A DNA stretch of 58,272 nucleotides, from assembly GCA_903929195.1 (NCBI GenBank), contig CAIYTT010000204.1:1-58272 (forward strand). Reading direction: 5' to 3'. Source of the DNA: an uncultured Bacteroidota bacterium. Lineage in GTDB: Bacteria; Bacteroidota; Bacteroidia; Chitinophagales; Chitinophagaceae. Below are positions 1-58,272 of the stretch, in pieces. The notes below the pieces were generated by a model, which did no database searches, had not been told where the DNA came from, and was given only the letters and a program-made list of their open reading frames with translations. Within the stretch, counting starts at the first letter, position 1; each line of letters starts with the position of its first letter. The translations under genes and the position numbers were made by a program.

Positions 1-62
1 ATTAAAATATTTAGTAACATATCTAATAAAAACAGAAAAATAGTTTTATTGCATAAAAAAGC

Positions 63-70
63 TATTTTTG
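63..70 (+). promoter_or_regulatory. -7 promoter box for the DUF5606 gene
   Basis: The octamer TATTTTTG fits the Bacteroidota -7 consensus TAnnTTTG and ends 24 bases before the ATG at 95. It also shows that the upstream in-frame TTG at 68 is part of the promoter and not a start codon. Confidence 0.6.
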
Positions 71-94
71 CGAGTTAGTAATAAAATAATAAAC

Positions 95-607
95 ATGAAA
101 TATAAAGAATTAGTAGCAGTAACAGGTCTTAGTGGCTTATATCAATTACTTACAACAAAAAGCGATGGCGCAATTGTAAAAAGCTTAGCAGACAATACAA
201 CCAAGTTTATTTCGGCAAGAAAACATAATGTTACCCCATTAGACAGCATAGAGGTTTACACAACCGGAGATAATGTAAGACTTCAAATAGTGTTTCAAAA
301 AATGTTAGAAAATGAAACAACAATTGTTCCCGTAAATGTAAAAACAGCATCTAATGCAGAAATAAAAAGCTATTTCACAACTATATTTTCAGAATTCGAC
401 CAAGAAAGAGTATATGTAAGCGATATGAAGAAAATGCTTAAATGGTACGAACTACTTAAAGAAAAAGACCTTTTAGTTTTTAGCGAAGCGGAAGAAAATA
501 CAGTTGAAACTATTGAAGAAGAAAAAGTTGAAACTATTGATGCGACTAAAGAAAATTTACCTACAGTAGAAGAAAAAATAGAAACAAATAAAGAAAAAGA
601 AGCCTAA
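95..607 (+). CDS. DUF5606 family protein
   Basis: A 170-residue cytosolic protein without signal peptide or membrane segment. The N-terminal 130 residues (KYKELVAVTGLSGLYQLL near the start, then an alpha/beta stretch with KYKEL-type lysine-rich surface) match what I remember of the DUF5606 family of Bacteroidota; its function is unknown. The last 40 residues are almost only Glu, Lys, Thr and Val (VETIEEEKVETI) and are probably a disordered acidic tail. The start is placed at the ATG at 95 because the longer frame back to the TTG at 68 runs through the promoter box. The gene stands alone, and a strong bidirectional hairpin follows it. Family assignment is from memory of the conserved N-terminus; the molecular role is not known. 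Confidence 0.85.
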   Translation: MKYKELVAVTGLSGLYQLLTTKSDGAIVKSLADNTTKFISARKHNVTPLDSIEVYTTGDNVRLQIVFQKMLENETTIVPVNVKTASNAEIKSYFTTIFSEFDQERVYVSDMKKMLKWYELLKEKDLLVFSEAEENTVETIEEEKVETIDATKENLPTVEEKIETNKEKEA

Positions 608-702
608 CTATTAATATTCATTATTAGTAACTATTCAGCTCTATAAATTAATTCCGTAGGGATGATACTATTATAGCAAAATACAATAAAAATGCTACAA
701 AC

Positions 703-758
703 CCTGAAAAGGAGATATTATTTGCACAAACATTGTAAAATAATATCTCCCTTTCAGG
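703..758. terminator. Long bidirectional hairpin between DUF5606 gene and nadA
   Basis: Two 21-base arms (703-723 and 738-758) are perfect reverse complements except for one position, around a 14-base loop. The stem starts CCTGAA and ends TATTATTT, so T-runs follow on both strands. It lies between convergent genes (DUF5606 gene on +, nadA on -), which fits a bidirectional terminator. A close relative of the same stem occurs at 37464-37513. Confidence 0.75.
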
Positions 759-815
759 CGGTTGAAAAGGGAAATTTTACTTTATATTTTACAAGCCCAA
801 ACTATTACAATAAAC

Positions 816-1826
816 TTACACTAATCCAAATTGCTTACTTAAAGCCAACATTCTGTCTATCGGCTTTTTAGCTTGTAATCTTAATGTCTCATCCATAGAT
901 ATTTCCGGCAATTCATAATTCATACATAAATAAAGCTTTTCAAGTGTATTAAGCTTCATGTGTGGGCAGTTGTTACAAGCACATGCATTATCGGGCGGGG
1001 CAGCAATAAACGTTTTAGTGGGTGTTAATAACTGCATTTGATGCAGTATTCCTGCCTCTGTACCCACAATAAATGTTTGTGCATCATTTGTATTGGTAAA
1101 CTTTAATAACTCGGTAGTAGAACCTATAAAATCAGCTAATTCCAAAACCTTCTCCTCACACTCCGGGTGTGCAATAAATAATGCATCGGGATGACGGTTC
1201 TTTAATTTAGTTATTATTTCCATAGAAAAAATCTCATGTACCATACAAGACCCATTCCATAACAACATATTTCTACCCGTTTGTTTATTTATATAGGCTC
1301 CTAAATTCTTATCGGGTGCAAAAATTATTTTTGTATCAATAGGTAAACTATCAACAATTTTCTTGGCATTACTTGAAGTACAAATAATATCTGAAAGTGC
1401 TTTAATACCCGAAGAACAATTAATATACGATATAACTAAATGGTCCGGGTGTTGCTCAACAAACAATTTAAATAAATCCGGAGGACAGCTATCACTTAAA
1501 GAACAGCCTGCATTTAAATCGGGCAATAACACCTTCTTACCCGGATTTAATATTTTAGCAGTTTCTGCCATAAAATGTACACCAGCAAACACAATTATAT
1601 CCGCATCGGTAGCAGCAGCTTTCTGTGCCAAGCCAAGACTGTCTCCAATAAAATCGGCAATATCTTGTATATCCGGATCCTGATAATAATGTGCAAGAAT
1701 AATTGCATTTTTTTCTTTCTTTAATTTATTTATTTCCTCAAATAAATCTAAAGATGAATCAATTTCAAAATTCAAAAAACCATCTTTTTTCAATTTCTCA
1801 TCAAAATCAACATTATTCACACTCAT
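816..1826 (-). CDS. nadA: Quinolinate synthase NadA
   Basis: Quinolinate synthase condenses iminoaspartate with dihydroxyacetone phosphate to quinolinate in de novo NAD synthesis and uses a [4Fe-4S] cluster. The 336-residue length is normal. Visible marks are the substrate-binding [11 protein letters not shown] at residues 45-55, cysteine C108 in [10 protein letters not shown]194 in NGSCMVHE, and the C-terminal cysteine cluster CACNNC at 282-287, which together can supply the three cluster ligands of the family. GTEAGI at 255-260 is also typical. The start [10 protein letters not shown] at 1826 gives a plausible short N-terminal extension. No nadB or nadC lies next to it; the neighbour is divergent purH, 442 bases away. 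Confidence 0.96.
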
Positions 1827-1972
1827 AATAATAATAAAATAAAAATTTAAAAATGAAGACTATTACTATTAGGGGCGTGTATTTGTGTATAAATAATTGT
1901 TGCCACTGAACTATTTAGGCACTTTTTAGTTTACTAACACCTTACCCCTACTTAATACACATTACAAGTTGG

Positions 1973-1980
1973 CAAAATTA
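1973..1980 (-). promoter_or_regulatory. Possible -7 box for nadA
   Basis: Reads TAATTTTG on the minus strand, fitting TAnnTTTG, but it is about 147 bases before the nadA start, so it implies a long leader. The match alone is weak in AT-rich DNA. Confidence 0.3.
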
Positions 1981-2243
1981 CTACCAATTACTTTAATGTT
2001 GTGAGTTGTGAGGAAAATATAATGTTATAAAAAACTTTTTTAAACACAGCTAATAAGATGTTTAAAAACCAACCAAAAAATAGAATAAGTTTTTCTTCAA
2101 AAATAGAATTGCTACTTATTAGATTGGTACCGGTATTTTTACAATCTAATTCATAAGTTATACACATACCGGAAGAATAACTAAATAAAAGTAATGCAAT
2201 TTTTATTATAAGGAGATACCTCTTAAATACACTATTAGGTACT

Positions 2244-2251
2244 TATCTTTG
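2244..2251 (+). promoter_or_regulatory. -7 promoter box for purH
   Basis: TATCTTTG fits TAnnTTTG and ends 17 bases before the purH ATG, implying a leader of roughly ten bases. Confidence 0.6.
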
Positions 2252-2268
2252 TAGCTAATACTTTAAGA

Positions 2269-3783
2269 ATGGAAAAAACAATAAAATCAGCCTTAATCTC
2301 AGTTTATAATAAAACAGGTTTAGATAGAATAGTAAAAGAATTAAATAATTTAGGTGTAGTACTCTACTCTACCGGTGGTACACATAGTTATATAGAACAA
2401 TTAGGTATTCCTTGCATCTTATTAGAACAGGTTACGGGTTATCCTTCCATATTAGGTGGACGAGTAAAAACATTACACCCTAAAGTATTTGGTGGTATTC
2501 TTGCACGCAGAGAAAATGAAAACGATATAGAAGACCTCAAAAAATATGAATTGCCTTTACTAGACTTAGTAATTGTTGATTTATACCCTTTTGAAGAAAC
2601 TCTAAAAAATACGAATGACGAAGCAATTATTATTGAAAAAATAGATATAGGCGGTGTAACTTTAATAAGAGCTGCCGGAAAAAATTATGCAGATGTATGT
2701 ATTATTGCTTCAATAGAACAGTATGAAGACTTTACACAATTGCTAAAAAATAAAAATGGACATACAGATTTAGAAGATAGAAGACTACTGGCTGCTGCTG
2801 CTTTTAAAATTTGTGCCGGTTATGATATTGCCATCTCTAATTATTTTAATGAAGAGAAAACGACTATTAGTAATAAAGACAAACAGGTAAATAGTAAAGA
2901 ATTACGTTATGGCGAAAATCCCCACCAAAAGGCTTTTTTTAAAGGCGATTTAGATAAACTTTTTATTCAATTAAACGGTAAAGAATTATCTTATAATAAT
3001 TTGGTTGATATACATTCTGCATTCGGGGCAATTGAAGAGTTTAGTGAACCTACCTTTATAGTTATAAAACATACTAATATTTGTGGCATAGCCCAAAGAG
3101 AAACGGCATCTAAAGCATGGCAAGCAGCATTAGCCTGCGACCCGGAAAGTGCATTTGGAGGTGTAATAATTACAAATAAAAAAATAGAATTAGATACAGC
3201 TACTTTAATAAATGACTTATTTTTTGAAATTTTAATAGCACCTGCTTATGATACAGATGCACTTGAATTATTAAAAAATAAGAAAAATAGAATTCTGTTA
3301 TTAAAAACGGGGTGTGAGGAATTTAGACAAGAATCGAAAGTGCTGTTAGACGGTGTACTTGTACAAGATATAGATACTAAAAATTTTGAAAAATGGACAG
3401 AAACAGGTGCAAGAGAAACTACCATAGATGAAAAATTAGACCTTGAAATTGCAAATATTATATGTAAACATTTAAAGTCTAATGCAATAGCAATTGTAAA
3501 AAATAGACAATTAATAGGCAAAGGTTGCGGACAAACAAGTAGAATAGATGCATTAAAACAAGCACTTAGTAAAATAGAGCAATTTGGGTTTAGTGCAGAA
3601 AATGCAGTAATGGCATCCGATGCCTTTTTTCCGTTTGCAGATTGTGTAGAAATGGCACAAAAAGCAGGTATTAAAGCAATCATACAGCCCGGTGGTTCAC
3701 TTAGAGATAACGATAGCATCAACTACTGCAAAGAAAACAATATGGCAATGGTAATTACAGGTACAAGGCATTTTAAACATTAG
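2269..3783 (+). CDS. purH: Bifunctional IMP cyclohydrolase / AICAR formyltransferase PurH
   Basis: PurH does the last two steps of purine synthesis: formyl transfer from 10-formyl-THF to AICAR, then ring closure to IMP. At 504 residues it is slightly short but complete. The N-terminal MGS-like cyclohydrolase half shows ALISVYNKTGLDRIV (8-22), STGGTHSYIE (36-45) and GRVKTLHPKVFGGIL (64-78). The transformylase half shows LRYGENPHQKA (near 211-221) and IVIKHTN (near 267) with the catalytic lysine-histidine pair, and ends with DAFFPFADCVE and QPGGSLRD near the C-terminus, as in the family. It stands alone on the plus strand behind its own promoter. Confidence 0.97.
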   Translation: MEKTIKSALISVYNKTGLDRIVKELNNLGVVLYSTGGTHSYIEQLGIPCILLEQVTGYPSILGGRVKTLHPKVFGGILARRENENDIEDLKKYELPLLDLVIVDLYPFEETLKNTNDEAIIIEKIDIGGVTLIRAAGKNYADVCIIASIEQYEDFTQLLKNKNGHTDLEDRRLLAAAAFKICAGYDIAISNYFNEEKTTISNKDKQVNSKELRYGENPHQKAFFKGDLDKLFIQLNGKELSYNNLVDIHSAFGAIEEFSEPTFIVIKHTNICGIAQRETASKAWQAALACDPESAFGGVIITNKKIELDTATLINDLFFEILIAPAYDTDALELLKNKKNRILLLKTGCEEFRQESKVLLDGVLVQDIDTKNFEKWTETGARETTIDEKLDLEIANIICKHLKSNAIAIVKNRQLIGKGCGQTSRIDALKQALSKIEQFGFSAENAVMASDAFFPFADCVEMAQKAGIKAIIQPGGSLRDNDSINYCKENNMAMVITGTRHFKH

Positions 3784-3896
3784 TGCTATTATGCTAACCC
3801 TAAAAAAGAGATTAATTTGTGAAATGAGAGTATTTTGATTCGTTTTTATTTTGTTACTATTTTATCAAATAAAATTTTACTATTAATTTTCTTTTT

Positions 3897-5248
3897 ATGC
3901 TAAAACACTACGCAATACTACTTATAAGCCTTATACAGCTTTGCTTTTGTTCTACTGCAACTGGACAAATTATTACTACCATTGCAGGTAGTAGTAGTAG
4001 TTTTTATGATACTGCTTGCGGACGAAATGGGCGAGTACCTGCAATAAGCTACGGCTTTCTTGATATGAGTGGCATAATAGCAGATAGATATGGTAATTAC
4101 TATATAGCCGACCGAGGATGCGGTATTGTTTTAAAAATAGATACAGCAGGGTATATTGCATTATTTGCCGGTGGCGGTACATCTATGGCTGTAGGCATAC
4201 CTGCTACCGATGCCGTATTGAATGATATTGTAGATGTGGCAGTTGACGACACAGGTAATGTATATCTACCTGATGCAGCTAATTATAGGTTGCTGAAAGT
4301 AAATGTACATACAAACATCATAAGCAGTATTGCCGGTACAGGTGTTCTTGGCTACTCGGGCATGGCAGCCCTGCAACAGCCGCACAGATTGATTATATTA
4401 CCGGTATATCTATAGATAAGAAAAATAATATTTACGTATGCGACAATAATCGTATTCGTAAAATAAATACATCAGGTATTATTACCACAATTGCCGGTAC
4501 GGGTGTTGGGGGCTATAATGGCGATGGCATATCGGCAACAATTGCACAAATATCTGTCAATTCAAGCGACATACATAGACCGGTAGCAGATACGAATGGT
4601 AATGTATATATACCCGACCAACAAAATTTTAGAGTCCGCAAAATAGATACTTTTGGTATCATACATACGATTGCCGGTACGGGTGTTTACGGTTATAATG
4701 GCGATGGCATTGCCGCTAGTACCGCTGAACTAATGGTACCCACTTGTATATTAGTGGATAAAAATAACAATATTTATATTAGTGATAGGGGAGGATATCG
4801 TGTACGTAAAATTAATACTTCCGGCATTATCTCTACCATAGCAGGTACAGGTGTTGGCGGCTATGGTTTAGATGGTGAATTATCCTATTTATCTCAACTA
4901 CAATTGCCAAATAGTATTTGTAATGACACAGCAGGCAATATGTATATAGCAGATAATTATAGGATTAGAAAAATAACAGCTACTAATGAAGTAAAGAATA
5001 TATTAAACACAGGGAGTATAGATATAGCACCTAACCCTAATAAGGGGGTATTTACGGTACAATTACCTGATGAAAACAAACAGGGCATACAAATAAAAAT
5101 TACCAATAGCTTGGGCGAAAATATACCTTTCGTATCTAAAATTAAAGATAATTGGATTGAATTAACTCTAAACGAACCGAAAGGAATTTATTTTTTAAAC
5201 ATTAGAACACTAAAATGCAACTACACAAATAAAATATTTATTTATTAA
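3897..5248 (+). pseudogene. Secreted NHL-repeat protein with T9SS sorting domain, broken by a frameshift
   Basis: Two open frames (3897-4415 and the frame that contains 4733-5248) together encode one protein of about 450 residues. It has a signal peptide (MLKHYAILLISLIQLCFC...), a series of NHL-type repeats with the recurring block TIAGTGV.GY.GDG followed by D..GN.Y..D....R.RKI, and a C-terminal T9SS type A sorting domain beginning IAPNPNKGVF. The break is one missing base between 4361 and 4362: the repeat should read GGCGATGGC but reads GGCATGGC. The second frame is open from that point with no stop, and the total length 1352 is one short of a multiple of three. Intact proteins of this kind are exported to the cell surface or medium by T9SS; here the truncated 172-residue product would lack the sorting signal. 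It could be a real mutation or a consensus error. Confidence 0.88.
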
Positions 5249-5289
5249 ATATAAAATTACTTTGAGAATAGCAGAAATTAGTTGTTCTA

Positions 5290-5617
5290 TATAGTACAAA
5301 ATTTAATGTCATGTTTAGCCCTGTCATCCTGAGTTTGTCGAAGGGACGAACCATGACCCCGCTTAATAGAGCTACTATTTATGCTTATCTTGCAGATATA
5401 AATTATTATAAACAAACAGATTAATACAAATGTCATTGTGAGCCTTGCCGAACCGTGACACTGCTTAATAGAGATAGTATTTATGCTTATCTTGCAGATA
5501 TAAATTATTATAAACAAACAGATTAATACAATTGTCATGGTGAGCCTCGCCGAACCATGACACTGCTTAATAGAGCTACTATTTAAACGTAACTTGCAGA
5601 TATAAAATACTGAATTC
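5290..5617. repeat. Tandem 102-base repeat with REP-like palindromic cores
   Basis: Two full 102-base units (5362-5463, 5464-5565) and a partial third (5566-5617). Each unit starts CTTAATAGAG and ends with a REP-like core whose arms are GTCATGGT and ACCATGAC around a 12-base GC-rich centre (first unit has substitutions in the arms). In front lies a related element (about 5310-5358) carrying the CCTGAGTTTGTCGAAGGG core. The open minus-strand frame across this block (5287-5619) is only a by-product of the repeats and is not called. The whole 5249-5672 gap holds nothing else I can recognise. Confidence 0.85.
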
Positions 5618-5672
5618 AAACAGCTTTATAGACGTACCTAACAATTGTGGTTTTTAATGGATGGTAAATACT

Positions 5673-5855
5673 CTACCCCATAAAATCACTACTATCTTCT
5701 GCCTTTGCTTGTGGATTTAAAAAATTATCCACAAGCCCATGCATCATTGGGGGTAGTTTAGATTGTATAAATGTCTTTATGGTATCTACCGATTTTAGTG
5801 CTTGGTCTTCCGTAAGACCCACCTTATCTATAAGTTCTTTAATAAGTTCTTGCAT
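5673..5855 (-). CDS. Conserved small protein downstream of clpX
   Basis: A 60-residue protein (MQELIKELIDKVGLTEDQAL...) with a predicted helical N-terminal half, a VDTIKTFIQSKLPPMMHGLVDNFL middle that should form an amphipathic helix, and a short acidic tail. It begins 14 bases after the clpX stop on the same strand, so it is probably co-transcribed with clpX. I have the impression of similar small proteins of unknown function in Bacteroidota (LT.EQA..a..ti..flk.klPp pattern), but no function can be given. The compact reading frame, the spacing and the normal amino-acid composition argue that it is a real gene. Confidence 0.7.
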   Translation of the reverse strand: MQELIKELIDKVGLTEDQALKSVDTIKTFIQSKLPPMMHGLVDNFLNPQAKAEDSSDFMG

Positions 5856-5869
5856 AATAAAAGTATATA

Positions 5870-7108
5870 TTAAGCGGCTTTTAAATGTTCAAATTTTGCA
5901 TGTTCAATCATTTGTTTGGCATAATCTAACGTTAAATGAAACGTACCATTATGCTTTTCAGATGGCAAATCGAACATGGCATCTGTTAATATCATTTCGC
6001 ATATAGCCCTAAGTCCCCTACCCCCTAATTTATAGGTAATTGCTTTATCTACCATATAATTAAGTGCCTCGTCATCAACATTTAGTTTAATATTTTCGTA
6101 CTCAAACAATCTTTTATATTGTTTAATTAATGCGTTCTTAGGTTCGGTAAGTATCCGTTTTAGAGAATCGTGGTCTAATGGATTTAAATATGTAACAATT
6201 GGCAATCTACCTAATAATTCGGGTATTAATCCGAACGTTCTTAAATCTAAAGCATTTACATATTGCAACATGTTAGCTCTGTCTATATCTTTTGTTGCTT
6301 TTATTGCATTGTAACCAATAGACGATGTTTGTATTCTACGAGCTATCATTTTGTCAATACCTTCAAAGGCACCACCGCAAATAAATAATATATTGGTAGT
6401 ATTTACTTTTATCATTTTTTGGTCCGGGTGTTTTCTTCCACCTTGTGGCGGTACTAAAACCTCCGACCCTTCCAATAATTTAAGCATAGCTTGTTGCACA
6501 CCTTCGCCACTTACATCGCGTGTAATACTCGGGTTATCGCTTTTTCTGCCTATTTTATCTAATTCATCAATATATACAATACCTCTTTCTGCCGATGCGA
6601 CATCAAAATTACAAGCCTGTAATAGGCGGCTTAAAATACTCTCTACATCTTCGCCTACATAACCTGCCTCTGTAAACACAGTAGCATCTGCAATAGCAAA
6701 AGGCACTTGCAGTAAACGAGCTATTGTTTTGGCTAATAAGGTTTTACCTGTACCGGTTTCACCTACCATTATTATATTCGATTTTTCAATCTCCACATCG
6801 TCTTCTTTGGGCATAAACAATCGTTTATAATGATTGTAGATAGCCACAGAAAGGGTTTTCTTAGCATCGTCTTGACCAATAACGTATTGGTCTAAAAATG
6901 CTTTTATCTCGCGTGGTTTATGGTGTTTATGATTTTGAGGAGTAAATTCGTTTTTAATTACCTTATCTCCCGATGCCTCCAATAATAAAGAATGTGCTTT
7001 GTCTATACAACTGTCACAAATATTTCCCTTCATACCTGTAAACATAATGTTTACTGCACTTTCAGGACTATCACAAAAAGAACATTTTTTCTCGGTTTGC
7101 TTTGCCAT
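5870..7108 (-). CDS. clpX: ATP-dependent Clp protease ATP-binding subunit ClpX
   Basis: ClpX is the AAA+ unfoldase that feeds substrates to ClpP in the cytosol. At 412 residues it is full length. The N-terminal zinc-binding domain has C9, C12, C31 and C34; Walker A is GETGTGKT at 116-123; Walker B/DExx is VYIDELDK at 178-185; the pore loop GYVGED is at 149-154; the RKH loop appears in GGRKHPDQ; and IPELLGRLPI and the sensor-2 GGRGLRA are present. Walker A has GETGTGKT where most ClpX have GPTGSGKT, a conservative difference. No clpP is next to it. A minus-strand TACATTTG box lies 29 bases upstream. Confidence 0.97.
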   Translation of the reverse strand: MAKQTEKKCSFCDSPESAVNIMFTGMKGNICDSCIDKAHSLLLEASGDKVIKNEFTPQNHKHHKPREIKAFLDQYVIGQDDAKKTLSVAIYNHYKRLFMPKEDDVEIEKSNIIMVGETGTGKTLLAKTIARLLQVPFAIADATVFTEAGYVGEDVESILSRLLQACNFDVASAERGIVYIDELDKIGRKSDNPSITRDVSGEGVQQAMLKLLEGSEVLVPPQGGRKHPDQKMIKVNTTNILFICGGAFEGIDKMIARRIQTSSIGYNAIKATKDIDRANMLQYVNALDLRTFGLIPELLGRLPIVTYLNPLDHDSLKRILTEPKNALIKQYKRLFEYENIKLNVDDEALNYMVDKAITYKLGGRGLRAICEMILTDAMFDLPSEKHNGTFHLTLDYAKQMIEHAKFEHLKAA

Positions 7109-7136
7109 TATTTAATGAAATAATTTATTTAGACAG

Positions 7137-7144
7137 CAAATGTA
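7137..7144 (-). promoter_or_regulatory. -7 promoter box for clpX
   Basis: Reads TACATTTG on the minus strand (TAnnTTTG) and lies 29 bases before the clpX start. Confidence 0.55.
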
Positions 7145-7211
7145 AGCAAAATTGTTCTGTTTAGATTTTAAAGGTAATATTAGGTACATTTACTTAATAC
7201 AATAAACCTTG

Positions 7212-8309
7212 CTACAGAGTTTCAACCCAATCTGAAACCACTTTTTTATAAATATTAAAAGAATCTTCTAAGTTCATTTTTCTAAACGGAAATTGCTCTG
7301 CGGCCTTTAATGCTTCCGGTAGATTAAAATCAATTTGCTTCTTGGAATAGAAAATCTCTTTTTCTTGAAGGCTTTTTGCTAAATACTCTTGTTCTGTTTG
7401 TCCGGGTGTAGGTATTAATATTGCTTTCTTATTTAATGCCACTAAATCCATTATTGTAGAATAGCCACTACGACATATTACGATACTTGCTGCCTTAATT
7501 AAAGGATAGAGCTGCTCGTGTGTTAGCCACTTAAAATACTTTATGTTATGAGGTACATATATAGGGTGTTTTATGTTGTCTGCCCCCTCAACATAAACAA
7601 CTTCGCCATTATAATTTTGTAGTTGTTGCCATATTTTGGCAGATAATTTTGTACGCTGCGGTTCCGGCCCCGACAATAATATTAAAATAGGTTTACCCTT
7701 AATTTCTTCTTCTGTACTTTTATCTGCAAACCGGCTTAATAAACCAATATAATGATAGTTTAGAGGCATCTTAATTGTATGAGAAAGATTGCCGCCAAGA
7801 TTTTTTTCTGATTCCGTATCTACAACCCAAACACTATTAAATTTATTTAGTAATTTATAATGTAGCTCCTGTAAAAGCATATCTGTTCTCTTACCGCAAT
7901 CTGTTTGTATTTGTAATTGATGTGTAAGAATTACAGAAGGTATTTTAGAGTGATGCAACCCATACCTATTGTCTGACAGGATACCATCGATATTTAAATT
8001 ATCACTGTTTTCATCTATCCATTTTTTTTCATTGCTAATTGAATTAAGAATAGAAGGTATTCTAGGTAAAATAAAAAACTTTCCCGGATTGGCTTTATTC
8101 GGATACGTAATGTTATAGCCCTCAAGAAAAACAGTATTTATTTTTACGAAAGTTTCTTTAATATAAGTTCGTTGCCACTCATTACCTGCAAAAACAGGTA
8201 TATGCCCGCTGTTTATTAAAAAATGAATTAAGGGTATGCAGCGAGTAGTATGCCCCATTCCCCAATCAAGAGGTGCAATTAATATTCGCTTTTGTTTGTT
8301 ACTTCCCAA
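7212..8309 (-). CDS. MurG-like (GT28-type) glycosyltransferase
   Basis: A 365-residue cytosolic or membrane-associated transferase. The N-terminus has the LDWGMGHTTRCIPL signature (residues 13-27), equivalent to the GxGGHxxR loop of MurG-type enzymes. The C-terminal domain has ILLSGPEPQR, then ICRSGYSTIMDL and PTPGQTEQEYLA, which match the nucleotide-sugar binding half of GT28 proteins. The donor and acceptor are unknown; such proteins are common in Bacteroidota and may modify glycolipids. It stands alone, divergent from a 53-aa ORF, with a TACTTTTG box 17 bases upstream. Confidence 0.85.
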   Translation of the reverse strand: MGSNKQKRILIAPLDWGMGHTTRCIPLIHFLINSGHIPVFAGNEWQRTYIKETFVKINTVFLEGYNITYPNKANPGKFFILPRIPSILNSISNEKKWIDENSDNLNIDGILSDNRYGLHHSKIPSVILTHQLQIQTDCGKRTDMLLQELHYKLLNKFNSVWVVDTESEKNLGGNLSHTIKMPLNYHYIGLLSRFADKSTEEEIKGKPILILLSGPEPQRTKLSAKIWQQLQNYNGEVVYVEGADNIKHPIYVPHNIKYFKWLTHEQLYPLIKAASIVICRSGYSTIMDLVALNKKAILIPTPGQTEQEYLAKSLQEKEIFYSKKQIDFNLPEALKAAEQFPFRKMNLEDSFNIYKKVVSDWVETL

Positions 8310-8325
8310 TTATCTACTATTTTTA

Positions 8326-8333
8326 CAAAAGTA
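8326..8333 (-). promoter_or_regulatory. -7 promoter box for the GT28-type gene
   Basis: TACTTTTG on the minus strand, 17 bases before the start at 8309. Confidence 0.55.
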
Positions 8334-8340
8334 AATTTTT

Positions 8341-8502
8341 ATGAAAAGAAAAAGTAGCACTAAGTTTATTACTTACGTAATATTGTCCGGTTTATTTATT
8401 AGTACTTTTGGTGAAGGGTGCTTTATTTTCAGACGCAAGAAATGTGGTTGTGAAACAGATTTAATAAACTTATACAGAGTAAAACGCAAATACAGACATT
8501 AA
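8341..8502 (+). CDS. Small Cys-rich membrane-type protein (53 aa)
   Basis: ATG at 8341 to TAA at 8502 encodes 53 residues: a basic start (MKRKSSTKF), a hydrophobic stretch of about 14 residues (ITYVILSGLFISTFG) and a Cys-rich polar tail with GCFIFRRKKCGCE. It may be an inner-membrane or secreted small protein; the CGC motif could bind metal or form a disulfide. It sits between a divergent glycosyltransferase gene and the alkA-like gene. I do not recognise the family. Support is a clean start, signal-like N-terminus and normal coding bias, but it is short, so confidence is moderate. Confidence 0.5.
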   Translation: MKRKSSTKFITYVILSGLFISTFGEGCFIFRRKKCGCETDLINLYRVKRKYRH

Positions 8503-8513
8503 TATAGAGTATC

Positions 8514-8521
8514 TATTTTTG
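8514..8521 (+). promoter_or_regulatory. -7 promoter box for the AlkA-like gene
   Basis: TATTTTTG, 29 bases before the ATG at 8551; fits TAnnTTTG. Confidence 0.5.
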
Positions 8522-8550
8522 AAAATCAGAAAATAAAGTTACTTTTATTA

Positions 8551-9171
8551 ATGCATATAAAAAATAAAGAAGCGGCTTTAATACATCTTGCAAAAGATGA
8601 AAAAATGAAAGTATTAATAGATACCGTAGAACCTTATCTATTAGTAGAAAGAGAAAATATATGTTTAAGATTATGCTCGTCTATTATGAGCCAGCAACTG
8701 TCTATAAAGGTTGCAGATGTTATTTTTAAACGCTTTTTAAACCTTTATGAAGGTAAGGAACCCCTGCCATTACAAATTTTAGAAACACCTATTGAAACAC
8801 TTAGGGGCATAGGGCTTTCGTATGCCAAAGCCAACTATGTGCATAATGTGGCCGGTTTTATGATAGATAATAATGCTGACGATGCTTTAATTAAAAGTAA
8901 GACCAACGAGGAGATTATTGAATTTTTAACCCAAATAAAAGGTGTAGGCAGTTGGACGGTTGAAATGCTATTGATGTTTACTTTGGGCAGAGAAGATGTA
9001 TTTGCAGTAGATGATTTGGGAATACAGCAAACAATGATTAAACTATATGAGCTTAATGCAACAGATAAAAAAATACTAAAAAAAGAAATGTTACAAATTG
9101 CAGAAAATTGGAAACCTTACAGAACATACGCTTGTTTTTATTTGTGGAAGTTTAAAGATAATAAGCAGTAA
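8551..9171 (+). CDS. DNA-3-methyladenine glycosylase II (AlkA-type, HhH-GPD)
   Basis: A 206-residue base-excision repair glycosylase that removes alkylated bases. The helix-hairpin-helix is IKGVGSWTVEMLLMF (about residues 129-143), and the catalytic aspartate follows in FAVDDLGIQQ. An upstream IMSQQLSIKVADVI and LRGIGLSYAKANYV are also typical of the AlkA/HhH-GPD fold. The N-terminal methyltransferase-like domain of E. coli AlkA is absent, as in the short forms common in Bacteroidota. There is no iron-sulfur loop, which separates it from Nth. Single gene with its own promoter. Confidence 0.92.
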   Translation: MHIKNKEAALIHLAKDEKMKVLIDTVEPYLLVERENICLRLCSSIMSQQLSIKVADVIFKRFLNLYEGKEPLPLQILETPIETLRGIGLSYAKANYVHNVAGFMIDNNADDALIKSKTNEEIIEFLTQIKGVGSWTVEMLLMFTLGREDVFAVDDLGIQQTMIKLYELNATDKKILKKEMLQIAENWKPYRTYACFYLWKFKDNKQ

Positions 9172-9227
9172 CATTTATTTATAAACAATATTTATAGAAA
9201 TATTTTATATTGTAACACACTTTTATT

Positions 9228-9235
9228 TACCTTTG
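9228..9235 (+). promoter_or_regulatory. -7 promoter box for the persulfide dioxygenase gene
   Basis: TACCTTTG, fits TAnnTTTG, 25 bases before the ATG at 9261. Confidence 0.55.
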
Positions 9236-9260
9236 TTTTACTTAAATTATATTTTATTTT

Positions 9261-10667
9261 ATGGAAATTAAACAACTTTATACAAGCTGCCTTAGCGAAG
9301 CTGCTTATTTTATATACAGTAATAATGAAGCTGCAGTTATTGACCCCCTTCGCGATGTGGATACCTATATAAAGATGGCAGAAGACAACAAGGTGAAAAT
9401 AAAATATATTTTTGAAACACATTTTCATGCCGATTTTGTTAGCGGACATATTGAACTGGCGCAAAAAACGGGTGCTATTATAATTTACGGACCATCTGCC
9501 GACCCACACTTTAAAGCACACATTGCCAAAGATGGCGAAGAATTTAAGGTAGGCGACTTAAAAATAAAAACAATACATACTCCCGGACATACATTAGAAA
9601 GTACCTGTTTTTTATTGCACAACGAACAAGATGAGCCCTACTGCATTTTTACGGGGGATACTCTTTTTGTTGGCGATGTAGGTCGCCCCGACCTTTTTAG
9701 TGGTAATCTTACTAAAGAAGAGCTTGCAAGTATTATGTACGATAGCTTACAACAAAAAATAAAACCCCTTGCCGATTCAATTATTTTATATCCTGCACAT
9801 GGACCCGGCTCATCGTGCGGCAAAAATTTAGGTCCTGAAACGTTTAGTACTATTGGTGTGCAAAAAGCTACTAATTATGCCCTACAAGATATGAGTAGAG
9901 AAGCGTTTATAAAGGTTGTTTGTACCGGCTTAGTCGCTCCACCTGCTTATTTTCCGTTGAATGCAAAAATAAATAAAGATGGTTACGAAAATTTAGATTC
10001 TATATATGAAAAAGGTCTTTTACCATTAACTATAAAGGAATTTAAAAATAAAGCTGATGCAGGTGCCTGGATTATTGATACCCGTGCTGCAACTGTTTTT
10101 ACACATGGCTTTGTACCAGATGCTATCAGTATTGGCTTAGACGGCAGATTTGCAGAATGGGCAGGTACTATAATACCACTTAAACAAGCTTTAATTTTAG
10201 TTACAGAACTTGGCAAAGAAAAAGAAACAATTACCCGTTTGGCTCGTGTAGGTATAGATAATATACAAGGTTATTTGGACGGTGGTTTTGAATTATGGAA
10301 AAATAGTGGCGAAAAAATTGATTTAATCATAGATATTGAGCCTGATGAATTAGCTATGGATTTGCCGTTTGATGACCATTTGGAAGTATTAGATGTACGT
10401 AAAGAAGGAGAATTTGAAGCCGGACATATTAAAGGAGCAATAAATATGCCTGTACAAACCTTAATGGACCCCTTAAATATTGCAATGCTCGACGAAAACG
10501 ATAATATATATATTCATTGTGCCGGTGGTTATAGGTCTGTTATTGCTGCTTCTATTATAAAAAAGCATGGTTTCCATAATTTACGCAATGTATTAGGTGG
10601 CTTTGCCCAAATAAAAACATTGAAAAATATACCTATTGTATCAGGCGTAAAAAACAAAGTGGAATAA
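9261..10667 (+). CDS. Persulfide dioxygenase-like metallo-beta-lactamase fused to two rhodanese domains
   Basis: A 468-residue cytosolic enzyme for sulfide/persulfide oxidation. The N-terminal MBL domain has HFHADFVSGH with H54, H56, D58 and H63, then HTPGHT-type (TPGHT) and FTGDTLFVGDVGRPD, and a later HGPGSSCGK, all as in ETHE1-like dioxygenases. Two rhodanese domains follow. The first (about 265-350) has WIIDTRAATVF and VPDAISIGLDG but no active-site cysteine in the loop position; the second (about 365-460) keeps the cysteine in IHCAGGYRS (C420). The arrangement MBL-inactive rhodanese-active rhodanese is known for this class. It is followed by a small unknown gene 35 bases downstream. Confidence 0.92.
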   Translation: MEIKQLYTSCLSEAAYFIYSNNEAAVIDPLRDVDTYIKMAEDNKVKIKYIFETHFHADFVSGHIELAQKTGAIIIYGPSADPHFKAHIAKDGEEFKVGDLKIKTIHTPGHTLESTCFLLHNEQDEPYCIFTGDTLFVGDVGRPDLFSGNLTKEELASIMYDSLQQKIKPLADSIILYPAHGPGSSCGKNLGPETFSTIGVQKATNYALQDMSREAFIKVVCTGLVAPPAYFPLNAKINKDGYENLDSIYEKGLLPLTIKEFKNKADAGAWIIDTRAATVFTHGFVPDAISIGLDGRFAEWAGTIIPLKQALILVTELGKEKETITRLARVGIDNIQGYLDGGFELWKNSGEKIDLIIDIEPDELAMDLPFDDHLEVLDVRKEGEFEAGHIKGAINMPVQTLMDPLNIAMLDENDNIYIHCAGGYRSVIAASIIKKHGFHNLRNVLGGFAQIKTLKNIPIVSGVKNKVE

Positions 10668-10702
10668 TTATGTATTTTTAAGGTAGTATTATAAATTTAT
10701 TT

Positions 10703-11338
10703 ATGACAACCAATAATCAAAAGCCGAAATGGCTAATAATAGGTCTTATTATATTTGCTTCTTGGCTGTCTATACGTTTATTAACTACTATAATACCAAC
10801 AAAAAAGGGTAATAATAAAAAAATTACGGATTCTATTGCAACAAATAAATCTAATAGAATAGACACGATTGCATTAGTACAAGTAGATACTCTTAAAGAA
10901 CTGATATTAAATAATATGGTGAATTATCATTTGGCTATGCAAATTGATAATTCACCATATAGTACCTATGTTTTAGAGAACAACACAAATATTGCATCTG
11001 CTACACAACAAAACGAAATTGAATTACTTTTTAAGAATTATTCTAAAGAGGTATTTTCAATAAGGTTTTATTTAAAGAAAGATTTATTTTCGCAAAATGC
11101 AACAGTAAGTGATGCAAATGAATTGATTCAATTTATATCTATTTTTAATGCAAGTGCAAGTACTTACTTTTCGAATGTATTAAAAGAGATTATCCAAAAT
11201 AAAAAATACATAGATAGCGAACCATATAATGATTCTAAGAACCATTTGAAATATTCTATAAGTCGTTCTTTAATTCATGGCGAAAATTATGCTACTAATA
11301 AAGATTTATACATGGTTTTTGAAATAAACAAGTTATAA
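10703..11338 (+). CDS. Unknown membrane-anchored protein
   Basis: A 211-residue protein with a short polar start, one transmembrane helix (about residues 10-29, WLIIGLIIFASWLSIRLL) and a large polar, Asn- and Ser-rich domain presumably facing the periplasm. No catalytic motif or cysteine pair is visible. It starts 35 bases after the rhodanese fusion on the same strand and could be co-transcribed, but the intergenic spacing is also enough for its own promoter. It ends 8 bases before the convergent glycosyltransferase. I do not recognise it. Confidence 0.75.
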   Translation: MTTNNQKPKWLIIGLIIFASWLSIRLLTTIIPTKKGNNKKITDSIATNKSNRIDTIALVQVDTLKELILNNMVNYHLAMQIDNSPYSTYVLENNTNIASATQQNEIELLFKNYSKEVFSIRFYLKKDLFSQNATVSDANELIQFISIFNASASTYFSNVLKEIIQNKKYIDSEPYNDSKNHLKYSISRSLIHGENYATNKDLYMVFEINKL

Positions 11339-11346
11339 ATTAGGTG

Positions 11347-12468
11347 TTACACACACTTCATCATGCAATTCCATAAACGTTCTGCTGCACCGTCCCAAGT
11401 AAACTTTTGTCTTTGTATTTTGGCGTTTTCTATAAGTTGATGGCGTAGATTTTCATCTTTATAAATTTGGTGCATTTTGGCAGCTATATCTTCCGGTTCG
11501 TTGGGGTTTACTAAAAGAGCGGCATTACCTGCTACTTCGGGCATAGAAGATGTATTGGAAACTATAGCAGGTACATTGCAGTTTAAAGCTTCCAAAATAG
11601 GAATACCAAACCCTTCGAACAGGGATGCATAGACCAAAGCATAAGCAGCACCTATCACTTTACTCAACTCATCTACATTCATATAACCCACCCATTTCAC
11701 TTCCTCTTTAAAAGGCATTGTGTTTCGCATTTCTTCTACTTCTTCATATTTCCAAGCCATTCGCCCCACAATTACCAATTTCATATTGGTAGGTTGTCGC
11801 TTGCGAAAGGCTACAAATGCTTTAAGTAGATTTACAATATTTTTACGTGGGTGCAAAGCACCGGCAAAAACAAAATATTCGCAACCATCGGCATATTTTG
11901 TTTTTATTGTAATGCGTTCATTGTCATCTAAAGGTTTGTATTCATCGTGGGCACCATTATAAACTACATCTATGTTATTGGCATCAATACCATAATATTT
12001 TACTATATCCTGTTTCGAAAACGAAGAAACAGTTGCTATTCTTGTAGCTTTACGGGCAAACAAAGGTGAATAATGCCGCCAGTATAAACGATGCGACAAC
12101 ACAAAATGCTCGGGATAATGCTCGAATGCTAAATCGTGAATAACGAGGCAGGTAGGTACTTTGGTGCTTAAAGACATATAACTGTCAGGAGACAGAAACA
12201 AGTCTATCTTATATTTTTTAAGCATAAAAGGCACGCTCCATTCAAACCATATATAGAACAAAATAGGATGTCTTGCCTGTGGGTGAATTACCACAGGGGT
12301 TACATTAGGGGCAAAGACAAACATGGGGTCGTAGGGTCTATCGAAAAAGAAAAAGAATTCGTGTTCCGGGTGATTACGAACAATACGTTCTATTGTTTGA
12401 TAAGTAAACCAACCGATACCTTCCAACTTTCCTTTTAACAACAACCTAGTATTTACAGCAATACGCAT
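11347..12468 (-). CDS. Glycosyltransferase family 4 (GT-B fold)
   Basis: A 373-residue retaining glycosyltransferase. The N-terminal half has the RIAVNTRLLLKGKLEGIGWFT start and HDLAFEHYPEHF; the C-terminal half has FVFAGALHPRKNI (nucleotide-sugar binding start) and the EGFGIPILEALNCNVP block containing the E-x7-E pair, then SMPEVAGNAALLVNP. These are GT4 hallmarks. The likely job is building a surface polysaccharide or glycolipid, supported by the divergently transcribed flippase next door. Donor and product cannot be read from sequence. Confidence 0.92.
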   Translation of the reverse strand: MRIAVNTRLLLKGKLEGIGWFTYQTIERIVRNHPEHEFFFFFDRPYDPMFVFAPNVTPVVIHPQARHPILFYIWFEWSVPFMLKKYKIDLFLSPDSYMSLSTKVPTCLVIHDLAFEHYPEHFVLSHRLYWRHYSPLFARKATRIATVSSFSKQDIVKYYGIDANNIDVVYNGAHDEYKPLDDNERITIKTKYADGCEYFVFAGALHPRKNIVNLLKAFVAFRKRQPTNMKLVIVGRMAWKYEEVEEMRNTMPFKEEVKWVGYMNVDELSKVIGAAYALVYASLFEGFGIPILEALNCNVPAIVSNTSSMPEVAGNAALLVNPNEPEDIAAKMHQIYKDENLRHQLIENAKIQRQKFTWDGAAERLWNCMMKCV

Positions 12469-12480
12469 ATCTTGTGGCTA

Positions 12481-12488
12481 CAAAAATA
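12481..12488 (-). promoter_or_regulatory. -7 promoter box for the GT4 gene
   Basis: TATTTTTG on the minus strand, only 12 bases before the start at 12468. Together with the plus-strand box at 12495 it forms a tight divergent promoter pair. Confidence 0.55.
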
Positions 12489-12494
12489 TACTTT

Positions 12495-12502
12495 TACATT
12501 TG
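12495..12502 (+). promoter_or_regulatory. -7 promoter box for the flippase gene
   Basis: TACATTTG, 21 bases before the ATG at 12524. Confidence 0.55.
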
Positions 12503-12523
12503 TTTGTACCGTTAAATATATAA

Positions 12524-13978
12524 ATGCGTAGTTTTTTTGTAAAAAATATTCTTTTTGTAATAGCTGTTAATATTTTGGTTAAACCTATTTGGGTTTTTCT
12601 AATAGACCGAAATGTACAAAATTGCTTACCAAAAGGAGATTATGGCACTTATCAGGCATTGTTAAGTCTTAGTATTATTTTCCAGACAGTATTAGATTTT
12701 GGAATTACTAATTATAACAGCCGTACTATTTCTCAAAATCCGGATAAGTTATCTACTCTTTTTCCGGCTATGTTATCGGCAAGATTCGCATTGATACTCA
12801 TTTATATGTTTTTGGCATTTGGTTTGGGCTGGTTAATTGGTTATCGTGGCTGGGAACTGAATTTATTGATAGGTGTACTGCTCATACAATCGCTTAATGC
12901 ATTAGTAGCCTTTATAAGGAGTAATGTTGCGGCTTTGCATCGTTTTAAAACCGATGGATTATTATCTATAACAGATAGATTGTTGATGATTATTATATGT
13001 GGCTTTTTATTGCTTTTTCCTGCTACTGCCAAAAATTTTAAAATAGAATGGTTTGTTATAACACAAATCGTGTGTTATTTTATTTCGGCTGTTGTAGGTT
13101 ATGTAATTTTAAAACGAATTGCAAATGTGAAGCTGCATTTTTCAATACATCTACCTACTATATTAAAAATAATAAAAGATAGTTTCCCGTATGCATTGCT
13201 TATTTTCCAAATGTCTATTTATAATAGGGCTGATGCCATGATGATAGAGCGTTTGTGTGTAAATGGAAAAGAACAGGCAGATATTTGGGCTGCTGCTTTC
13301 AGGTTATTAGATGTTGCAAATATGTTTGGGCTTATGTTTGCTACCATTTTGTTACCCATGTTCGGGCGTATGTTGTCGCAAAAACAAGATGTGCAACCCA
13401 TAGTAAAATTGGGTGTAAATATGATGTTGCCGGTATCAATAATGATAGCCATAGCCGGTATTCTATTTAGCAGTGATATTATGCACTTACTTTATAAAAA
13501 TAAAGGGCACGATTGCGACAATGTATTTTCCTTTTTAATAGCTTCGTTTCCTTCTTGGTGTTTAATGTATATTTATTCTACATTACTTACAGCAAACGGA
13601 AATTTGAAAGTAATGAATGTAATTGCTTTTGCAGGTGTACTCATAAACCTATCGTTAAATTACTATTTAATTAATAACTTTGAAGCAGTGGGTGGTGCTG
13701 TAGCATCGCTTATTACACAAACTACATTGGCATTTATATTTGTAGGTATGGCAAAAAAAATATTGAAACTGCCTGTAAATATAAAATGGTTACAGGCACA
13801 TTTGGGTTATATAGTGCTTATGCTCCTAATGTATTATTGCATTAACAATTTGGGTATACTTGGCAATTTACAATGGATGCTTAAATTATTGATATTTGGC
13901 ATTATTTCATTTGGATTTATTTTTTTATTCAGGTTTATTTCTATAAAAAGCGTAAAACAACTATTTAATAAGGGATAA
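12524..13978 (+). CDS. Oligosaccharide flippase (Wzx-type, MOP superfamily)
   Basis: A 484-residue polytopic inner-membrane protein with about 12-14 hydrophobic segments. The N-terminus (NILVKPIWVFLIDRNVQN...GDYGTYQALLSLSIIFQTVLDFGI) resembles the polysaccharide biosynthesis family: a pair of helices followed by an LG-/FG-rich second helix. The second half repeats the pattern (VSIMIAIAGILFSSDIMHLLY; LINLSLNYYLINNFEAVGGAVASLITQ), as expected for the two-lobed MOP fold. It probably moves a lipid-linked glycan across the membrane, working with the divergent GT4 enzyme. Substrate unknown. Confidence 0.9.
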   Translation: MRSFFVKNILFVIAVNILVKPIWVFLIDRNVQNCLPKGDYGTYQALLSLSIIFQTVLDFGITNYNSRTISQNPDKLSTLFPAMLSARFALILIYMFLAFGLGWLIGYRGWELNLLIGVLLIQSLNALVAFIRSNVAALHRFKTDGLLSITDRLLMIIICGFLLLFPATAKNFKIEWFVITQIVCYFISAVVGYVILKRIANVKLHFSIHLPTILKIIKDSFPYALLIFQMSIYNRADAMMIERLCVNGKEQADIWAAAFRLLDVANMFGLMFATILLPMFGRMLSQKQDVQPIVKLGVNMMLPVSIMIAIAGILFSSDIMHLLYKNKGHDCDNVFSFLIASFPSWCLMYIYSTLLTANGNLKVMNVIAFAGVLINLSLNYYLINNFEAVGGAVASLITQTTLAFIFVGMAKKILKLPVNIKWLQAHLGYIVLMLLMYYCINNLGILGNLQWMLKLLIFGIISFGFIFLFRFISIKSVKQLFNKG

Positions 13979-14040
13979 AAAGTAAATGTATTTTTTCATT
14001 TAGAATTTTTCTATCTTGTAAACCTAAAACAGAAGCATTT

Positions 14041-15078
14041 ATGAGTAATCGCCGTAGGTTTATGAAATTTTCTTTATTAGGTTCGGCAGCAATTTTGGCA
14101 AGCAAGAACCTGTTTGCAGAAAGCCCCAAAAGCAAAGAAATAAAAGTAGTTAAAGATAAGCCTATCGTAATATCTACTTGGGATTTTGGTAAAGAAGCCA
14201 ATGAGGCAGCGTGGGAATTATTAGGAAAAAACGGGAGAGCTTTAGATGCCGTGGAGCGAGGAGTTAAAGTTCCGGAGGCAGACCCCAATAATCAAAGTGT
14301 AGGTTTGGGAGGGCGGCCTGATAGAGATGGGCATGTAACGCTTGATGCTTGTATTATGGACGAGAATTACAAATGCGGTTCGGTTGCTTTTTTAGAACAC
14401 ATTGTGCATCCTATATCTGTGGCTCGTATGGTTATGGAAAAAACACCACATGTAATGTTGGTAGGCGAAGGTGCTTTGCAATTTGCACTGGCAAACGGTT
14501 TTAAAAAAGAAAATTTACTTACAGATAAAAGCGAAAAAGAATGGAAAGAATGGCTTAAAGAATCAAAATACGAGCCATGGATGAATATTGAAAACGAACA
14601 TTACAGAATGAATAAAGACGGGAAACCCGGTGACGAAAAGAACCACGACACAATAGGTATGGTGGCTATGGATGCTAATGGAAATTTGAGTGGAGCCTGC
14701 ACTACAAGTGGGCTTGCTTATAAGATTAGAGGGCGTGTTGGTGATTCGCCCATTATAGGCGCCGGTTTATATGTAGATAATGAAATAGGTGCAGCAACAA
14801 GTACCGGAGTAGGCGAAGAGGTGATACGAATAGTAGGTTCGCACTTGGTTGTAGAACTAATGAGACAGGGCTTTGAGCCCGAAGCAGCTTGTAAGGAGGC
14901 TGTGGAAAGAATTATAAAACGCAATCCGGAAAATGCTAAGAAAGTACAAGTAGGTTTTTTAGCACTCAATAAAAATGGTGAGTATGGTGCTTTTGCTTTA
15001 CAGAAAGGTTTCTCGTATGCAGTTAGGAGTGCAAGTGAAAATAAAATATACAACGCACCCTATTTTTATAAAGACTAA
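14041..15078 (+). CDS. N4-(beta-N-acetylglucosaminyl)-L-asparaginase (Ntn hydrolase), exported
   Basis: A 345-residue glycosylasparaginase that cleaves the GlcNAc-Asn bond of N-glycopeptides. It has a Tat-like twin-arginine signal (SNRRRFMKFSLLGSAAIL). The family autoprocesses at the Thr of HDT|IG: here H202-D203-T204 with IGMVAMDANGNLSGACTTSG next to it, and the substrate region RVGDSPIIGAGLYVD follows. GGRPDRDG (near 91-98) is also a family mark. The predicted mature enzyme would be periplasmic. CutC follows 12 bases downstream on the same strand, so the two may form an operon. Confidence 0.93.
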   Translation: MSNRRRFMKFSLLGSAAILASKNLFAESPKSKEIKVVKDKPIVISTWDFGKEANEAAWELLGKNGRALDAVERGVKVPEADPNNQSVGLGGRPDRDGHVTLDACIMDENYKCGSVAFLEHIVHPISVARMVMEKTPHVMLVGEGALQFALANGFKKENLLTDKSEKEWKEWLKESKYEPWMNIENEHYRMNKDGKPGDEKNHDTIGMVAMDANGNLSGACTTSGLAYKIRGRVGDSPIIGAGLYVDNEIGAATSTGVGEEVIRIVGSHLVVELMRQGFEPEAACKEAVERIIKRNPENAKKVQVGFLALNKNGEYGAFALQKGFSYAVRSASENKIYNAPYFYKD

Positions 15079-15090
15079 ATTATTTCATAT

Positions 15091-15762
15091 TTGATAGTAG
15101 AAATTTGTGCCTATACTATTCAGTCGTGTTTAATTGCAGATAACGCAGAGGCTGATAGAATTGAGTTTTGTGCAAATCCTCAATTGGATGGTACTACACC
15201 TAATTTATTTGAATTAAAATATCTGTTAAACAAATTAAATATTCCTGTATTTCCTATTATAAGACCTAGAGGAGGCGATTTTGTATTTACTACATCTGAA
15301 TTAGAAACGATGGAGCAAGATTTACTGTATTGCAAACAAATGGGCTGCAAGGGTATATCTACAGGTGTTGCATTGCAAAACAATAAAATGGATATTGATA
15401 AAATGAAACATTTTGTATCATTAGCTTATCCTATGCAAGTAACTTGTCATAAGGTATTTGATAAGGTTCCCGATATGTATGAAGCAGTAGAGGGATTAAT
15501 TGAAGCCGGTGTAAACCGTATTTTAACATCAGGACTGGCGAAAGATGCCACAGCAGGCATAGAAAACATAAAGATATTAGTAGAGAAGTATGAAGATAAA
15601 ATTATTATTATGCCCGGTGGAGGTGTAAGAGCAATGAATATAGATAAATTAGTATCACAAACAGGAGCAAAAGAGTATCATAGTTCGGGTATTGTAAAAA
15701 GAGATACAAATTTTATGGCTGATGAAAGTGAGATAAGAAAAATAGTAATGCGATTGCATTAG
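15091..15762 (+). CDS. cutC: CutC family protein (copper homeostasis)
   Basis: A 223-residue TIM-barrel protein. Family marks: VEICAYTIQSCLIADNAEADRIEFCANPQ-type start (the usual form is VEVCV.S...A..A...GADRIELC), IRPRGGDFVF (near 49-58), TCHKVFDKVPD, RILTSGLAKDA, IIMPGGGVRA and EYHSSG at the end. The start is a TTG at 15091, which directly precedes IVEICAY; there is no closer ATG. The link to copper is the family name only; the enzymatic role is not established. It follows the asparaginase gene by 12 bases. Confidence 0.9.
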   Translation: MIVEICAYTIQSCLIADNAEADRIEFCANPQLDGTTPNLFELKYLLNKLNIPVFPIIRPRGGDFVFTTSELETMEQDLLYCKQMGCKGISTGVALQNNKMDIDKMKHFVSLAYPMQVTCHKVFDKVPDMYEAVEGLIEAGVNRILTSGLAKDATAGIENIKILVEKYEDKIIIMPGGGVRAMNIDKLVSQTGAKEYHSSGIVKRDTNFMADESEIRKIVMRLH

Positions 15763-16069
15763 AAATAATTCATTTAAAATTTTTATTATTTCATTCATGT
15801 TATATAATTGGTGGGTAAGTAAGCAAGTGATTTTATGTAAAGTTACTTTATTGGAAAGCAACCAATTAGCGAAGCCGGGTCTTATATTGGCTTCAGATAT
15901 ATTTGATACGTTGGCATTAAAAGAAATTGTTTTATAAATGTTCGTTTTGTTAAGACAGCTTTTGCGATAACCTTTCGGAATTAATAAATTTGATGGTTAG
16001 CAACTGCATTAACGTAACATAGCATCATCCCCATATTCAACACCCCCCCACAACTATAAAAAAGTGTGT
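15763..16069. other. 307-base gap after cutC
   Basis: Convergent region between cutC (+) and the M28 peptidase (-). It contains a 46-codon frame (15797-15937) that I do not call, a run of seven C near 16043-16049, and the hairpin that ends the peptidase gene. No other feature is visible. Confidence 0.5.
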
Positions 16070-16082
16070 TTACTTTTTTATA
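16055..16082. terminator. Hairpin at the end of the M28 peptidase gene
   Basis: Perfect 11-base inverted repeat TATAAAAAAGT / ACTTTTTTATA around a six-base loop. It overlaps the stop codon of the minus-strand peptidase gene. The stem is AU-rich, so strength is doubtful. Confidence 0.4.
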
Positions 16083-17626
16083 ATTACCGGCAATGGTTTT
16101 CTGGGTAGTTTTTCGTCTCTCATGGCTGTGTGATATACAAATGAAGCCATAATAATGGAAGCTTGCATAAGGTCGTTGGTATTCACTCTTTCATATGTAT
16201 CCATATTGGTATGGTGCGTGCGTGTACCGTAATCTAAAGGGTCTTGCAAGAATTGAAAACCGGGTATGCCTACCTCGTCAAAAGAAATATGGTCGGTAGA
16301 ACCGGTATTTCTAATTGTTACTGCTGTAGCCCCAATATCATTAAAGGGCTGCATCCAGGTTTCAAATAAAGGTCTTAATTCATCGTTCCCTTGCAGATAA
16401 ATGCCACGAATTTTACCTGCACCATTATCTAAATTAAAATAGGCTGATACTTTTTCGTGGTCCGGTTTTAATTCCATTGTTAGTCTATCGGCAAAATGAT
16501 TTTTTACATAAGCTCTTGAACCTAATAAACCTTGCTCTTCGCCACTCCATAATATAATACGTATGGTTCTACGGGGTTTAATATCCAAAGCTTTAAGTAT
16601 TCTTATAGCTTCCATTGCTACAACTGTGCCGGCACCATTGTCTGTAACGCCTGTGGCACCGTGCCAGCTATCCATATGACCACCTAATATAACTAATTCA
16701 TTTTTTAGTTTCGGGTCGGTACCCGGTATTTCGGCTACAACATTGTTTTCTATCGAATCGGTGGTTATAAATGTATTTCTAATATCCATTTCAAGTACTA
16801 CCTCTTTGCCGGCATCTAATAAGCGTACCAATCGGTTTAAGTGTTCCGCACCCATTTCCAATTCAGGTAATACCGGTTTCGCATCCCAACTGCGAGATGC
16901 ACCGTTAGATGTAAATAAAGTACCCATTGTGCCTCTGCCACCGCTTAATACAGCTAATGCACCTTCAGATAAAAGAAAAGAGTCTATCAGTTTTCTTAAG
17001 TTTGGTTTTGCTACTGCTGTTGCAGGTTTTGCATTTGTACTTGCAATACCTTCATCCAAATGAGGGTCAGTAACTATTTTTGTTAGTTCTTCTTCGGTAA
17101 GGCGTTTGGCATCGGCAGTAAAGTTTATTTTATTTTCGTTATTATTGGGTTGTAAAACAATAATCTTATCTTTTAATTTTGTTGCATATTTAGCCATATC
17201 TTGTATGCTATCTATTTTTACAAGTATGGCACTTGCATTTATTTGTCCGTTAGTGCCGGGTGTCCAAGCTTTGGGTATGGCTATTAAAGATTGGTAGTAT
17301 GGAGCAGTTATGGCAATATAGTTTTTTTGTGTCTCCCAACCTTTGCCAAAGCCGCCCCAAGGTTCAATAGCAACATTTGTTAATCCCCATTCTTCCAATC
17401 GCTTTTTTGCCCATAATTCAGCATTCTTCATTCCGGTAGAGCCGGTAAGACGCGGACCATTGCAATCGCTAAGCTGAAAAAGGGATTCCATTACTTTCGA
17501 GTTAGTAAAACCTTCTTGTTTTATTCTTACAATAGTATGAATATCTGCTTTTTCTGTTTTGTCGCCTGTAAATGAAAGGCATATAAACGAAAATAAGCTT
17601 AATATAATAAGATGCGTTTTTTTCAA
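16070..17626 (-). CDS. M28 family metallopeptidase (carboxypeptidase Q-like), secreted
   Basis: A 518-residue zinc peptidase with an N-terminal signal peptide (MKKTHLIILSLFSFICLSF). The co-catalytic zinc site is complete: H317 in GGHMDSW, D329 in VTDNGAG, the E363-E364 pair in GEEQGLLGS, D400 in NLDNG, and H446 in STDHISF. A protease-associated (PA) domain is probably inserted between residues about 120 and 260. The likely role is degradation of peptides or amino-acid conjugates in the periplasm or outside. A gap of 43 bases separates it from the SGNH-like lipoprotein gene upstream, so joint transcription is possible. Confidence 0.93.
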   Translation of the reverse strand: MKKTHLIILSLFSFICLSFTGDKTEKADIHTIVRIKQEGFTNSKVMESLFQLSDCNGPRLTGSTGMKNAELWAKKRLEEWGLTNVAIEPWGGFGKGWETQKNYIAITAPYYQSLIAIPKAWTPGTNGQINASAILVKIDSIQDMAKYATKLKDKIIVLQPNNNENKINFTADAKRLTEEELTKIVTDPHLDEGIASTNAKPATAVAKPNLRKLIDSFLLSEGALAVLSGGRGTMGTLFTSNGASRSWDAKPVLPELEMGAEHLNRLVRLLDAGKEVVLEMDIRNTFITTDSIENNVVAEIPGTDPKLKNELVILGGHMDSWHGATGVTDNGAGTVVAMEAIRILKALDIKPRRTIRIILWSGEEQGLLGSRAYVKNHFADRLTMELKPDHEKVSAYFNLDNGAGKIRGIYLQGNDELRPLFETWMQPFNDIGATAVTIRNTGSTDHISFDEVGIPGFQFLQDPLDYGTRTHHTNMDTYERVNTNDLMQASIIMASFVYHTAMRDEKLPRKPLPVIIKK

Positions 17627-17669
17627 TGTATTTATTTTTGCGTAAGTTATAGAAAATAAATAAAAAATA

Positions 17670-18707
17670 CTACTTTTTATATGTTTTATTGTAATATTCT
17701 AATTCAATCTTTGTAGGGTAATACGGTATATGTTTTCTGGATAAGTGGTTTCTGTTAGTAAAATACAAATCGGTAATATCGCCACCATTCGTATGCATAA
17801 TAACTAAATCTGGCTCGCAGTATTTTGCTTTTTCTTCAAACAATGTAAGATAATCATCTACGGTACTACTTATCATAGCAGAATTAAGAACTTCTACATT
17901 TGGCATTTGTTTTTCTAAAACATTGGTCATTATATATTCATTGTCTAAAAAGGGCGAATAGATATAGGAGCCACCTAAAATTAATACCCTTTGCTTTGTT
18001 TTAGGGAAAACAACATCGTGATTATTACGAAGTCCCTGTGCATTAGCTTGTAAATGATAAGGTAAATCTTTACCGCCATCTAAAAATTCGTCATCATGTG
18101 GTGGTAAGTCTCCGTAGGTATCCGTTCTTTCTTTATCGGCATAGGTAACAGTACATTTATCAGCACTGTGCTTTTTTATAATAGGAGTAAAAAGGGATGC
18201 AAGAAACTCAGCACCTTTTTTACTCCAATGCCCGTCTTTGGGTGCTTGTGTAATTATTTTATAATCTTGTGCAGCAATATTATCACTAAAATCATAAAGT
18301 TCAATATCATTTTGTTTACATACTTCTTTTATAAAAGGATGCCCGTATCTATTAACGGCTGTTAATTCTCTACCAACACCCGGAGAAATAATTACAACTA
18401 CAAATTTGGCTCCTGTTGCTTCAACTTCTTTTTTAAGTTTCAATAGTTGTTCTTTATACTTTGCTTTAAGTTCGTTATAAAGAGCCGATTTTTCTCCGCC
18501 ATTTTCCATAATTTTATCGTCAGGAATATCGCGGTATTCTTTATTTAATTTGTCAAGATTATCAGAATTCTTTTTTAATTCATTATAATCTTTATTGCTT
18601 ACTATTTCGTTTGGATTTAGTTTTACCGAGCCCCTACTGTCTCCACAACTATTAAAAAGGTAGAGGATGCACACTAGCCCAAGTATTTTTAAACTATTTT
18701 GTATCAT
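17670..18707 (-). CDS. SGNH-hydrolase-like lipoprotein, probable partner of the MBOAT acyltransferase
   Basis: A 345-residue protein with a lipoprotein signal (lipobox LFNSC, C21). It lies 12 bases after the MBOAT gene on the same strand, which fits the AlgI/AlgJ- or PatA/PatB-type arrangement where a membrane O-acyltransferase works with a periplasmic SGNH protein. The motifs are in an unusual order: a block-V-like DGHWSKKGAEF (DGH at 158-160) lies in the first half, while the block-I-like RVLILGGSYIYSP (GGSY 245-248) and an NGGD (307-310) lie in the second. The second half therefore looks like an SGNH domain lacking its end, and the first like the end of another. Function in polysaccharide O-acetylation is inferred from context. 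Confidence 0.75.
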   Translation of the reverse strand: MIQNSLKILGLVCILYLFNSCGDSRGSVKLNPNEIVSNKDYNELKKNSDNLDKLNKEYRDIPDDKIMENGGEKSALYNELKAKYKEQLLKLKKEVEATGAKFVVVIISPGVGRELTAVNRYGHPFIKEVCKQNDIELYDFSDNIAAQDYKIITQAPKDGHWSKKGAEFLASLFTPIIKKHSADKCTVTYADKERTDTYGDLPPHDDEFLDGGKDLPYHLQANAQGLRNNHDVVFPKTKQRVLILGGSYIYSPFLDNEYIMTNVLEKQMPNVEVLNSAMISSTVDDYLTLFEEKAKYCEPDLVIMHTNGGDITDLYFTNRNHLSRKHIPYYPTKIELEYYNKTYKK

Positions 18708-18719
18708 TTTTAAAATATG

Positions 18720-20138
18720 TTAAAATTTAAAATAATAATATTCTGTAGTATTTTGTTTTTTATATAAAAAATAAATTGCTACAATTATAACAATATAAAC
18801 ACAAAAACGCAAATAGATATTCTGTTTTTTCATGTCTAATACATAAGTTCCTTCTCGTTGCACCCATTCTACAATAAGCATAGGTAAGCACCATAATAGT
18901 TGTTGAGTAACCAATGGGATTGGGGCTGCAAATAAACTTAGCGAAAAGATTTTTTCAAAAAACGATTTTACAACATCTATATTTGGCGACCTAAAAAAAA
19001 CTCTGGAAATAGTTACTAAATTAAAGGTAAGCAACATTTGTAAAAACTCTTTTAATGTGGGTAGCCACTTACCGGGCGATGGCGGTGTTTTATAGCGTAC
19101 AAGATTACCCATAAATATATAGGGTAAAAAGTAAATACCGTTCAGCAAACCCCAGCAAATAAAGGTATAATTAGCACCATGCCATAAGCCACTAAAAGAG
19201 AAAATAAATAATATAAGGAAAATATATTTAGTCTTAGATACTTTATTGCCTCCTATTGGTAAATAAAGATAATCTAACATCCATTTTCTTAGAGAGGAAT
19301 GCCAACGCCGCCAAAATTCTGCCGGGTTTCTACTGAAAAATGGCATTTGAAAATTTCTTGCAATATCAAAACCTAATAAACGGGCTGTACCCCTCGCAAT
19401 ATCCGAATAGCCCGAAAAATCAGCATATAAGTATAAACTAAATAAAGTAACTCCTAAAAATAAAGTAGAACCATTTTGGTCGGCATAGTTTGCAAAACAA
19501 TAATTTACAGCCATAACAATATTATCGGCTACAACCATTTTTTTAAATAAACCCCAAAGAATTTCACCAATAGAGGTTTCAATCATTTCCCAATTGGGTA
19601 TTGTTGTTTTATTAAATTGTGGTAATATTTGTGATGATGAGGGTATAGGACCGGAAAGTATGTGTGGAAAAAAACTGATGTAAGAAGCATAAGTAATATA
19701 GTTTATTTCTGGTACTGTTTTGCGTCTATACACATCAACAACATAGCCAATAGTAGAAAAAGTAAAATAACTGATACCTATGGGTATAATAATATGTAAA
19801 GCACTTGCTTGCCAAGCATCTAAGCCGGGAATAGACCCTAAGATAAGATTGCTGTATTTTATATATAACAATCCGGTTCCTAAAAGTACTATTGTAAACA
19901 CTAAAAATACTTTTCTTGTTTCTTGTTTCTCTATTTTATTTAATAGTATTCCCGAAAAATAACTAATAGTAATTAGGCAGAATAAATAGATAGGAAAAGA
20001 CTTATGAAAACAATAATAAAAGTACCCACCTGCTACCAATAAAACAATATTTTGTATGAACCGCCATTTGTAGAATAGCCAATAAATACACAAAACAAAA
20101 GCAAAAAATTTTGCAAAATTCTCTGTATTAAATAACAT
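18720..20138 (-). CDS. MBOAT family O-acyltransferase (AlgI/DltB-like)
   Basis: A 472-residue polytopic membrane protein. Family marks are the SYFTFSTIGYVVDVYR block (residues about 125-140), ADFSGYSDIARGTARLLGF, NFQMPFFSRNPAEFWRRWHSSLRKWMLDYL, and the catalytic histidine in LWHGANYTFICWG (near residue 320). Such proteins transfer acyl groups across the inner membrane to surface polymers. With the SGNH-like lipoprotein downstream it forms a two-gene O-acetylation module; the target polymer is unknown. Start chosen at MLFNTENFAKFF, where the first hydrophobic segment begins shortly after. Confidence 0.94.
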   Translation of the reverse strand: MLFNTENFAKFFAFVLCIYWLFYKWRFIQNIVLLVAGGYFYYCFHKSFPIYLFCLITISYFSGILLNKIEKQETRKVFLVFTIVLLGTGLLYIKYSNLILGSIPGLDAWQASALHIIIPIGISYFTFSTIGYVVDVYRRKTVPEINYITYASYISFFPHILSGPIPSSSQILPQFNKTTIPNWEMIETSIGEILWGLFKKMVVADNIVMAVNYCFANYADQNGSTLFLGVTLFSLYLYADFSGYSDIARGTARLLGFDIARNFQMPFFSRNPAEFWRRWHSSLRKWMLDYLYLPIGGNKVSKTKYIFLILFIFSFSGLWHGANYTFICWGLLNGIYFLPYIFMGNLVRYKTPPSPGKWLPTLKEFLQMLLTFNLVTISRVFFRSPNIDVVKSFFEKIFSLSLFAAPIPLVTQQLLWCLPMLIVEWVQREGTYVLDMKKQNIYLRFCVYIVIIVAIYFLYKKQNTTEYYYFKF

Positions 20139-20357
20139 TCATAAAAAATTTTTATAAAAATAACATTCTGTCTTCTACTTTACAAACACTAAGTAAATAA
20201 AATTTTTGTATAATTAATTTTTTTATACTCTATTTATACTTAGCGTTTTATAAGTTAAAGTAACTTATGCTATATTTACCATTTAGCTAAAATTGTATAT
20301 TATTCAATAATTATAAATATATTGTAATAATTTTCGCACTTCATAATTTAATTAAAT

Positions 20358-20365
20358 TATCTTTG
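20358..20365 (+). promoter_or_regulatory. -7 promoter box for the 580-aa membrane protein gene
   Basis: TATCTTTG ends only 11 bases before the ATG at 20376, so the mRNA would be nearly leaderless if this is the promoter. Confidence 0.5.
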
Positions 20366-20375
20366 TTATATATTT

Positions 20376-22118
20376 ATGAAAAATATTTTTTCTTTTATTG
20401 TATGTCTTATTACTGGTGTTGTATTGCTTATTTATCGCATAGATAATTCTGATATTTGTACAAAGCAAGCTCTAAAAATTACTATATGGGATGCTAATGG
20501 TTATTACTTGTATTTACCGGCTATTGCTATTTATAAAGACTATAAGGAATTAAAATGGTTAGAAGCTATAGATAAGAAATATGCTGTTACAGGTGGTGAT
20601 GGTTACCAAGCACAAAAAACGGAAAATGGAAATTATGTATTTAAATATTTAGGTGGAGTGGCCCTAATGGAAATTCCTTTTTTCTATTCAGGTCATTTTT
20701 TTGCAAAAATGTATCACTATCCTCAAGATGGTTTTTCGCCTCCTTACCAATATGCACTTGGTTTCGGTATCATATTATACTGTATATTGGCAATCTTTCT
20801 TCTACGAAAAATTTTACTTCTCTATTTCCAAGATTTTATTGTTGCTTTTACACTTTTGCTTTTATGTTTGGCAACCAATTTTATACAATATGCAGCTGTA
20901 GATAGCGGACAAACTCATGCTTATCTTTTTGTACTCTATGTTTTGGTTGTGTATTTTACAATTAAATGGCACCAAAAACCACAATTTATTTGGGCAGCCT
21001 TAACAGGTTTTATTATAGGCTTAGCAACAATGACCCGCCCTACAGAAGCCATAATGCTATTTATACCTTTATTATGGGGTACTGCTACTAAAGAAACAGC
21101 AAAACAAAAATGGCTATTGGTTAAACAGAACAAAATACATATTGGTATTATTTGCTTGTTTGGTTTCTTAGGCGTTTTACCACAATTAATATATTGGAAA
21201 CTAAGTACTGGTTCTTTTATATATGATGTAGGTAGCAAATGGGAATTTTTAAGCCCCCATTTCAAAGTTTTATTCGGTTGGGAAAAAGGATGGTTTATTT
21301 ATACGCCGATAACTCTATTTTTTATTATAGGTATGTTTTATTTAAAAAAATTCCCTTTTAAAAAATCTGTATTATGGTTTTGCATACTAAATATATATAT
21401 AATTATAGCTTGGCACGATTGGCGTTATGGCGGTAGCTATTCTACAAGAGCATTAGTACAAAGCTACCCTCTTTTCTCGCTGCCTTTAGCTGCTGTAATT
21501 GAAAAATTAAGTATTAATAAATGGAAGTATTTATTTTATCCTGTTTTTTTATACCTTCTGTTTGTCAATCTGTTTCAAACAAATCAATATTGTAAAACAA
21601 TTTTACATTATAATGATATGAATCGAATGTATTATGGTCGCATATACTTAAATCCGAATCCTACACCACTTGACATGAGTTTCCTTGATAACGATGAAAT
21701 GATTGATGATATAAATAAGTATAGGCAAAAATGCATTGTATATCGTGAAAATAAACAGAATATTGATACTAAAAATAATGGTAAGGGTATTCTATTTGAT
21801 AGTACTATTGAAAAAGTAAGAGATTCTTATTTATACACTTGGTTGAGAATAAATGCGACTATTAAAGCACCTAATCATTTATGGCAATCGTATATTAATG
21901 CAGAACTAAGAAATAAAGATTCTATTAAAACGTATAAAATTAGATTGTTTAATGCACTTACTAAAGAAGAACAAAGTAATAATTATGAATTTTATATGAA
22001 AATACCACTTACTTTTGATACAAGTAGATTAACACTTTATATTAGTTCGCAAGGTAATTTTACTGGAAAAATAGAAAAATTGAATGTTACGAAGTATGAG
22101 TATATTTATACTAAATAA
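20376..22118 (+). CDS. Polytopic membrane protein, probable lipid-linked-sugar glycosyltransferase (GT-C type)
   Basis: 580 residues with about ten to eleven hydrophobic segments between residues 1 and 410, then a soluble C-terminal domain of about 170 residues. The first periplasmic loop contains WDANGYYLYLPA (D/N near residue 40), and LATMTRPTEA follows a later helix; this arrangement is that of GT-C glycosyltransferases, which use dolichyl- or undecaprenyl-phosphate sugars. I do not recognise a named family. It is divergent from the MBOAT gene and may belong to the same envelope-modification neighbourhood. A downstream promoter for the next gene overlaps the space after its stop. Confidence 0.7.
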   Translation: MKNIFSFIVCLITGVVLLIYRIDNSDICTKQALKITIWDANGYYLYLPAIAIYKDYKELKWLEAIDKKYAVTGGDGYQAQKTENGNYVFKYLGGVALMEIPFFYSGHFFAKMYHYPQDGFSPPYQYALGFGIILYCILAIFLLRKILLLYFQDFIVAFTLLLLCLATNFIQYAAVDSGQTHAYLFVLYVLVVYFTIKWHQKPQFIWAALTGFIIGLATMTRPTEAIMLFIPLLWGTATKETAKQKWLLVKQNKIHIGIICLFGFLGVLPQLIYWKLSTGSFIYDVGSKWEFLSPHFKVLFGWEKGWFIYTPITLFFIIGMFYLKKFPFKKSVLWFCILNIYIIIAWHDWRYGGSYSTRALVQSYPLFSLPLAAVIEKLSINKWKYLFYPVFLYLLFVNLFQTNQYCKTILHYNDMNRMYYGRIYLNPNPTPLDMSFLDNDEMIDDINKYRQKCIVYRENKQNIDTKNNGKGILFDSTIEKVRDSYLYTWLRINATIKAPNHLWQSYINAELRNKDSIKTYKIRLFNALTKEEQSNNYEFYMKIPLTFDTSRLTLYISSQGNFTGKIEKLNVTKYEYIYTK

Positions 22119-22133
22119 TTTTATAAATACAAT

Positions 22134-22141
22134 TATATTTG
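22134..22141 (+). promoter_or_regulatory. -7 promoter box for the PagL-like gene
   Basis: TATATTTG, 16 bases before the ATG at 22158 and 15 bases after the preceding stop. Confidence 0.55.
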
Positions 22142-22157
22142 TAGCTTACTTTTATAA

Positions 22158-23285
22158 ATGAAACACTTTTTCTGCCTTCTTTTTTTCTTTTTAGTTTTTT
22201 CTATATCTTCTTTTGCACAAGGTTTACCCGGTTTCGGATATGATATGAATCTATTTGAAGGAAAGGTATTAAAACATAATTCCAAGTTTACATTACCTAT
22301 ACCGGAACACAGCACAGGCTTAGCTATGAATTTTATTTGGAAAACAACCGGCAAAAAAGATTGGGAACAACGCCGCCGTTATCCAACTATCGGTATAGGT
22401 ATCACTTATACCAACTACGGTATTGATTCTATATATGGCAGATGTTTTAGTATATACCCTAATATGGTAATACCCTTAATTTGTGGTAAGCGATTAGAAT
22501 GGACTTTAACCATTGGTGACGGTGCAGGCTACGTAACCGGTGTTTATTCTCGCTTAAAACCGGTAGATACTATAAATATTGCTATTGGCAGCCACCTTAA
22601 CGACTATGCATCTTTTATGACAGATTTAAGAGTACATATAAATAATCATTGGGATGTACAGGCGGGTTTTAACTTTTCACATATCTCAGATGCTTCTTAT
22701 CATCAACCCAATTTAGGTGTAAATTTATATGGTTCTCATTTTGGCTTGCGTTATTTTCCTGCTACATCGAAGCCGCAACGTATAACAAAGAAACTAAAAC
22801 CACTAAAAAACAGATATTTATTAGAAAGTAGATTTACGCTTGCTTATAATCAATCTAATGCACCGGGTGGGCCGCTATATCCTATTTATTTAGGCACAAT
22901 GTATGTTAGTAAAAGATGGATAAGCAAGAATAAATTTTTTGGAGGTATAGACTATTCGTATCATCAGAATATATATGAATTCTTAAAAAATAATGCCAAT
23001 TCTGGTTTTATTCAACCCGGTACAGAGTTTCAGCATTCTTATAAAGCAGCGGTATTAGCAGGTAATGAATTTTTATTGGGTAGAATAGGTGTTGTTTTAC
23101 AAATGGGATATTATATACACCAAGCATTGCAAGTGCAAGGCTTATATTATGAAAAAATTGGTGGTAATTGGTATATTATTCAAAAAGAACACGGCCCAAT
23201 AAAAGAATTGTTTATGTGTGCATTCCTAAAAACACATCTTTCCGTGGCAGAATTAGCAGAATTCGGCTTTGGAATAGGCTTTTAA
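22158..23285 (+). CDS. PagL-like acyloxyacyl hydrolase / lipid A deacylase, outer membrane
   Basis: A 375-residue predicted outer-membrane beta-barrel protein with a signal peptide (MKHFFCLLFFFLVFSISSFAQ). The PagL catalytic signature H-x-S is present as FSHISDAS (H175, S177) followed by QPNLGVN (N185), the usual context in the acyloxyacyl hydrolase family. Alternating aromatic and polar residues fit beta strands (GIGITYTNYGI, FGLRYFP). Compared with PagL of Gram-negative pathogens (about 150-190 residues) it is much longer, as Bacteroidota members are, with a second barrel-like half. It probably removes an acyl chain from lipid A; substrate not proven. Confidence 0.8.
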   Translation: MKHFFCLLFFFLVFSISSFAQGLPGFGYDMNLFEGKVLKHNSKFTLPIPEHSTGLAMNFIWKTTGKKDWEQRRRYPTIGIGITYTNYGIDSIYGRCFSIYPNMVIPLICGKRLEWTLTIGDGAGYVTGVYSRLKPVDTINIAIGSHLNDYASFMTDLRVHINNHWDVQAGFNFSHISDASYHQPNLGVNLYGSHFGLRYFPATSKPQRITKKLKPLKNRYLLESRFTLAYNQSNAPGGPLYPIYLGTMYVSKRWISKNKFFGGIDYSYHQNIYEFLKNNANSGFIQPGTEFQHSYKAAVLAGNEFLLGRIGVVLQMGYYIHQALQVQGLYYEKIGGNWYIIQKEHGPIKELFMCAFLKTHLSVAELAEFGFGIGF

Positions 23286-23296
23286 AATAGCGTTTT

Positions 23297-23839
23297 TTAG
23301 TTTTCTTTTAAAATATATAAATCAGGTAAATTCCTGCCAAGTCCGTCATAATCTAAACCATAACCAACCACAAATTTATTTTCTATTTCAAAAGCACTGT
23401 AAGTAGCTTCAACATCGTATTTAAGAGCTGCCGGCTTCGTTAAAAAAGTGGCTATTTTTACTGATGCCGGATGGGTATTATGAATTTCAGGTAAAAAGGA
23501 GTGTAATGTTTTACCGGTATCTATAATATCTTCTACCAATAATACATGCCTGCCGTGTAGGCTTTGTTCTAAACCAATTGCTGTAACTACTTGTCCGGTA
23601 GATGTAGTGCCTTTGTAGGATGCTAATTTGATAAAAGAAATTTCTGCTTCAATATTTAATTCTCTAAATAAATCGGCAGCAAAAATAAAAGAACCATTTA
23701 GAATGCCTAACAATAAAGGGTTTAAATTTTTATAATCTGTATTTATTTTAGCAGCAATATGTTGAATACGTTCTTTAATGAGTTCTTTTGATAGGTATGG
23801 AACAAATACTTTATCATGTATCTGTATTTCGTTATGCAT
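23297..23839 (-). CDS. hpt: Hypoxanthine phosphoribosyltransferase
   Basis: A 180-residue purine salvage enzyme that makes IMP/GMP from hypoxanthine/guanine and PRPP. The PRPP-binding loop is LLVEDIIDTGKTL (residues about 99-111); GILNGSFIFAADLFREL near residue 45 and the C-terminal VVGYGLDYDGLGRNLPDLYIL complete the type I PRTase pattern of the Hpt family. It is convergent with the PagL-like gene (11 bases between stops) and lies 50 bases downstream of the glucosaminidase gene's start region boundary on the same strand order. No promoter box is obvious. Confidence 0.95.
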   Translation of the reverse strand: MHNEIQIHDKVFVPYLSKELIKERIQHIAAKINTDYKNLNPLLLGILNGSFIFAADLFRELNIEAEISFIKLASYKGTTSTGQVVTAIGLEQSLHGRHVLLVEDIIDTGKTLHSFLPEIHNTHPASVKIATFLTKPAALKYDVEATYSAFEIENKFVVGYGLDYDGLGRNLPDLYILKEN

Positions 23840-23889
23840 ATTGTGTTATTTATGTATAAGTAAGTATAATAGCAATTAGCTATAAGTAT

Positions 23890-25587
23890 TTATTCGTGTA
23901 CTTTTAATGTTTTACCGTCTCTAATAGCTTCTCCTTTAATATTGTTCCATTTTTTCAATTGTTTTACCGAAACATTAAATTTTTCAGCTATTCCGGATAA
24001 GGTATCGCCTTTTTTAATTGTATAGGTCTTTACTACTTTTTTCTTTTCTTGTTTTACAGGAATCGGTTTTCGAGGCTTCTCTTTTTCTACATTGTTTTTT
24101 TGATTTACCTGTTTATTAGCTTCCTGTTCCTTTTCTAACTCCGTTAATTTAGTGTCATCGGCATAAACAACTTTATCTAATTCTGCTTTTAATCCGTTTA
24201 GGTCTTCTTTTTTAGTTACTACGGGTGGTTCTTTTTTTCTTGTTTTCTCAGGTATTTGTTCGGTATCTCTATTATAATCTTCTTCATTGTCATCATCGGT
24301 AGAATCTTTCATTATTGCTTTTGGGCGTTTAATAACTACATATTCATTCTCCGGTTTATTTTTCCCTGTTTCACCGGGTTTACCAATTGTCTTTTTTGGG
24401 TTAGTACCTTTAATAACTGTTACACTTGGTTTATGTATAGCTTCTGTTTGTAAATAAAGTATTGCCCCTGTATTGGGTTCTTCATTAATATGCATTAAAT
24501 TAAGTGCATATAAACGTTTTAATTGTATGCCTTCTAACTGTGAAATAATCTGCATTGTTTCGCCTTCTTTTACCGTATGCCTGCTATGCGTACCTGTACT
24601 TAGCTTTTTTTCTAAATATATAGGAAGATTTGTTGTTAAAGGAGCATCGGGCAGGTCATTAATTTCTAATAAATGCGAATACCTTACTTTATGCTTTACG
24701 GCATATTTTAATAACATTTCATCTTTATAAGCATAAAACGCTTTTAACCCGTTTAAGATAACAACTTTGTCGCTATCATATTTTATGTCGGGATTTTCGA
24801 TAGCAGTAACGAGTTCTGTTTTTGTAGCCTTAACGGTATCTGTTCTGTGTTTTTTATTATTTATTTTAGATTGTGTAGTCGTTAAAATTGGAGTATCAAT
24901 TAATTGTTCATTTGTATTTTTCTTTGCAGTCATTTCCATTCTGATACTATCAACCACTTTTCGTAAGGAGTCTGCTTTAATATCCTGCTTTTTTTTGTTA
25001 TCTTTAGTTCCTGTCTTAGCTACTAATTCGGTAGTAGTAGGGTATAAATGTGCATCTACGGTTTCTAATGCCACATAGGTGTATTGTTGTAAATGGTAAT
25101 CTTCAATAATTTTTATTAAATTAATTGAATACTGGGGATTGGTTGCATACCCGCATTTTTTTAATCCTATTGCCCACGATGCATAATCGGTAATGGTATA
25201 AGTAAATAAGGATGCATAGCGAGGATTGTTTTTTAATAATTGAGAATGGTCTTTATAAGATTCTTCGGCAGAATTATATTTTCTGAAACACTCATTTGGA
25301 ATATCATCCGAATGAATAAATTTTTCTCCTTTCCAGTCATTTTTACATTTAACACCAAAGTGATTATTTGCTTTTTTTAATAAAATGCTGTTTCCTGCAT
25401 CTGTTTCGTGTATGCCTTGTGCAAGTGTAATGCTTGCCGGTATGCCCCAGTCTTTTTGTTCTTGTATTGCCAGCGGATAATATTGCTCTATATATTTCTT
25501 TACTTTATCGGCATATGTATCTTGTGCTACCGTTTTTATACCGGTAAGCAGAAAAAATAAAACTATTAAATATAATTGTTTTGCCAT
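23890..25587 (-). CDS. Glucosaminidase (GH73) with LysM domains, secreted
   Basis: A 565-residue cell-wall hydrolase. It has a signal peptide (MAKQLYLIVLFFLLTGIKTVA), a GH73-type glucosaminidase domain (about 28-170) with the catalytic glutamate E61 in ASITLAQGIHETDAGNS and FGVKCKNDW, a long Lys/Asp/Thr-rich linker (about 200-510, with an inner degenerate LysM around HTVKEGETMQIISQ) and a typical LysM at the C-terminus (TYTIKKGDTLSGIAEKF). Expected to bind and cut peptidoglycan in the periplasm. The long charged linker and two LysM modules are common in Bacteroidota homologues. A TATTTTTG box lies 45 bases upstream. Confidence 0.93.
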   Translation of the reverse strand: MAKQLYLIVLFFLLTGIKTVAQDTYADKVKKYIEQYYPLAIQEQKDWGIPASITLAQGIHETDAGNSILLKKANNHFGVKCKNDWKGEKFIHSDDIPNECFRKYNSAEESYKDHSQLLKNNPRYASLFTYTITDYASWAIGLKKCGYATNPQYSINLIKIIEDYHLQQYTYVALETVDAHLYPTTTELVAKTGTKDNKKKQDIKADSLRKVVDSIRMEMTAKKNTNEQLIDTPILTTTQSKINNKKHRTDTVKATKTELVTAIENPDIKYDSDKVVILNGLKAFYAYKDEMLLKYAVKHKVRYSHLLEINDLPDAPLTTNLPIYLEKKLSTGTHSRHTVKEGETMQIISQLEGIQLKRLYALNLMHINEEPNTGAILYLQTEAIHKPSVTVIKGTNPKKTIGKPGETGKNKPENEYVVIKRPKAIMKDSTDDDNEEDYNRDTEQIPEKTRKKEPPVVTKKEDLNGLKAELDKVVYADDTKLTELEKEQEANKQVNQKNNVEKEKPRKPIPVKQEKKKVVKTYTIKKGDTLSGIAEKFNVSVKQLKKWNNIKGEAIRDGKTLKVHE

Positions 25588-25631
25588 TTATATTTTTTTA
25601 AAAACCATCATACAAATAATAGTAATTTTGG

Positions 25632-25639
25632 CAAAAATA
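25632..25639 (-). promoter_or_regulatory. -7 promoter box for the glucosaminidase gene
   Basis: TATTTTTG on the minus strand, 45 bases before the start at 25587. Confidence 0.5.
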
Positions 25640-25733
25640 ATGTTTCATTACGATAAGTATAGAGTGTTTTGAAAATAAGTTAGTTAAATCGTGCTACAAT
25701 TAAAATAGGATAGCAATAAAACACGATAAACTA

Positions 25734-26387
25734 TTATTCATTCACTTTCCTCATTATCATTAATCCGTCTCTTATTGGCAATAAAACATGTTCTATGCGG
25801 GTATCTGCTTTTATTTTGGTATTAAAAAAATGTATGGCTTTGGCATTCTTGCTTTGCAATTCAGAGGGCAATACTACTTCGCCTTCATATAATACATTAT
25901 CTGCAATAATATAGCCACCAATTGGCACTTTTGGAAATATCATATCGTAATAATGTGCATAATTTTGTTTATCGGCATCAATAAATACAATATCAAATTG
26001 CTCATTAATTGTGGGTATAATGTCTATGGCATTACCTAAATGAAAAATTATTTTATTTTCTAATCCTGCTTTTTTAATATAATCCAAACACATATCCTGC
26101 AATTCTTCTTCAATATCTATTGTATGCAATATGCCATTATCTTTTAAGCCTTGTGCCAAGCAGATTGCCGAATATCCTGTAAAGGCACCAATTTCCAAAA
26201 TACGCTGCGGAGAAACCATTTTGCTTATCATTTGCAGCAAAGTACCCTGTAAATGTCCCGATAACATTACAGCTTGAGGCACTTTTATATTTGTTTCTCT
26301 GTTTAATGCTGCTAATGTCTTGCTTTCGCTTGTAGAATACTGCGATGCATAATCTTCGAGTAATTTTGAGATTATAGGTTTTGTCAT
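25734..26387 (-). CDS. O-methyltransferase (class I SAM-dependent, COMT-like)
   Basis: A 217-residue cytosolic methyltransferase. Visible marks are RILEIGAFTGYSAICLAQGL (SAM-binding GxG loop), HTIDIEEE, FDIVFIDADKQNY (acidic metal-binding DAD-K) and GGYIIADNVLYEGEV. These define the cation-dependent O-methyltransferase family 3. The ATG at 26387 (MTKPIISKLL) is preferred over the upstream ATG at 26429, because the longer frame would overlap the LOG-family gene by 41 bases, and homologues start near this point. It follows the LOG gene with practically no gap, so the two are co-transcribed. Substrate unknown. Confidence 0.9.
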   Translation of the reverse strand: MTKPIISKLLEDYASQYSTSESKTLAALNRETNIKVPQAVMLSGHLQGTLLQMISKMVSPQRILEIGAFTGYSAICLAQGLKDNGILHTIDIEEELQDMCLDYIKKAGLENKIIFHLGNAIDIIPTINEQFDIVFIDADKQNYAHYYDMIFPKVPIGGYIIADNVLYEGEVVLPSELQSKNAKAIHFFNTKIKADTRIEHVLLPIRDGLMIMRKVNE

Positions 26388-26388
26388 A

Positions 26389-27087
26389 TTAGAAATTGGG
26401 TTGTAATTTATTGTTTTTATAGAATTCACTAATATAAGCTACTACCTCATCTGCAGTATCAAATAGTTTTATTAAATCTAAATCACCTTCACTTAAATTA
26501 TGTTCGCCTTCATACATTGTTTCTCTCATCCAGCTAAATAATCCTTTCCAATATGCTGTACCCACACATATCATTGGAGCCTGCAAAAATTTGCGTGTTT
26601 GTATTAAAGTTGCTACTTCAAAAAATTCGTCCATTGTACCCCAACCGCCCGGCATCATTACAAAACCTTGTGCATATTTTGTAAACATTACTTTTCTTAC
26701 AAAAAAATAATCAAAATCCATAGATTTGTCTGCATCTATAAAGGCATTACTTGTTTGTTCAAATGGTAGCGATATATTTAAACCAACTGACTTGCCTGCC
26801 GCTGTTGATGCCCCTTTGTTGGCTGCTTCCATAATGCCGGGTCCGCCACCTGTTATTATTCCAAACCCTGCCTCTGCAAGCTTTTTAGAGATTTCAAAAG
26901 CTAATTTATAATATTTATTATCCGGTTTTGTTCTTGCGGAGCCAAACACAGAGATACATGGTCCTACTTTTGCCAATGTTTCAAAGCCCTGTACAAATTC
27001 AGCCATTATTTTAAAAATCTGCCAACTTGAATGTGCCTTATTTTCCGTCCAATCACGCATTTTTATTTTAGTTATTTGCTCCTTCAT
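26389..27087 (-). CDS. LOG family protein (TIGR00730-type Rossmann fold)
   Basis: A 232-residue protein. The LOG family signature is present as FGSARTKPD, ITGGGPGIMEAANKGA (nucleotide-binding loop) and PGGWGTMDEFFE (PGGxGTxxE). Some members are cytokinin-riboside 5'-monophosphate phosphoribohydrolases, others act as nucleotide 5'-monophosphate nucleosidases; which applies here is not visible. It heads a likely two-gene operon with the O-methyltransferase and starts 20 bases after the end of the symporter gene upstream on the same strand, so the symporter may belong to the same transcript. Confidence 0.93.
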   Translation of the reverse strand: MKEQITKIKMRDWTENKAHSSWQIFKIMAEFVQGFETLAKVGPCISVFGSARTKPDNKYYKLAFEISKKLAEAGFGIITGGGPGIMEAANKGASTAAGKSVGLNISLPFEQTSNAFIDADKSMDFDYFFVRKVMFTKYAQGFVMMPGGWGTMDEFFEVATLIQTRKFLQAPMICVGTAYWKGLFSWMRETMYEGEHNLSEGDLDLIKLFDTADEVVAYISEFYKNNKLQPNF

Positions 27088-27107
27088 TATTAGATATAAA
27101 TTATAAT

Positions 27108-28625
27108 TTAGTGTGTATTTTTTACTTTTTTAGACGCTAAAAGTAATAGCGAAAATGTTAAGATTGCGTTTATTATCAATAATTCGTACCCTATGTGGTA
27201 GCCATGTAACCAAACTGTTTCATGCTCTTTTAATATATAACACAGTATAGGAGCTATAATACATATTATGGGTATTAATTCGTCTTTTAGCATTCGCTTG
27301 GTTAAGATACCAAATGAGAATAATGCCAACAAAGGACCATAAGTATAACCTGCAACTGTAAGTAGCGTTTGCACCAGCGAACCATTGTCTAATGCCTTCC
27401 ATAAAAAAATGCAACCTAAAAATACGATTGCAAACGTGAAATGTACAATTAATCGTATGTGTTTTTTTTCTTTTTCAGTTTTCTTTGTTTTTCTTAATAA
27501 GCCCAAAATATCTATACAAAAAGAAGAGGTTAAGGCTGTTAAAGCACCGTCTGCACTGGGAAAAAGGGCAGATATTAACCCAATAATAAATATTATACTA
27601 ATATAAGAAGGCAGATAATGGAGTGCTATATTTGGGAAAAGTGCATCACCACTCATATTAGTACCAGCTAATATAAATTGGCTTACCACTTTACCATTAA
27701 CAGAAACATTTTGAAAACTTCCACCTTTGCTAATTGCATAAATATATAATAAACCGCCTAAACTTAAAAATATGAAAACTGCACCGGCTTGTAAAAAACT
27801 TAAACTTATCATGTTTTTTTGAGCACCTTTTAAACTACTGACACTAATGTTTTTCTGCATCATTTCTTGGTCTAAGCCCGTCATAGATATTGTAATAAAT
27901 GCACCACCTATTATTTGTTTCAAAAAGAAATTAGATTGCAATGGGTCGGTATAAAATAATTTTGTATATCCATGTTCTTGCAATGCACCCCAAGCATTAA
28001 ACGCATTTAAGTTTAATAGGTTCATAATATATACAGAACATATTATTAGTGCAGCAATCATAAAAGTAGTTTGTAAGGTATCTGTCCATACAATTGTTTT
28101 TACCCCCCCTCTAAGTGTATATAATACAATTAAAAATAAGATAATAATTGCAGTTAACTCAAAAGAAACATGTAGCTCGTTTAATATGAATTTGCCTAAA
28201 ACATTTATTACCAAATAAAGCCGAATGGTAGCACCCATTGTGCGAGATAATATAAAAAACATAGCACCTGTTTTATAGGCACTTATCCCTAATCTACCTT
28301 CCAAATATGTATAAATAGAGGTTACATGTAGTTTATAATAAATAGGTAAGAGTACAAACGCAACAATAAAATAACCAATACAAAAACCGATAACTAATTG
28401 AAAATAATCGAAACCTGCAAAACCAACTGTACCCGGCACCGAAATAAATGTTATACCGGATAAGGATGTACCTATCATACCAAAGGCAACTACCCACCAT
28501 TTGCTTTTACGATTACCAATAAAAAAAGATTCATTGTTAGAATTTCGGGATGTATAAAATGCGATTCCAAATAAAACAAGGAAATAGGCTAATATAATTA
28601 AGAGCAGCAATATAACAGCATTCAT
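27108..28625 (-). CDS. Sodium:solute symporter (SSS family)
   Basis: A 505-residue polytopic transporter with about 13 hydrophobic segments. Family marks: the N-terminal SFFIGNRKSKWWVVAFGMIGTSLSGITFISVPG (first helices), GYFIVAFVLLPIYYKL, TYLEGRLG, RTMGATIRLYLV, GGVKTIVWTDTLQ and the later ALFPSADGALTALTSSF. The SSS fold couples substrate uptake to sodium; substrate not identifiable, candidates being sugars, proline or sialic acid. A 50-base perfect palindrome separates it from the next gene upstream on the same strand. Confidence 0.93.
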   Translation of the reverse strand: MNAVILLLLIILAYFLVLFGIAFYTSRNSNNESFFIGNRKSKWWVVAFGMIGTSLSGITFISVPGTVGFAGFDYFQLVIGFCIGYFIVAFVLLPIYYKLHVTSIYTYLEGRLGISAYKTGAMFFILSRTMGATIRLYLVINVLGKFILNELHVSFELTAIIILFLIVLYTLRGGVKTIVWTDTLQTTFMIAALIICSVYIMNLLNLNAFNAWGALQEHGYTKLFYTDPLQSNFFLKQIIGGAFITISMTGLDQEMMQKNISVSSLKGAQKNMISLSFLQAGAVFIFLSLGGLLYIYAISKGGSFQNVSVNGKVVSQFILAGTNMSGDALFPNIALHYLPSYISIIFIIGLISALFPSADGALTALTSSFCIDILGLLRKTKKTEKEKKHIRLIVHFTFAIVFLGCIFLWKALDNGSLVQTLLTVAGYTYGPLLALFSFGILTKRMLKDELIPIICIIAPILCYILKEHETVWLHGYHIGYELLIINAILTFSLLLLASKKVKNTH

Positions 28626-28649
28626 TTTTTATTTATATTTTCTTTTGTT

Positions 28650-28699
28650 ACCTTAAATAAATAAAGCAATTCATTTGAATTGCTTTATTTATTTAAGGT
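28650..28699. terminator. 50-base perfect palindrome (bidirectional terminator candidate)
   Basis: Two 24-base arms (28650-28673, 28676-28699) are exact reverse complements around a two-base TT centre. The stem contains AAATAAATAAAGCAATTCA on the left. It lies between two minus-strand genes, so it would terminate the outer-membrane protein gene at 28713. The AT-rich arms give T-runs on either strand. Confidence 0.7.
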
Positions 28700-28712
28700 A
28701 AGCAGTATATTT

Positions 28713-29324
28713 TTATAAGCCGGTAGCTAAACCGAATCTAATTACAGGTTGACCATAATAAGGACTATACGCTTGTTGTAATACATCATACATTAATTCC
28801 ATTACACCAGATAGCCTGCCACCCAAATGTTGCTTAATGCCCAAACCAATAAGCAAACAAGGAGTTGTAATATTTGTTAAAACAATATTAGGTTGTCCAT
28901 AATTGTCTAATGGTTCTTGTAGGTGTGTAAAATCATATTCAAAAACACCGCAAGCGTAAATGTTTTTATAAATAAAATATCTAGACCACACACTTGGATA
29001 TATAATGTGTTCATATTCATAATATTGCACATTATTAGCCATATCGTAAGAATACGGTGCTTTATAATATTGGTAACCTAAACCGATACCGGCAGAAAAT
29101 TTATCAGTAAACCGATAGCCTACTATTGGCGAAATGCCAAAGTTTGCCGAGCCGCCACCGAACCCTGCATTTAAACCACCGCCTAAAATAAGTTTATCGG
29201 GGTCGTAACCTTTTTTCTGTGTTTTTTTATGATAGCCCGAATGACCGGAGCTGGAATAAATATCTTGGGCAAAAATATTTGAAATGCCTAAACAAAAAAG
29301 AAATACAAGAATTGTTTTTTTCAT
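28713..29324 (-). CDS. Outer-membrane beta-barrel-type protein of unknown function
   Basis: A 203-residue protein with a signal peptide (MKKTILVFLFCLGISNIFAQ) followed by repeated aromatic-glycine beta strands (GGGLNAGFGGGSANFGISPIV, FSAGIGLGYQYYKAP, IYACGVFEYDF, PCLLIGLGIKQHLGG). This resembles the small outer-membrane barrel proteins of Bacteroidota. There are no catalytic motifs. The last residues (PVIRFGLATGL) fit a closing beta strand. It is transcribed alone; a TAGTTTTG box lies 43 bases upstream. Confidence 0.75.
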   Translation of the reverse strand: MKKTILVFLFCLGISNIFAQDIYSSSGHSGYHKKTQKKGYDPDKLILGGGLNAGFGGGSANFGISPIVGYRFTDKFSAGIGLGYQYYKAPYSYDMANNVQYYEYEHIIYPSVWSRYFIYKNIYACGVFEYDFTHLQEPLDNYGQPNIVLTNITTPCLLIGLGIKQHLGGRLSGVMELMYDVLQQAYSPYYGQPVIRFGLATGL

Positions 29325-29366
29325 AAAAATATATTTCTATAACGAAATTAATAAAATTATTTTATA

Positions 29367-29374
29367 CAAAACTA
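29367..29374 (-). promoter_or_regulatory. -7 promoter box for the outer-membrane protein gene
   Basis: TAGTTTTG on the minus strand, 43 bases before the start at 29324. Confidence 0.5.
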
Positions 29375-29559
29375 TAAATTTTTATTCCTATTTAATCAAA
29401 AAAATATTTAAATGTTTTTACACGATAAAAATCTTAACATATAAAATATATTTTTGAAAAATTAGTAAGTATAAGGATATTTCAGTGCTCATTTTTGTTA
29501 TTAATTTAGATGAACCCAATAGTATAAAAGTTTACTATTTTCTACATTTCTAAAACCTA

Positions 29560-29567
29560 TACCTTTG
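29560..29567 (+). promoter_or_regulatory. -7 promoter box for mqnD
   Basis: TACCTTTG ends 16 bases before the ATG at 29584; fits TAnnTTTG. Confidence 0.55.
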
Positions 29568-29583
29568 TGGCTAAATAAAATAA

Positions 29584-30417
29584 ATGAAATTTACAATTGG
29601 CTTTAGCCCTTGCCCTAACGATACTTTTATTTTTGATGCAATGGTAAATGGTAAAATTGATACCAAAGGAATTCAATTTGATTTTGTGCTAGAAGATGTG
29701 GCTACACTAAATAAATGGGCCGAAGAAGGCAAACTGGATATTACAAAATTAAGTTACAGTACTTTTTTGCACACGGTAAACAACTATGCTTTATTACATA
29801 GTGGCAGTGCATTGGGCAAAGGTGTAGGCCCATTATTGGTATCTAAGAAAAATATTGATTTGTCAAAAATCAGTACGTCTAAAATTGCTATTCCCGGTTT
29901 TAATACTACTGCCAATTTATTGTTGTCTCTTGCACTGCCTGATGCAAAAAATAAAACAGCATTAGTATTCAGTGATATAGAAAATGCTGTATTAAACAAT
30001 GAATATGATGCCGGATTAATAATACACGAAGGTAGGTTTACGTATGAAGCTAAAGGACTAACAAAAATTATAGACTTAGGTGAATGGTGGGAAAGCACTA
30101 CAAATGCGGCAATACCATTAGGGGGCATTGTAATGAAGCGAAGTTATAATGCAGAATTATGTGCTACTATTAACAGTATTATAAAAGATAGTCTGGCTTA
30201 TTCATGGCAACATTACCCGCAGCTATCCCCATTTATTACCCAGAATGCACAAGAAATGGATGAAAAAGTAATGAGACAACATATAGAGCTTTATGTAAAT
30301 GAATACACTACCGATTTAGGCGAGATAGGCAGAATGGCTATAAATACGTTATTTAATAAAGCAATAGAAACAGGATTACTACAAAATAGCAACATGCCTA
30401 CATCTATTTTTTATTAA
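29584..30417 (+). CDS. mqnD: 1,4-dihydroxy-6-naphthoate synthase MqnD
   Basis: A 277-residue enzyme of the futalosine pathway of menaquinone synthesis that makes 1,4-dihydroxy-6-naphthoate from cyclic dehypoxanthine futalosine. It has the MqnA/MqnD family fold; the start FTIGFSPCPNDTFIFDAMVNG and LDITKLSYSTFLH distinguish it as MqnD rather than MqnA. The family shows a periplasmic-binding-protein-like fold, but no signal peptide is present, as expected. Its presence suggests that the cell uses the futalosine route. It heads a plus-strand run with rnhB starting 11 bases after its stop. Confidence 0.93.
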   Translation: MKFTIGFSPCPNDTFIFDAMVNGKIDTKGIQFDFVLEDVATLNKWAEEGKLDITKLSYSTFLHTVNNYALLHSGSALGKGVGPLLVSKKNIDLSKISTSKIAIPGFNTTANLLLSLALPDAKNKTALVFSDIENAVLNNEYDAGLIIHEGRFTYEAKGLTKIIDLGEWWESTTNAAIPLGGIVMKRSYNAELCATINSIIKDSLAYSWQHYPQLSPFITQNAQEMDEKVMRQHIELYVNEYTTDLGEIGRMAINTLFNKAIETGLLQNSNMPTSIFY

Positions 30418-30428
30418 TTTTTTTTAAA

Positions 30429-31052
30429 ATGGTGCTACAATCTTACTATAAAGAAGGACTAATAGAAGCTGGTTGCGATGAAGCGGGCAGGGGATGCTTG
30501 GCAGGACCCGTGTTTGCTGCAACTGTAATATTAGCCCCCGATTTTTACCACCCGCTTTTAAACGACAGTAAGCAAGTTTTAGAAAAAGACCGTGATATAC
30601 TAAGAGCAGTAATTGAAAAAGAGGCGATAGAATGGGCTGTAGCCACAATTGATTCTACTGAAATAGATAAAATAAATATTCTAAATGCTTCGTTTAAAGC
30701 AATGCATGCTGCAATAGCACAATTAAAACAAAAAATAGATTTATTATTAATAGATGGGCATCTATTCCCTGCTTATTTTGGCATAGCACATAAATGCATT
30801 GTAAAAGGCGATGAAAAAATGACATCAATAGCTGCAGCAAGCATTCTTGCAAAAACATATAGAGATGAATACATGTATGTTATTGATAAAGAATACCCTG
30901 AATATGAATGGAATAATAATAAAGGGTATGGAACAGCATTACATAGAAAAAAAATAAAAGAACACGGTATATCACCTTATCATAGAAAAACATTTGGTAT
31001 TTGTAAAGAAATGGTGTCATTTAAAGTTGATTTTTTTTACAATCATAAATAA
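30429..31052 (+). CDS. rnhB: Ribonuclease HII
   Basis: A 207-residue enzyme that cuts the RNA strand of RNA-DNA hybrids and removes single ribonucleotides. The family signature is GCDEAGRGCLAGPVFAA with the catalytic D17 and E18; LLIDGH (near residue 110) holds the next acidic residue, and SIAAASILAKTYRDEYM (near 139-155) contains the last catalytic Asp. GYGTALHRKKIKEHG and PYHRKTF complete the pattern. It starts 11 bases after mqnD, which suggests co-transcription. Confidence 0.97.
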   Translation: MVLQSYYKEGLIEAGCDEAGRGCLAGPVFAATVILAPDFYHPLLNDSKQVLEKDRDILRAVIEKEAIEWAVATIDSTEIDKINILNASFKAMHAAIAQLKQKIDLLLIDGHLFPAYFGIAHKCIVKGDEKMTSIAAASILAKTYRDEYMYVIDKEYPEYEWNNNKGYGTALHRKKIKEHGISPYHRKTFGICKEMVSFKVDFFYNHK

Positions 31053-31151
31053 GATAAAATAAAAAAAAGTGTTCTGACTATCTACATTTCTTTAAAAATT
31101 TTAATTCTTGACAAAAATCAAATAGTTTCGCATTTTAAATAAAGATAAACA

Positions 31152-32138
31152 ATGAGTGATATTCGCCATAACTGGACCAAAGAAGAAATAAGTGAAATAT
31201 ACAATCGTCCTTTATTAACACTTGCATTAGATGCTGCCATTATGCATCGCAAATACCATAAAGAGGGTGAGGTGCAAGTGAGCAGTTTGCTTTCTATTAA
31301 AACAGGCGGCTGTAAAGAAGATTGCGGTTATTGTTCTCAATCGGCTAAATATAATACGGGCTTACAAGTGCTTGCATTAATGCAAGTTAACGATGTGGTA
31401 ACTGCTGCCGAGAAAGCCAAAGCCGGTGGTGCATCTCGTTTTTGTATGGGTGCTGCTTGGCGTGAAGTGCGTGATAACAGTGATTTTGATAGGGTATTAG
31501 AAATGGTACAATCCGTAAATGAATTAGGACTGGAAGTATGCTGTACTTTAGGTATGCTTACAGCCGAACAAGCTGAAAGATTGGCACAGGCCGGACTTTA
31601 TGCCTATAATCATAATATAGATACATCGAAAGAGCATTATAGTGAAGTAATTTCTACCCGCACTTACGATGACCGTTTAAATACGATTAATAATGTACGT
31701 AAAGCAGGTATTACTGTATGTAGCGGTGGTATTATTGGCTTAGGTGAAACAGATACAGATAGAATAGGTATGTTGCAAACATTGGTTAATTTACCAACCC
31801 ACCCGGAATCGGTACCTATAAATGCGTTAGTACCTGTTGCCGGCACACCTATGGAAGATAATAAACGTGTATCGTTTGACGAGATGGTACGTATGGTTGC
31901 TACAGCCAGACTATTAATGCCTAAGTCGGCAGTCCGCTTATCGGCAGGCAGGCTTGAAATGTCTATTGCAGAGCAGGCACTCTGTTTTATGGCAGGGGCA
32001 AATTCTATATTTGCAGGCGATAAATTGCTTACAACAGCGAATCCGGAATTTAATGCTGACATGGAAATGTTTAAAATATTAGGCTTGAGTCCTAAAGCGG
32101 CTTATGCCGATGCAGAACATCACCACCACCATAACTAA
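31152..32138 (+). CDS. bioB: Biotin synthase BioB
   Basis: A 328-residue radical-SAM enzyme that inserts sulfur into dethiobiotin. The radical-SAM cluster ligands are C54, C58 and C61 in [45 protein letters not shown] and PVAGTPMED follow, and SAGRLEMS holds the arginine that binds the [2Fe-2S] cluster. The protein ends in five histidines before a final Asn, an unusual natural tail. A BioF-like gene follows after 12 bases, so biotin genes are paired here. The upstream gap has a near-match promoter (TAGTTTCG) but no BirA-like operator that I can see. Confidence 0.97.
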
Positions 32139-32150
32139 CAATAAATTAGT

Positions 32151-33272
32151 ATGAATCTTGTTGACCAATATCTTGAACAAAAATTACTGGAGCGTAAACA
32201 AAGTGATAATTATAGAGAATTATCACTTTGTAATTCGCCCATAGATTTTTTTTCAAACGATTATTTGGGATTAGCAAATACAGGAATACTTAGTGATTGT
32301 ATGCGGGATGTACCCGCAAGTAAATGCACAACAGGTTCATCGGGTTCAAGACTTATATCAGGAAATACTATAGAAACAGAATTGTTAGAAAATTTTATTG
32401 CAGTATTTCATAAAAGTGAAGCTGCTTTAATCTTTAATTCAGGCTATGTGGCAAACATGGGCTTGATAAGTGCAATAGCAAGCCGCAATACAACAATACT
32501 ATACGACGAGCTTTGCCATGCTAGTATTGTTGATGGTATTAGACTGGTACAAAGTATAAAAAAACATAAATTCGGACATAATAATTTAGGGCAGCTAAAA
32601 GAAAAATTAGAACAACTGCAAGCCGACGAAACTAAAATAGTAATTGTAGAATCTGTGTATTCTATGGATGGTGATAAAGCACCATTAGTAGAAATAGCCG
32701 ACTTATGCGAACAATACCATGCCCGCCTTATTGTAGATGAAGCTCATGCTACCGGTGTATTCGGTAATAATGGCGAAGGGCTTACGGTGGCTTTGGGGTT
32801 AGAAAAAAGAGTATTTGCCCGTGTTCATACTTTTGGTAAGGCATTGGGTTGCCATGGCGCAGCAGTTGTAGGTTCTAATTTATTAAGAAATTATTTAATC
32901 AATTTTTCGAGACCCTTTATATATACAACCGCATTACCGGGTCATGCTATTCAATCTGCTTATTGTGCTTATAAATATATTTCATCGCCACAATTTACAA
33001 ACCAACCCTTACACGAGCTTATTGCCTATTTTAGGCTTTGGGTTAAAGAAATGGGTATGAGTGGCTGGATAGATAGCCACAGCCCGATACAAGCTTTGAT
33101 ATTAGGTGATAATGGACGCTGTAAAACAATTGCAGCTAATTTGCAACAAGCAGGTTTAATGATAAAACCTATACTATACCCAACAGTACCAATTGGTAAA
33201 GAAAGATTGCGAATAAGTTTACACTCTTTTAATACAAAAAAACAAGTTGATTTATTGTTTGAAAACATATAA
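32151..33272 (+). CDS. bioF: 8-amino-7-oxononanoate synthase-like enzyme (BioF family)
   Basis: A 373-residue PLP-dependent alpha-oxoamine synthase. The PLP lysine is K230 in HTFGKALGCHG; the Asp binding the pyridine nitrogen is in RLIVDEAHATGVFG (195-205); FFSNDYLGLAN and TGSSGSRLISGN at the start and GYVANMGLISAI are typical. BioF makes 8-amino-7-oxononanoate from pimeloyl-ACP and alanine. The position directly after bioB supports biotin synthesis over other family members (KBL, serine palmitoyltransferase). It is shorter than KBL. Confidence 0.92.
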   Translation: MNLVDQYLEQKLLERKQSDNYRELSLCNSPIDFFSNDYLGLANTGILSDCMRDVPASKCTTGSSGSRLISGNTIETELLENFIAVFHKSEAALIFNSGYVANMGLISAIASRNTTILYDELCHASIVDGIRLVQSIKKHKFGHNNLGQLKEKLEQLQADETKIVIVESVYSMDGDKAPLVEIADLCEQYHARLIVDEAHATGVFGNNGEGLTVALGLEKRVFARVHTFGKALGCHGAAVVGSNLLRNYLINFSRPFIYTTALPGHAIQSAYCAYKYISSPQFTNQPLHELIAYFRLWVKEMGMSGWIDSHSPIQALILGDNGRCKTIAANLQQAGLMIKPILYPTVPIGKERLRISLHSFNTKKQVDLLFENI

Positions 33273-33298
33273 TACAGACTATATTTTCTAAATAAAGA

Positions 33299-33306
33299 TA
33301 GTTTTG
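33299..33306 (+). promoter_or_regulatory. -7 promoter box for nth
   Basis: TAGTTTTG, 47 bases before the nth ATG; fits TAnnTTTG. Confidence 0.45.
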
Positions 33307-33353
33307 GTAGTATTAATAAATTTATAATAACGTTATATAAATCAGTATTTACT

Positions 33354-33995
33354 ATGACTTTAAAAGAGCGCTATGACTATGTTATAGCATGGTTTATAAA
33401 AAATAGACCCAATGCCGAAACAGAACTTAATTATACCAATCCTTTTGAGTTATTGACAGCAGTTATTTTATCGGCACAATGCACAGACAAGAGGGTAAAT
33501 ATGGTTACACCCCGGTTATTCAACCAATACCCTACTCCGGAAAAGCTTGCAGTTGCAACCTTTGAAGAAGTAGAGCCATTGATACGCAGTGTAACATTTG
33601 CCAATAATAAAACGAAGCATTTAATAGGCATGGCAAACATGCTTGTAGAAAGATTTAATAGCAAAGTACCCGATACGATTGAAGACCTTATACAGTTGCC
33701 GGGTGTAGGGCGTAAAACAGCAAATGTAATTATTTCGGTAGTGTATAATCTGCCGGGTATGGCAGTTGATACACATGTGTTCAGAGTATCGGCACGTATA
33801 GGTTTAACCCAAGATTGTAAAACACCTTTACAAACAGAACAACAATTAGTAGCAAATATTCCGGAAGAATTACTTGCAACAGCCCACCATTGGTTAATAT
33901 TGCATGGCAGATATGTTTGTGTAGCCAGAAACCCAAAATGTACAGAATGTGGTTTAAAAGAGGCTTGTTTATATTTTGAAAAATTGGTAAAATAG
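33354..33995 (+). CDS. nth: Endonuclease III (Nth)
   Basis: A 213-residue bifunctional DNA glycosylase/AP lyase for oxidised pyrimidines. The helix-hairpin-helix is LPGVGRKTANVIISVV with the catalytic lysine in GRKTA, and the catalytic aspartate is in AVDTHVFRVSARIGL. The C-terminal [4Fe-4S] loop is complete: C-x6-C-x2-C-x5-C in CVARNPKCTECGLKEAC. Length is normal (E. coli Nth is 211). It follows bioF by 81 bases and has a candidate promoter of its own. Confidence 0.97.
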   Translation: MTLKERYDYVIAWFIKNRPNAETELNYTNPFELLTAVILSAQCTDKRVNMVTPRLFNQYPTPEKLAVATFEEVEPLIRSVTFANNKTKHLIGMANMLVERFNSKVPDTIEDLIQLPGVGRKTANVIISVVYNLPGMAVDTHVFRVSARIGLTQDCKTPLQTEQQLVANIPEELLATAHHWLILHGRYVCVARNPKCTECGLKEACLYFEKLVK

Positions 33996-34366
33996 TCGAT
34001 TTTCTTTCCAATCGAAAATAGTCAATTAAATGAATGATTATCGATTAGATAGTATAAAAAATACATTATATAGATTATTGTAGCTATATGCATAAAAGCT
34101 ATTATATTAAGCTGTTGCTTTATGGGCAGTCATTCAGGGCTACCTAATATAAAATTTTAATACCCTAAAAACCATTAATATATCTATTACTCTTATAAAA
34201 ATAAGTAAGTACTGTTATTGGTGTAGGCATTTTGTAATTTTAAAGAGATATAATGTTATAAATTGCAATTTACAAGCAATTATTTGAATTGATATAAATT
34301 ATTATTTGTTGTAATCACAATATAATTTCTTTTTGTTTCGCCTCAAAAAGTTTCTATTCAATATTC
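33996..34366. other. 371-base AT-rich convergent gap nth/GH3
   Basis: Between convergent genes. A weak hairpin (ATTTTC at 33999-34004 and GAAAAT at 34014-34019) right after the nth stop may be a terminator. No ORF above 20 codons deserves a call, and I see no other feature. Confidence 0.45.
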
Positions 34367-37300
34367 TTACTTTTCTTTTGCTACTTGTTTGTCATACGTC
34401 TTTTTTCTTTCGTGGTTTACAGGTATTCCGAATGATTCATAGATATAATCTTGTGCTATTGTGCGTACACTTAGTTTATTAATTTTATTGTTGGCAGCAG
34501 AAGGAAAAACTCTATTTGATAAAAATACGAACACGATGCCGGTAGCCGGGTCGGCCCAAGCACATGTACCTGTAAAGCCCTGATGACCAAAAGCGAATGC
34601 ACTGCATCGGTCTCCGGCAGGGCCACCATTATCTTCATCAACAGCAGGCTTATCAAAACCTAAGCCACGATGATTTAATAAACTATTGTATTTAGTAAAT
34701 AACTCAACTGTAGCAGGCTTAAAATAACGTTTACCGGCATACAATCCTTTATTTAATAGCATTTGGAAAATGACAGCTGCATCGCCTGCTGTAGAAAACA
34801 ACCCTGCATGACCTGCTACACCACCAAACATTGCTGCACCGGGGTCGTGTACAAAACCATAAATTTGTTGATTACGAAAACTTATATCATTTTCTGTAGG
34901 GGCAATTTTTAATGGTCCGAACTTCCTTAATGGTTTAAATAAAATATGCGATAGACCCAATGGTTTATAAAACTGCTCATCGGCATATTCATCAATCGTT
35001 TTGCCTGAAATTTTTTCAACAATAGCACCTAAAAAATAGTAGTCTAAATCGCTATAAACACTTTTACCGGCATTATCAAGTTTGCTTGTGTAAATGCGTT
35101 TCCATATAGTATCCATATAGTCGTTACGTAAATACACATCTCTTGCTACACGGGTTTGGAAGTCGCCTTTTTCAAATTTTCTGTAATAGCGTTTATTTAA
35201 TCGTCCTTTTTCATCTAATGTTTCTTTATAAAATGGTATCCAAGCTTTTAAACCCGCTTGATGCAATAGAAGGTCTTTTATTTTTATGTCTGCTTTGTTT
35301 GTGCCAATAGAAGCGGGCAAATAGTCGCTAATTTTTTTATCAAGGTCTAATTTTCCTTCTTCATACAAACGCATTACAGAAATTGTTGTTGCCAATATTT
35401 TTGTACAAGATGCCATATCATAGAGTACATTTTCATCTACCGGTGTTTCTTTGTCATATTTTAAATAGCCGAAAGATTTATCATAAAATACTTGTCCATT
35501 TTTTGCGGCAAAAACTCTGCAACCTGGAAACACACCATCAGTAATACATCGTTGTAAAAACATATCTAATTTATCTAACATTGCAGGGTCTTTTACACCG
35601 GCATCCTTAGGCATTAAAACAGGTTTTAATTCGGGAGAATTTTCAGGATTGTATTTTACTGTTTTTATTGCCGGCGGATTGTATTTACCAACTAAAGACA
35701 CCGGGCTAACGGGCAAATCTCCTTTTATTTTAGATTTCTTTATTAAAATGTCTGCCATTGCCCTATTGGTAACGCTATCATCGTCGTAGCCTAATAATAA
35801 GGATGGGCTTACAAAGCAACTTTGCATAGCATAAGCATTACCCATTAGTGCAATAAGTACATTTTTCTTTTTTGATAGTTGTTGTATAAATTTTACGTCA
35901 TTATTATCAATACCGTAATTATTGTCGGGAGTATAATTCAGATTATGAATACCTACTATAACAGCATCGTAAACTGAAATTTTATTAAGTATTTCTTCGC
36001 CTGCATCCTCATCACTGTTTTTTGGATACCAATAAGCGTCAACAGATTTATATTCATTTTCTAAACCCTCGTATAAAGGAGTTGTTGTATTGGCATTGAT
36101 ACCAATATAACCTAAACGCAAGTTTTCATTAATTTTATTTAATACATCATTGTCATCTCTTACAAGCGTGATTGCAGACTGTGCTATTTTATACCTTAAT
36201 GGAAAAACTTTTTGATTGAGGTCTTCTACAATATTTTTTATTTCTATATTTTTAAATTTATTTAATCCGGATTCATATTTCGCAGATAATATTTTCTTTA
36301 CACTGTGTTCTAACATTTCTTGCGATATAGCACCACTGTCTATTGCTGTTTTTATTTTTAATATTGCTTTTGGTACATCCTGAGAGAAAAGTAAAATATC
36401 ATTACCGGCTTCAAAAGCAACCAAATCAGCATCGCCGGCAGGAAAGTATTTTGTAACCCCTTTCATACTTAGAGCATCGGAAATTACTAAACCGGTAAAA
36501 TTTAATTTTGCTTTTAGTAAGTTGCTAATTGTATTTTTAGATAAAGAAGTAGGTAAATGCTCTTGGGTGTCTAAAGCAGGAACTTCAAGATGAGCTGACA
36601 TAACACTTTTAACGCCCCTGGCAATTAATTCTTTAAAAGGATAAAGTTCTAAGGTATCTAAAGCCGCATACGGTTTTAATATCAACGGTAAATCTTTATG
36701 CGAATCTACATTTGTATCGCCATGACCGGGAAAATGTTTTGCACATGCTATTACCCCATTATTCTGTAAACCACGCATATAGCCTATACCTAATTTAGCA
36801 ACCCATGTTTTATCTTCGCCAAAAGAACGGGTATTAATTACAGGATTTGCAGGGTTGTTATTTACATCAACATCCGGGGCAAAATCTATATTTACACCTA
36901 ATCTGTTGCATTGTGCGGCTATAGATGCACCCAATTCATAAGCCAGAGCTGTATCGTGAGTTGCACCCAGCATCATTTGTCGCGGAAAACTTTTTACACT
37001 ATCCAATCTCATACCTATACCCCATTCTGCATCCATAGCAATAAGTAAAGGTACTTGTGCCAGTTGTTGATATTTATTGGTTAATAGTGCTTGGCGAGCC
37101 GGCCCACCTTGCATAAAAATTAAGCCACCTATTTGATGGTCTTTAAGTAATTGTGTTATAAGTTCTTCATTATAGTTTTTACCGCCTGAATAGGCTGCTA
37201 CCATAAATAATTGACCAATACGTTCGTCTATTGTCAATTTATTATATACACTGTCTATCCATACAGCTTTACCGGTTGTAATAGGTATTATTTGCGTAAC

Positions 37301-37384
37301 TTTCTTTTTACGGTCGGCAAATGCATAACATGAAATTAATATAAATGCAAGAAATGCAACAAAACCCTTTCGGAATATGCTCAT
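34367..37384 (-). CDS. GH3 beta-N-acetylhexosaminidase fused to a class C beta-lactamase-type serine hydrolase
   Basis: A 1005-residue secreted or periplasmic protein with a signal peptide (MSIFRKGFVAFLAFILISCYAFA). Residues about 45-400 are a NagZ-like GH3 domain: IGQLFMVAAYSGG, DFAPDVDVN, KHFPGHGDTNVDSHKDLP (216-233, with the His-Asp pair of NagZ enzymes) and the nucleophile D303 in VISDALSMKG. Residues about 400-570 resemble the second GH3 domain. Residues about 600-980 are a serine hydrolase with SxxK as S659-K662 in MASCTKIL and a Tyr motif in YSDLDYYFLG. The fusion is known in Bacteroidota and suggests peptidoglycan recycling or remodelling. A TAATTTTG box is close upstream. Confidence 0.94.
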   Translation of the reverse strand: MSIFRKGFVAFLAFILISCYAFADRKKKVTQIIPITTGKAVWIDSVYNKLTIDERIGQLFMVAAYSGGKNYNEELITQLLKDHQIGGLIFMQGGPARQALLTNKYQQLAQVPLLIAMDAEWGIGMRLDSVKSFPRQMMLGATHDTALAYELGASIAAQCNRLGVNIDFAPDVDVNNNPANPVINTRSFGEDKTWVAKLGIGYMRGLQNNGVIACAKHFPGHGDTNVDSHKDLPLILKPYAALDTLELYPFKELIARGVKSVMSAHLEVPALDTQEHLPTSLSKNTISNLLKAKLNFTGLVISDALSMKGVTKYFPAGDADLVAFEAGNDILLFSQDVPKAILKIKTAIDSGAISQEMLEHSVKKILSAKYESGLNKFKNIEIKNIVEDLNQKVFPLRYKIAQSAITLVRDDNDVLNKINENLRLGYIGINANTTTPLYEGLENEYKSVDAYWYPKNSDEDAGEEILNKISVYDAVIVGIHNLNYTPDNNYGIDNNDVKFIQQLSKKKNVLIALMGNAYAMQSCFVSPSLLLGYDDDSVTNRAMADILIKKSKIKGDLPVSPVSLVGKYNPPAIKTVKYNPENSPELKPVLMPKDAGVKDPAMLDKLDMFLQRCITDGVFPGCRVFAAKNGQVFYDKSFGYLKYDKETPVDENVLYDMASCTKILATTISVMRLYEEGKLDLDKKISDYLPASIGTNKADIKIKDLLLHQAGLKAWIPFYKETLDEKGRLNKRYYRKFEKGDFQTRVARDVYLRNDYMDTIWKRIYTSKLDNAGKSVYSDLDYYFLGAIVEKISGKTIDEYADEQFYKPLGLSHILFKPLRKFGPLKIAPTENDISFRNQQIYGFVHDPGAAMFGGVAGHAGLFSTAGDAAVIFQMLLNKGLYAGKRYFKPATVELFTKYNSLLNHRGLGFDKPAVDEDNGGPAGDRCSAFAFGHQGFTGTCAWADPATGIVFVFLSNRVFPSAANNKINKLSVRTIAQDYIYESFGIPVNHERKKTYDKQVAKEK

Positions 37385-37389
37385 AAAAA

Positions 37390-37397
37390 CAAAATTA
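37390..37397 (-). promoter_or_regulatory. -7 promoter box for the GH3 fusion gene
   Basis: TAATTTTG on the minus strand, only 5 bases before the ATG at 37384. If it is used, the transcript is leaderless or starts inside the annotated gene. Confidence 0.4.
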
Positions 37398-37463
37398 ATG
37401 GTATTTGCATTAATTTATGCAAGTATAATAAATCATTATAACTATTCTTTACTTTAGAACAAA

Positions 37464-37513
37464 TCTTGAAGGGGTGGTATTGTTTTTTATAAAATAATAC
37501 CACCCCTTCAGGG
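37464..37513. terminator. Long palindrome related to the one at 703
   Basis: Arms 37464-37486 and 37491-37513 are reverse complements except for two positions, around a four-base loop. The right arm reads on its reverse strand CCCTGAAGGGG followed by a TATTATTTT end, closely matching the stem at 703-758. It separates the GH3 gene and hemN, both on the minus strand, so it would terminate hemN. Confidence 0.7.
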
Positions 37514-37586
37514 TTTTACCAAAACTTAGCATTTAATTTTATAATAATATTATCTCTATTGGGATTAAAATGTTTTATAATACCCA

Positions 37587-38951
37587 TTATATAGCTCTAC
37601 TAAATTTTCGGTCTTCGGCATTTAAATTGCTTCTTAGTAAATACATATCGAATGCACCACAAATATTACGAATAAAATGTCTGCCTTTTGCGGTTGCTTC
37701 AACACCTGTGTCTGTTAAAACAACTAATTCATCTGCTTCCAGTTTTTTCAATTCAGGAATAGTATATTTTTCTAATAAATCTCTGAATTCGGGCTTAAAA
37801 GTAGTTTTGCCTTTACAGCTAATATCCAGCACATATCTTTTAAAACACAAATCTTCTTCATTTAAGAAATAGCCTTTAGTAACGGCACTTTCGCCTGCAT
37901 TTATTCTATTATAATATTCTTGTAATATTTTTGCATTTTGTGCAAATGCATAACCGGTATCACTAATTGAGGAAACACCTAAGCCTATCATAATTGCACT
38001 TTTTTGTGTGGTATAACCCATAAAGTTGCGGTGTAGTTTACCTTCTAAAAAAGATTGATATAAATTATCTTCGGGTAGGGAGAAGTGGTCCATACCAATA
38101 TCATAATAACCGTTTTCAGAAAATAATCGTTTACCTAATTGGTATAATTTCATTTTTTCATCTACTGAAGGCAAATCATTTTCATCAAACAATCGTTGAC
38201 CTTTGCTTGTCCAGGGTACATGTGCATAACTGTAAAAAGCGACTCTTTCGGGTTTTAAGGTTATGCATTGTAAAAGAGTATATTCAAGATTGGCTTGTGT
38301 TTGTAAGGGCAGGCCATAAATAAGGTCGAAGTTTATGGATAAAAAGCCTATTTCGCGTGCGGTTTCGGTAACTTCTTTTACTTTACTAAATGGTTGGTAT
38401 CTATTAATTACTCTTTGTACTTCGTCGCTTAAATCTTGCACTCCAAAGCTTACGCGTCTGAAACCCAAATTATACAAGGTTTGTAAATGTTCTCTTGTTG
38501 TGTTATTTGGGTGTCCTTCTATACTAAAATCGTGTTGAGGGTGTAATACTGAATTTTCTAATATGGAGTTTATAAGTTTTTTTAGGTTTTCGGGTGCAAA
38601 GAACGTAGGTGTGCCACCGCCCAAATGTATTTCGCGTATTACGGGTGGCTCGTTCATTAAGTTGCGATACCGATTCCATTCTTTAAGTATAGCAGTAATA
38701 TATTCGTCTTCTACATTATGATTGGTAGTTATTTTTTTATTACAACCGCAGTAAGTACATAAACTTTCGCAAAAAGGTAAATGTAAATAGAGGCTAATAC
38801 CATTGGCTTTATTGTCTATACTAAATCTATGTTTAAAACTATTTTCCCATTCATTAGCATCTAATTCCTCTTTCCAGTTGGGCACAGTTGGGTAGCTTGT
38901 GTAGCGAGGAATAGCTACATTATATTTTTGAAGCAATTGAAAATCAACCAT
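37587..38951 (-). CDS. hemN: Oxygen-independent coproporphyrinogen III oxidase (HemN)
   Basis: A 454-residue radical-SAM enzyme of haem synthesis. The radical-SAM cysteines are in CESLCTYCGCNKK; LHLGGGTPTFF, SIEGHPNNTTREHLQ, RVSFGVQDLSDEVQRVINR, FDLIYGLPLQTQ and MDHFSLPEDNLYQS follow, the last being typical of HemN proper rather than HemW-type paralogues. The N-terminus LLQKYNVAIPRYTSYPTVPNW is also HemN-like. The start is the ATG at 38951 (MVDFQLLQK); the upstream TTG at 38969 is inside the promoter box and rejected. A 463-base gap lies upstream. Confidence 0.96.
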   Translation of the reverse strand: MVDFQLLQKYNVAIPRYTSYPTVPNWKEELDANEWENSFKHRFSIDNKANGISLYLHLPFCESLCTYCGCNKKITTNHNVEDEYITAILKEWNRYRNLMNEPPVIREIHLGGGTPTFFAPENLKKLINSILENSVLHPQHDFSIEGHPNNTTREHLQTLYNLGFRRVSFGVQDLSDEVQRVINRYQPFSKVKEVTETAREIGFLSINFDLIYGLPLQTQANLEYTLLQCITLKPERVAFYSYAHVPWTSKGQRLFDENDLPSVDEKMKLYQLGKRLFSENGYYDIGMDHFSLPEDNLYQSFLEGKLHRNFMGYTTQKSAIMIGLGVSSISDTGYAFAQNAKILQEYYNRINAGESAVTKGYFLNEEDLCFKRYVLDISCKGKTTFKPEFRDLLEKYTIPELKKLEADELVVLTDTGVEATAKGRHFIRNICGAFDMYLLRSNLNAEDRKFSRAI

Positions 38952-38966
38952 CACAATATTTTTTTG

Positions 38967-38974
38967 CAAATTTA
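38967..38974 (-). promoter_or_regulatory. -7 promoter box for hemN
   Basis: TAAATTTG on the minus strand, 15 bases before the ATG at 38951. It contains the TTG that a longer frame would use as start. Confidence 0.55.
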
Positions 38975-39276
38975 AGGTTTATATGGTGTAAAAACGTATG
39001 ATAATTGTCATGTAATAGTATGATTTGTGCTAACTTAGATTGGAGAACATAAGTAAAAATATCATTTGGACAACAAAATGCAGCATAGACCTGTTTGTAT
39101 AGTGTTTCGTTATTTGTATGAAAGCAATTGCTGGGGCAGGTATACAGGGCTATTTGTGATAAAAATTTATACAACTTTTAATGTCAATTAGGTATAACTT
39201 AAAATACAATTGCCCTATCCTTTTAACAAGCCAGATAAACATGCAAACAAATAAAAGTATATACAAACAAAAAAGG

Positions 39277-39300
39277 GTTTCAAACTTACAAATTTGAAAC
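39277..39300. promoter_or_regulatory. Operator-like inverted repeat
   Basis: Perfect 8-base arms GTTTCAAA and TTTGAAAC with an 8-base spacer, centred about 126 bases before the FISUMP gene and 325 before hemN. Size and symmetry suit a dimeric regulator; which gene it would control is unknown. Confidence 0.35.
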
Positions 39301-39414
39301 TGTTATATTTTTGAAACGGAAAAAACTTTGTTGGTAGTATTTTGCGGTAGGTTTTGTGGGAGTATTTTTTTTATGAATGAGATTTTATACTTTTAATGCC
39401 ATTTTTTTAAATGT

Positions 39415-40044
39415 ATGAAAATATTGAAATTATTATCACTTATACTAATTACCACAACTGCATTCGCACAACAAAGGGGAACCTTTACGGATAGGCGAGA
39501 TGGTAAAATCTACTCGACTATCCAAATAGGCACTCAGGTCTGGATGTCGGAAAATTTGAATTATGATGTAGGAGAAGACTGCCGATGTTATGATAATAGT
39601 ACCGAGAATTGTAAAGTGTATGGTAGGCTATACGATTGGTATGGTGCAATGAAATCCGTTCCCCAAGGGTGGCGATTACCATCTGAACAAGACTGGAAAA
39701 CACTTGAAAAATATATTGGAATGAATGATTCTGACTTGGTACATGGCTATTATAGAGGCGAATCTGTAAACGCCGGCGGTAAGTTGAAATCGAAAAGTTT
39801 ATGGCACAATCCAAATATTGGAGCAAATGATAGTGTTGGATTTAATGCGTTGCCTGGCGGTTGCTCATCCAAAAAAGACACTACTTTCCATTTCCTTAAC
39901 GAATGTGCCATGTTTTGGACAGCAACTTCGGGTAATAATGACAGTTTTGCATTTTATCGCGATTTTCATTATACAGATAACATGATTTTTAAAGGCTGTA
40001 GATGGAAACTTTTGATGTTTTCAGCGAGATGTGTGAAGAATTAA
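39415..40044 (+). CDS. FISUMP-domain secreted protein
   Basis: A 209-residue protein with a signal peptide (MKILKLLSLILITTTAFAQ) and a single FISUMP-type domain (Fibrobacter succinogenes major paralogous domain): GTFTDRRDGKIYSTIQIGTQVWMSENLNY, CYDNSTENCKVYGRLYDWYGAM, VPQGWRLPSEQDWKTLEKYI, GFNALPGG and a Trp-rich FWTATSG end, then SARCVKN. Such proteins are surface or secreted and often carry lipobox or T9SS signals; neither is seen here. Cys residues (about six) probably form disulfides. No metal site or catalytic motif. It is convergent with the HipT-like gene. Confidence 0.85.
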   Translation: MKILKLLSLILITTTAFAQQRGTFTDRRDGKIYSTIQIGTQVWMSENLNYDVGEDCRCYDNSTENCKVYGRLYDWYGAMKSVPQGWRLPSEQDWKTLEKYIGMNDSDLVHGYYRGESVNAGGKLKSKSLWHNPNIGANDSVGFNALPGGCSSKKDTTFHFLNECAMFWTATSGNNDSFAFYRDFHYTDNMIFKGCRWKLLMFSARCVKN

Positions 40045-40104
40045 GATGCTTTTATAATTTATATTATATATTTTCCAACTATGTGTTTTTGAATACACTT
40101 CAAA

Positions 40105-41106
40105 TCAGGTATTCAAACTATTTCGCCGGTTATTGTATTCAAGCAGATAGCCTCTTTTATTCTGTTCCGGCAAAAATGCTCCGGCAATCAACATCTCAAC
40201 TTTCTCCTGCCGGGTAAGAAATGGCACTATAAGCTTTTCCGCTCTCGTTACGTCAATACCAATTCTTCTTGCAAATTCAATAAAGTCAGTCTTGCCCGGG
40301 TGCATTGTATTCTTAAAAGTTTCAGATTTATAATTATCAGCAAATAATCCTTTATCCAATGCGAAATCAGAATCATCAACGTGTATCCGGGTATTCAATA
40401 AATCATAAGCCGGACTAAGGAAATAGTCTCCGTTATCATTTTCTAACAACGAAAAGTTTTTGAGGTGGGCATCTCCATTTGAGAATAAGTAATTGAATAG
40501 AATCAATGAAAAATATTTGTCCATTTCAACCCTCCAGGCAGGAACATATTTTTGAATCAGATAACCCATTTCTTCATAAGAATAAGAATACTTAAAATTA
40601 CCACCGGAGTTTAGAGAGGTTTTTCCCGCCAGTGTAGCGAAATCTTCTTTACCTCTTTTTGAGCCATCAATTTTTACATCAAATCGCCGGGTGATATAAG
40701 CAGGTTCACCGCTTTTAAAGAATATCATTCCACAGGCTGCAATATTGATGCCGTAAACCTGACTGGCAATCTGCATAGTAAGATGTTCATTAGCAGGAAC
40801 AAGGTTTACTTTTTTTAGATCCCTTGGTATAGGTTTTAGTATGTGAGTGCCGCCCTCCCCGTCCTTAGTAAGTCTCAATTTGTTTTTCTCTAAAATTAAA
40901 GACAATTTCTCTTGGACGCCTGATATTGAAATTCGTTTCCTATTGTCTAAAAATTGCTGTGTATCTATTTCATTCTTTTCAGGTGCATCATAAGGAAGTA
41001 TATGGCTTACTTTTTTGCCGTCAAATAATTTGCGTAAAGCCGAAGGGCTATACGTATTAAAACCTTTAGCCAAAGTAGAAGGACAATATTTCAATTCCAA
41101 AGTCAT
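40105..41106 (-). CDS. hipT: HipT-like serine/threonine kinase toxin (HipA C-terminal family)
   Basis: A 333-residue HipA-fold kinase lacking the N-subdomain 1, which is encoded separately by the gene before it. The Gly-rich loop carries an SIS motif: S60-I61-S62 in KRISISGVQEKLSL, the place where HipT of E. coli O127 has two autophosphorylated serines. The ATP lysine is K91 in THILKP, the catalytic loop is NGDAHLKNF (D212, K216, N217) and the metal-binding Asp is D235 in LSPAYDLLNT. All key residues are present, so the kinase looks active. HipA-family toxins phosphorylate aminoacyl-tRNA synthetases; the target here is unknown. It overlaps the HipS-like gene by four bases (ATGA). Confidence 0.88.
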   Translation of the reverse strand: MTLELKYCPSTLAKGFNTYSPSALRKLFDGKKVSHILPYDAPEKNEIDTQQFLDNRKRISISGVQEKLSLILEKNKLRLTKDGEGGTHILKPIPRDLKKVNLVPANEHLTMQIASQVYGINIAACGMIFFKSGEPAYITRRFDVKIDGSKRGKEDFATLAGKTSLNSGGNFKYSYSYEEMGYLIQKYVPAWRVEMDKYFSLILFNYLFSNGDAHLKNFSLLENDNGDYFLSPAYDLLNTRIHVDDSDFALDKGLFADNYKSETFKNTMHPGKTDFIEFARRIGIDVTRAEKLIVPFLTRQEKVEMLIAGAFLPEQNKRGYLLEYNNRRNSLNT

Positions 41107-41429
41107 AAATCTAAAGGTTTAACTGTTATTGCGCCTATGGTATCAAATTGAGCCGTTGCTGCAAGTAATCCAAAAAAATCATCTTCATCAATTTTCAATA
41201 GCTTGTTCTGTAATTTCCTATTTACACCTTCTGAAAGCATATTATAAAAGAATGGGAACAAAGTATCTGAATGATATTCCCGGTTAGTTTTTGACATTGT
41301 TAAACTGATTGCCGGTTTTTTAGTATTGTTAAAATACTGCGTATCATATTCAAAAACATAACTTCCTCTGTACTGCTCCGTTAGTGTTCCTGCCAAGATA
41401 TTATTTCGGTAAACGGCTAATTTTCTCAT
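41103..41429 (-). CDS. hipS: HipS-like antitoxin (stand-alone HipA N-subdomain)
   Basis: A 108-residue protein equivalent to the first subdomain of HipA: RNNILAGTLTEQYRGSYVFEYD, KPAISLTMSKTNREYHSDTLFPFFYNMLSEGVNRKLQNK and FGLLAATAQFDTIGAITVKP. In the HipBST system this small protein, not HipB, is the main antitoxin. Length agrees with known HipS (about 100 residues). The gene starts 4 bases after the HTH gene and overlaps the kinase gene by 4, so the three are translationally coupled. The alternative reading as a broken HipA is unlikely given the tidy overlaps and intact motifs. Confidence 0.85.
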   Translation of the reverse strand: MRKLAVYRNNILAGTLTEQYRGSYVFEYDTQYFNNTKKPAISLTMSKTNREYHSDTLFPFFYNMLSEGVNRKLQNKLLKIDEDDFFGLLAATAQFDTIGAITVKPLDL

Positions 41430-41433
41430 TTAG

Positions 41434-41643
41434 TTAAAGCGTTTTCTTTACCTCAATTTTAAGTTCCAAGCCAAGTACATCGGCTAATTTTTCAAGTACA
41501 TCCAAAGTAGGGTTTGCTTCTCCACGCTCTAATTTATAAAGTGTATTGACGCTTATTTGTGCTAATTCAGCCAGATAAGGTTGCGTTATTCTAAGTGCAT
41601 TTCTTCTGTTTTTTATAACGATACCTAATTCTTTAACCCACAT
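41434..41643 (-). CDS. hipB: HipB-like HTH (XRE family) transcription regulator
   Basis: A 69-residue Cro/C1-type DNA-binding protein: KNRRNALRITQPYLAELAQISVNTLYKLERGEANPTLDVLEKLADVLGL-type HTH (residues about 10-58). It is the first gene of a hipB-hipS-hipT operon. The start is the ATG at 41643; the longer frame back to a TTG at 41664 passes through the -7 box and is rejected. Two operator-like repeats flank the promoter, so autoregulation is likely. HipB of E. coli HipBA is 88 residues, so this is a short form. Confidence 0.87.
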   Translation of the reverse strand: MWVKELGIVIKNRRNALRITQPYLAELAQISVNTLYKLERGEANPTLDVLEKLADVLGLELKIEVKKTL

Positions 41644-41659
41644 TTTAGTGTGATTTATT
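41639..41659. promoter_or_regulatory. Operator-like repeat 1 of the hipBST operon
   Basis: CACATTTTAGTGTGATTTATT, containing the imperfect dyad CACA/TGTG. It overlaps the hipB start codon and lies just downstream of the -7 box. A near copy sits 60 bases upstream. Confidence 0.5.
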
Positions 41660-41661
41660 TG

Positions 41662-41669
41662 CAAATATA
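41662..41669 (-). promoter_or_regulatory. -7 promoter box of the hipBST operon
   Basis: TATATTTG on the minus strand, 18 bases before the hipB ATG, between the two operator-like repeats. Confidence 0.55.
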
Positions 41670-41693
41670 AGAATTGTTCAGCGAATAAACCTA

Positions 41694-41718
41694 ATAATCA
41701 CATTTTGTTATGATTATT
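41694..41718. promoter_or_regulatory. Operator-like repeat 2 of the hipBST operon
   Basis: TAATCACATTTTGTTATGATTA has the dyad TAATCA/TGATTA and shares CACATTTT and TGATT with repeat 1. It lies around the -33 region of the promoter, a place where HipB binding would block transcription. Confidence 0.5.
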
Positions 41719-41734
41719 GGCACACTTTTGTAGT

Positions 41735-41941
41735 TCAACTTAATTCCTTTTCAGCGAATATGTTCACTGGAAAATATTTTGCAGGAAATAAATCATTTGC
41801 ATTACCATTTCCAATGGCATCTAATAATTCTTCAGACTTAATTTTTGCTTTAGACCTTAGATTATTGTTTGTACAACCAAAAAATGTTGTTAATACAAAA
41901 GCATTAATTAATAATAGTAAGTATGTATATGTATTTTTCAT
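41735..41941 (-). CDS. Small putative lipoprotein
   Basis: 68 residues with a lipoprotein-type signal (NAFVLTTFFGC, Cys 23) and a polar remainder (TNNNLRSKAKIKSEELLDAIGNGNANDLF...). It overlaps the preceding 114-residue gene by 38 bases, on the same strand. It is very AT-rich, like its neighbours. Not recognised; it may be a truncated lipoprotein, as the mature part is only about 45 residues. Confidence 0.45.
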   Translation of the reverse strand: MKNTYTYLLLLINAFVLTTFFGCTNNNLRSKAKIKSEELLDAIGNGNANDLFPAKYFPVNIFAEKELS

Positions 41942-42248
41942 TATGGTGAATTAAATATATTGTATCTGAATATTTATTTTTATAAACTCTGTCGCCAATC
42001 TTAGCAACCTCACTAAAGCAAGTAAAAGGAGAATATTTCTGACAATAATAAAAATAAAATTCTTTTGACTCGTTTTTTAATTTAAAATGATTTTGAATTT
42101 TATACAAATGCACTTCCTCAATTTTACCGTCAAATGATTTATTTATTAAATTGAAAATATATGTATTGTAATTATCTTTTGGCGAATTGTGAGTAATTTT
42201 ATCTTTTAACACAAAAAATGCAAAAAATATGATAAATTTCTTTCTCAT
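41904..42248 (-). CDS. Unknown low-GC protein (114 aa)
   Basis: 114 residues, rich in Lys, Asn, Tyr, Phe and Ile, with a hydrophobic start (MRKKFIIFFAFFVL) that could be a signal or anchor. The remainder contains two Cys (YYCQKYSPFTCF). It is positioned between two other unknown ORFs that run toward the same side from the tRNA. The strong AT bias suggests recently acquired DNA. I cannot name a family. Confidence 0.5.
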   Translation of the reverse strand: MRKKFIIFFAFFVLKDKITHNSPKDNYNTYIFNLINKSFDGKIEEVHLYKIQNHFKLKNESKEFYFYYCQKYSPFTCFSEVAKIGDRVYKNKYSDTIYLIHHNEKYIYILTIIN

Positions 42249-42271
42249 TTATATGCAATTATTACAATGAA

Positions 42272-42496
42272 TTAATGAAATCTTAATAAAGTAGTATTAT
42301 AAACACCTCCTGAAAAATCAATTGGAAATGGACCACATGGTAAACCGGCACCTACGTTTAGTTGAAATCCAGATATATTTCCTATACCATCTCCTGATGG
42401 ACTACTTAAGACAGTATATCCAAATTTTCCACCTTCAACTATACTACTAGACGCCCAAAATCCAACATTATTATTTGAAATACTCGTTTCCAACAT
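42272..42496 (-). CDS. Short Gly/Ser-rich unknown ORF at the tRNA junction
   Basis: The open frame extends from 42559, but its first 21 codons are made of the tRNA-Val 3' end and its terminator, so I start it at the ATG at 42496 (MLETSISNNNVGF). The 74 residues are rich in Gly, Ser and Asn (SGDGIGNISGFQLNVGAGLPCGPF). It may be a truncated remnant of a larger protein rather than a functional gene. It ends 23 bases before the next ORF on the same strand. Confidence 0.3.
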   Translation of the reverse strand: MLETSISNNNVGFWASSSIVEGGKFGYTVLSSPSGDGIGNISGFQLNVGAGLPCGPFPIDFSGGVYNTTLLRFH

Positions 42497-42514
42497 ACTT
42501 GCTCTTAGACCCCA

Positions 42515-42546
42515 AAAAAAAGACCCAAGCGTCTCGCTTGAGTCTT
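42515..42546 (-). terminator. Rho-independent terminator of tRNA-Val
   Basis: An 11-base GC-containing stem (42522-42532 with 42536-42546, one G-T pair) and three-base loop are followed on the minus strand by a run of seven T. It is five bases past the tRNA 3' end, the best intrinsic terminator in the window. Confidence 0.85.
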
Positions 42547-42550
42547 TCTG

Positions 42551-42625
42551 TGGAAGCACACGGGTTCGAACCGCGGACCCTCTGCTTGTAAGGCAGATGC
42601 TCTGAACCAGCTGAGCTATGCTTCC
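42551..42625 (-). tRNA. tRNA-Val (anticodon TAC)
   Basis: On the minus strand the sequence folds as a 75-base tRNA: 7-base acceptor GGAAGCA/TGCTTCC with discriminator A, D-arm AGCTCAGCTGG, anticodon stem TCTGC/GCAGA with loop CTTACAA giving anticodon TAC (valine), and T-arm with GGTTCGAACC. No CCA is encoded. A promoter matching the Bacteroidota consensus is 20 bases upstream, and a terminator is directly downstream. The 3' side borders AT-rich unknown genes, a typical place for integration. Confidence 0.95.
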
Positions 42626-42645
42626 CTACTTTTTAAAAAGGAATG

Positions 42646-42676
42646 CAAAGATAATAGCATTTTGTTGTAGTACAAA
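42646..42676 (-). promoter_or_regulatory. Promoter of tRNA-Val (TTTG-N19-TAnnTTTG)
   Basis: Minus-strand TATCTTTG (42646-42653) with a TTTG (42673-42676) 19 bases upstream, the full Bacteroidota -33/-7 arrangement. The box ends 20 bases before the tRNA 5' end. Confidence 0.7.
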
Positions 42677-42734
42677 TTTTTTTTGTAGATTTATTTCAAT
42701 AATGTAATAAACAAACGAAATATAGATATTGCAT

Positions 42735-43564
42735 TTATTTTATAACAAGCATTTTTTGTGTGCTGCTTATTTCGCCATTTACAGTAAGATTATAATAATA
42801 GATACCTGCTTCTAACTGGGTATTATCTATCAATATAAATCCGAAACGGTTATCTACAGTATAAGATTTTATTTTTTGTCCGTAAGTATTAAAAATATCT
42901 ATTACGCCTCTTGTGGCATTTGCCGTAAGGTAAAGCATAATTTTACTTCGTTTTTAGACGGATTGGGTATGGGAGCAGGTAGGTAGTACGATTCTTTTTT
43001 TTCTGATTTTGCTAATCCAAGTCCGCCACCACAAATATCGCAGGGTAGTGTGCCGGGTAAGTTTAGTATTTGTAAGCCATTACTAGTAGTTACGGTAGCT
43101 TTAAAAGTAGTAGCGTTAATGTTATGAACCGTAAAATAATCTTGTGTAAAAAAGCCTACATGTAAAATAGAATCTACTAAGGCACCGTTTTCATTTATAA
43201 TAAAAATAGTACCGGTATCTACCGTAAAAGGTGCTTTTATATAACAGCGGGCTGTTTCTAATAAGGTATCCAGATTAAATAATGTTTCGGAGGTATAAGA
43301 GAAAAAAGTACCTTTTTCGTAACCGGGAATTATAGGGCAAACAATTGTTTTCCAAAAACTATAGTCTAAGTTATAAAAGTAAAGTGTGTCTGGAGTAATG
43401 GAAGAGGTTTGTGTTTTGTAGATTTCATATTTTTTGCCTGAGTGGCTCAGGTTTACCACTTTTGCCTGATAACTAATTGTGTTACCAAAAGTGGTATCTA
43501 TTGTAATTTGAGCGGAGGTAGATAATGTAAATGAAAGACAAATTAATACTATCAATATTTTCAT
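42735..43564 (-). pseudogene. Secreted protein with T9SS sorting domain, broken by a frameshift
   Basis: Two minus-strand frames form one gene of about 276 residues: signal peptide (MKILIVLICLSFTLSTSAQ), a beta-rich body with NINATTFKATVTTSNGLQ, a Cys pair in LPCDICGGG, and a C-terminal sorting domain that starts PAPIPNPSKNEV in the first frame and continues in the second as TANATRGVIDIFNTYGQKIKS...EAGIYYYNLTVNG. The break lies near 42925, where one base is missing (probably TTA ACG read as TTACG). The total of 830 bases is one short of a multiple of three. The premature stop is seven residues past the break, so export by T9SS would fail. May be real or a consensus error. Confidence 0.85.
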
Positions 43565-43579
43565 ACTTAGTTGTTTTTA

Positions 43580-43587
43580 CAAATATA
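43580..43587 (-). promoter_or_regulatory. -7 promoter box for the T9SS pseudogene
   Basis: TATATTTG on the minus strand, 15 bases before the start at 43564. Confidence 0.5.
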
Positions 43588-43854
43588 CAATAAAAGTAAC
43601 AAGTTGAATGAAATATAGAAGCTTAAATTCATATTTACTACTAATTACCTCGTTCTTATTACAGTGTAAAGATTTCGAGTATTGTTTAAATTGTATGTTG
43701 TTGGTAATTGCTGTTTTGAAGTGTTTTTTGTTTTTATGATAGCAAGTATTTACTGTTATGATGACTAAAAGTAGGGATTACTACCTAAATTGCATTTGTA
43801 TGTATTGTATTTGCTGCCCATCTTTGTGTTCTAAAACAAGCAAAAACCTTTACT

Positions 43855-44853
43855 ATGACGGATAAATTAAAGAAGATAGAAAGAGAGTATGTGCTATCGG
43901 ACAGTACGGTAAATGAATATGGTTTCCGGTTATTAACATCGGGTTATTTAATAGAGGACTTTAAAAAGAACCCTATAGGATATTATATGCATCGCCGCGA
44001 GGACGGTATTGCTTTGAAATGGGATGATTTACATATTGCAGATGATAAAATTTTGGGTACACCTGTAATTAATTTAAGTAACAGCAAGGGCGAACAGCTT
44101 TTGAATGAGGCTGAAAACGGTTTTTTGAATGCTGCATCTATGGGGCATATTGTTGTTTTAGAGTACAGCACAGACCCTAAGCAAATGTTGGAGGGGCAAA
44201 CAGGTCCTACAATTACAAAATGGTATAATAAAGAATGTAGTTTAGTAGATATACCGGGTAACAGTAATTCGTTGTGCAAGTTATTTGATGCCCGTGAAAA
44301 TGAATTGAATCTATCGGATTTGAATATCGGCAAGAAAAGCATTCATTTTTTAGCTAACACAACCCATAAGTCTATTTGCGAACTATTGCAATTAGGAGCG
44401 GAAACAGATGAAAAGGCAATACTTGGCAAGGTACAATCTTTGGTTGCTAATAGTAGTAATATGGAGATAGAAAACAGTTTATTGTGTGCCGATAAAATTG
44501 ACTTGCAAAAGCAAATAGATGAAATGGCAATGTTAAGAACAAAGATTGATATTTCTGCATTGCTTAACAGAGCATTAGAAGACAAAAAGATTACCGTTGA
44601 ATTGAGAGACCGCTTGGCAATAGATTACGGTGCCAATGCAGAAGGGTTAAAAACATTGATAGCTGCTATGCCTGCCTATATAAGCATAGTTGAAAATTTA
44701 AAAGCAAGGCAACAAGAAAATGCCGAAATAGCTTGGGAATGGGATGATTTTGAACGTAATGACCCGGCAGGCAAGAAGCTTAAAGAATTGAGAGCCAATG
44801 ACCCCGATAAGTATAAGGATTTATTTGAGCGGAAATTTGGAGGAGAGGTGTAG
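43855..44853 (+). CDS. Prohead protease-like protein with scaffold-like C-terminus
   Basis: A 332-residue protein. The first half resembles caudovirus prohead serine proteases: a Phe-x-x-Asn-Pro start (DFKKNPIGYYMHRREDGIA, H46), GTPVINLSNSKGE, and GFLNAASMGHIVVLEY with the candidate catalytic serine S95. The second half is helical and charged with ALLNRALEDKKITVELRDRLA and a DPDKYKDLFERKFGGEV end, like the scaffold part of Mu gpI-type proteins. It is the first structural gene of the cluster; no portal or terminase is upstream. The insert with the DUF3825 gene separates it from the capsid gene. Confidence 0.75.
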   Translation: MTDKLKKIEREYVLSDSTVNEYGFRLLTSGYLIEDFKKNPIGYYMHRREDGIALKWDDLHIADDKILGTPVINLSNSKGEQLLNEAENGFLNAASMGHIVVLEYSTDPKQMLEGQTGPTITKWYNKECSLVDIPGNSNSLCKLFDARENELNLSDLNIGKKSIHFLANTTHKSICELLQLGAETDEKAILGKVQSLVANSSNMEIENSLLCADKIDLQKQIDEMAMLRTKIDISALLNRALEDKKITVELRDRLAIDYGANAEGLKTLIAAMPAYISIVENLKARQQENAEIAWEWDDFERNDPAGKKLKELRANDPDKYKDLFERKFGGEV

Positions 44854-44890
44854 AAGGGAGAAATATATCTCATTGTTTATTTAAAGAGGT

Positions 44891-44898
44891 TACCTTTG
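44891..44898 (+). promoter_or_regulatory. -7 promoter box for the 53-aa ORF
   Basis: TACCTTTG, fits TAnnTTTG, 36 bases before the ATG at 44935. Host-type promoters like this are rare among the structural genes. Confidence 0.5.
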
Positions 44899-44934
44899 CA
44901 AAAATAAAATTTTTATAATATGTAAGACGTAAAA

Positions 44935-45096
44935 ATGATATATAACAACTTTAATTTGGTAAACTATACCAACGTTTTACCATCATGCCCAAATGAGATA
45001 TATGTTGCTACTACAGAAGATCCAAACAGTCTTGCATTTTTAATAAAAAACAACATTATAGTTGAGTTTTCTTTTGCAAATACTATTGATGAATAA
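44935..45096 (+). CDS. Small unknown protein (53 aa) in the cargo insert
   Basis: ATG at 44935 to TAA at 45096. The 53 residues (MIYNNFNLVNYTNVLPSCPN..., LAFLIKNNIIVEFSFAN) are rich in Asn and Ile with no Lys/Arg-rich tail, signal peptide or clear membrane helix. It has its own promoter box and sits between a phage protease and a DUF3825 gene. I do not recognise it; it could be a short partner or regulator of the DUF3825 gene. Being so short, it may also be chance. Confidence 0.4.
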   Translation: MIYNNFNLVNYTNVLPSCPNEIYVATTEDPNSLAFLIKNNIIVEFSFANTIDE

Positions 45097-45143
45097 ACAA
45101 ATACATTTATTATAAAATAATTTAGGATAGTCTATTTAGTTAT

Positions 45144-45184
45144 TTTTGAAATTTGAAAAATATTTTTTGAAATTTGAAAAATAT
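45144..45184. repeat. Direct repeat in the leader of the DUF3825 gene
   Basis: The block TTTTTGAAATTTGAAAAATA occurs twice in immediate succession (about 45144-45163 and 45165-45184). Its function is unknown; tandem copies just before a transcribed region could be a regulator-binding array. Confidence 0.6.
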
Positions 45185-45194
45185 TTATAACCTT

Positions 45195-45400
45195 TGCAGT
45201 TACAATCTTTGCAAGAAATGCAATTAAAAGAAAGATTCACACATTAAGAAATTCACAAATAAGTTTTAAAAACTAAAGACTTTAAAAAAGCAAGAAAAAA
45301 AGTAAAAAACAAGAATCCGATTAAAAAACTAAGTCTTAAAAAAGTAGAGAAAAAAACATAAAAGTCTTAAAAAAGCCTCGTGAAAAGCGAGGCTTTAAAT
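45195..45400 (+). ncRNA. Candidate small RNA or long leader before the DUF3825 gene
   Basis: About 200 bases without a supported ORF, beginning after two TTTGCA boxes (ACCTTTGCA and ATCTTTGCA, close to the -7 consensus), rich in A with TTAAAAAAG four times, and ending in the hairpin AAAGCCTCG-TGAAAAG-CGAGGCTTT. The layout (promoter-like boxes, body, intrinsic-terminator-like hairpin) suits a small RNA, but an attenuator or a degraded gene would look similar. Basis is inference from layout only. Confidence 0.3.
45372..45396 (+). terminator. GC-rich hairpin directly before the DUF3825 gene
   Basis: A perfect 9-base stem AAAGCCTCG/CGAGGCTTT with a 7-base loop, 24 bases before the DUF3825 ATG. 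It could end a small RNA or act as an attenuator. The T-run after it is short (TTTAAATTT). Confidence 0.6.
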
Positions 45401-45420
45401 TTAAAATCATGAGAAATTAA

Positions 45421-46209
45421 ATGGCAAAAGAAGATAAAAAGAATATTCCGCTTTTTGAATATGGTTATTGTGGTAATTTTGAGACTACATTAAATTTATT
45501 GAAGGATTTGGCAATGCCAGAAATATGGGAATATAAAAGAACACCAAATGAAAAAGCTTTACCAATTCTTTTTAGTTATCTGTTACATACATTCACACGA
45601 ATAAAAGAGGAAAATAAAATAGCTGAAAAAGATAATTATTCTTGTTTTAATACTGGCTTGGTAACCGAAAATCAACAAGAGATATTTATGCTTTTTAAAG
45701 AAAATCCAACAAAAGGTAAGCAATTCATTGAATTTTGTAAAGAAAGTGATAATAATTTGGCGAGATTTTCATCATTACCAGAAAGGGCTAGTTATTTTAA
45801 TAATCCTGCTGATTTAATAATTGATTTTAGATTACCTATAAGAATAAATATTGATCATATTATTGAAGATAGAGGAAATTTTGCTCGTTTCCCGAAATAT
45901 ATACAATCATTACCTAAATTACAATTAATACATACATTTAATGGGGCAATTGATCATGCCCAAAAACGTGTTAAACGCAACTATAAAACTGCAATACCTC
46001 AATATTACCGAAACACTTTTTTCCCCGATACTCCTCAATTACAATTGCTTCTGCCATTATGTTTAACTGATGCAAAGACAGCAGACTTAGCATTAGCAAT
46101 TTATAAAGAAGGTGATTTTTATTCCGGTAGAACCTGCCTTACTTTAGATATGGCAATTAATAATGCAAGATTAATTGCTAAACCGGATGATGAATGGCTT
46201 AAAGCATAA
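45421..46209 (+). CDS. DUF3825 domain protein (probable RNA-related / conflict-system function)
   Basis: 262 residues of a soluble protein. It resembles DUF3825: LLKDLAMPEIWEYKRTPNEKALPILFSYLLHTF (residues about 24-56), a SCFNTGLVTENQQEIFMLF block, then LPERASYFNNPADLIIDFRLPIRINIDHIIEDRGNFARFP (about 120-160), which holds the conserved Asp, His and Arg. From memory DUF3825 occurs alone or with OST-HTH (LOTUS) RNA-binding domains, often near defence or conflict genes; the activity is unknown. Here it is single-domain and lies between the phage protease and capsid genes, in the same direction. The preceding mini-frame (ATGAGAAATTAA) abuts its start codon. Confidence 0.75.
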   Translation: MAKEDKKNIPLFEYGYCGNFETTLNLLKDLAMPEIWEYKRTPNEKALPILFSYLLHTFTRIKEENKIAEKDNYSCFNTGLVTENQQEIFMLFKENPTKGKQFIEFCKESDNNLARFSSLPERASYFNNPADLIIDFRLPIRINIDHIIEDRGNFARFPKYIQSLPKLQLIHTFNGAIDHAQKRVKRNYKTAIPQYYRNTFFPDTPQLQLLLPLCLTDAKTADLALAIYKEGDFYSGRTCLTLDMAINNARLIAKPDDEWLKA

Positions 46210-46534
46210 CAATAAATCTATAAACTTCTACAATAACAAATAATTGAGGGTAGGATTTTTATAAGTAATTTACTTGTGTTTGTTCTCTACCGGGATACCT
46301 AATAATTACGTTTACCTAAGAAGTATTAGCTTGATAAACTAAAAACAGTTTTGTTTTTACGCAACCACTACCCGGAACATGATTTTTATTATTTATTGTA
46401 GCACGACATCCGCATAATATTACCAAATATATATATGTAAAATTAATATACAGGTTTAATTTCAGGATAGTATAATACCGCTTCCAATACAATTTTAGTA
46501 ATTACAATTTTTATTCACAAAACAATCACAAACA
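46210..46534. other. 325-base gap between DUF3825 gene and capsid gene
   Basis: AT-rich, with no ORF, no good TAnnTTTG box and no clear hairpin. It probably holds the ribosome entry and maybe the promoter of the capsid gene. I see nothing else. Confidence 0.5.
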
Positions 46535-47449
46535 ATGGCTATTCAAAGAGAGATATGGGAAAACCATATTGAGGGTAATTTATTTAAGAACAATGAGTTC
46601 TTACTGGCTTCTACTGATGCAAGTCAATTTGTATTGCAAGGTAAGGTTGTGCATATACCGCAAGCAGGTGCTACACCCAATGTTGTAAAAAACAGAACAT
46701 CGGTACCGGCTACGGTGGTACAAAGAGGCGATACGGATATTACTTATTCGCTTGACGAGTATAGTACCGACCCCATTTTAATACCTAATGCTGATGTGTA
46801 TGAATTGAGCTACAACAAAAGAGAGAGTGTACTTAATGAATATGAGTCGTCTTTAAGACAAACGATTGCCGACAATTTATTAGTAAACTGGTCGCCAAGC
46901 GGTAGTACAGGTTTAATAATGAGAACAAGCGGTGCAAGTGTACTAACCACATTAGACGGCACTACCGGTAACAGGAAGAAGTTTGTAGTACAGGATTTAA
47001 AAAATGCCCAAAACCAGTTAAACAAACAGAATATACCAATGGAAAGCAGGTATGCATTAATTAGTTCTGATATGTTTCAGCAATTGACCGATGATATGAG
47101 TGCTACCCAATATCGTGATTTTAGTGCAGCTTACGATGTAAAAGAAGGTATTATAGGTCGTTTGTTTGGTTTTAATATTATGATGCGCAGCGGTGTTGTT
47201 ACTTATACCAACGATACTGCACCTGTAGTAAATGCAAGCGGAACTACGTTAGCAGCTACAGATAATGATGGTGTTTTATGCTGGCATACAGGTGCGGTAG
47301 AAAGAGCTATAGGGCAAATTAAATTTTTTGAACACGTAGGAGACCCTGTTTATTATGGCGATGTGTATAGTGTACTTGTGAGAATGGGTGCAAGAATACG
47401 CAGACAAGATGCTAAAGGGATTGTAGCAATAGTGCAGGCAGCAGCCTAA
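46535..47449 (+). CDS. Phage major capsid protein (HK97-fold type)
   Basis: A 304-residue protein. Its pattern is that of tailed-phage coat proteins: N-terminal arm (AIQREIWENHIEGNLFKNNEFLLASTD), an E-loop/P-domain region with VHIPQAGATPNVVKNR and YSLDEYSTDPILIPNADVYELSYNKRESVL, a middle domain LISSDMFQQLTDDMSATQYRDFSAAYDVKEGIIGRLFGFNIMMRSGV and the closing YYGDVYSVLVRMGARIRR. The block SRYALISSDMFQQL then GRLFGFNI is typical of coat proteins of this type. It is the second recognisable head gene; no head-tail connector follows. Confidence 0.82.
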   Translation: MAIQREIWENHIEGNLFKNNEFLLASTDASQFVLQGKVVHIPQAGATPNVVKNRTSVPATVVQRGDTDITYSLDEYSTDPILIPNADVYELSYNKRESVLNEYESSLRQTIADNLLVNWSPSGSTGLIMRTSGASVLTTLDGTTGNRKKFVVQDLKNAQNQLNKQNIPMESRYALISSDMFQQLTDDMSATQYRDFSAAYDVKEGIIGRLFGFNIMMRSGVVTYTNDTAPVVNASGTTLAATDNDGVLCWHTGAVERAIGQIKFFEHVGDPVYYGDVYSVLVRMGARIRRQDAKGIVAIVQAAA

Positions 47450-47545
47450 TATTAGTTAGTACCTACCTACCTACTTATAAACCCGAACTACTAAAGGAGA
47501 TTTATAAGTGATTACTCCTTTAGTAGTTTAAATACACGAACTACT

Positions 47546-47800
47546 ATGAATGCTGAAATTAAAATATGGATATTGCTTGCGGTTGCAGGTGTTATGGCGG
47601 CAATTCTGGGTTTTATAATAAAACTTGTAACGGCAGAGGTAATAAAAAGGCTTGATGATATTGTAAATGAGCTGAAACAATTAAGCAAAACAACTACTAT
47701 ACAAGGGCAACAAATACAAGGATTGCTGGAGCAGGATGCAGCAATCCATAACAGGCTAAATGAACACTCAATGCGGTTGAGGGTGCTGGAGCATAAATAA
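47546..47800 (+). CDS. Holin-like or XhlA-like small membrane protein
   Basis: 84 residues: one transmembrane helix (about 6-30, WILLAVAGVMAAILGFIIKLV) followed by a 50-residue coiled-coil-like helix (RLDDIVNELKQLSKTTTIQGQQIQGLLEQD...). This layout is typical of XhlA/hemolysin-type or accessory lysis proteins. It lies two genes before a CHAP endolysin, so a lysis role is plausible. No further holin is visible. Confidence 0.6.
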   Translation: MNAEIKIWILLAVAGVMAAILGFIIKLVTAEVIKRLDDIVNELKQLSKTTTIQGQQIQGLLEQDAAIHNRLNEHSMRLRVLEHK

Positions 47801-47879
47801 TTCTTACAGATAACATTTAGTTAAGCAACAACCAGTCTATATACACTATTAAATAATTTAACCATTAAAAATTTAATTT

Positions 47880-48308
47880 ATGTTTTGTAATAAAATGAGG
47901 AATCAATTGAAATCTTTATTAAGTGAGTTTGACAGTTTTGTGGATAACCATATTGATGTAGCCTTAAAAGTAACTACAGCAATCAAAAATGCATTGGCAT
48001 TGCCGGTGGCAGATATTATTACGGCTTTAATACCGGGTGAAATTGACAATGCATTGCGGATACAACTATTAAATGCATTGGGTAAGGTTGTTGAAGCACT
48101 TACAATTGTTGAAGAATGCAAAAAGTATGATAATCTGAATGAAAAGTTAGCTTGTTTTATTACACAGCTAAAAGAAAGAAACCCGGAATTGCAGGATGCT
48201 ATACTACAAAAAATAGCCAGTTTACTTGCTTTTCATCTTGATGGACAGCGATTAAAACAAAATTTGTATGACTTATATACACAGGCAAAATATACTTCTT
48301 TAAAGTAG
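47880..48308 (+). CDS. Unknown helical phage protein
   Basis: 142 residues, mostly helical and amphipathic, with one hydrophobic region (ALALPVADIITALIP). No known motif. It lies between the holin-like protein and the endolysin. It could be a lysis regulator or one of the otherwise missing head-completion proteins. The gene is well separated from its neighbours (79 bases upstream, 41 downstream). Confidence 0.6.
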   Translation: MFCNKMRNQLKSLLSEFDSFVDNHIDVALKVTTAIKNALALPVADIITALIPGEIDNALRIQLLNALGKVVEALTIVEECKKYDNLNEKLACFITQLKERNPELQDAILQKIASLLAFHLDGQRLKQNLYDLYTQAKYTSLK

Positions 48309-48349
48309 AATGTAAAAACAATATACTCTTTCTTTTTAAAACATAACAG

Positions 48350-48889
48350 ATGACTTCAATAAATACTATTTCTAATAGTGCAGAACACGAAACAATAGCT
48401 TTATATGCATTGCAGATGGCACAAGAACAGTTAGGGCAAAGTGAAAAGCCAATAGGCAGTAATAGCGGCCCTATGGTAAATGAGTATTTAAAATCTGTGG
48501 GCTTAGCACCCGGATATGCTTGGTGTCAAGCATTTGTATATTGGTGTTATGCACAAGCAGCTCTGAAACAAAAAGCAGCTAATACGGTTATAAAAACCGG
48601 TAGTGTTATGGATTGCTGGAATAAAACTACGGGTATTAAGAAAATTACAAAGGCAGAGGCTCATATAAATCCTGAAATTGTGAAACCCGGTTACCAGTTT
48701 ATATTGTCTTTTGGTATTAATACCGGGCATACAGGCATAGTAGAAAGCATAGATATGAGTACCAATGTAATTACTATACATACGATAGAAGGCAATAGCA
48801 ATACCGATGGCAGCAGAGAAGGGTATGAAGTAGTGAGACATAAACGGACATTGGGAGATAAATCGCTATTAGGATTTATTTGTTATTAA
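48350..48889 (+). CDS. CHAP-domain endolysin
   Basis: 179 residues. The CHAP (NlpC/P60-related) signature is complete: nucleophile C59 in YAWCQAFVYWCY, H127 in NTGHTGIVE and the acidic/Asn residue in IEGNSN (E147/N149). The N-terminal SEHETIALYALQMAQEQLGQSE resembles the usual start of phage TIGR02594-type peptidases. It probably cuts peptidoglycan during release or tail entry. Extra cysteines (C66, C90, C178) are present. Confidence 0.85.
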   Translation: MTSINTISNSAEHETIALYALQMAQEQLGQSEKPIGSNSGPMVNEYLKSVGLAPGYAWCQAFVYWCYAQAALKQKAANTVIKTGSVMDCWNKTTGIKKITKAEAHINPEIVKPGYQFILSFGINTGHTGIVESIDMSTNVITIHTIEGNSNTDGSREGYEVVRHKRTLGDKSLLGFICY

Positions 48890-48976
48890 TAGGTGATTAT
48901 ATGATATGTAATTATTGCATATAATTAAGATAAAAAAATTTTCTTACTTTTTTAATTAATCATAATAATATAAAAT

Positions 48977-50155
48977 ATGGGAAGTGTAAGTATAAATTTG
49001 TCGAATGGGCAACTTGGAGCGGTGCTGCAAACCAATGACGGTATTACCGGATTGATAACTACCGGAACAACGGAGGGAGCCTATACCGTTGGGGATACTA
49101 TTTTAATTACCGGACTTGCAGATTTTATGGGGCATGGTATTACTATTGCAGGTAATGCATTTGCTTATAAACAAGTAAAAGAGTTTTATGACGAAGCAGG
49201 TGCAGGCAGTAAATTGTATTTAATGTTAGTGCCGGTAACCATGAAGGTGAACCAAATTGCAGATAAAACAAATGCTAACGGTGCAGAAAAATTGCTTCTT
49301 TTTGCAAATGGGCAAATTAAAGTTTTAGGCATACTTACAGACGATAATGCTGTTTATTTAGGTGGTTCGCCGGTTGTTATTACCAATGGCTTAAATGCAG
49401 ATGTATCTACTGCCGTTACCAATATGGCTGCTTTGGCATTAGACAGGTTTCAGGCACAGCAACCGTTTAGATGTATTATAGGTGGCACTTCTTATACAGG
49501 AGTAGCCACTGCACTTACAGATGTAACATCGGGAACAAGCAATAACCGTACATCGGTATTGATTGGTGATAGTGTAAGTGGCGAAGCGGTTTGTATGGGG
49601 CTATTGTTAGGAAGAATAGCCGTAATACCTGTACAAAGAAAAATATCGAGAGTAAGAACAGGTGCATTAACAAACCAAAGTGCTTATGTAGGGGTATTGA
49701 GTGCAACTGCAATTGGTGCTAATTTATCTGTTATAGCAAGCAAAGGATATATAACTTTTATTACGTACCCAAACATAAGCGGCTACTATTTTTCGGGCGA
49801 TGACACTTGCAGCAGTGTTGATGATGATTATCATTTTTTGGCACGAGGCAGAGTTATTGATAAAGCTCATTTACTTACCTATGCCACATTTGTACAAGAA
49901 ATTGATGATGAAGTGCTTGTAAATACAGATGGCACATTAGATGCCGGTTTCTGTAAGTGGTTGGGCAGGCAGATAGAAAACCAAATAAACAATACAATGA
50001 CAGCAAATAAAGAAATAAGCAACGTAGCCTGTTATATAGACCCGATGCAAAATATTATCAGCACAAGTCAACTGAACATTGTACTGAAAATAACACCGGT
50101 GGGTTATGCGAGTGATATTGAAATTATTTTAGGCTTTACAAATCCATTGGTTTAG
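48977..50155 (+). CDS. Contractile tail sheath protein (DUF2586-like)
   Basis: A 392-residue protein. It has the DUF2586 pattern: an N-terminal GSVSINLSNGQLGAVLQTNDGITGLI, a middle domain with QAQQPFRCIIGGTSY, then VLIGDSVSGEAVCMGLLLGRIA and IPVQRKISRVRTGAL, and a C-terminal part VLVNTDGTLDAGFCKWLGRQIENQINNTM with DGTLD-type strand that would form the inter-subunit sheath mesh. DUF2586 proteins are tail sheaths in phages of Gram-negative hosts. Its presence shows a contractile tail. A gap of 87 bases precedes it; the tube gene follows at 36. Confidence 0.8.
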   Translation: MGSVSINLSNGQLGAVLQTNDGITGLITTGTTEGAYTVGDTILITGLADFMGHGITIAGNAFAYKQVKEFYDEAGAGSKLYLMLVPVTMKVNQIADKTNANGAEKLLLFANGQIKVLGILTDDNAVYLGGSPVVITNGLNADVSTAVTNMAALALDRFQAQQPFRCIIGGTSYTGVATALTDVTSGTSNNRTSVLIGDSVSGEAVCMGLLLGRIAVIPVQRKISRVRTGALTNQSAYVGVLSATAIGANLSVIASKGYITFITYPNISGYYFSGDDTCSSVDDDYHFLARGRVIDKAHLLTYATFVQEIDDEVLVNTDGTLDAGFCKWLGRQIENQINNTMTANKEISNVACYIDPMQNIISTSQLNIVLKITPVGYASDIEIILGFTNPLV

Positions 50156-50190
50156 GAAAACTGTATTTTTTAATTTTAAAAACAAAATTT

Positions 50191-50622
50191 ATGCCATCAA
50201 TATCGTTTTTTGACAGTAAAGATTGTGAATGGGCAGATATGACCGTAATGTTTGCGGGTGCGCCTTTAACAAAAATAAGAGGTGTAAAGTACAAAGCTGC
50301 CAAAGAAAAGCAGCTATTACATGCCGCAGGTGATGAGCCAATAAGCATACAGAGTGGCAACCGCAGCTACGAAGGACAAATAAAAGTGCTAAAGGGTGCA
50401 ATAGACGACCTGAACCGTGCAGCACAAGCAGCAGGAGGAGATGATATATTAGATATGCAGTTTGATATCGTTATTACCTATAAACCAAAAGGCACCCGCA
50501 TGTTACAAACAGATACATTGGCAGGTGTTGAAGTAAAAGATTTTGAAAAAGGATGGGAACAAGGTGCTAAGAATATGGACGTAACACTACCGATTGTATT
50601 TTTAAAATTGATTACGGAATAA
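50191..50622 (+). CDS. Tail tube protein
   Basis: 143 residues. The pattern (FFDSKDCEWADMTVMFAGAPLTKIRGVKYKAAKEKQLLHAAGDEPISIQSGNRSYEGQIKVLKGAIDDL) resembles contractile-phage tube proteins of the Mu/P2 kind: a hydrophilic two-sheet barrel with a long loop, and VVITYKPKGTRMLQTDTLAGVEVKDFEKGW. It directly follows the sheath gene (36 bases), the usual order. Confidence 0.78.
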   Translation: MPSISFFDSKDCEWADMTVMFAGAPLTKIRGVKYKAAKEKQLLHAAGDEPISIQSGNRSYEGQIKVLKGAIDDLNRAAQAAGGDDILDMQFDIVITYKPKGTRMLQTDTLAGVEVKDFEKGWEQGAKNMDVTLPIVFLKLITE

Positions 50623-50656
50623 AGAAAGAATCAACCATTAAACAAACAACCATTTT

Positions 50657-51019
50657 ATGAAAAAAGAACAAAACAGTTCGCCGGTGCAAGATACTGCCGG
50701 CGAACAAGGAATAGCATTAACAGGACAGGCAACACCGATGCAGATTGCCGAATGGAAAAACAAACATAAATATGGTATTTATGCAATTGAAACAGAGGGA
50801 CATGTAGCCTATTTTAAAAACCCGGGTAGAAACGAATTGAACTGTGCTATGAGCAAGGCTGATAAAGATAAGGCACTTGCAATGTTTGAAGAATTGGCTC
50901 TTATAACTTTTATTGGTGGCAGCGAAGAGATACTGAATAACGACCAACTGTTTATAGGAGCTTGTCAGGAATTGCGGGTGAAGCTGGAAGGGAAAAAGGC
51001 AATACTGGTAAACTTATAG
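50657..51019 (+). CDS. Tail-assembly chaperone, zero-frame product (gpE/gpG-like)
   Basis: 120 residues, with helical NPGRNELNCAMSKADKDKALAMFEELALITFIGGSEEIL. Position (tube, chaperone, tape measure) is that of the P2 E / lambda G chaperone. It ends at a TAG at 51017-51019, and an overlapping frame continues to 51180, typical of a programmed -1 frameshift. The candidate slip site G_AAA_AAG lies at 50992-50998. Confidence 0.75.
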   Translation: MKKEQNSSPVQDTAGEQGIALTGQATPMQIAEWKNKHKYGIYAIETEGHVAYFKNPGRNELNCAMSKADKDKALAMFEELALITFIGGSEEILNNDQLFIGACQELRVKLEGKKAILVNL

Positions 51020-51180
51020 CGGAAACGGGCGGAGGACCGGGGTTCGATTCCATAGGCTATTATGAAACAATGATTGAGTATTACTTACCGGGTGTGGCAC
51101 ACAGAGAATTAAGCGATGAGGCGTTTGCACAGAAATTAGCACATTTGGAGTATATAAGAAATAATAGTATTCCAAAATAA
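50998..51180 (+). CDS. C-terminal part of the tail-assembly chaperone, read by -1 frameshift
   Basis: The frame is open from about 50962 but has no good start codon (a TTG at 50962 only), so I take it as the extension of the preceding gene. With a -1 slip at 50992-50998 the fused product would have 114 + 60 residues (174). The extension holds GFDSIGYYETMIEYYLPGVAHRELSDEAFAQKLAHLEYI, a helical domain like the lambda T / P2 E' part. The relation is inferred from frame, overlap and position. Confidence 0.6.
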   Translation, partial: GNTGKLIAETGGGPGFDSIGYYETMIEYYLPGVAHRELSDEAFAQKLAHLEYIRNNSIPK

Positions 51181-51216
51181 TTTTATTATCTCCCAATTTC
51201 TAATTATCAATTATAT

Positions 51217-52320
51217 ATGACGAATCTATCCATATACTATTCTTTTAAAGATAAACCAATCGTATCTTACTTACCCAATAGTTTGATTGAGGCTGTGAGG
51301 AGTGTACAAAAAAATGTAGATTTAATGTATTTGTTACAATTACAAACGAAACAATTACAGAAAGCAATAAGCAAAAAGATAGTAAATAAGGAAATACCCA
51401 CTTTAGTAGGTAATCATCTATTAGTGCCAACTGCAATAAAAGAAATTAGTTTATCGCGACAACAGATTACTAACAATAAAGAGTTGCCTACAATTATAGC
51501 TGGTGCAAATTTGATACAGAATAAATATAATACAGTAACAGCAAATAAAGGAGCGGATATAAATGTTGATAAGAACGTTTATTTAAATAAATTTCTTATT
51601 AACAGTTTAGTTGAAAATAGGCTATCTGACATACAGAATACAACCAATAAACAGGATGTTTGGGATGCTGTCAGTTTGAAGCCGGAACAAAATGGGGTAT
51701 CTGCATTTACAGAAATGCCTTTACAAAAAGAGGTTTCTATTAAGAATAGGAGTGAGATTGCACTAAACCATTATAAGGTGAATAGTGAAATGCAGGGAAA
51801 AGAAATGTCTTTACAAACGGCAGGGTTAGGAAATGCACAAAATAGTGTTTTGCACTTAACTAAGCATGCAACAGAAACTAACATAGATGCTGAACGTAAT
51901 AAGATGCCGATGCTTGTAAATAGTGCCGTAGCTAATATAAATGTGGGCAAATCGTTTGCTGAAATTAAAGGTAGGTGTGCTAACACAAATCTAAATACCA
52001 CTTTGTTGCCATTGCATGTACAACCAATATCTATAGTACGAAAAACAGATGATGTAAGGAATTCTTGGTTTGTGCGAATGCCTGAAGCTGAAAATACAAA
52101 TACTAAAAAAGATGCCTTTATGCCGGCCCCTTTAAATACCAACTATGAAAAAGGTACAGAAAATAGAAAAACCGGAGTTGTAAATATACACCTAAATGCC
52201 CCCCTGATTGGCAATTTTACGATAGCAACCACCACTGCAAAAGGCGATGGATTGGGAGATTTTAAACGAAAAGTAGAAGAGGTGCTAATAGATATTTTAA
52301 ATAGTGCCAATGTGAAATGA
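51217..52320 (+). CDS. Short tape-measure protein candidate
   Basis: A 367-residue protein, Asn-rich and mostly polar, with no transmembrane segment. It lies right after the chaperone, where the tape measure is expected, and ends VNIHLNAPLIGNFTIATTTAKGDGLGDFKRKVEEVLIDILN, resembling the C-termini of tape measures. Using the usual 1.5 angstrom per residue it would define a tail of about 55 nm, much shorter than that of typical contractile phages. An alternative is that it is a different tail component. Confidence 0.55.
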   Translation: MTNLSIYYSFKDKPIVSYLPNSLIEAVRSVQKNVDLMYLLQLQTKQLQKAISKKIVNKEIPTLVGNHLLVPTAIKEISLSRQQITNNKELPTIIAGANLIQNKYNTVTANKGADINVDKNVYLNKFLINSLVENRLSDIQNTTNKQDVWDAVSLKPEQNGVSAFTEMPLQKEVSIKNRSEIALNHYKVNSEMQGKEMSLQTAGLGNAQNSVLHLTKHATETNIDAERNKMPMLVNSAVANINVGKSFAEIKGRCANTNLNTTLLPLHVQPISIVRKTDDVRNSWFVRMPEAENTNTKKDAFMPAPLNTNYEKGTENRKTGVVNIHLNAPLIGNFTIATTTAKGDGLGDFKRKVEEVLIDILNSANVK

Positions 52321-52364
52321 GATTGTTGTTGTTATGTCCATTTTTTATCTAAACCCACCCACCT

Positions 52365-52991
52365 ATGCCTGAATTATCATTTAACTTAGCAGCTTTATTT
52401 GAAAAAACGTTTGGCTATAAAACACATGCCTTTGAGCCGATATTAGCACCTGTATCTGGTAATAAACGACTTAGCAGAGTAGAACTGGGGGTACACGGGT
52501 CGGCTTATTATGCTAATGATGCATTAGGAAACGAGTATTATATGCCGGTAACTTTGTTATACACTAATGAGGCAAATACAGGTAATAACCCACAAGTATT
52601 GCAAAAATACAGTCTGCCGTTTCCGGTAATTTCTATAAGCAGCAGGAAAACTATTATTGAAACAGCACTTACCGAAAGACGCGGTACGGTGAAAGAATTG
52701 ATAAACATAACCGATTATGAAATTGTGATAAAGGGTTTTATAATAGGTGCTACAAATGAGTTTCCTGAAATAGAGGTGAGTAAGTTGAGGACTATTTATG
52801 AACAAAACACACCTATCGCAATTCAGTGTCCGCTTACGGATATTTTTTTATTGAGACCGGATAGAAATGGCAGCGACCAAATAATAATTAGTGATTTACA
52901 GTTTCCGGCTATTAGTGGTGTAAAGAATGTGCGCCCGTATCAAATTACAATGTTAAGCGATGAGCCATTTAATTTGTCTTTGATAGGGTAG
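52365..52991 (+). CDS. Baseplate/hub adaptor-type protein (DUF6046-like)
   Basis: 208 residues without signal peptide. The block MPELSFNLAALFEKTFGYKTHAF and the later TDYEIVIKGFIIGATNEFPEIEVSKLRTIYEQNTPIAIQCPLTDIFLL, DLQFPAISGVKNVRPYQITMLSD resemble DUF6046 proteins of Bacteroidota phages from memory. Its place between tape measure and gpD-like hub agrees with a LysM/T4 gp53-type hub connector. Function is inferred from position. A dispersed repeat lies right behind it. Confidence 0.6.
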   Translation: MPELSFNLAALFEKTFGYKTHAFEPILAPVSGNKRLSRVELGVHGSAYYANDALGNEYYMPVTLLYTNEANTGNNPQVLQKYSLPFPVISISSRKTIIETALTERRGTVKELINITDYEIVIKGFIIGATNEFPEIEVSKLRTIYEQNTPIAIQCPLTDIFLLRPDRNGSDQIIISDLQFPAISGVKNVRPYQITMLSDEPFNLSLIG

Positions 52992-53021
52992 TTTTAAATA
53001 AAATATCGTTCTATTAAGCCG

Positions 53022-53160
53022 GGTCATGGTTCGTCCTTCGACAAGCTTAGGATGACATGTATAATAAAACATTTATTTTCAGAAATTTATATGTGCGAGA
53101 AAATCATAAATAGTAGCCCTATTAAGCGGTGTCATGGTTCGGCGAGGTTCACCATGACAT
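53022..53160. repeat. Composite dispersed repeat inside the tail cluster
   Basis: Two REP-like cores: one (53022-53057) with GTCATGGTTCGTCCTTCG and the reversed GACAAGCTTAGGATGACA, and one (53131-53159) with GTCATGGT/ACCATGAC arms. The flanking parts TAGTAGCCCTATTAAGCGG and the following ATTAAATTTTGTGCTATAT also occur, reverse-complemented and slightly changed, at 5281-5375. It lies between the DUF6046-like and the hub gene. Confidence 0.8.
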
Positions 53161-53262
53161 TAAATTTTGTGCTATATATCACTATTGCATTCTGCCATTT
53201 TCAAAGTGAAAAGCACCTACTTGGTAGAAAATTATATTGTTATCATTTTAAATTATCAAGTT

Positions 53263-54285
53263 ATGTATGTATTGAATAGTGATATTACGATTGGTAATTT
53301 CAGATTTAGTGGAGTTAATGCTGTTTGTATTAATAAAAGTATGCATTCTATTATGGAAACAGCTCTAATAACATTGCCCTCTATTGCTAAGGTGTCTAAA
53401 AATGCTAAGGTATTGCCGGGTACTGTAATTACAGGCACGCAATTTAAAGATGGCGACCCGGTTTGTATTCAGTTAGGTTATAACGGTAAGTTGAATACAG
53501 AATTTATAGGGTTTGTGAAACAGAGAAATTTGAATATGCCGCTTGAGGTGGTTTGTGAGGGTTATAGTTATTTACTGCGGCGTAATACGTCAACTGCTTT
53601 TTGGAAAACAATATCGCTAAAAGAGTATTTGCAATTTGCTGTTAGCGGTATCGATTTAAAATATAGTATTAAAGTGGTATGCGATTTGGATTTGGTGTTA
53701 TGTAATATATTAATCAATAATCAATCGGGTTTTGAGATGATTAATAACCTTGCTACCTACTGCGATGGAAACATTAGCTGCTTTTTTATAACACCGGGTG
53801 TTTTATGGTGCGGTTTGTATTACAGTAATTGTGCTGCAGGCAAGAATGTATTTAATATAGGACAGGTAAATTACCGGCTTGGTTTTAATGTATTAAAAAA
53901 CAATACGTTATACGAACGAATCAATGAAAATGACCCTGTAGCTGTTATTTACAGAAAAAAGCTATCTACAGGAGCTATATTACTACAATCATCGGATGTG
54001 TTTAGTGTTGTTGGCAGTACCCATACACGCCTATTAAATACTATAAATAGTGCCGAAGAACTAAAGTTGTTGGCTAATGAAAAAGCATATCAATACAGTT
54101 ATACGGGTTATGAGGGAAATATAGTATCTTTTTTAGAGCCATTTGTAAGTGCCGGTTATGTAGCGAACATACAAGACAGCAGGTATGCCGATAAAAACGG
54201 AAATTATGTTGTGGAAAGCACTCAGGTGCATTTTGGCATACAGGGTGCAAAAAGAATTGTGGAGATAGGAGCAAGAATTAATTAA
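53263..54285 (+). CDS. Baseplate hub protein (gpD / late control D-like)
   Basis: 340 residues from the ATG at 53263. I reject the earlier frame start at 53167, which runs through the repeat. The protein has the pattern of the gpD/VgrG N-terminal barrel: VCINKSMHSIMETALITLPSI, TQFKDGDPVCIQLGYNGKLNTEFIGFVKQ, LEVVCEGYSYLLRR, TYCDGNISCFFITPGVLWCGLY and, near the end, FVSAGYVANIQDSRYADKNGNYVVESTQVHFGIQGAKRIVEIGARI, as in hub proteins that start the tail. The order hub-spike-gp25 follows. Confidence 0.75.
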   Translation: MYVLNSDITIGNFRFSGVNAVCINKSMHSIMETALITLPSIAKVSKNAKVLPGTVITGTQFKDGDPVCIQLGYNGKLNTEFIGFVKQRNLNMPLEVVCEGYSYLLRRNTSTAFWKTISLKEYLQFAVSGIDLKYSIKVVCDLDLVLCNILINNQSGFEMINNLATYCDGNISCFFITPGVLWCGLYYSNCAAGKNVFNIGQVNYRLGFNVLKNNTLYERINENDPVAVIYRKKLSTGAILLQSSDVFSVVGSTHTRLLNTINSAEELKLLANEKAYQYSYTGYEGNIVSFLEPFVSAGYVANIQDSRYADKNGNYVVESTQVHFGIQGAKRIVEIGARIN

Positions 54286-54325
54286 ATACCAATATTGTAA
54301 AGTGGGAAATACATCAGATTGATTT

Positions 54326-54877
54326 ATGAATAAGAATACGGCTAAAATAAAATCGGGATTTAGGGAATTGGCAGCTAATGAAAATGAGATAATTAGTGGT
54401 ACAGTTGTAACAGGCAGTTTTAACAGCAGTACCAATACCATTAGCGTATTGCCAACAGGCGGAGGCTTGGCTATTTGCGGTGTACTGCTAAATACGATTA
54501 CGGGTAGCACAAATGGATTTATTATTTATCCGGCTGATGGTAGTAACGTAGTGATAGGTACTATTGACGGCCCGGGAGAATGGATTTTATTGCGTGCTGC
54601 CGATTTGGTAAAAGCAGGTATTACTATTGGCAATGTGGTTTATGAAATAGATAACGATCAGGTGAGTATTGTAAATGGTGCATTGACGCTGAATGTTGGT
54701 ACTACGGTTTTTAAAATGAACACTGCTACCGATGGGTTATATGCTTTGCTGCACGATTTAATAACTGCCATAACCTTACTTACCGTACCTACTACAGGAG
54801 GCCCAAGCGGTGTACCTATAAATGTTTTGGCTTTTAATGCTCTATTAACAAGATTAGGAAGTTTATTGGCAGGGTAA
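54326..54877 (+). CDS. Baseplate spike / gpV-like protein candidate
   Basis: 183 residues with an OB-like first half (FRELAANENEIISGTVVTGSFNSSTNTISVLP) and a glycine-rich beta part (VVIGTIDGPGEWILLRA). The C-terminus LYALLHDLITAITLLTVPTTGG is a helix typical of phage baseplate proteins in this position. It stands where the gpV/gp5-type spike is expected, between the hub and gp25. It lacks a clear beta-helix tip, so it may be an atypical or short spike. Confidence 0.55.
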   Translation: MNKNTAKIKSGFRELAANENEIISGTVVTGSFNSSTNTISVLPTGGGLAICGVLLNTITGSTNGFIIYPADGSNVVIGTIDGPGEWILLRAADLVKAGITIGNVVYEIDNDQVSIVNGALTLNVGTTVFKMNTATDGLYALLHDLITAITLLTVPTTGGPSGVPINVLAFNALLTRLGSLLAG

Positions 54878-54913
54878 TATTTATAAAAAACAATAAAATA
54901 AAAACTAAGAATT

Positions 54914-55210
54914 ATGGCTCGCTTAATGATAGATTTGGCTCTTGATGATACAGAAGACTTAGCAATAACAGGGGGTGATTTTGCCCTAACTGAAAGCACA
55001 GCAAGGCATCAGGAACAACTTATTTTAAACAATAAGGGCGATTTTAAACAGAACCCAAGTATAGGTGTGGGTGCAACTACGTTTATTGATGATGAAAATA
55101 CAATTGAGTTACTGCGTGCATTAAGTATAGAGTTTATAAAAGACGGTATGGAGGTGGTATCGGTGAGGTTAGAGCGGGGCGTGGTATATACGGATGCGTT
55201 TTATAGGTAA
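54914..55210 (+). CDS. GPW/gp25-like baseplate wedge protein
   Basis: 98 residues. The start MARLMIDLALDDTEDLAITGGDFALTESTARHQEQLILNNKGDFKQNPSIGVGATTFID resembles gp25/gpW wedge proteins: QEQLILNNKGDFKQNPSIGVG is the typical Q..ll...GE....p.yG pattern. The end is short. It is the last baseplate gene before the cargo insertion. Confidence 0.8.
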   Translation: MARLMIDLALDDTEDLAITGGDFALTESTARHQEQLILNNKGDFKQNPSIGVGATTFIDDENTIELLRALSIEFIKDGMEVVSVRLERGVVYTDAFYR

Positions 55211-55233
55211 TGGGGGAAAAAGTAGAATATGGA

Positions 55234-55456
55234 TTAATATCTATCTTCAATAATTGAATCGCTTAGGGAACCTGTGTAATTTTCAAGTACTTTTTGGCTT
55301 TTTGCAAATGAAAAATCACTTAGCATTAATTTGTTTTTTTTCTGCTATTTCAATGTTTTCTAAAAATGTTACAATTACTTTTACAGGTGCATCTGTTGAT
55401 AATTCTTTATCTAATTTAATAAACCTATTTTGATATGTACCTACCACACTAATCAT
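55234..55456 (-). pseudogene. Antitoxin-like small protein gene, frameshifted in an A8 run
   Basis: The minus strand encodes MISVVGTYQNRFIKLDKELS, then DAPVKVIVTFLENIEIAEK in the first frame, and MLSDFSFAKSQKVLENYTGS, SLSDSIIEDRY in the second. Joined, this is the pattern of small Bacteroidota antitoxins (GTY.NG.I.LD..LP.D.PVKVIVTFLE followed by a toxin-binding LSDFSFAKS helix). The frames are linked if one A is removed from the run of eight (55334-55341 as T on the plus strand). The 223 bases are one above a multiple of three. No toxin gene is adjacent. A promoter lies 17 bases upstream. Confidence 0.72.
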
Positions 55457-55473
55457 AATACCATTATTTAATA

Positions 55474-55481
55474 CAAAGTTA
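55474..55481 (-). promoter_or_regulatory. -7 promoter box for the antitoxin-like gene
   Basis: TAACTTTG on the minus strand, 17 bases before the ATG at 55456. Confidence 0.5.
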
Positions 55482-55525
55482 CAAACTTTTTTTAGAATGT
55501 CTATGAAACGATAACAGAATATTAT

Positions 55526-55533
55526 AGATTTGC
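55526..55533 (+). promoter_or_regulatory. -7 promoter box for the J-domain gene
   Basis: TAGATTTG ends 23 bases before the TTG start at 55557 and is divergent from the antitoxin promoter. Confidence 0.5.
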
Positions 55534-55556
55534 AAGAGGTAAATTAAACTATTAAT

Positions 55557-56261
55557 TTGAAAGATTATTACTATATATTAGGTATTGAGAAGCATGCTAC
55601 GGATGAACAGGTAAAATCTGCGTATAAAAAGTTGGCTGTTAAATTCCATCCTGATAAAAATAATGGTGATAAATTCTTTGAAGAACGGTTTAAAGATATA
55701 CAAGAGGCTTACGAAACGTTAAGCGACCCTATACTGAAACGAAACCATGATGCTACTCTTAAAAACAATACGAACTATGGCAATACCAATACAGGTAAAG
55801 CTTATGAAGAGGAACTAAAGCGTAAGGAGCGAGAACACCAAGAGGAATTAAGGCGGCAGCAAAGAGAACATGAAGACGAACTGAGACAAAAGGAAGAGGA
55901 GCTAAAAAGAAAATACCAAACACCCGAACAAAGAGCTGCCGAAGAAGCAGCAATGAAAAAAGAACAAGAAGAACAGCGGAAGCAGCAAGAAAACAACAGA
56001 AAGATTGCCGAATTAGAACGGCTGAATTATAGACTTAAAAAAGCAAATAGTGAGCTTGCGGAACTAAATACTAACGTTGTAACCAAAACTGATGAAATAA
56101 AACAAATAGAACATGATATAAAGAATATTGGGTATAAGGGGAAATGGAAAGAGAAGGAAAAAGAAGTAGATGAAATTGCTTATAACATTCTTATATTGTG
56201 TTTTATTATTTTTCTTTTAATATTAATTCCATTTTTTAAATCGGTTATTGAAAGGGTTTAA
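55557..56261 (+). CDS. Membrane-anchored J-domain protein
   Basis: 234 residues. The J-domain is complete: [34 protein letters not shown] with the HPD triad at 31-33, then [17 protein letters not shown] long charged coiled coil (about 80-195, rich in Glu, Lys, Gln and Arg with [20 protein letters not shown]) follows, and one transmembrane helix (about 210-228, [20 protein letters not shown]) at the C-terminus. No Gly/Phe or zinc domain. Start is TTG, right after a promoter box. It would recruit DnaK at the membrane. It is not a phage structural gene and is one of two cargo genes here. Confidence 0.87.
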
Positions 56262-56334
56262 ACTTCATTTCATATTAGGTTATTTACTGAAAATATAAAT
56301 AATAAATTACTGTGTTTCTAAAAACCTAAATACT

Positions 56335-56565
56335 ATGCCCACCTATACAATAAGTACCAATGAAACCGCTTTAGATATTACGATTATGGCGAGTGGCACT
56401 TTAGAAAACGCTATGTTACTAATGGCTGCTACTAATACTTCTATTTCTGCATTGCCGGTTGCCGGTTTTACATTTATAATACCGGATACGATACTGCCTG
56501 ATGCTGAGACTCTGCTTTACTTACAACAAAATGGTATTGTATTAGGTACTAAGGGTGGTTTGTAA
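56335..56565 (+). CDS. gpX-like small baseplate protein (LysM-like)
   Basis: 76 residues, TISTNETALDITIMASGTLENAMLLMAATNTSISALPVAGFTFIIPD. The pattern resembles P2 gpX/LysM-like tail proteins (T...D.l..iA....G.......n......l..G..l.iP). In P2 gpX is a small tail protein with a LysM fold. Placement just before the J-like baseplate gene agrees. It resumes the structural cluster after the cargo. Confidence 0.6.
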   Translation: MPTYTISTNETALDITIMASGTLENAMLLMAATNTSISALPVAGFTFIIPDTILPDAETLLYLQQNGIVLGTKGGL

Positions 56566-56824
56566 AGAAAATTAAAAAAGCTCCATCTAAGCCCGTCCTT
56601 CCGCCCTTCAGCGGTATCCCAACAGGATTGGCAATTAGGTTGTATATACTTGTTGTTAAGACAGCTTGCAGACCATCGGGGGATTCCGCGAAAAAGCGGA
56701 ATGACGAATTTTTTGGTCGGACTGGTGCATTGTTTGTTTTGTTTCGTACTTTAATTTTGTAATGCTTGGTTCTATTTTAGTTTCTTCTTTTCAATAATAC
56801 ACATCTAAAAATCCAATTTCACCT
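56566..56824. repeat. 259-base gap with REP-like palindrome
   Basis: Contains a GC-rich element around 56675-56710: a run GGGGGATTCCGC, a spacer, and GCGGAATGACG, forming the arms ATTCCGC/GCGGAAT, a common dispersed repeat core (the GTCATTCCGC type). A further GC-rich stretch lies at about 56588-56625. No gene. Confidence 0.65.
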
Positions 56825-57676
56825 ATGGCAAGAACTATTGCACAAATACAGCAATCTATAATAGATGCTAAGAATGGGGTTAATCCTAATTTACCGCTCA
56901 CGGGGGCTAATCCGTTGGCGGCAATAACAAGCAGTAGCAATGTGGCTATATGGTTATTATGGACTTATATAGTTGCAGTATGCGTATATGTGTTAGAGAG
57001 TCTGTTTGACTTACATAAGAATGAAGTAGTGGGTATATTGGCTACCCAAAAACCACATACGTTGCAGTGGTATGTAAAAATGGCAAAAGCGTTTCAATAC
57101 GGTATGGCACTGCCGGCAGACAGCGATACTTATATGAGTATTTCCTTATTGCCTACGGTTTTAATTGTGGAATATGCTGCTGTTGTAGAGCTTACCAATA
57201 TGCTACGTATAAAAGTAGCAACACTTGTAGGTGGATTTCTTGCACCGTTAAGCAGCCTGCAATTAACAGCTTTTACAGCCTATATGCATTTAGTAAAAGA
57301 TGCAGGTGTGCGATTACAACTAACAAGTAATGCCCCCGATACGCTACAATTGGTATTAACTATTTTTTACGACCCTTTGGTATTAAGTGCCACTGGCGAA
57401 CGATTAGACGGTAGTGGCACTACACCTGTTGCAGATGCTATCAATACGTTTCTTACAAATATGCCTTTTAATGGTCTGTTTGTATTAAATAATCTTATTG
57501 TCACTTTACAAGCCATTAACGGAGTAGTTATTGGTAATGTGGTAAGTGCAAATGCCACTTATGGTTCTTTGCCCTATACGGTAATAAGTGTAGAATACCT
57601 GCCCGATGCCGGTTATATGGTACTTGCTACTGTAGGCGGTTTAACAATTAGCTATATACCACATGCACCTTTATAA
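56825..57676 (+). CDS. Baseplate J-like protein
   Basis: 283 residues. ARTIAQIQQSIIDAKNGVNPNLPLTGANPLAAITSSSNVAIWLLWTYIVAVCVYVLESLFDLHKNEV is the typical start of gpJ/gp47-like wedge proteins in Bacteroidota, and YMHLVKDAGVRLQLTSNAPDTLQLVLTIFYDPLVL the middle beta part. A hydrophobic stretch at about 40-60 is common in this family and is not a real membrane helix. It precedes the gpI-like gene, as in P2. Confidence 0.72.
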   Translation: MARTIAQIQQSIIDAKNGVNPNLPLTGANPLAAITSSSNVAIWLLWTYIVAVCVYVLESLFDLHKNEVVGILATQKPHTLQWYVKMAKAFQYGMALPADSDTYMSISLLPTVLIVEYAAVVELTNMLRIKVATLVGGFLAPLSSLQLTAFTAYMHLVKDAGVRLQLTSNAPDTLQLVLTIFYDPLVLSATGERLDGSGTTPVADAINTFLTNMPFNGLFVLNNLIVTLQAINGVVIGNVVSANATYGSLPYTVISVEYLPDAGYMVLATVGGLTISYIPHAPL

Positions 57677-57733
57677 GGATAGGCAAATAAATTTTATAAC
57701 ACATTATTTTCCTTTTAAAATATTAATAATACA

Positions 57734-58237
57734 ATGGGTTTATTTAATGTTAGTTTCCCCGATTTAATAAAACAACTATTACCGGTAAGGTTACGAAATG
57801 CTAAACTTACGCGATGGTTGCAGTGCTTGATAGCTCCGGTTATTGAATTGTATTTTTTATTTACTATAAATAGAAACGAGAATCTGTATTATTTGTCTCA
57901 CAACGGACAGGTAAGCTATTTGCAGGCTGTGCTTAACGATACGTTTGATTTTACCGGTAGAGGAATATACATTGCAGACCCTGCGATATGCGATGCCGTA
58001 TTTATTTGGCTGGTAGCAGAGGGTGAAACTGTATGGTTAGGCTTAACGAGTGAGATAGGGACAACCGGCTATACGAATCCTTTGTGGTTGTATCTAAATA
58101 CAGAAGTAAGTGCGGCTGCAACTAATTTTATAGTAATGATACCAAGCACCATAAGCTACGATACCTATAGAATGAATGCACTGATTGACAAATACAGGCT
58201 GGTATCAAAGAATAATTATTTGTTATTGAGCTATTGA
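57734..58237 (+). CDS. gpI-like tail protein candidate
   Basis: 167 residues. It follows the J-like gene as gpI does in P2. The start (MGLFNVSFPDLIKQLLPVRLRN, LTRWLQCLIAPVIELYFLF) and the middle strands (YYLSHNGQVSYLQAVLNDTFDFTGRGIYIADP) resemble Bacteroidota phage proteins found at this place. The last 60 residues are unusually rich in Thr and Tyr. The window ends 35 bases after its stop; receptor-binding genes may follow outside. Confidence 0.6.
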   Translation: MGLFNVSFPDLIKQLLPVRLRNAKLTRWLQCLIAPVIELYFLFTINRNENLYYLSHNGQVSYLQAVLNDTFDFTGRGIYIADPAICDAVFIWLVAEGETVWLGLTSEIGTTGYTNPLWLYLNTEVSAAATNFIVMIPSTISYDTYRMNALIDKYRLVSKNNYLLLSY

Positions 58238-58272
58238 TTTTTAAGGTAACTATTTTTAAACATACTAATTAC

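What the first reader, a model, noticed from the sequence alone, without database searches (positions are those of the whole stretch)
44854..46534. DUF3825 cargo inserted exactly between prohead protease and capsid genes
Protease and capsid genes are normally adjacent. Here 1.7 kb separates them, carrying a 53-aa ORF with its own host-type promoter, a repeat-rich leader and a DUF3825 gene. The DUF3825 family is known to me in association with RNA-binding OST-HTH domains and conflict contexts. Its location makes it a candidate phage- or element-borne defence or exclusion gene.
Basis: partly seen in the sequence, partly recalled or inferred. Interest (0 to 1): 0.7.

Follow-up and report, generated by a model that had tools for sequence, protein, structure and literature searches.

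The report
Phage cargo: toxin-like gene with RNA
A gene of unknown function has been slipped between two phage head genes together with what looks like its own small RNA, and many of its relatives also keep small RNAs beside them, so it may be a new kind of RNA-controlled toxin.

Summary
DUF3825 (Pfam E=3.6e-74) lies between protease and capsid genes. In 16 of 16 relatives holding both genes the gap is about 72-335 bp without the cargo. A same-genus genome keeps the flanks at 94-95% DNA identity with only 173 bp between them. The insert is about 1.63 kb and AT-rich.

Three supported DUF3825 clades each have their own adjacent RNA. One has a covarying stem-loop upstream (17 rows), one an RNA downstream with its own promoter (12 of 14 rows), and the window's clade has the A-rich RNA upstream (4 rows). 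A downstream RNA cannot be a 5' attenuator. Structure comparison ranks RelE/ParE-type toxins first, with weak scores (Z 4-6).

Best explanation: a mobile toxin-like protein held by an RNA, working like type III toxin-antitoxin or AbiF/RCd22 systems. Toxicity, RNA binding and defence are untested. The window's own RNA rests on architecture, not on a conserved motif.

The parts
43855..44853 (+). prohead protease-like gene, left flank of the insert
   Evidence: phrog_11321 E=1.3e-55, weak Mu-like_Pro; 96% identical in G002
44854..46483 (.). insert (about 1.63 kb) in place of about 119 unrelated bp in G002
   Evidence: flank homology ends at 44853 and resumes at 46484; 26.9% G+C vs 38.1% in flanking genes; full-length match only in the own genome of 59
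44935..45096 (+). 53-aa ORF preceded by a TAnnTTTG box (44891-44898); coding status unproven
   Evidence: no family or relative
45143..45186 (+). perfect 21-bp tandem repeat overlapping the upstream part of the DUF3825 promoter; possible operator (inference)
45166..45196 (+). predicted Bacteroidota-type promoter (TTTG, 19 nt, AACCTTTG; 5 of the 6 fixed bases of TAnnTTTG)
   Evidence: read, consensus recalled; fails the strict pattern, which 2 of the 4 clade members pass
45203..45400 (+). predicted A-rich non-coding RNA (start and end inferred)
   Evidence: no ORF of 40 aa or more on this strand; similar layout in L094, L095, L096
45374..45394 (+). terminator-like hairpin, 8 bp, 26 nt before the DUF3825 ATG; weak T-tract (TTTAAATTT)
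   Evidence: not reported by the scan
45421..46209 (+). DUF3825 gene, 262 aa; perhaps two RelE/ParE-like halves
   Evidence: PF12873 E=3.6e-74; AF2 pLDDT 94.3; structure comparison
46535..47449 (+). major capsid protein gene, right flank
   Evidence: phrog_267 E=1.3e-32

Best explanation
The insert is a mobile two-part cassette: a small non-coding RNA gene (about 45203-45400) followed by a DUF3825 gene. The RNA is made from its own promoter and mostly ends at the hairpin just before the gene; read-through gives a little DUF3825 mRNA. DUF3825 is most likely an RNA-cleaving or RNA-binding toxin built of two RelE/ParE-like halves, and the RNA binds and restrains it. When transcription is upset, for instance by a second phage, the RNA would run out and the protein would act. 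Shown by sequence: the layout in the window, and a clade-specific RNA beside DUF3825 in relatives. Inferred: that the window's RNA is made, toxin activity, RNA binding, phage defence.
For: (1) Window layout: near-consensus promoter, non-coding A-rich stretch, hairpin 26 nt before the ATG. (2) Hairpin with T-rich tail 10-45 nt before the start: 15 of 141 DUF3825 genes (13 of them in clade PK, plus the window and L094) against 4 of 237 other genes of the same loci (Fisher p=2.9e-4, related sequences not independent). (3) Clade PK (17 rows): an upstream stem-loop with 98.2% of cells paired (shuffles 87.4%) and changes on both sides in 5 of 6 pairs of stem S2. Of four later-fetched genes with 66% or more identity to PK proteins and upstream DNA, three have it (L213, L214, L215; 107 to 83 bits). 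The model hits none of the other 295 genomes of a 296-genome sample, only G308, whose RNA was in the model. (4) Clade DN: a strict promoter starting 5-31 nt after the stop codon in 11 of 14, against 1 of 16 PK, 0 of 4 AR and 36 of 2,338 background windows, then an RNA of about 90-130 nt and a terminator. (5) The three RNA types fall in three supported clades. (6) VIA-align ranks ParE/RelE/HigB-type toxins first for the whole model (residues 137-251) and again for the N-terminal half predicted alone. (7) Cold-shock-domain fusions. (8) No recurrent protein partner: the commonest Pfam family is in 3 of 124 neighbours. (9) No clear anti-terminator: 1 of 14 at p<0.05, median p 0.27.
Against: The window's own RNA has no proven conserved motif: its repeats are near chance (3 against 1.0 expected, 17 of 300 shuffles as high), and neither RNA model hits it (R1, R2). 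Its promoter fails the strict pattern, its hairpin has a weak T-tract and the scan does not report it; L096's hairpin has no T-tract. Structural scores are low (Z at most 5.7) and the tool warns that Z below 8 may be only a common arrangement; by Foldseek E-value the top hits of the whole model are NTF2-like chains (E=0.018, TM 0.18), and nothing reaches E 0.001. Helix S1 of the proposed pseudoknot is not supported by covariation (104 of 500 shuffles as high). L219 (70% identity to a PK protein) and L217 show no such RNA, L207 and L212 only another hairpin RNA. Outside the three clades the flanks were only screened and no comparable RNA was recognised. No toxicity or expression data exist.
Confidence: 0.47

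Rival explanations
1. The leader is a cis-acting attenuator or riboswitch that controls DUF3825 transcription; there is no RNA partner.
For: The terminator sits directly before the gene in the PK clade and a hairpin does so in the window; AbiF/RCd22 shows that such an RNA also acts in cis (passages).
Against: In clade DN the RNA is downstream, with its own promoter and terminator; no clear anti-terminator pairing (1 of 14 at p<0.05).
Confidence: 0.18
2. DUF3825 plus RNA is an RNA-guided or RNA-activated effector: the RNA is an active cofactor, not an inhibitor.
For: RNA beside the gene in three clades; cold-shock-domain fusions. The data do not tell cofactor from inhibitor.
Against: No variable guide-like part was noticed in the RNAs aligned (not tested); fold ranks are toxin families; the RNA-terminator-gene order is that of inhibited systems (passages).
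Confidence: 0.17
3. DUF3825 is a stand-alone accessory gene of phages and plasmids (exclusion, counter-defence or other); the adjacent RNAs are unrelated small RNAs or gene ends.
For: Outside three clades no comparable RNA was recognised in a screen, and L217 and L219 lack one; in Listeria phage A006 the gene lies between the lysin gene and an HNH gene, two genes from AcrIIA1.
Against: RNA type follows protein clade with strong support; the PK stem-loop covaries.
Confidence: 0.18

Closest known systems
AbiF/RCd22 of the Clostridioides difficile prophage phi027 (Abi_2 protein with abiF RNA; PMC12373285, passages seen)
   Same: Prophage-borne gene preceded by a promoter, a short structured RNA and a terminator with no promoter predicted between terminator and gene; the RNA restrains the protein in cis and in trans.
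   Different: Different protein family (Abi_2 vs DUF3825), different RNA (no abiF RNA in window 44800-46600); in DUF3825 clade DN the RNA is downstream.
Type III toxin-antitoxin systems ToxIN, CptIN, TenpIN (PMC5086642, passages seen)
   Same: Order promoter, RNA, Rho-independent terminator, toxin gene; RNA hairpin or pseudoknot; link to phages and plasmids.
   Different: No ToxN-type family hit; a single stem-loop (PK) or unclear repeats (window) instead of a tandem array; fold ranks are RelE/ParE; the RNA can be downstream.
RelE/ParE toxin superfamily (type II)
   Same: VIA-align ranks these chains first for the whole model and for the N-terminal half alone.
   Different: Perhaps two halves in one 262-aa chain, weak scores, no recurrent protein partner beside it.

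Membership tests
DUF3825 (PF12873) | profile match over the curated cut-off along the whole domain | tested here: met
   249.8 bits against cut-off 27, profile 1-238 of 238
[quoted passage not shown]
   window hairpin 26 nt before the ATG passes one pattern but has a weak T-tract and is not reported; 13 of 17 PK relatives pass at 10-45 nt
Type III toxin-antitoxin (ToxIN/CptIN/TenpIN) | antitoxin RNA made of a tandem repeat array | tested here: inconclusive
   window: imperfect repeats near chance; PK clade: one stem-loop
Type III toxin-antitoxin (ToxIN/CptIN/TenpIN) | toxin of the ToxN/CptN/TenpN protein families | tested here: not met
   only DUF3825 in Pfam up to E=1; nothing in PADLOC up to E=1
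Type III toxin-antitoxin (ToxIN/CptIN/TenpIN) | RNA binds and neutralises an endoribonuclease | not testable with these tools
   needs bench work
AbiF / Abi_2 system | Abi_2 domain protein and abiF RNA (RF03085) | tested here: not met
   no Abi_2; no RF03085 in window 44800-46600 at E up to 1
RelE/ParE toxin fold | structural match of each half well above background | tested here: inconclusive
   best Z 5.7 (residues 137-251) and 4.5 (8-117, N-terminal half alone); families first in rank but under Z 8; the C-terminal half was not predicted alone
OST-HTH associated proteins | OST-HTH domain fused to DUF3825 | tested here: not met
   the window protein has DUF3825 only; none of 12 longer homologues scanned has OST-HTH at E up to 0.01, 5 have CSD

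The most novel reading that the evidence does not exclude
DUF3825 proteins are the protein half of a widespread, undescribed RNA-protein toxin-antitoxin-like family: a double RelE-like toxin paired with small RNAs that were exchanged or rebuilt between clades and can sit on either side of the gene, carried by phages, plasmids and chromosomes. In the window one such cassette has landed inside a phage head operon.
Probability: 0.43. Interest if true: 0.85.

Novelty: new variant of a known kind. Interest (0 to 1): 0.67.

Why it matters
DUF3825 has no function described in the library searched: no paper there contains DUF3825 or PF12873. The RNA next to it makes a concrete, cheap test possible: does the protein stop growth, and does its own RNA rescue it? 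A new toxin type held by RNA, with the RNA on either side of the gene, would widen type III toxin-antitoxin biology beyond ToxN-like and Abi_2 proteins.

Tried and rejected
OST-HTH link: not found in 12 longer homologues. The passages of the OST-HTH paper PMC2848206 speak of DUF88 and DUF2384; the string DUF3825 is absent from the library. Solved-structure sequence search: no match. BFVD fold search: nothing below E=0.001. Rfam: no family beside the window's gene at gathering score (one search lists only three weak hits on the other strand); in relatives only RNAI, c4-2 and tRNA away from the gene, and three abiF RNAs in L103. Homology of the window RNA with the downstream RNAs: not shown (L095's leader only E=0.58-0.6 range; one R2 hit elsewhere in L094 at E=0.006, and one in G272 at E=0.003; neither followed). 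Anti-terminator: not supported; 4 of 18 RNAs were dropped because the script found no terminator in them. I first thought the phage lacked terminase and portal; homologues lie on contig C87 of the same genome, so this was dropped. Integron cassettes: an attC-like end after L134 by a loose pattern, similar by eye after L139, not tested properly; L113, L126 and L142 also match the loose pattern and look less convincing. Neighbour survey: 124 of 146 neighbours of at least 110 aa scanned; I left out 22, mainly long ones.

Selection notes: the PK sequences were picked with a regular expression that fixes most of helix S1 and one base of S2, and L151 was added by eye, so only S2's other columns are free evidence. 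The labels PK, DN and AR were given before the tree but from the same loci; 59 of 92 rows bear no label. L097 and L106 lie in the DN clade unlabelled: both have a TAnnTTTG box after the stop, L106 lacks the strict promoter. L209 (about 90% to PK) had no upstream DNA, and L215 is a broken gene. The start used for L094 is one codon late. Only the best 80 of 275 genome relatives were fetched.

Full report
Observation. The window is one whole 58,272-base contig of a 4.19-Mb genome in 244 contigs. Between a protease-like gene (43855-44853) and the major capsid gene (46535-47449) lie a 53-aa ORF, an A-rich leader and a 262-aa DUF3825 gene. The profile hit is strong (249.8 bits, cut-off 27).

Empty site. 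Capsid relatives were found in 12 viral contigs and in 5 genomes besides the own among 59 searched. In the 16 loci that also hold the protease (12 viral contigs, G001, G002, G003, G035) the gap is about 72-335 bp and DUF3825 is not there; G023 had no detectable protease and is left out. In G002 the flanks are 94.0% and 95.3% identical up to sharp ends at 44853 and 46484, and the gene left of the protease (42902-43564) is also shared at 92%, so this looks like the same place without the cargo. The insert stands in place of about 119 unrelated bp. It is 26.9% G+C against 38.1%. DUF3825 is rare. Besides the own genome, which each total includes, there is 1 weak match among 59 relatives, 6 matches of 395 in the phylum sample, one below the family's cut-off, 4 of 396 in the order and 12 of 395 in the class, one of them very weak. 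It is therefore cargo, not core.

The protein travels. Relatives sit in 7 phage records, 44 plasmid records, 35 of them Campylobacter, in 52 and then 50 viral contigs in two overlapping scans, and in 275 genome stretches of many phyla, of which the best 80 were kept. A 3.1-kb Enterobacter plasmid carries it beside Rop, an HTH protein and a replication protein. In Listeria phage A006 it lies between the lysin gene and an HNH gene, two genes from AcrIIA1; in a Streptococcus phage it follows the lysin gene with one small ORF between.

RNA next to the gene. In the window a near-consensus Bacteroidota promoter (45166-45196) is followed by about 190 nt without an ORF of 40 aa and by a hairpin ending 26 nt before the ATG. 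Relatives show three arrangements. PK: promoter (strict pattern in 10 of 16), stem-loop with a conserved GUCUAU-like loop, A-rich linker, terminator, gene. DN: gene, then within 5-31 nt of the stop codon a promoter, an RNA of about 90-130 nt with repeated AAGAUA and UUUAAA words, and a terminator. AR (the window, L094, L095, L096; 59-67% protein identity to the window): A-rich RNA upstream and a hairpin about 24-69 nt before the start, read by eye; the strict promoter pattern is found in 2 of 4, not in the window. The tree puts each type in one clade (PK 100/97, DN 99/96, AR 100/100).

Tests of the RNA. PK stem S2 covaries (5 of 6 pairs changed on both sides; the whole two-helix structure has 98.2% of cells paired against 87.4% in shuffles). 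The loop could pair with AGAC or AGAU upstream to make an H-type pseudoknot, but that helix (S1) is nearly invariant and not supported by covariation, so the pseudoknot is a suggestion. Of four later-fetched genes with 66% or more identity to PK proteins and with upstream DNA, three carry the RNA (L213, L214, L215, the last a broken gene; 107 to 83 bits) and one does not (L219). Of three at 51-54%, L207 and L212 have another upstream hairpin RNA and L217 none seen. In a sample of 296 genomes the PK model hits only G308, beside its DUF3825 gene; that RNA was in the model, so what this adds is the absence of hits in the other 295, with strict filters. DN promoters: 11 of 14 strict against 36 of 2,338 background windows (Fisher p=2e-17). 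The DN clade is the reason to reject a purely cis-acting leader. Terminator-like hairpins 10-45 nt before the start: 15 of 141 against 4 of 237 control genes, 13 of the 15 in clade PK. For the window itself the evidence is weaker: word counts are near chance and neither model matches. The window's RNA is therefore claimed from architecture and from its three closest relatives.

Protein. AlphaFold gives a confident model (pLDDT 94.3). Foldseek finds nothing below E=0.001; its first rows are NTF2-like chains with poor TM-scores. VIA-align's second look ranks ParE, RelE, YoeB, HigB, YafQ and CdiA-type toxins at the top for residues 137-251 (best Z 5.7, 95 residues, rmsd 4.5). The N-terminal 128 residues predicted alone also rank ParE, HigB and RelE first (best Z 4.5, 87 residues, rmsd 4.1). 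The C-terminal half was not predicted alone. Each score is weak and the tool warns that Z below 8 may be only a common arrangement; that two different parts of the protein rank the same toxin families first is what makes it worth testing. Invariant residues include W36, G79, L80, R156, P193, P212, Y234, T238, N248, R250 and W259, with H146 and N153 nearly so (82 rows). Cold-shock domains are fused in 5 of 12 longer homologues scanned.

Neighbourhood. There is no recurrent protein partner: phage integrase, in 3 of 124 neighbours, is the commonest Pfam family. Single neighbours are defence-like (Abi_2/AbiD, oligonucleotide cyclase, AbiEi, type I specificity, YoeB). One DN locus (L103) carries three abiF RNAs within 3 kb.

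Reading. The nearest working precedent is AbiF/RCd22, where a prophage gene is preceded by promoter, RNA and terminator and the RNA holds the protein in cis and in trans (PMC12373285, passages). The type III definition asks for ToxN-type toxins, a terminator and tandem repeats (PMC5086642, passages); the first is not met, the other two are inconclusive for the window. So I say it works like a type III-like system and do not file it as a member of ToxIN, CptIN or TenpIN. No paper with DUF3825 or PF12873 is in the held open-access library; subscription papers, preprints and supplements were not searched.

Noticed in passing
window 55211-56824: A DnaJ-domain gene (55557-56261) sits in a 1.6-kb gap; in G001 (L203) the two flanking genes are about 270 bp apart, so this may be a second cargo site of the same phage.
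   Followed up: partly
window 40105-41429: A HipA-like pair (HipA_C and Couple_hipA) lies 2.4 kb left of the phage genes.
   Followed up: no
L103 519-2589: Three abiF RNAs (RF03085) within 3 kb upstream of a DUF3825 gene that has its own downstream RNA: a cluster of RNA-linked systems.
   Followed up: no
G000 contig C87 13591-17970: Terminase and portal relatives of the Porphyromonas Mu-like phage, perhaps the rest of this phage on another contig; in G035 and G003 terminase lies near and divergent from the protease, in G001 after the tail genes.
   Followed up: partly
L134 and L139, downstream of DUF3825: attC-like ends suggest that DUF3825 may also travel as an integron cassette in Pseudomonadota.
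   Followed up: partly
L156, L162, L208, L076, L159: DUF3825 fused to one or two cold-shock domains.
   Followed up: partly
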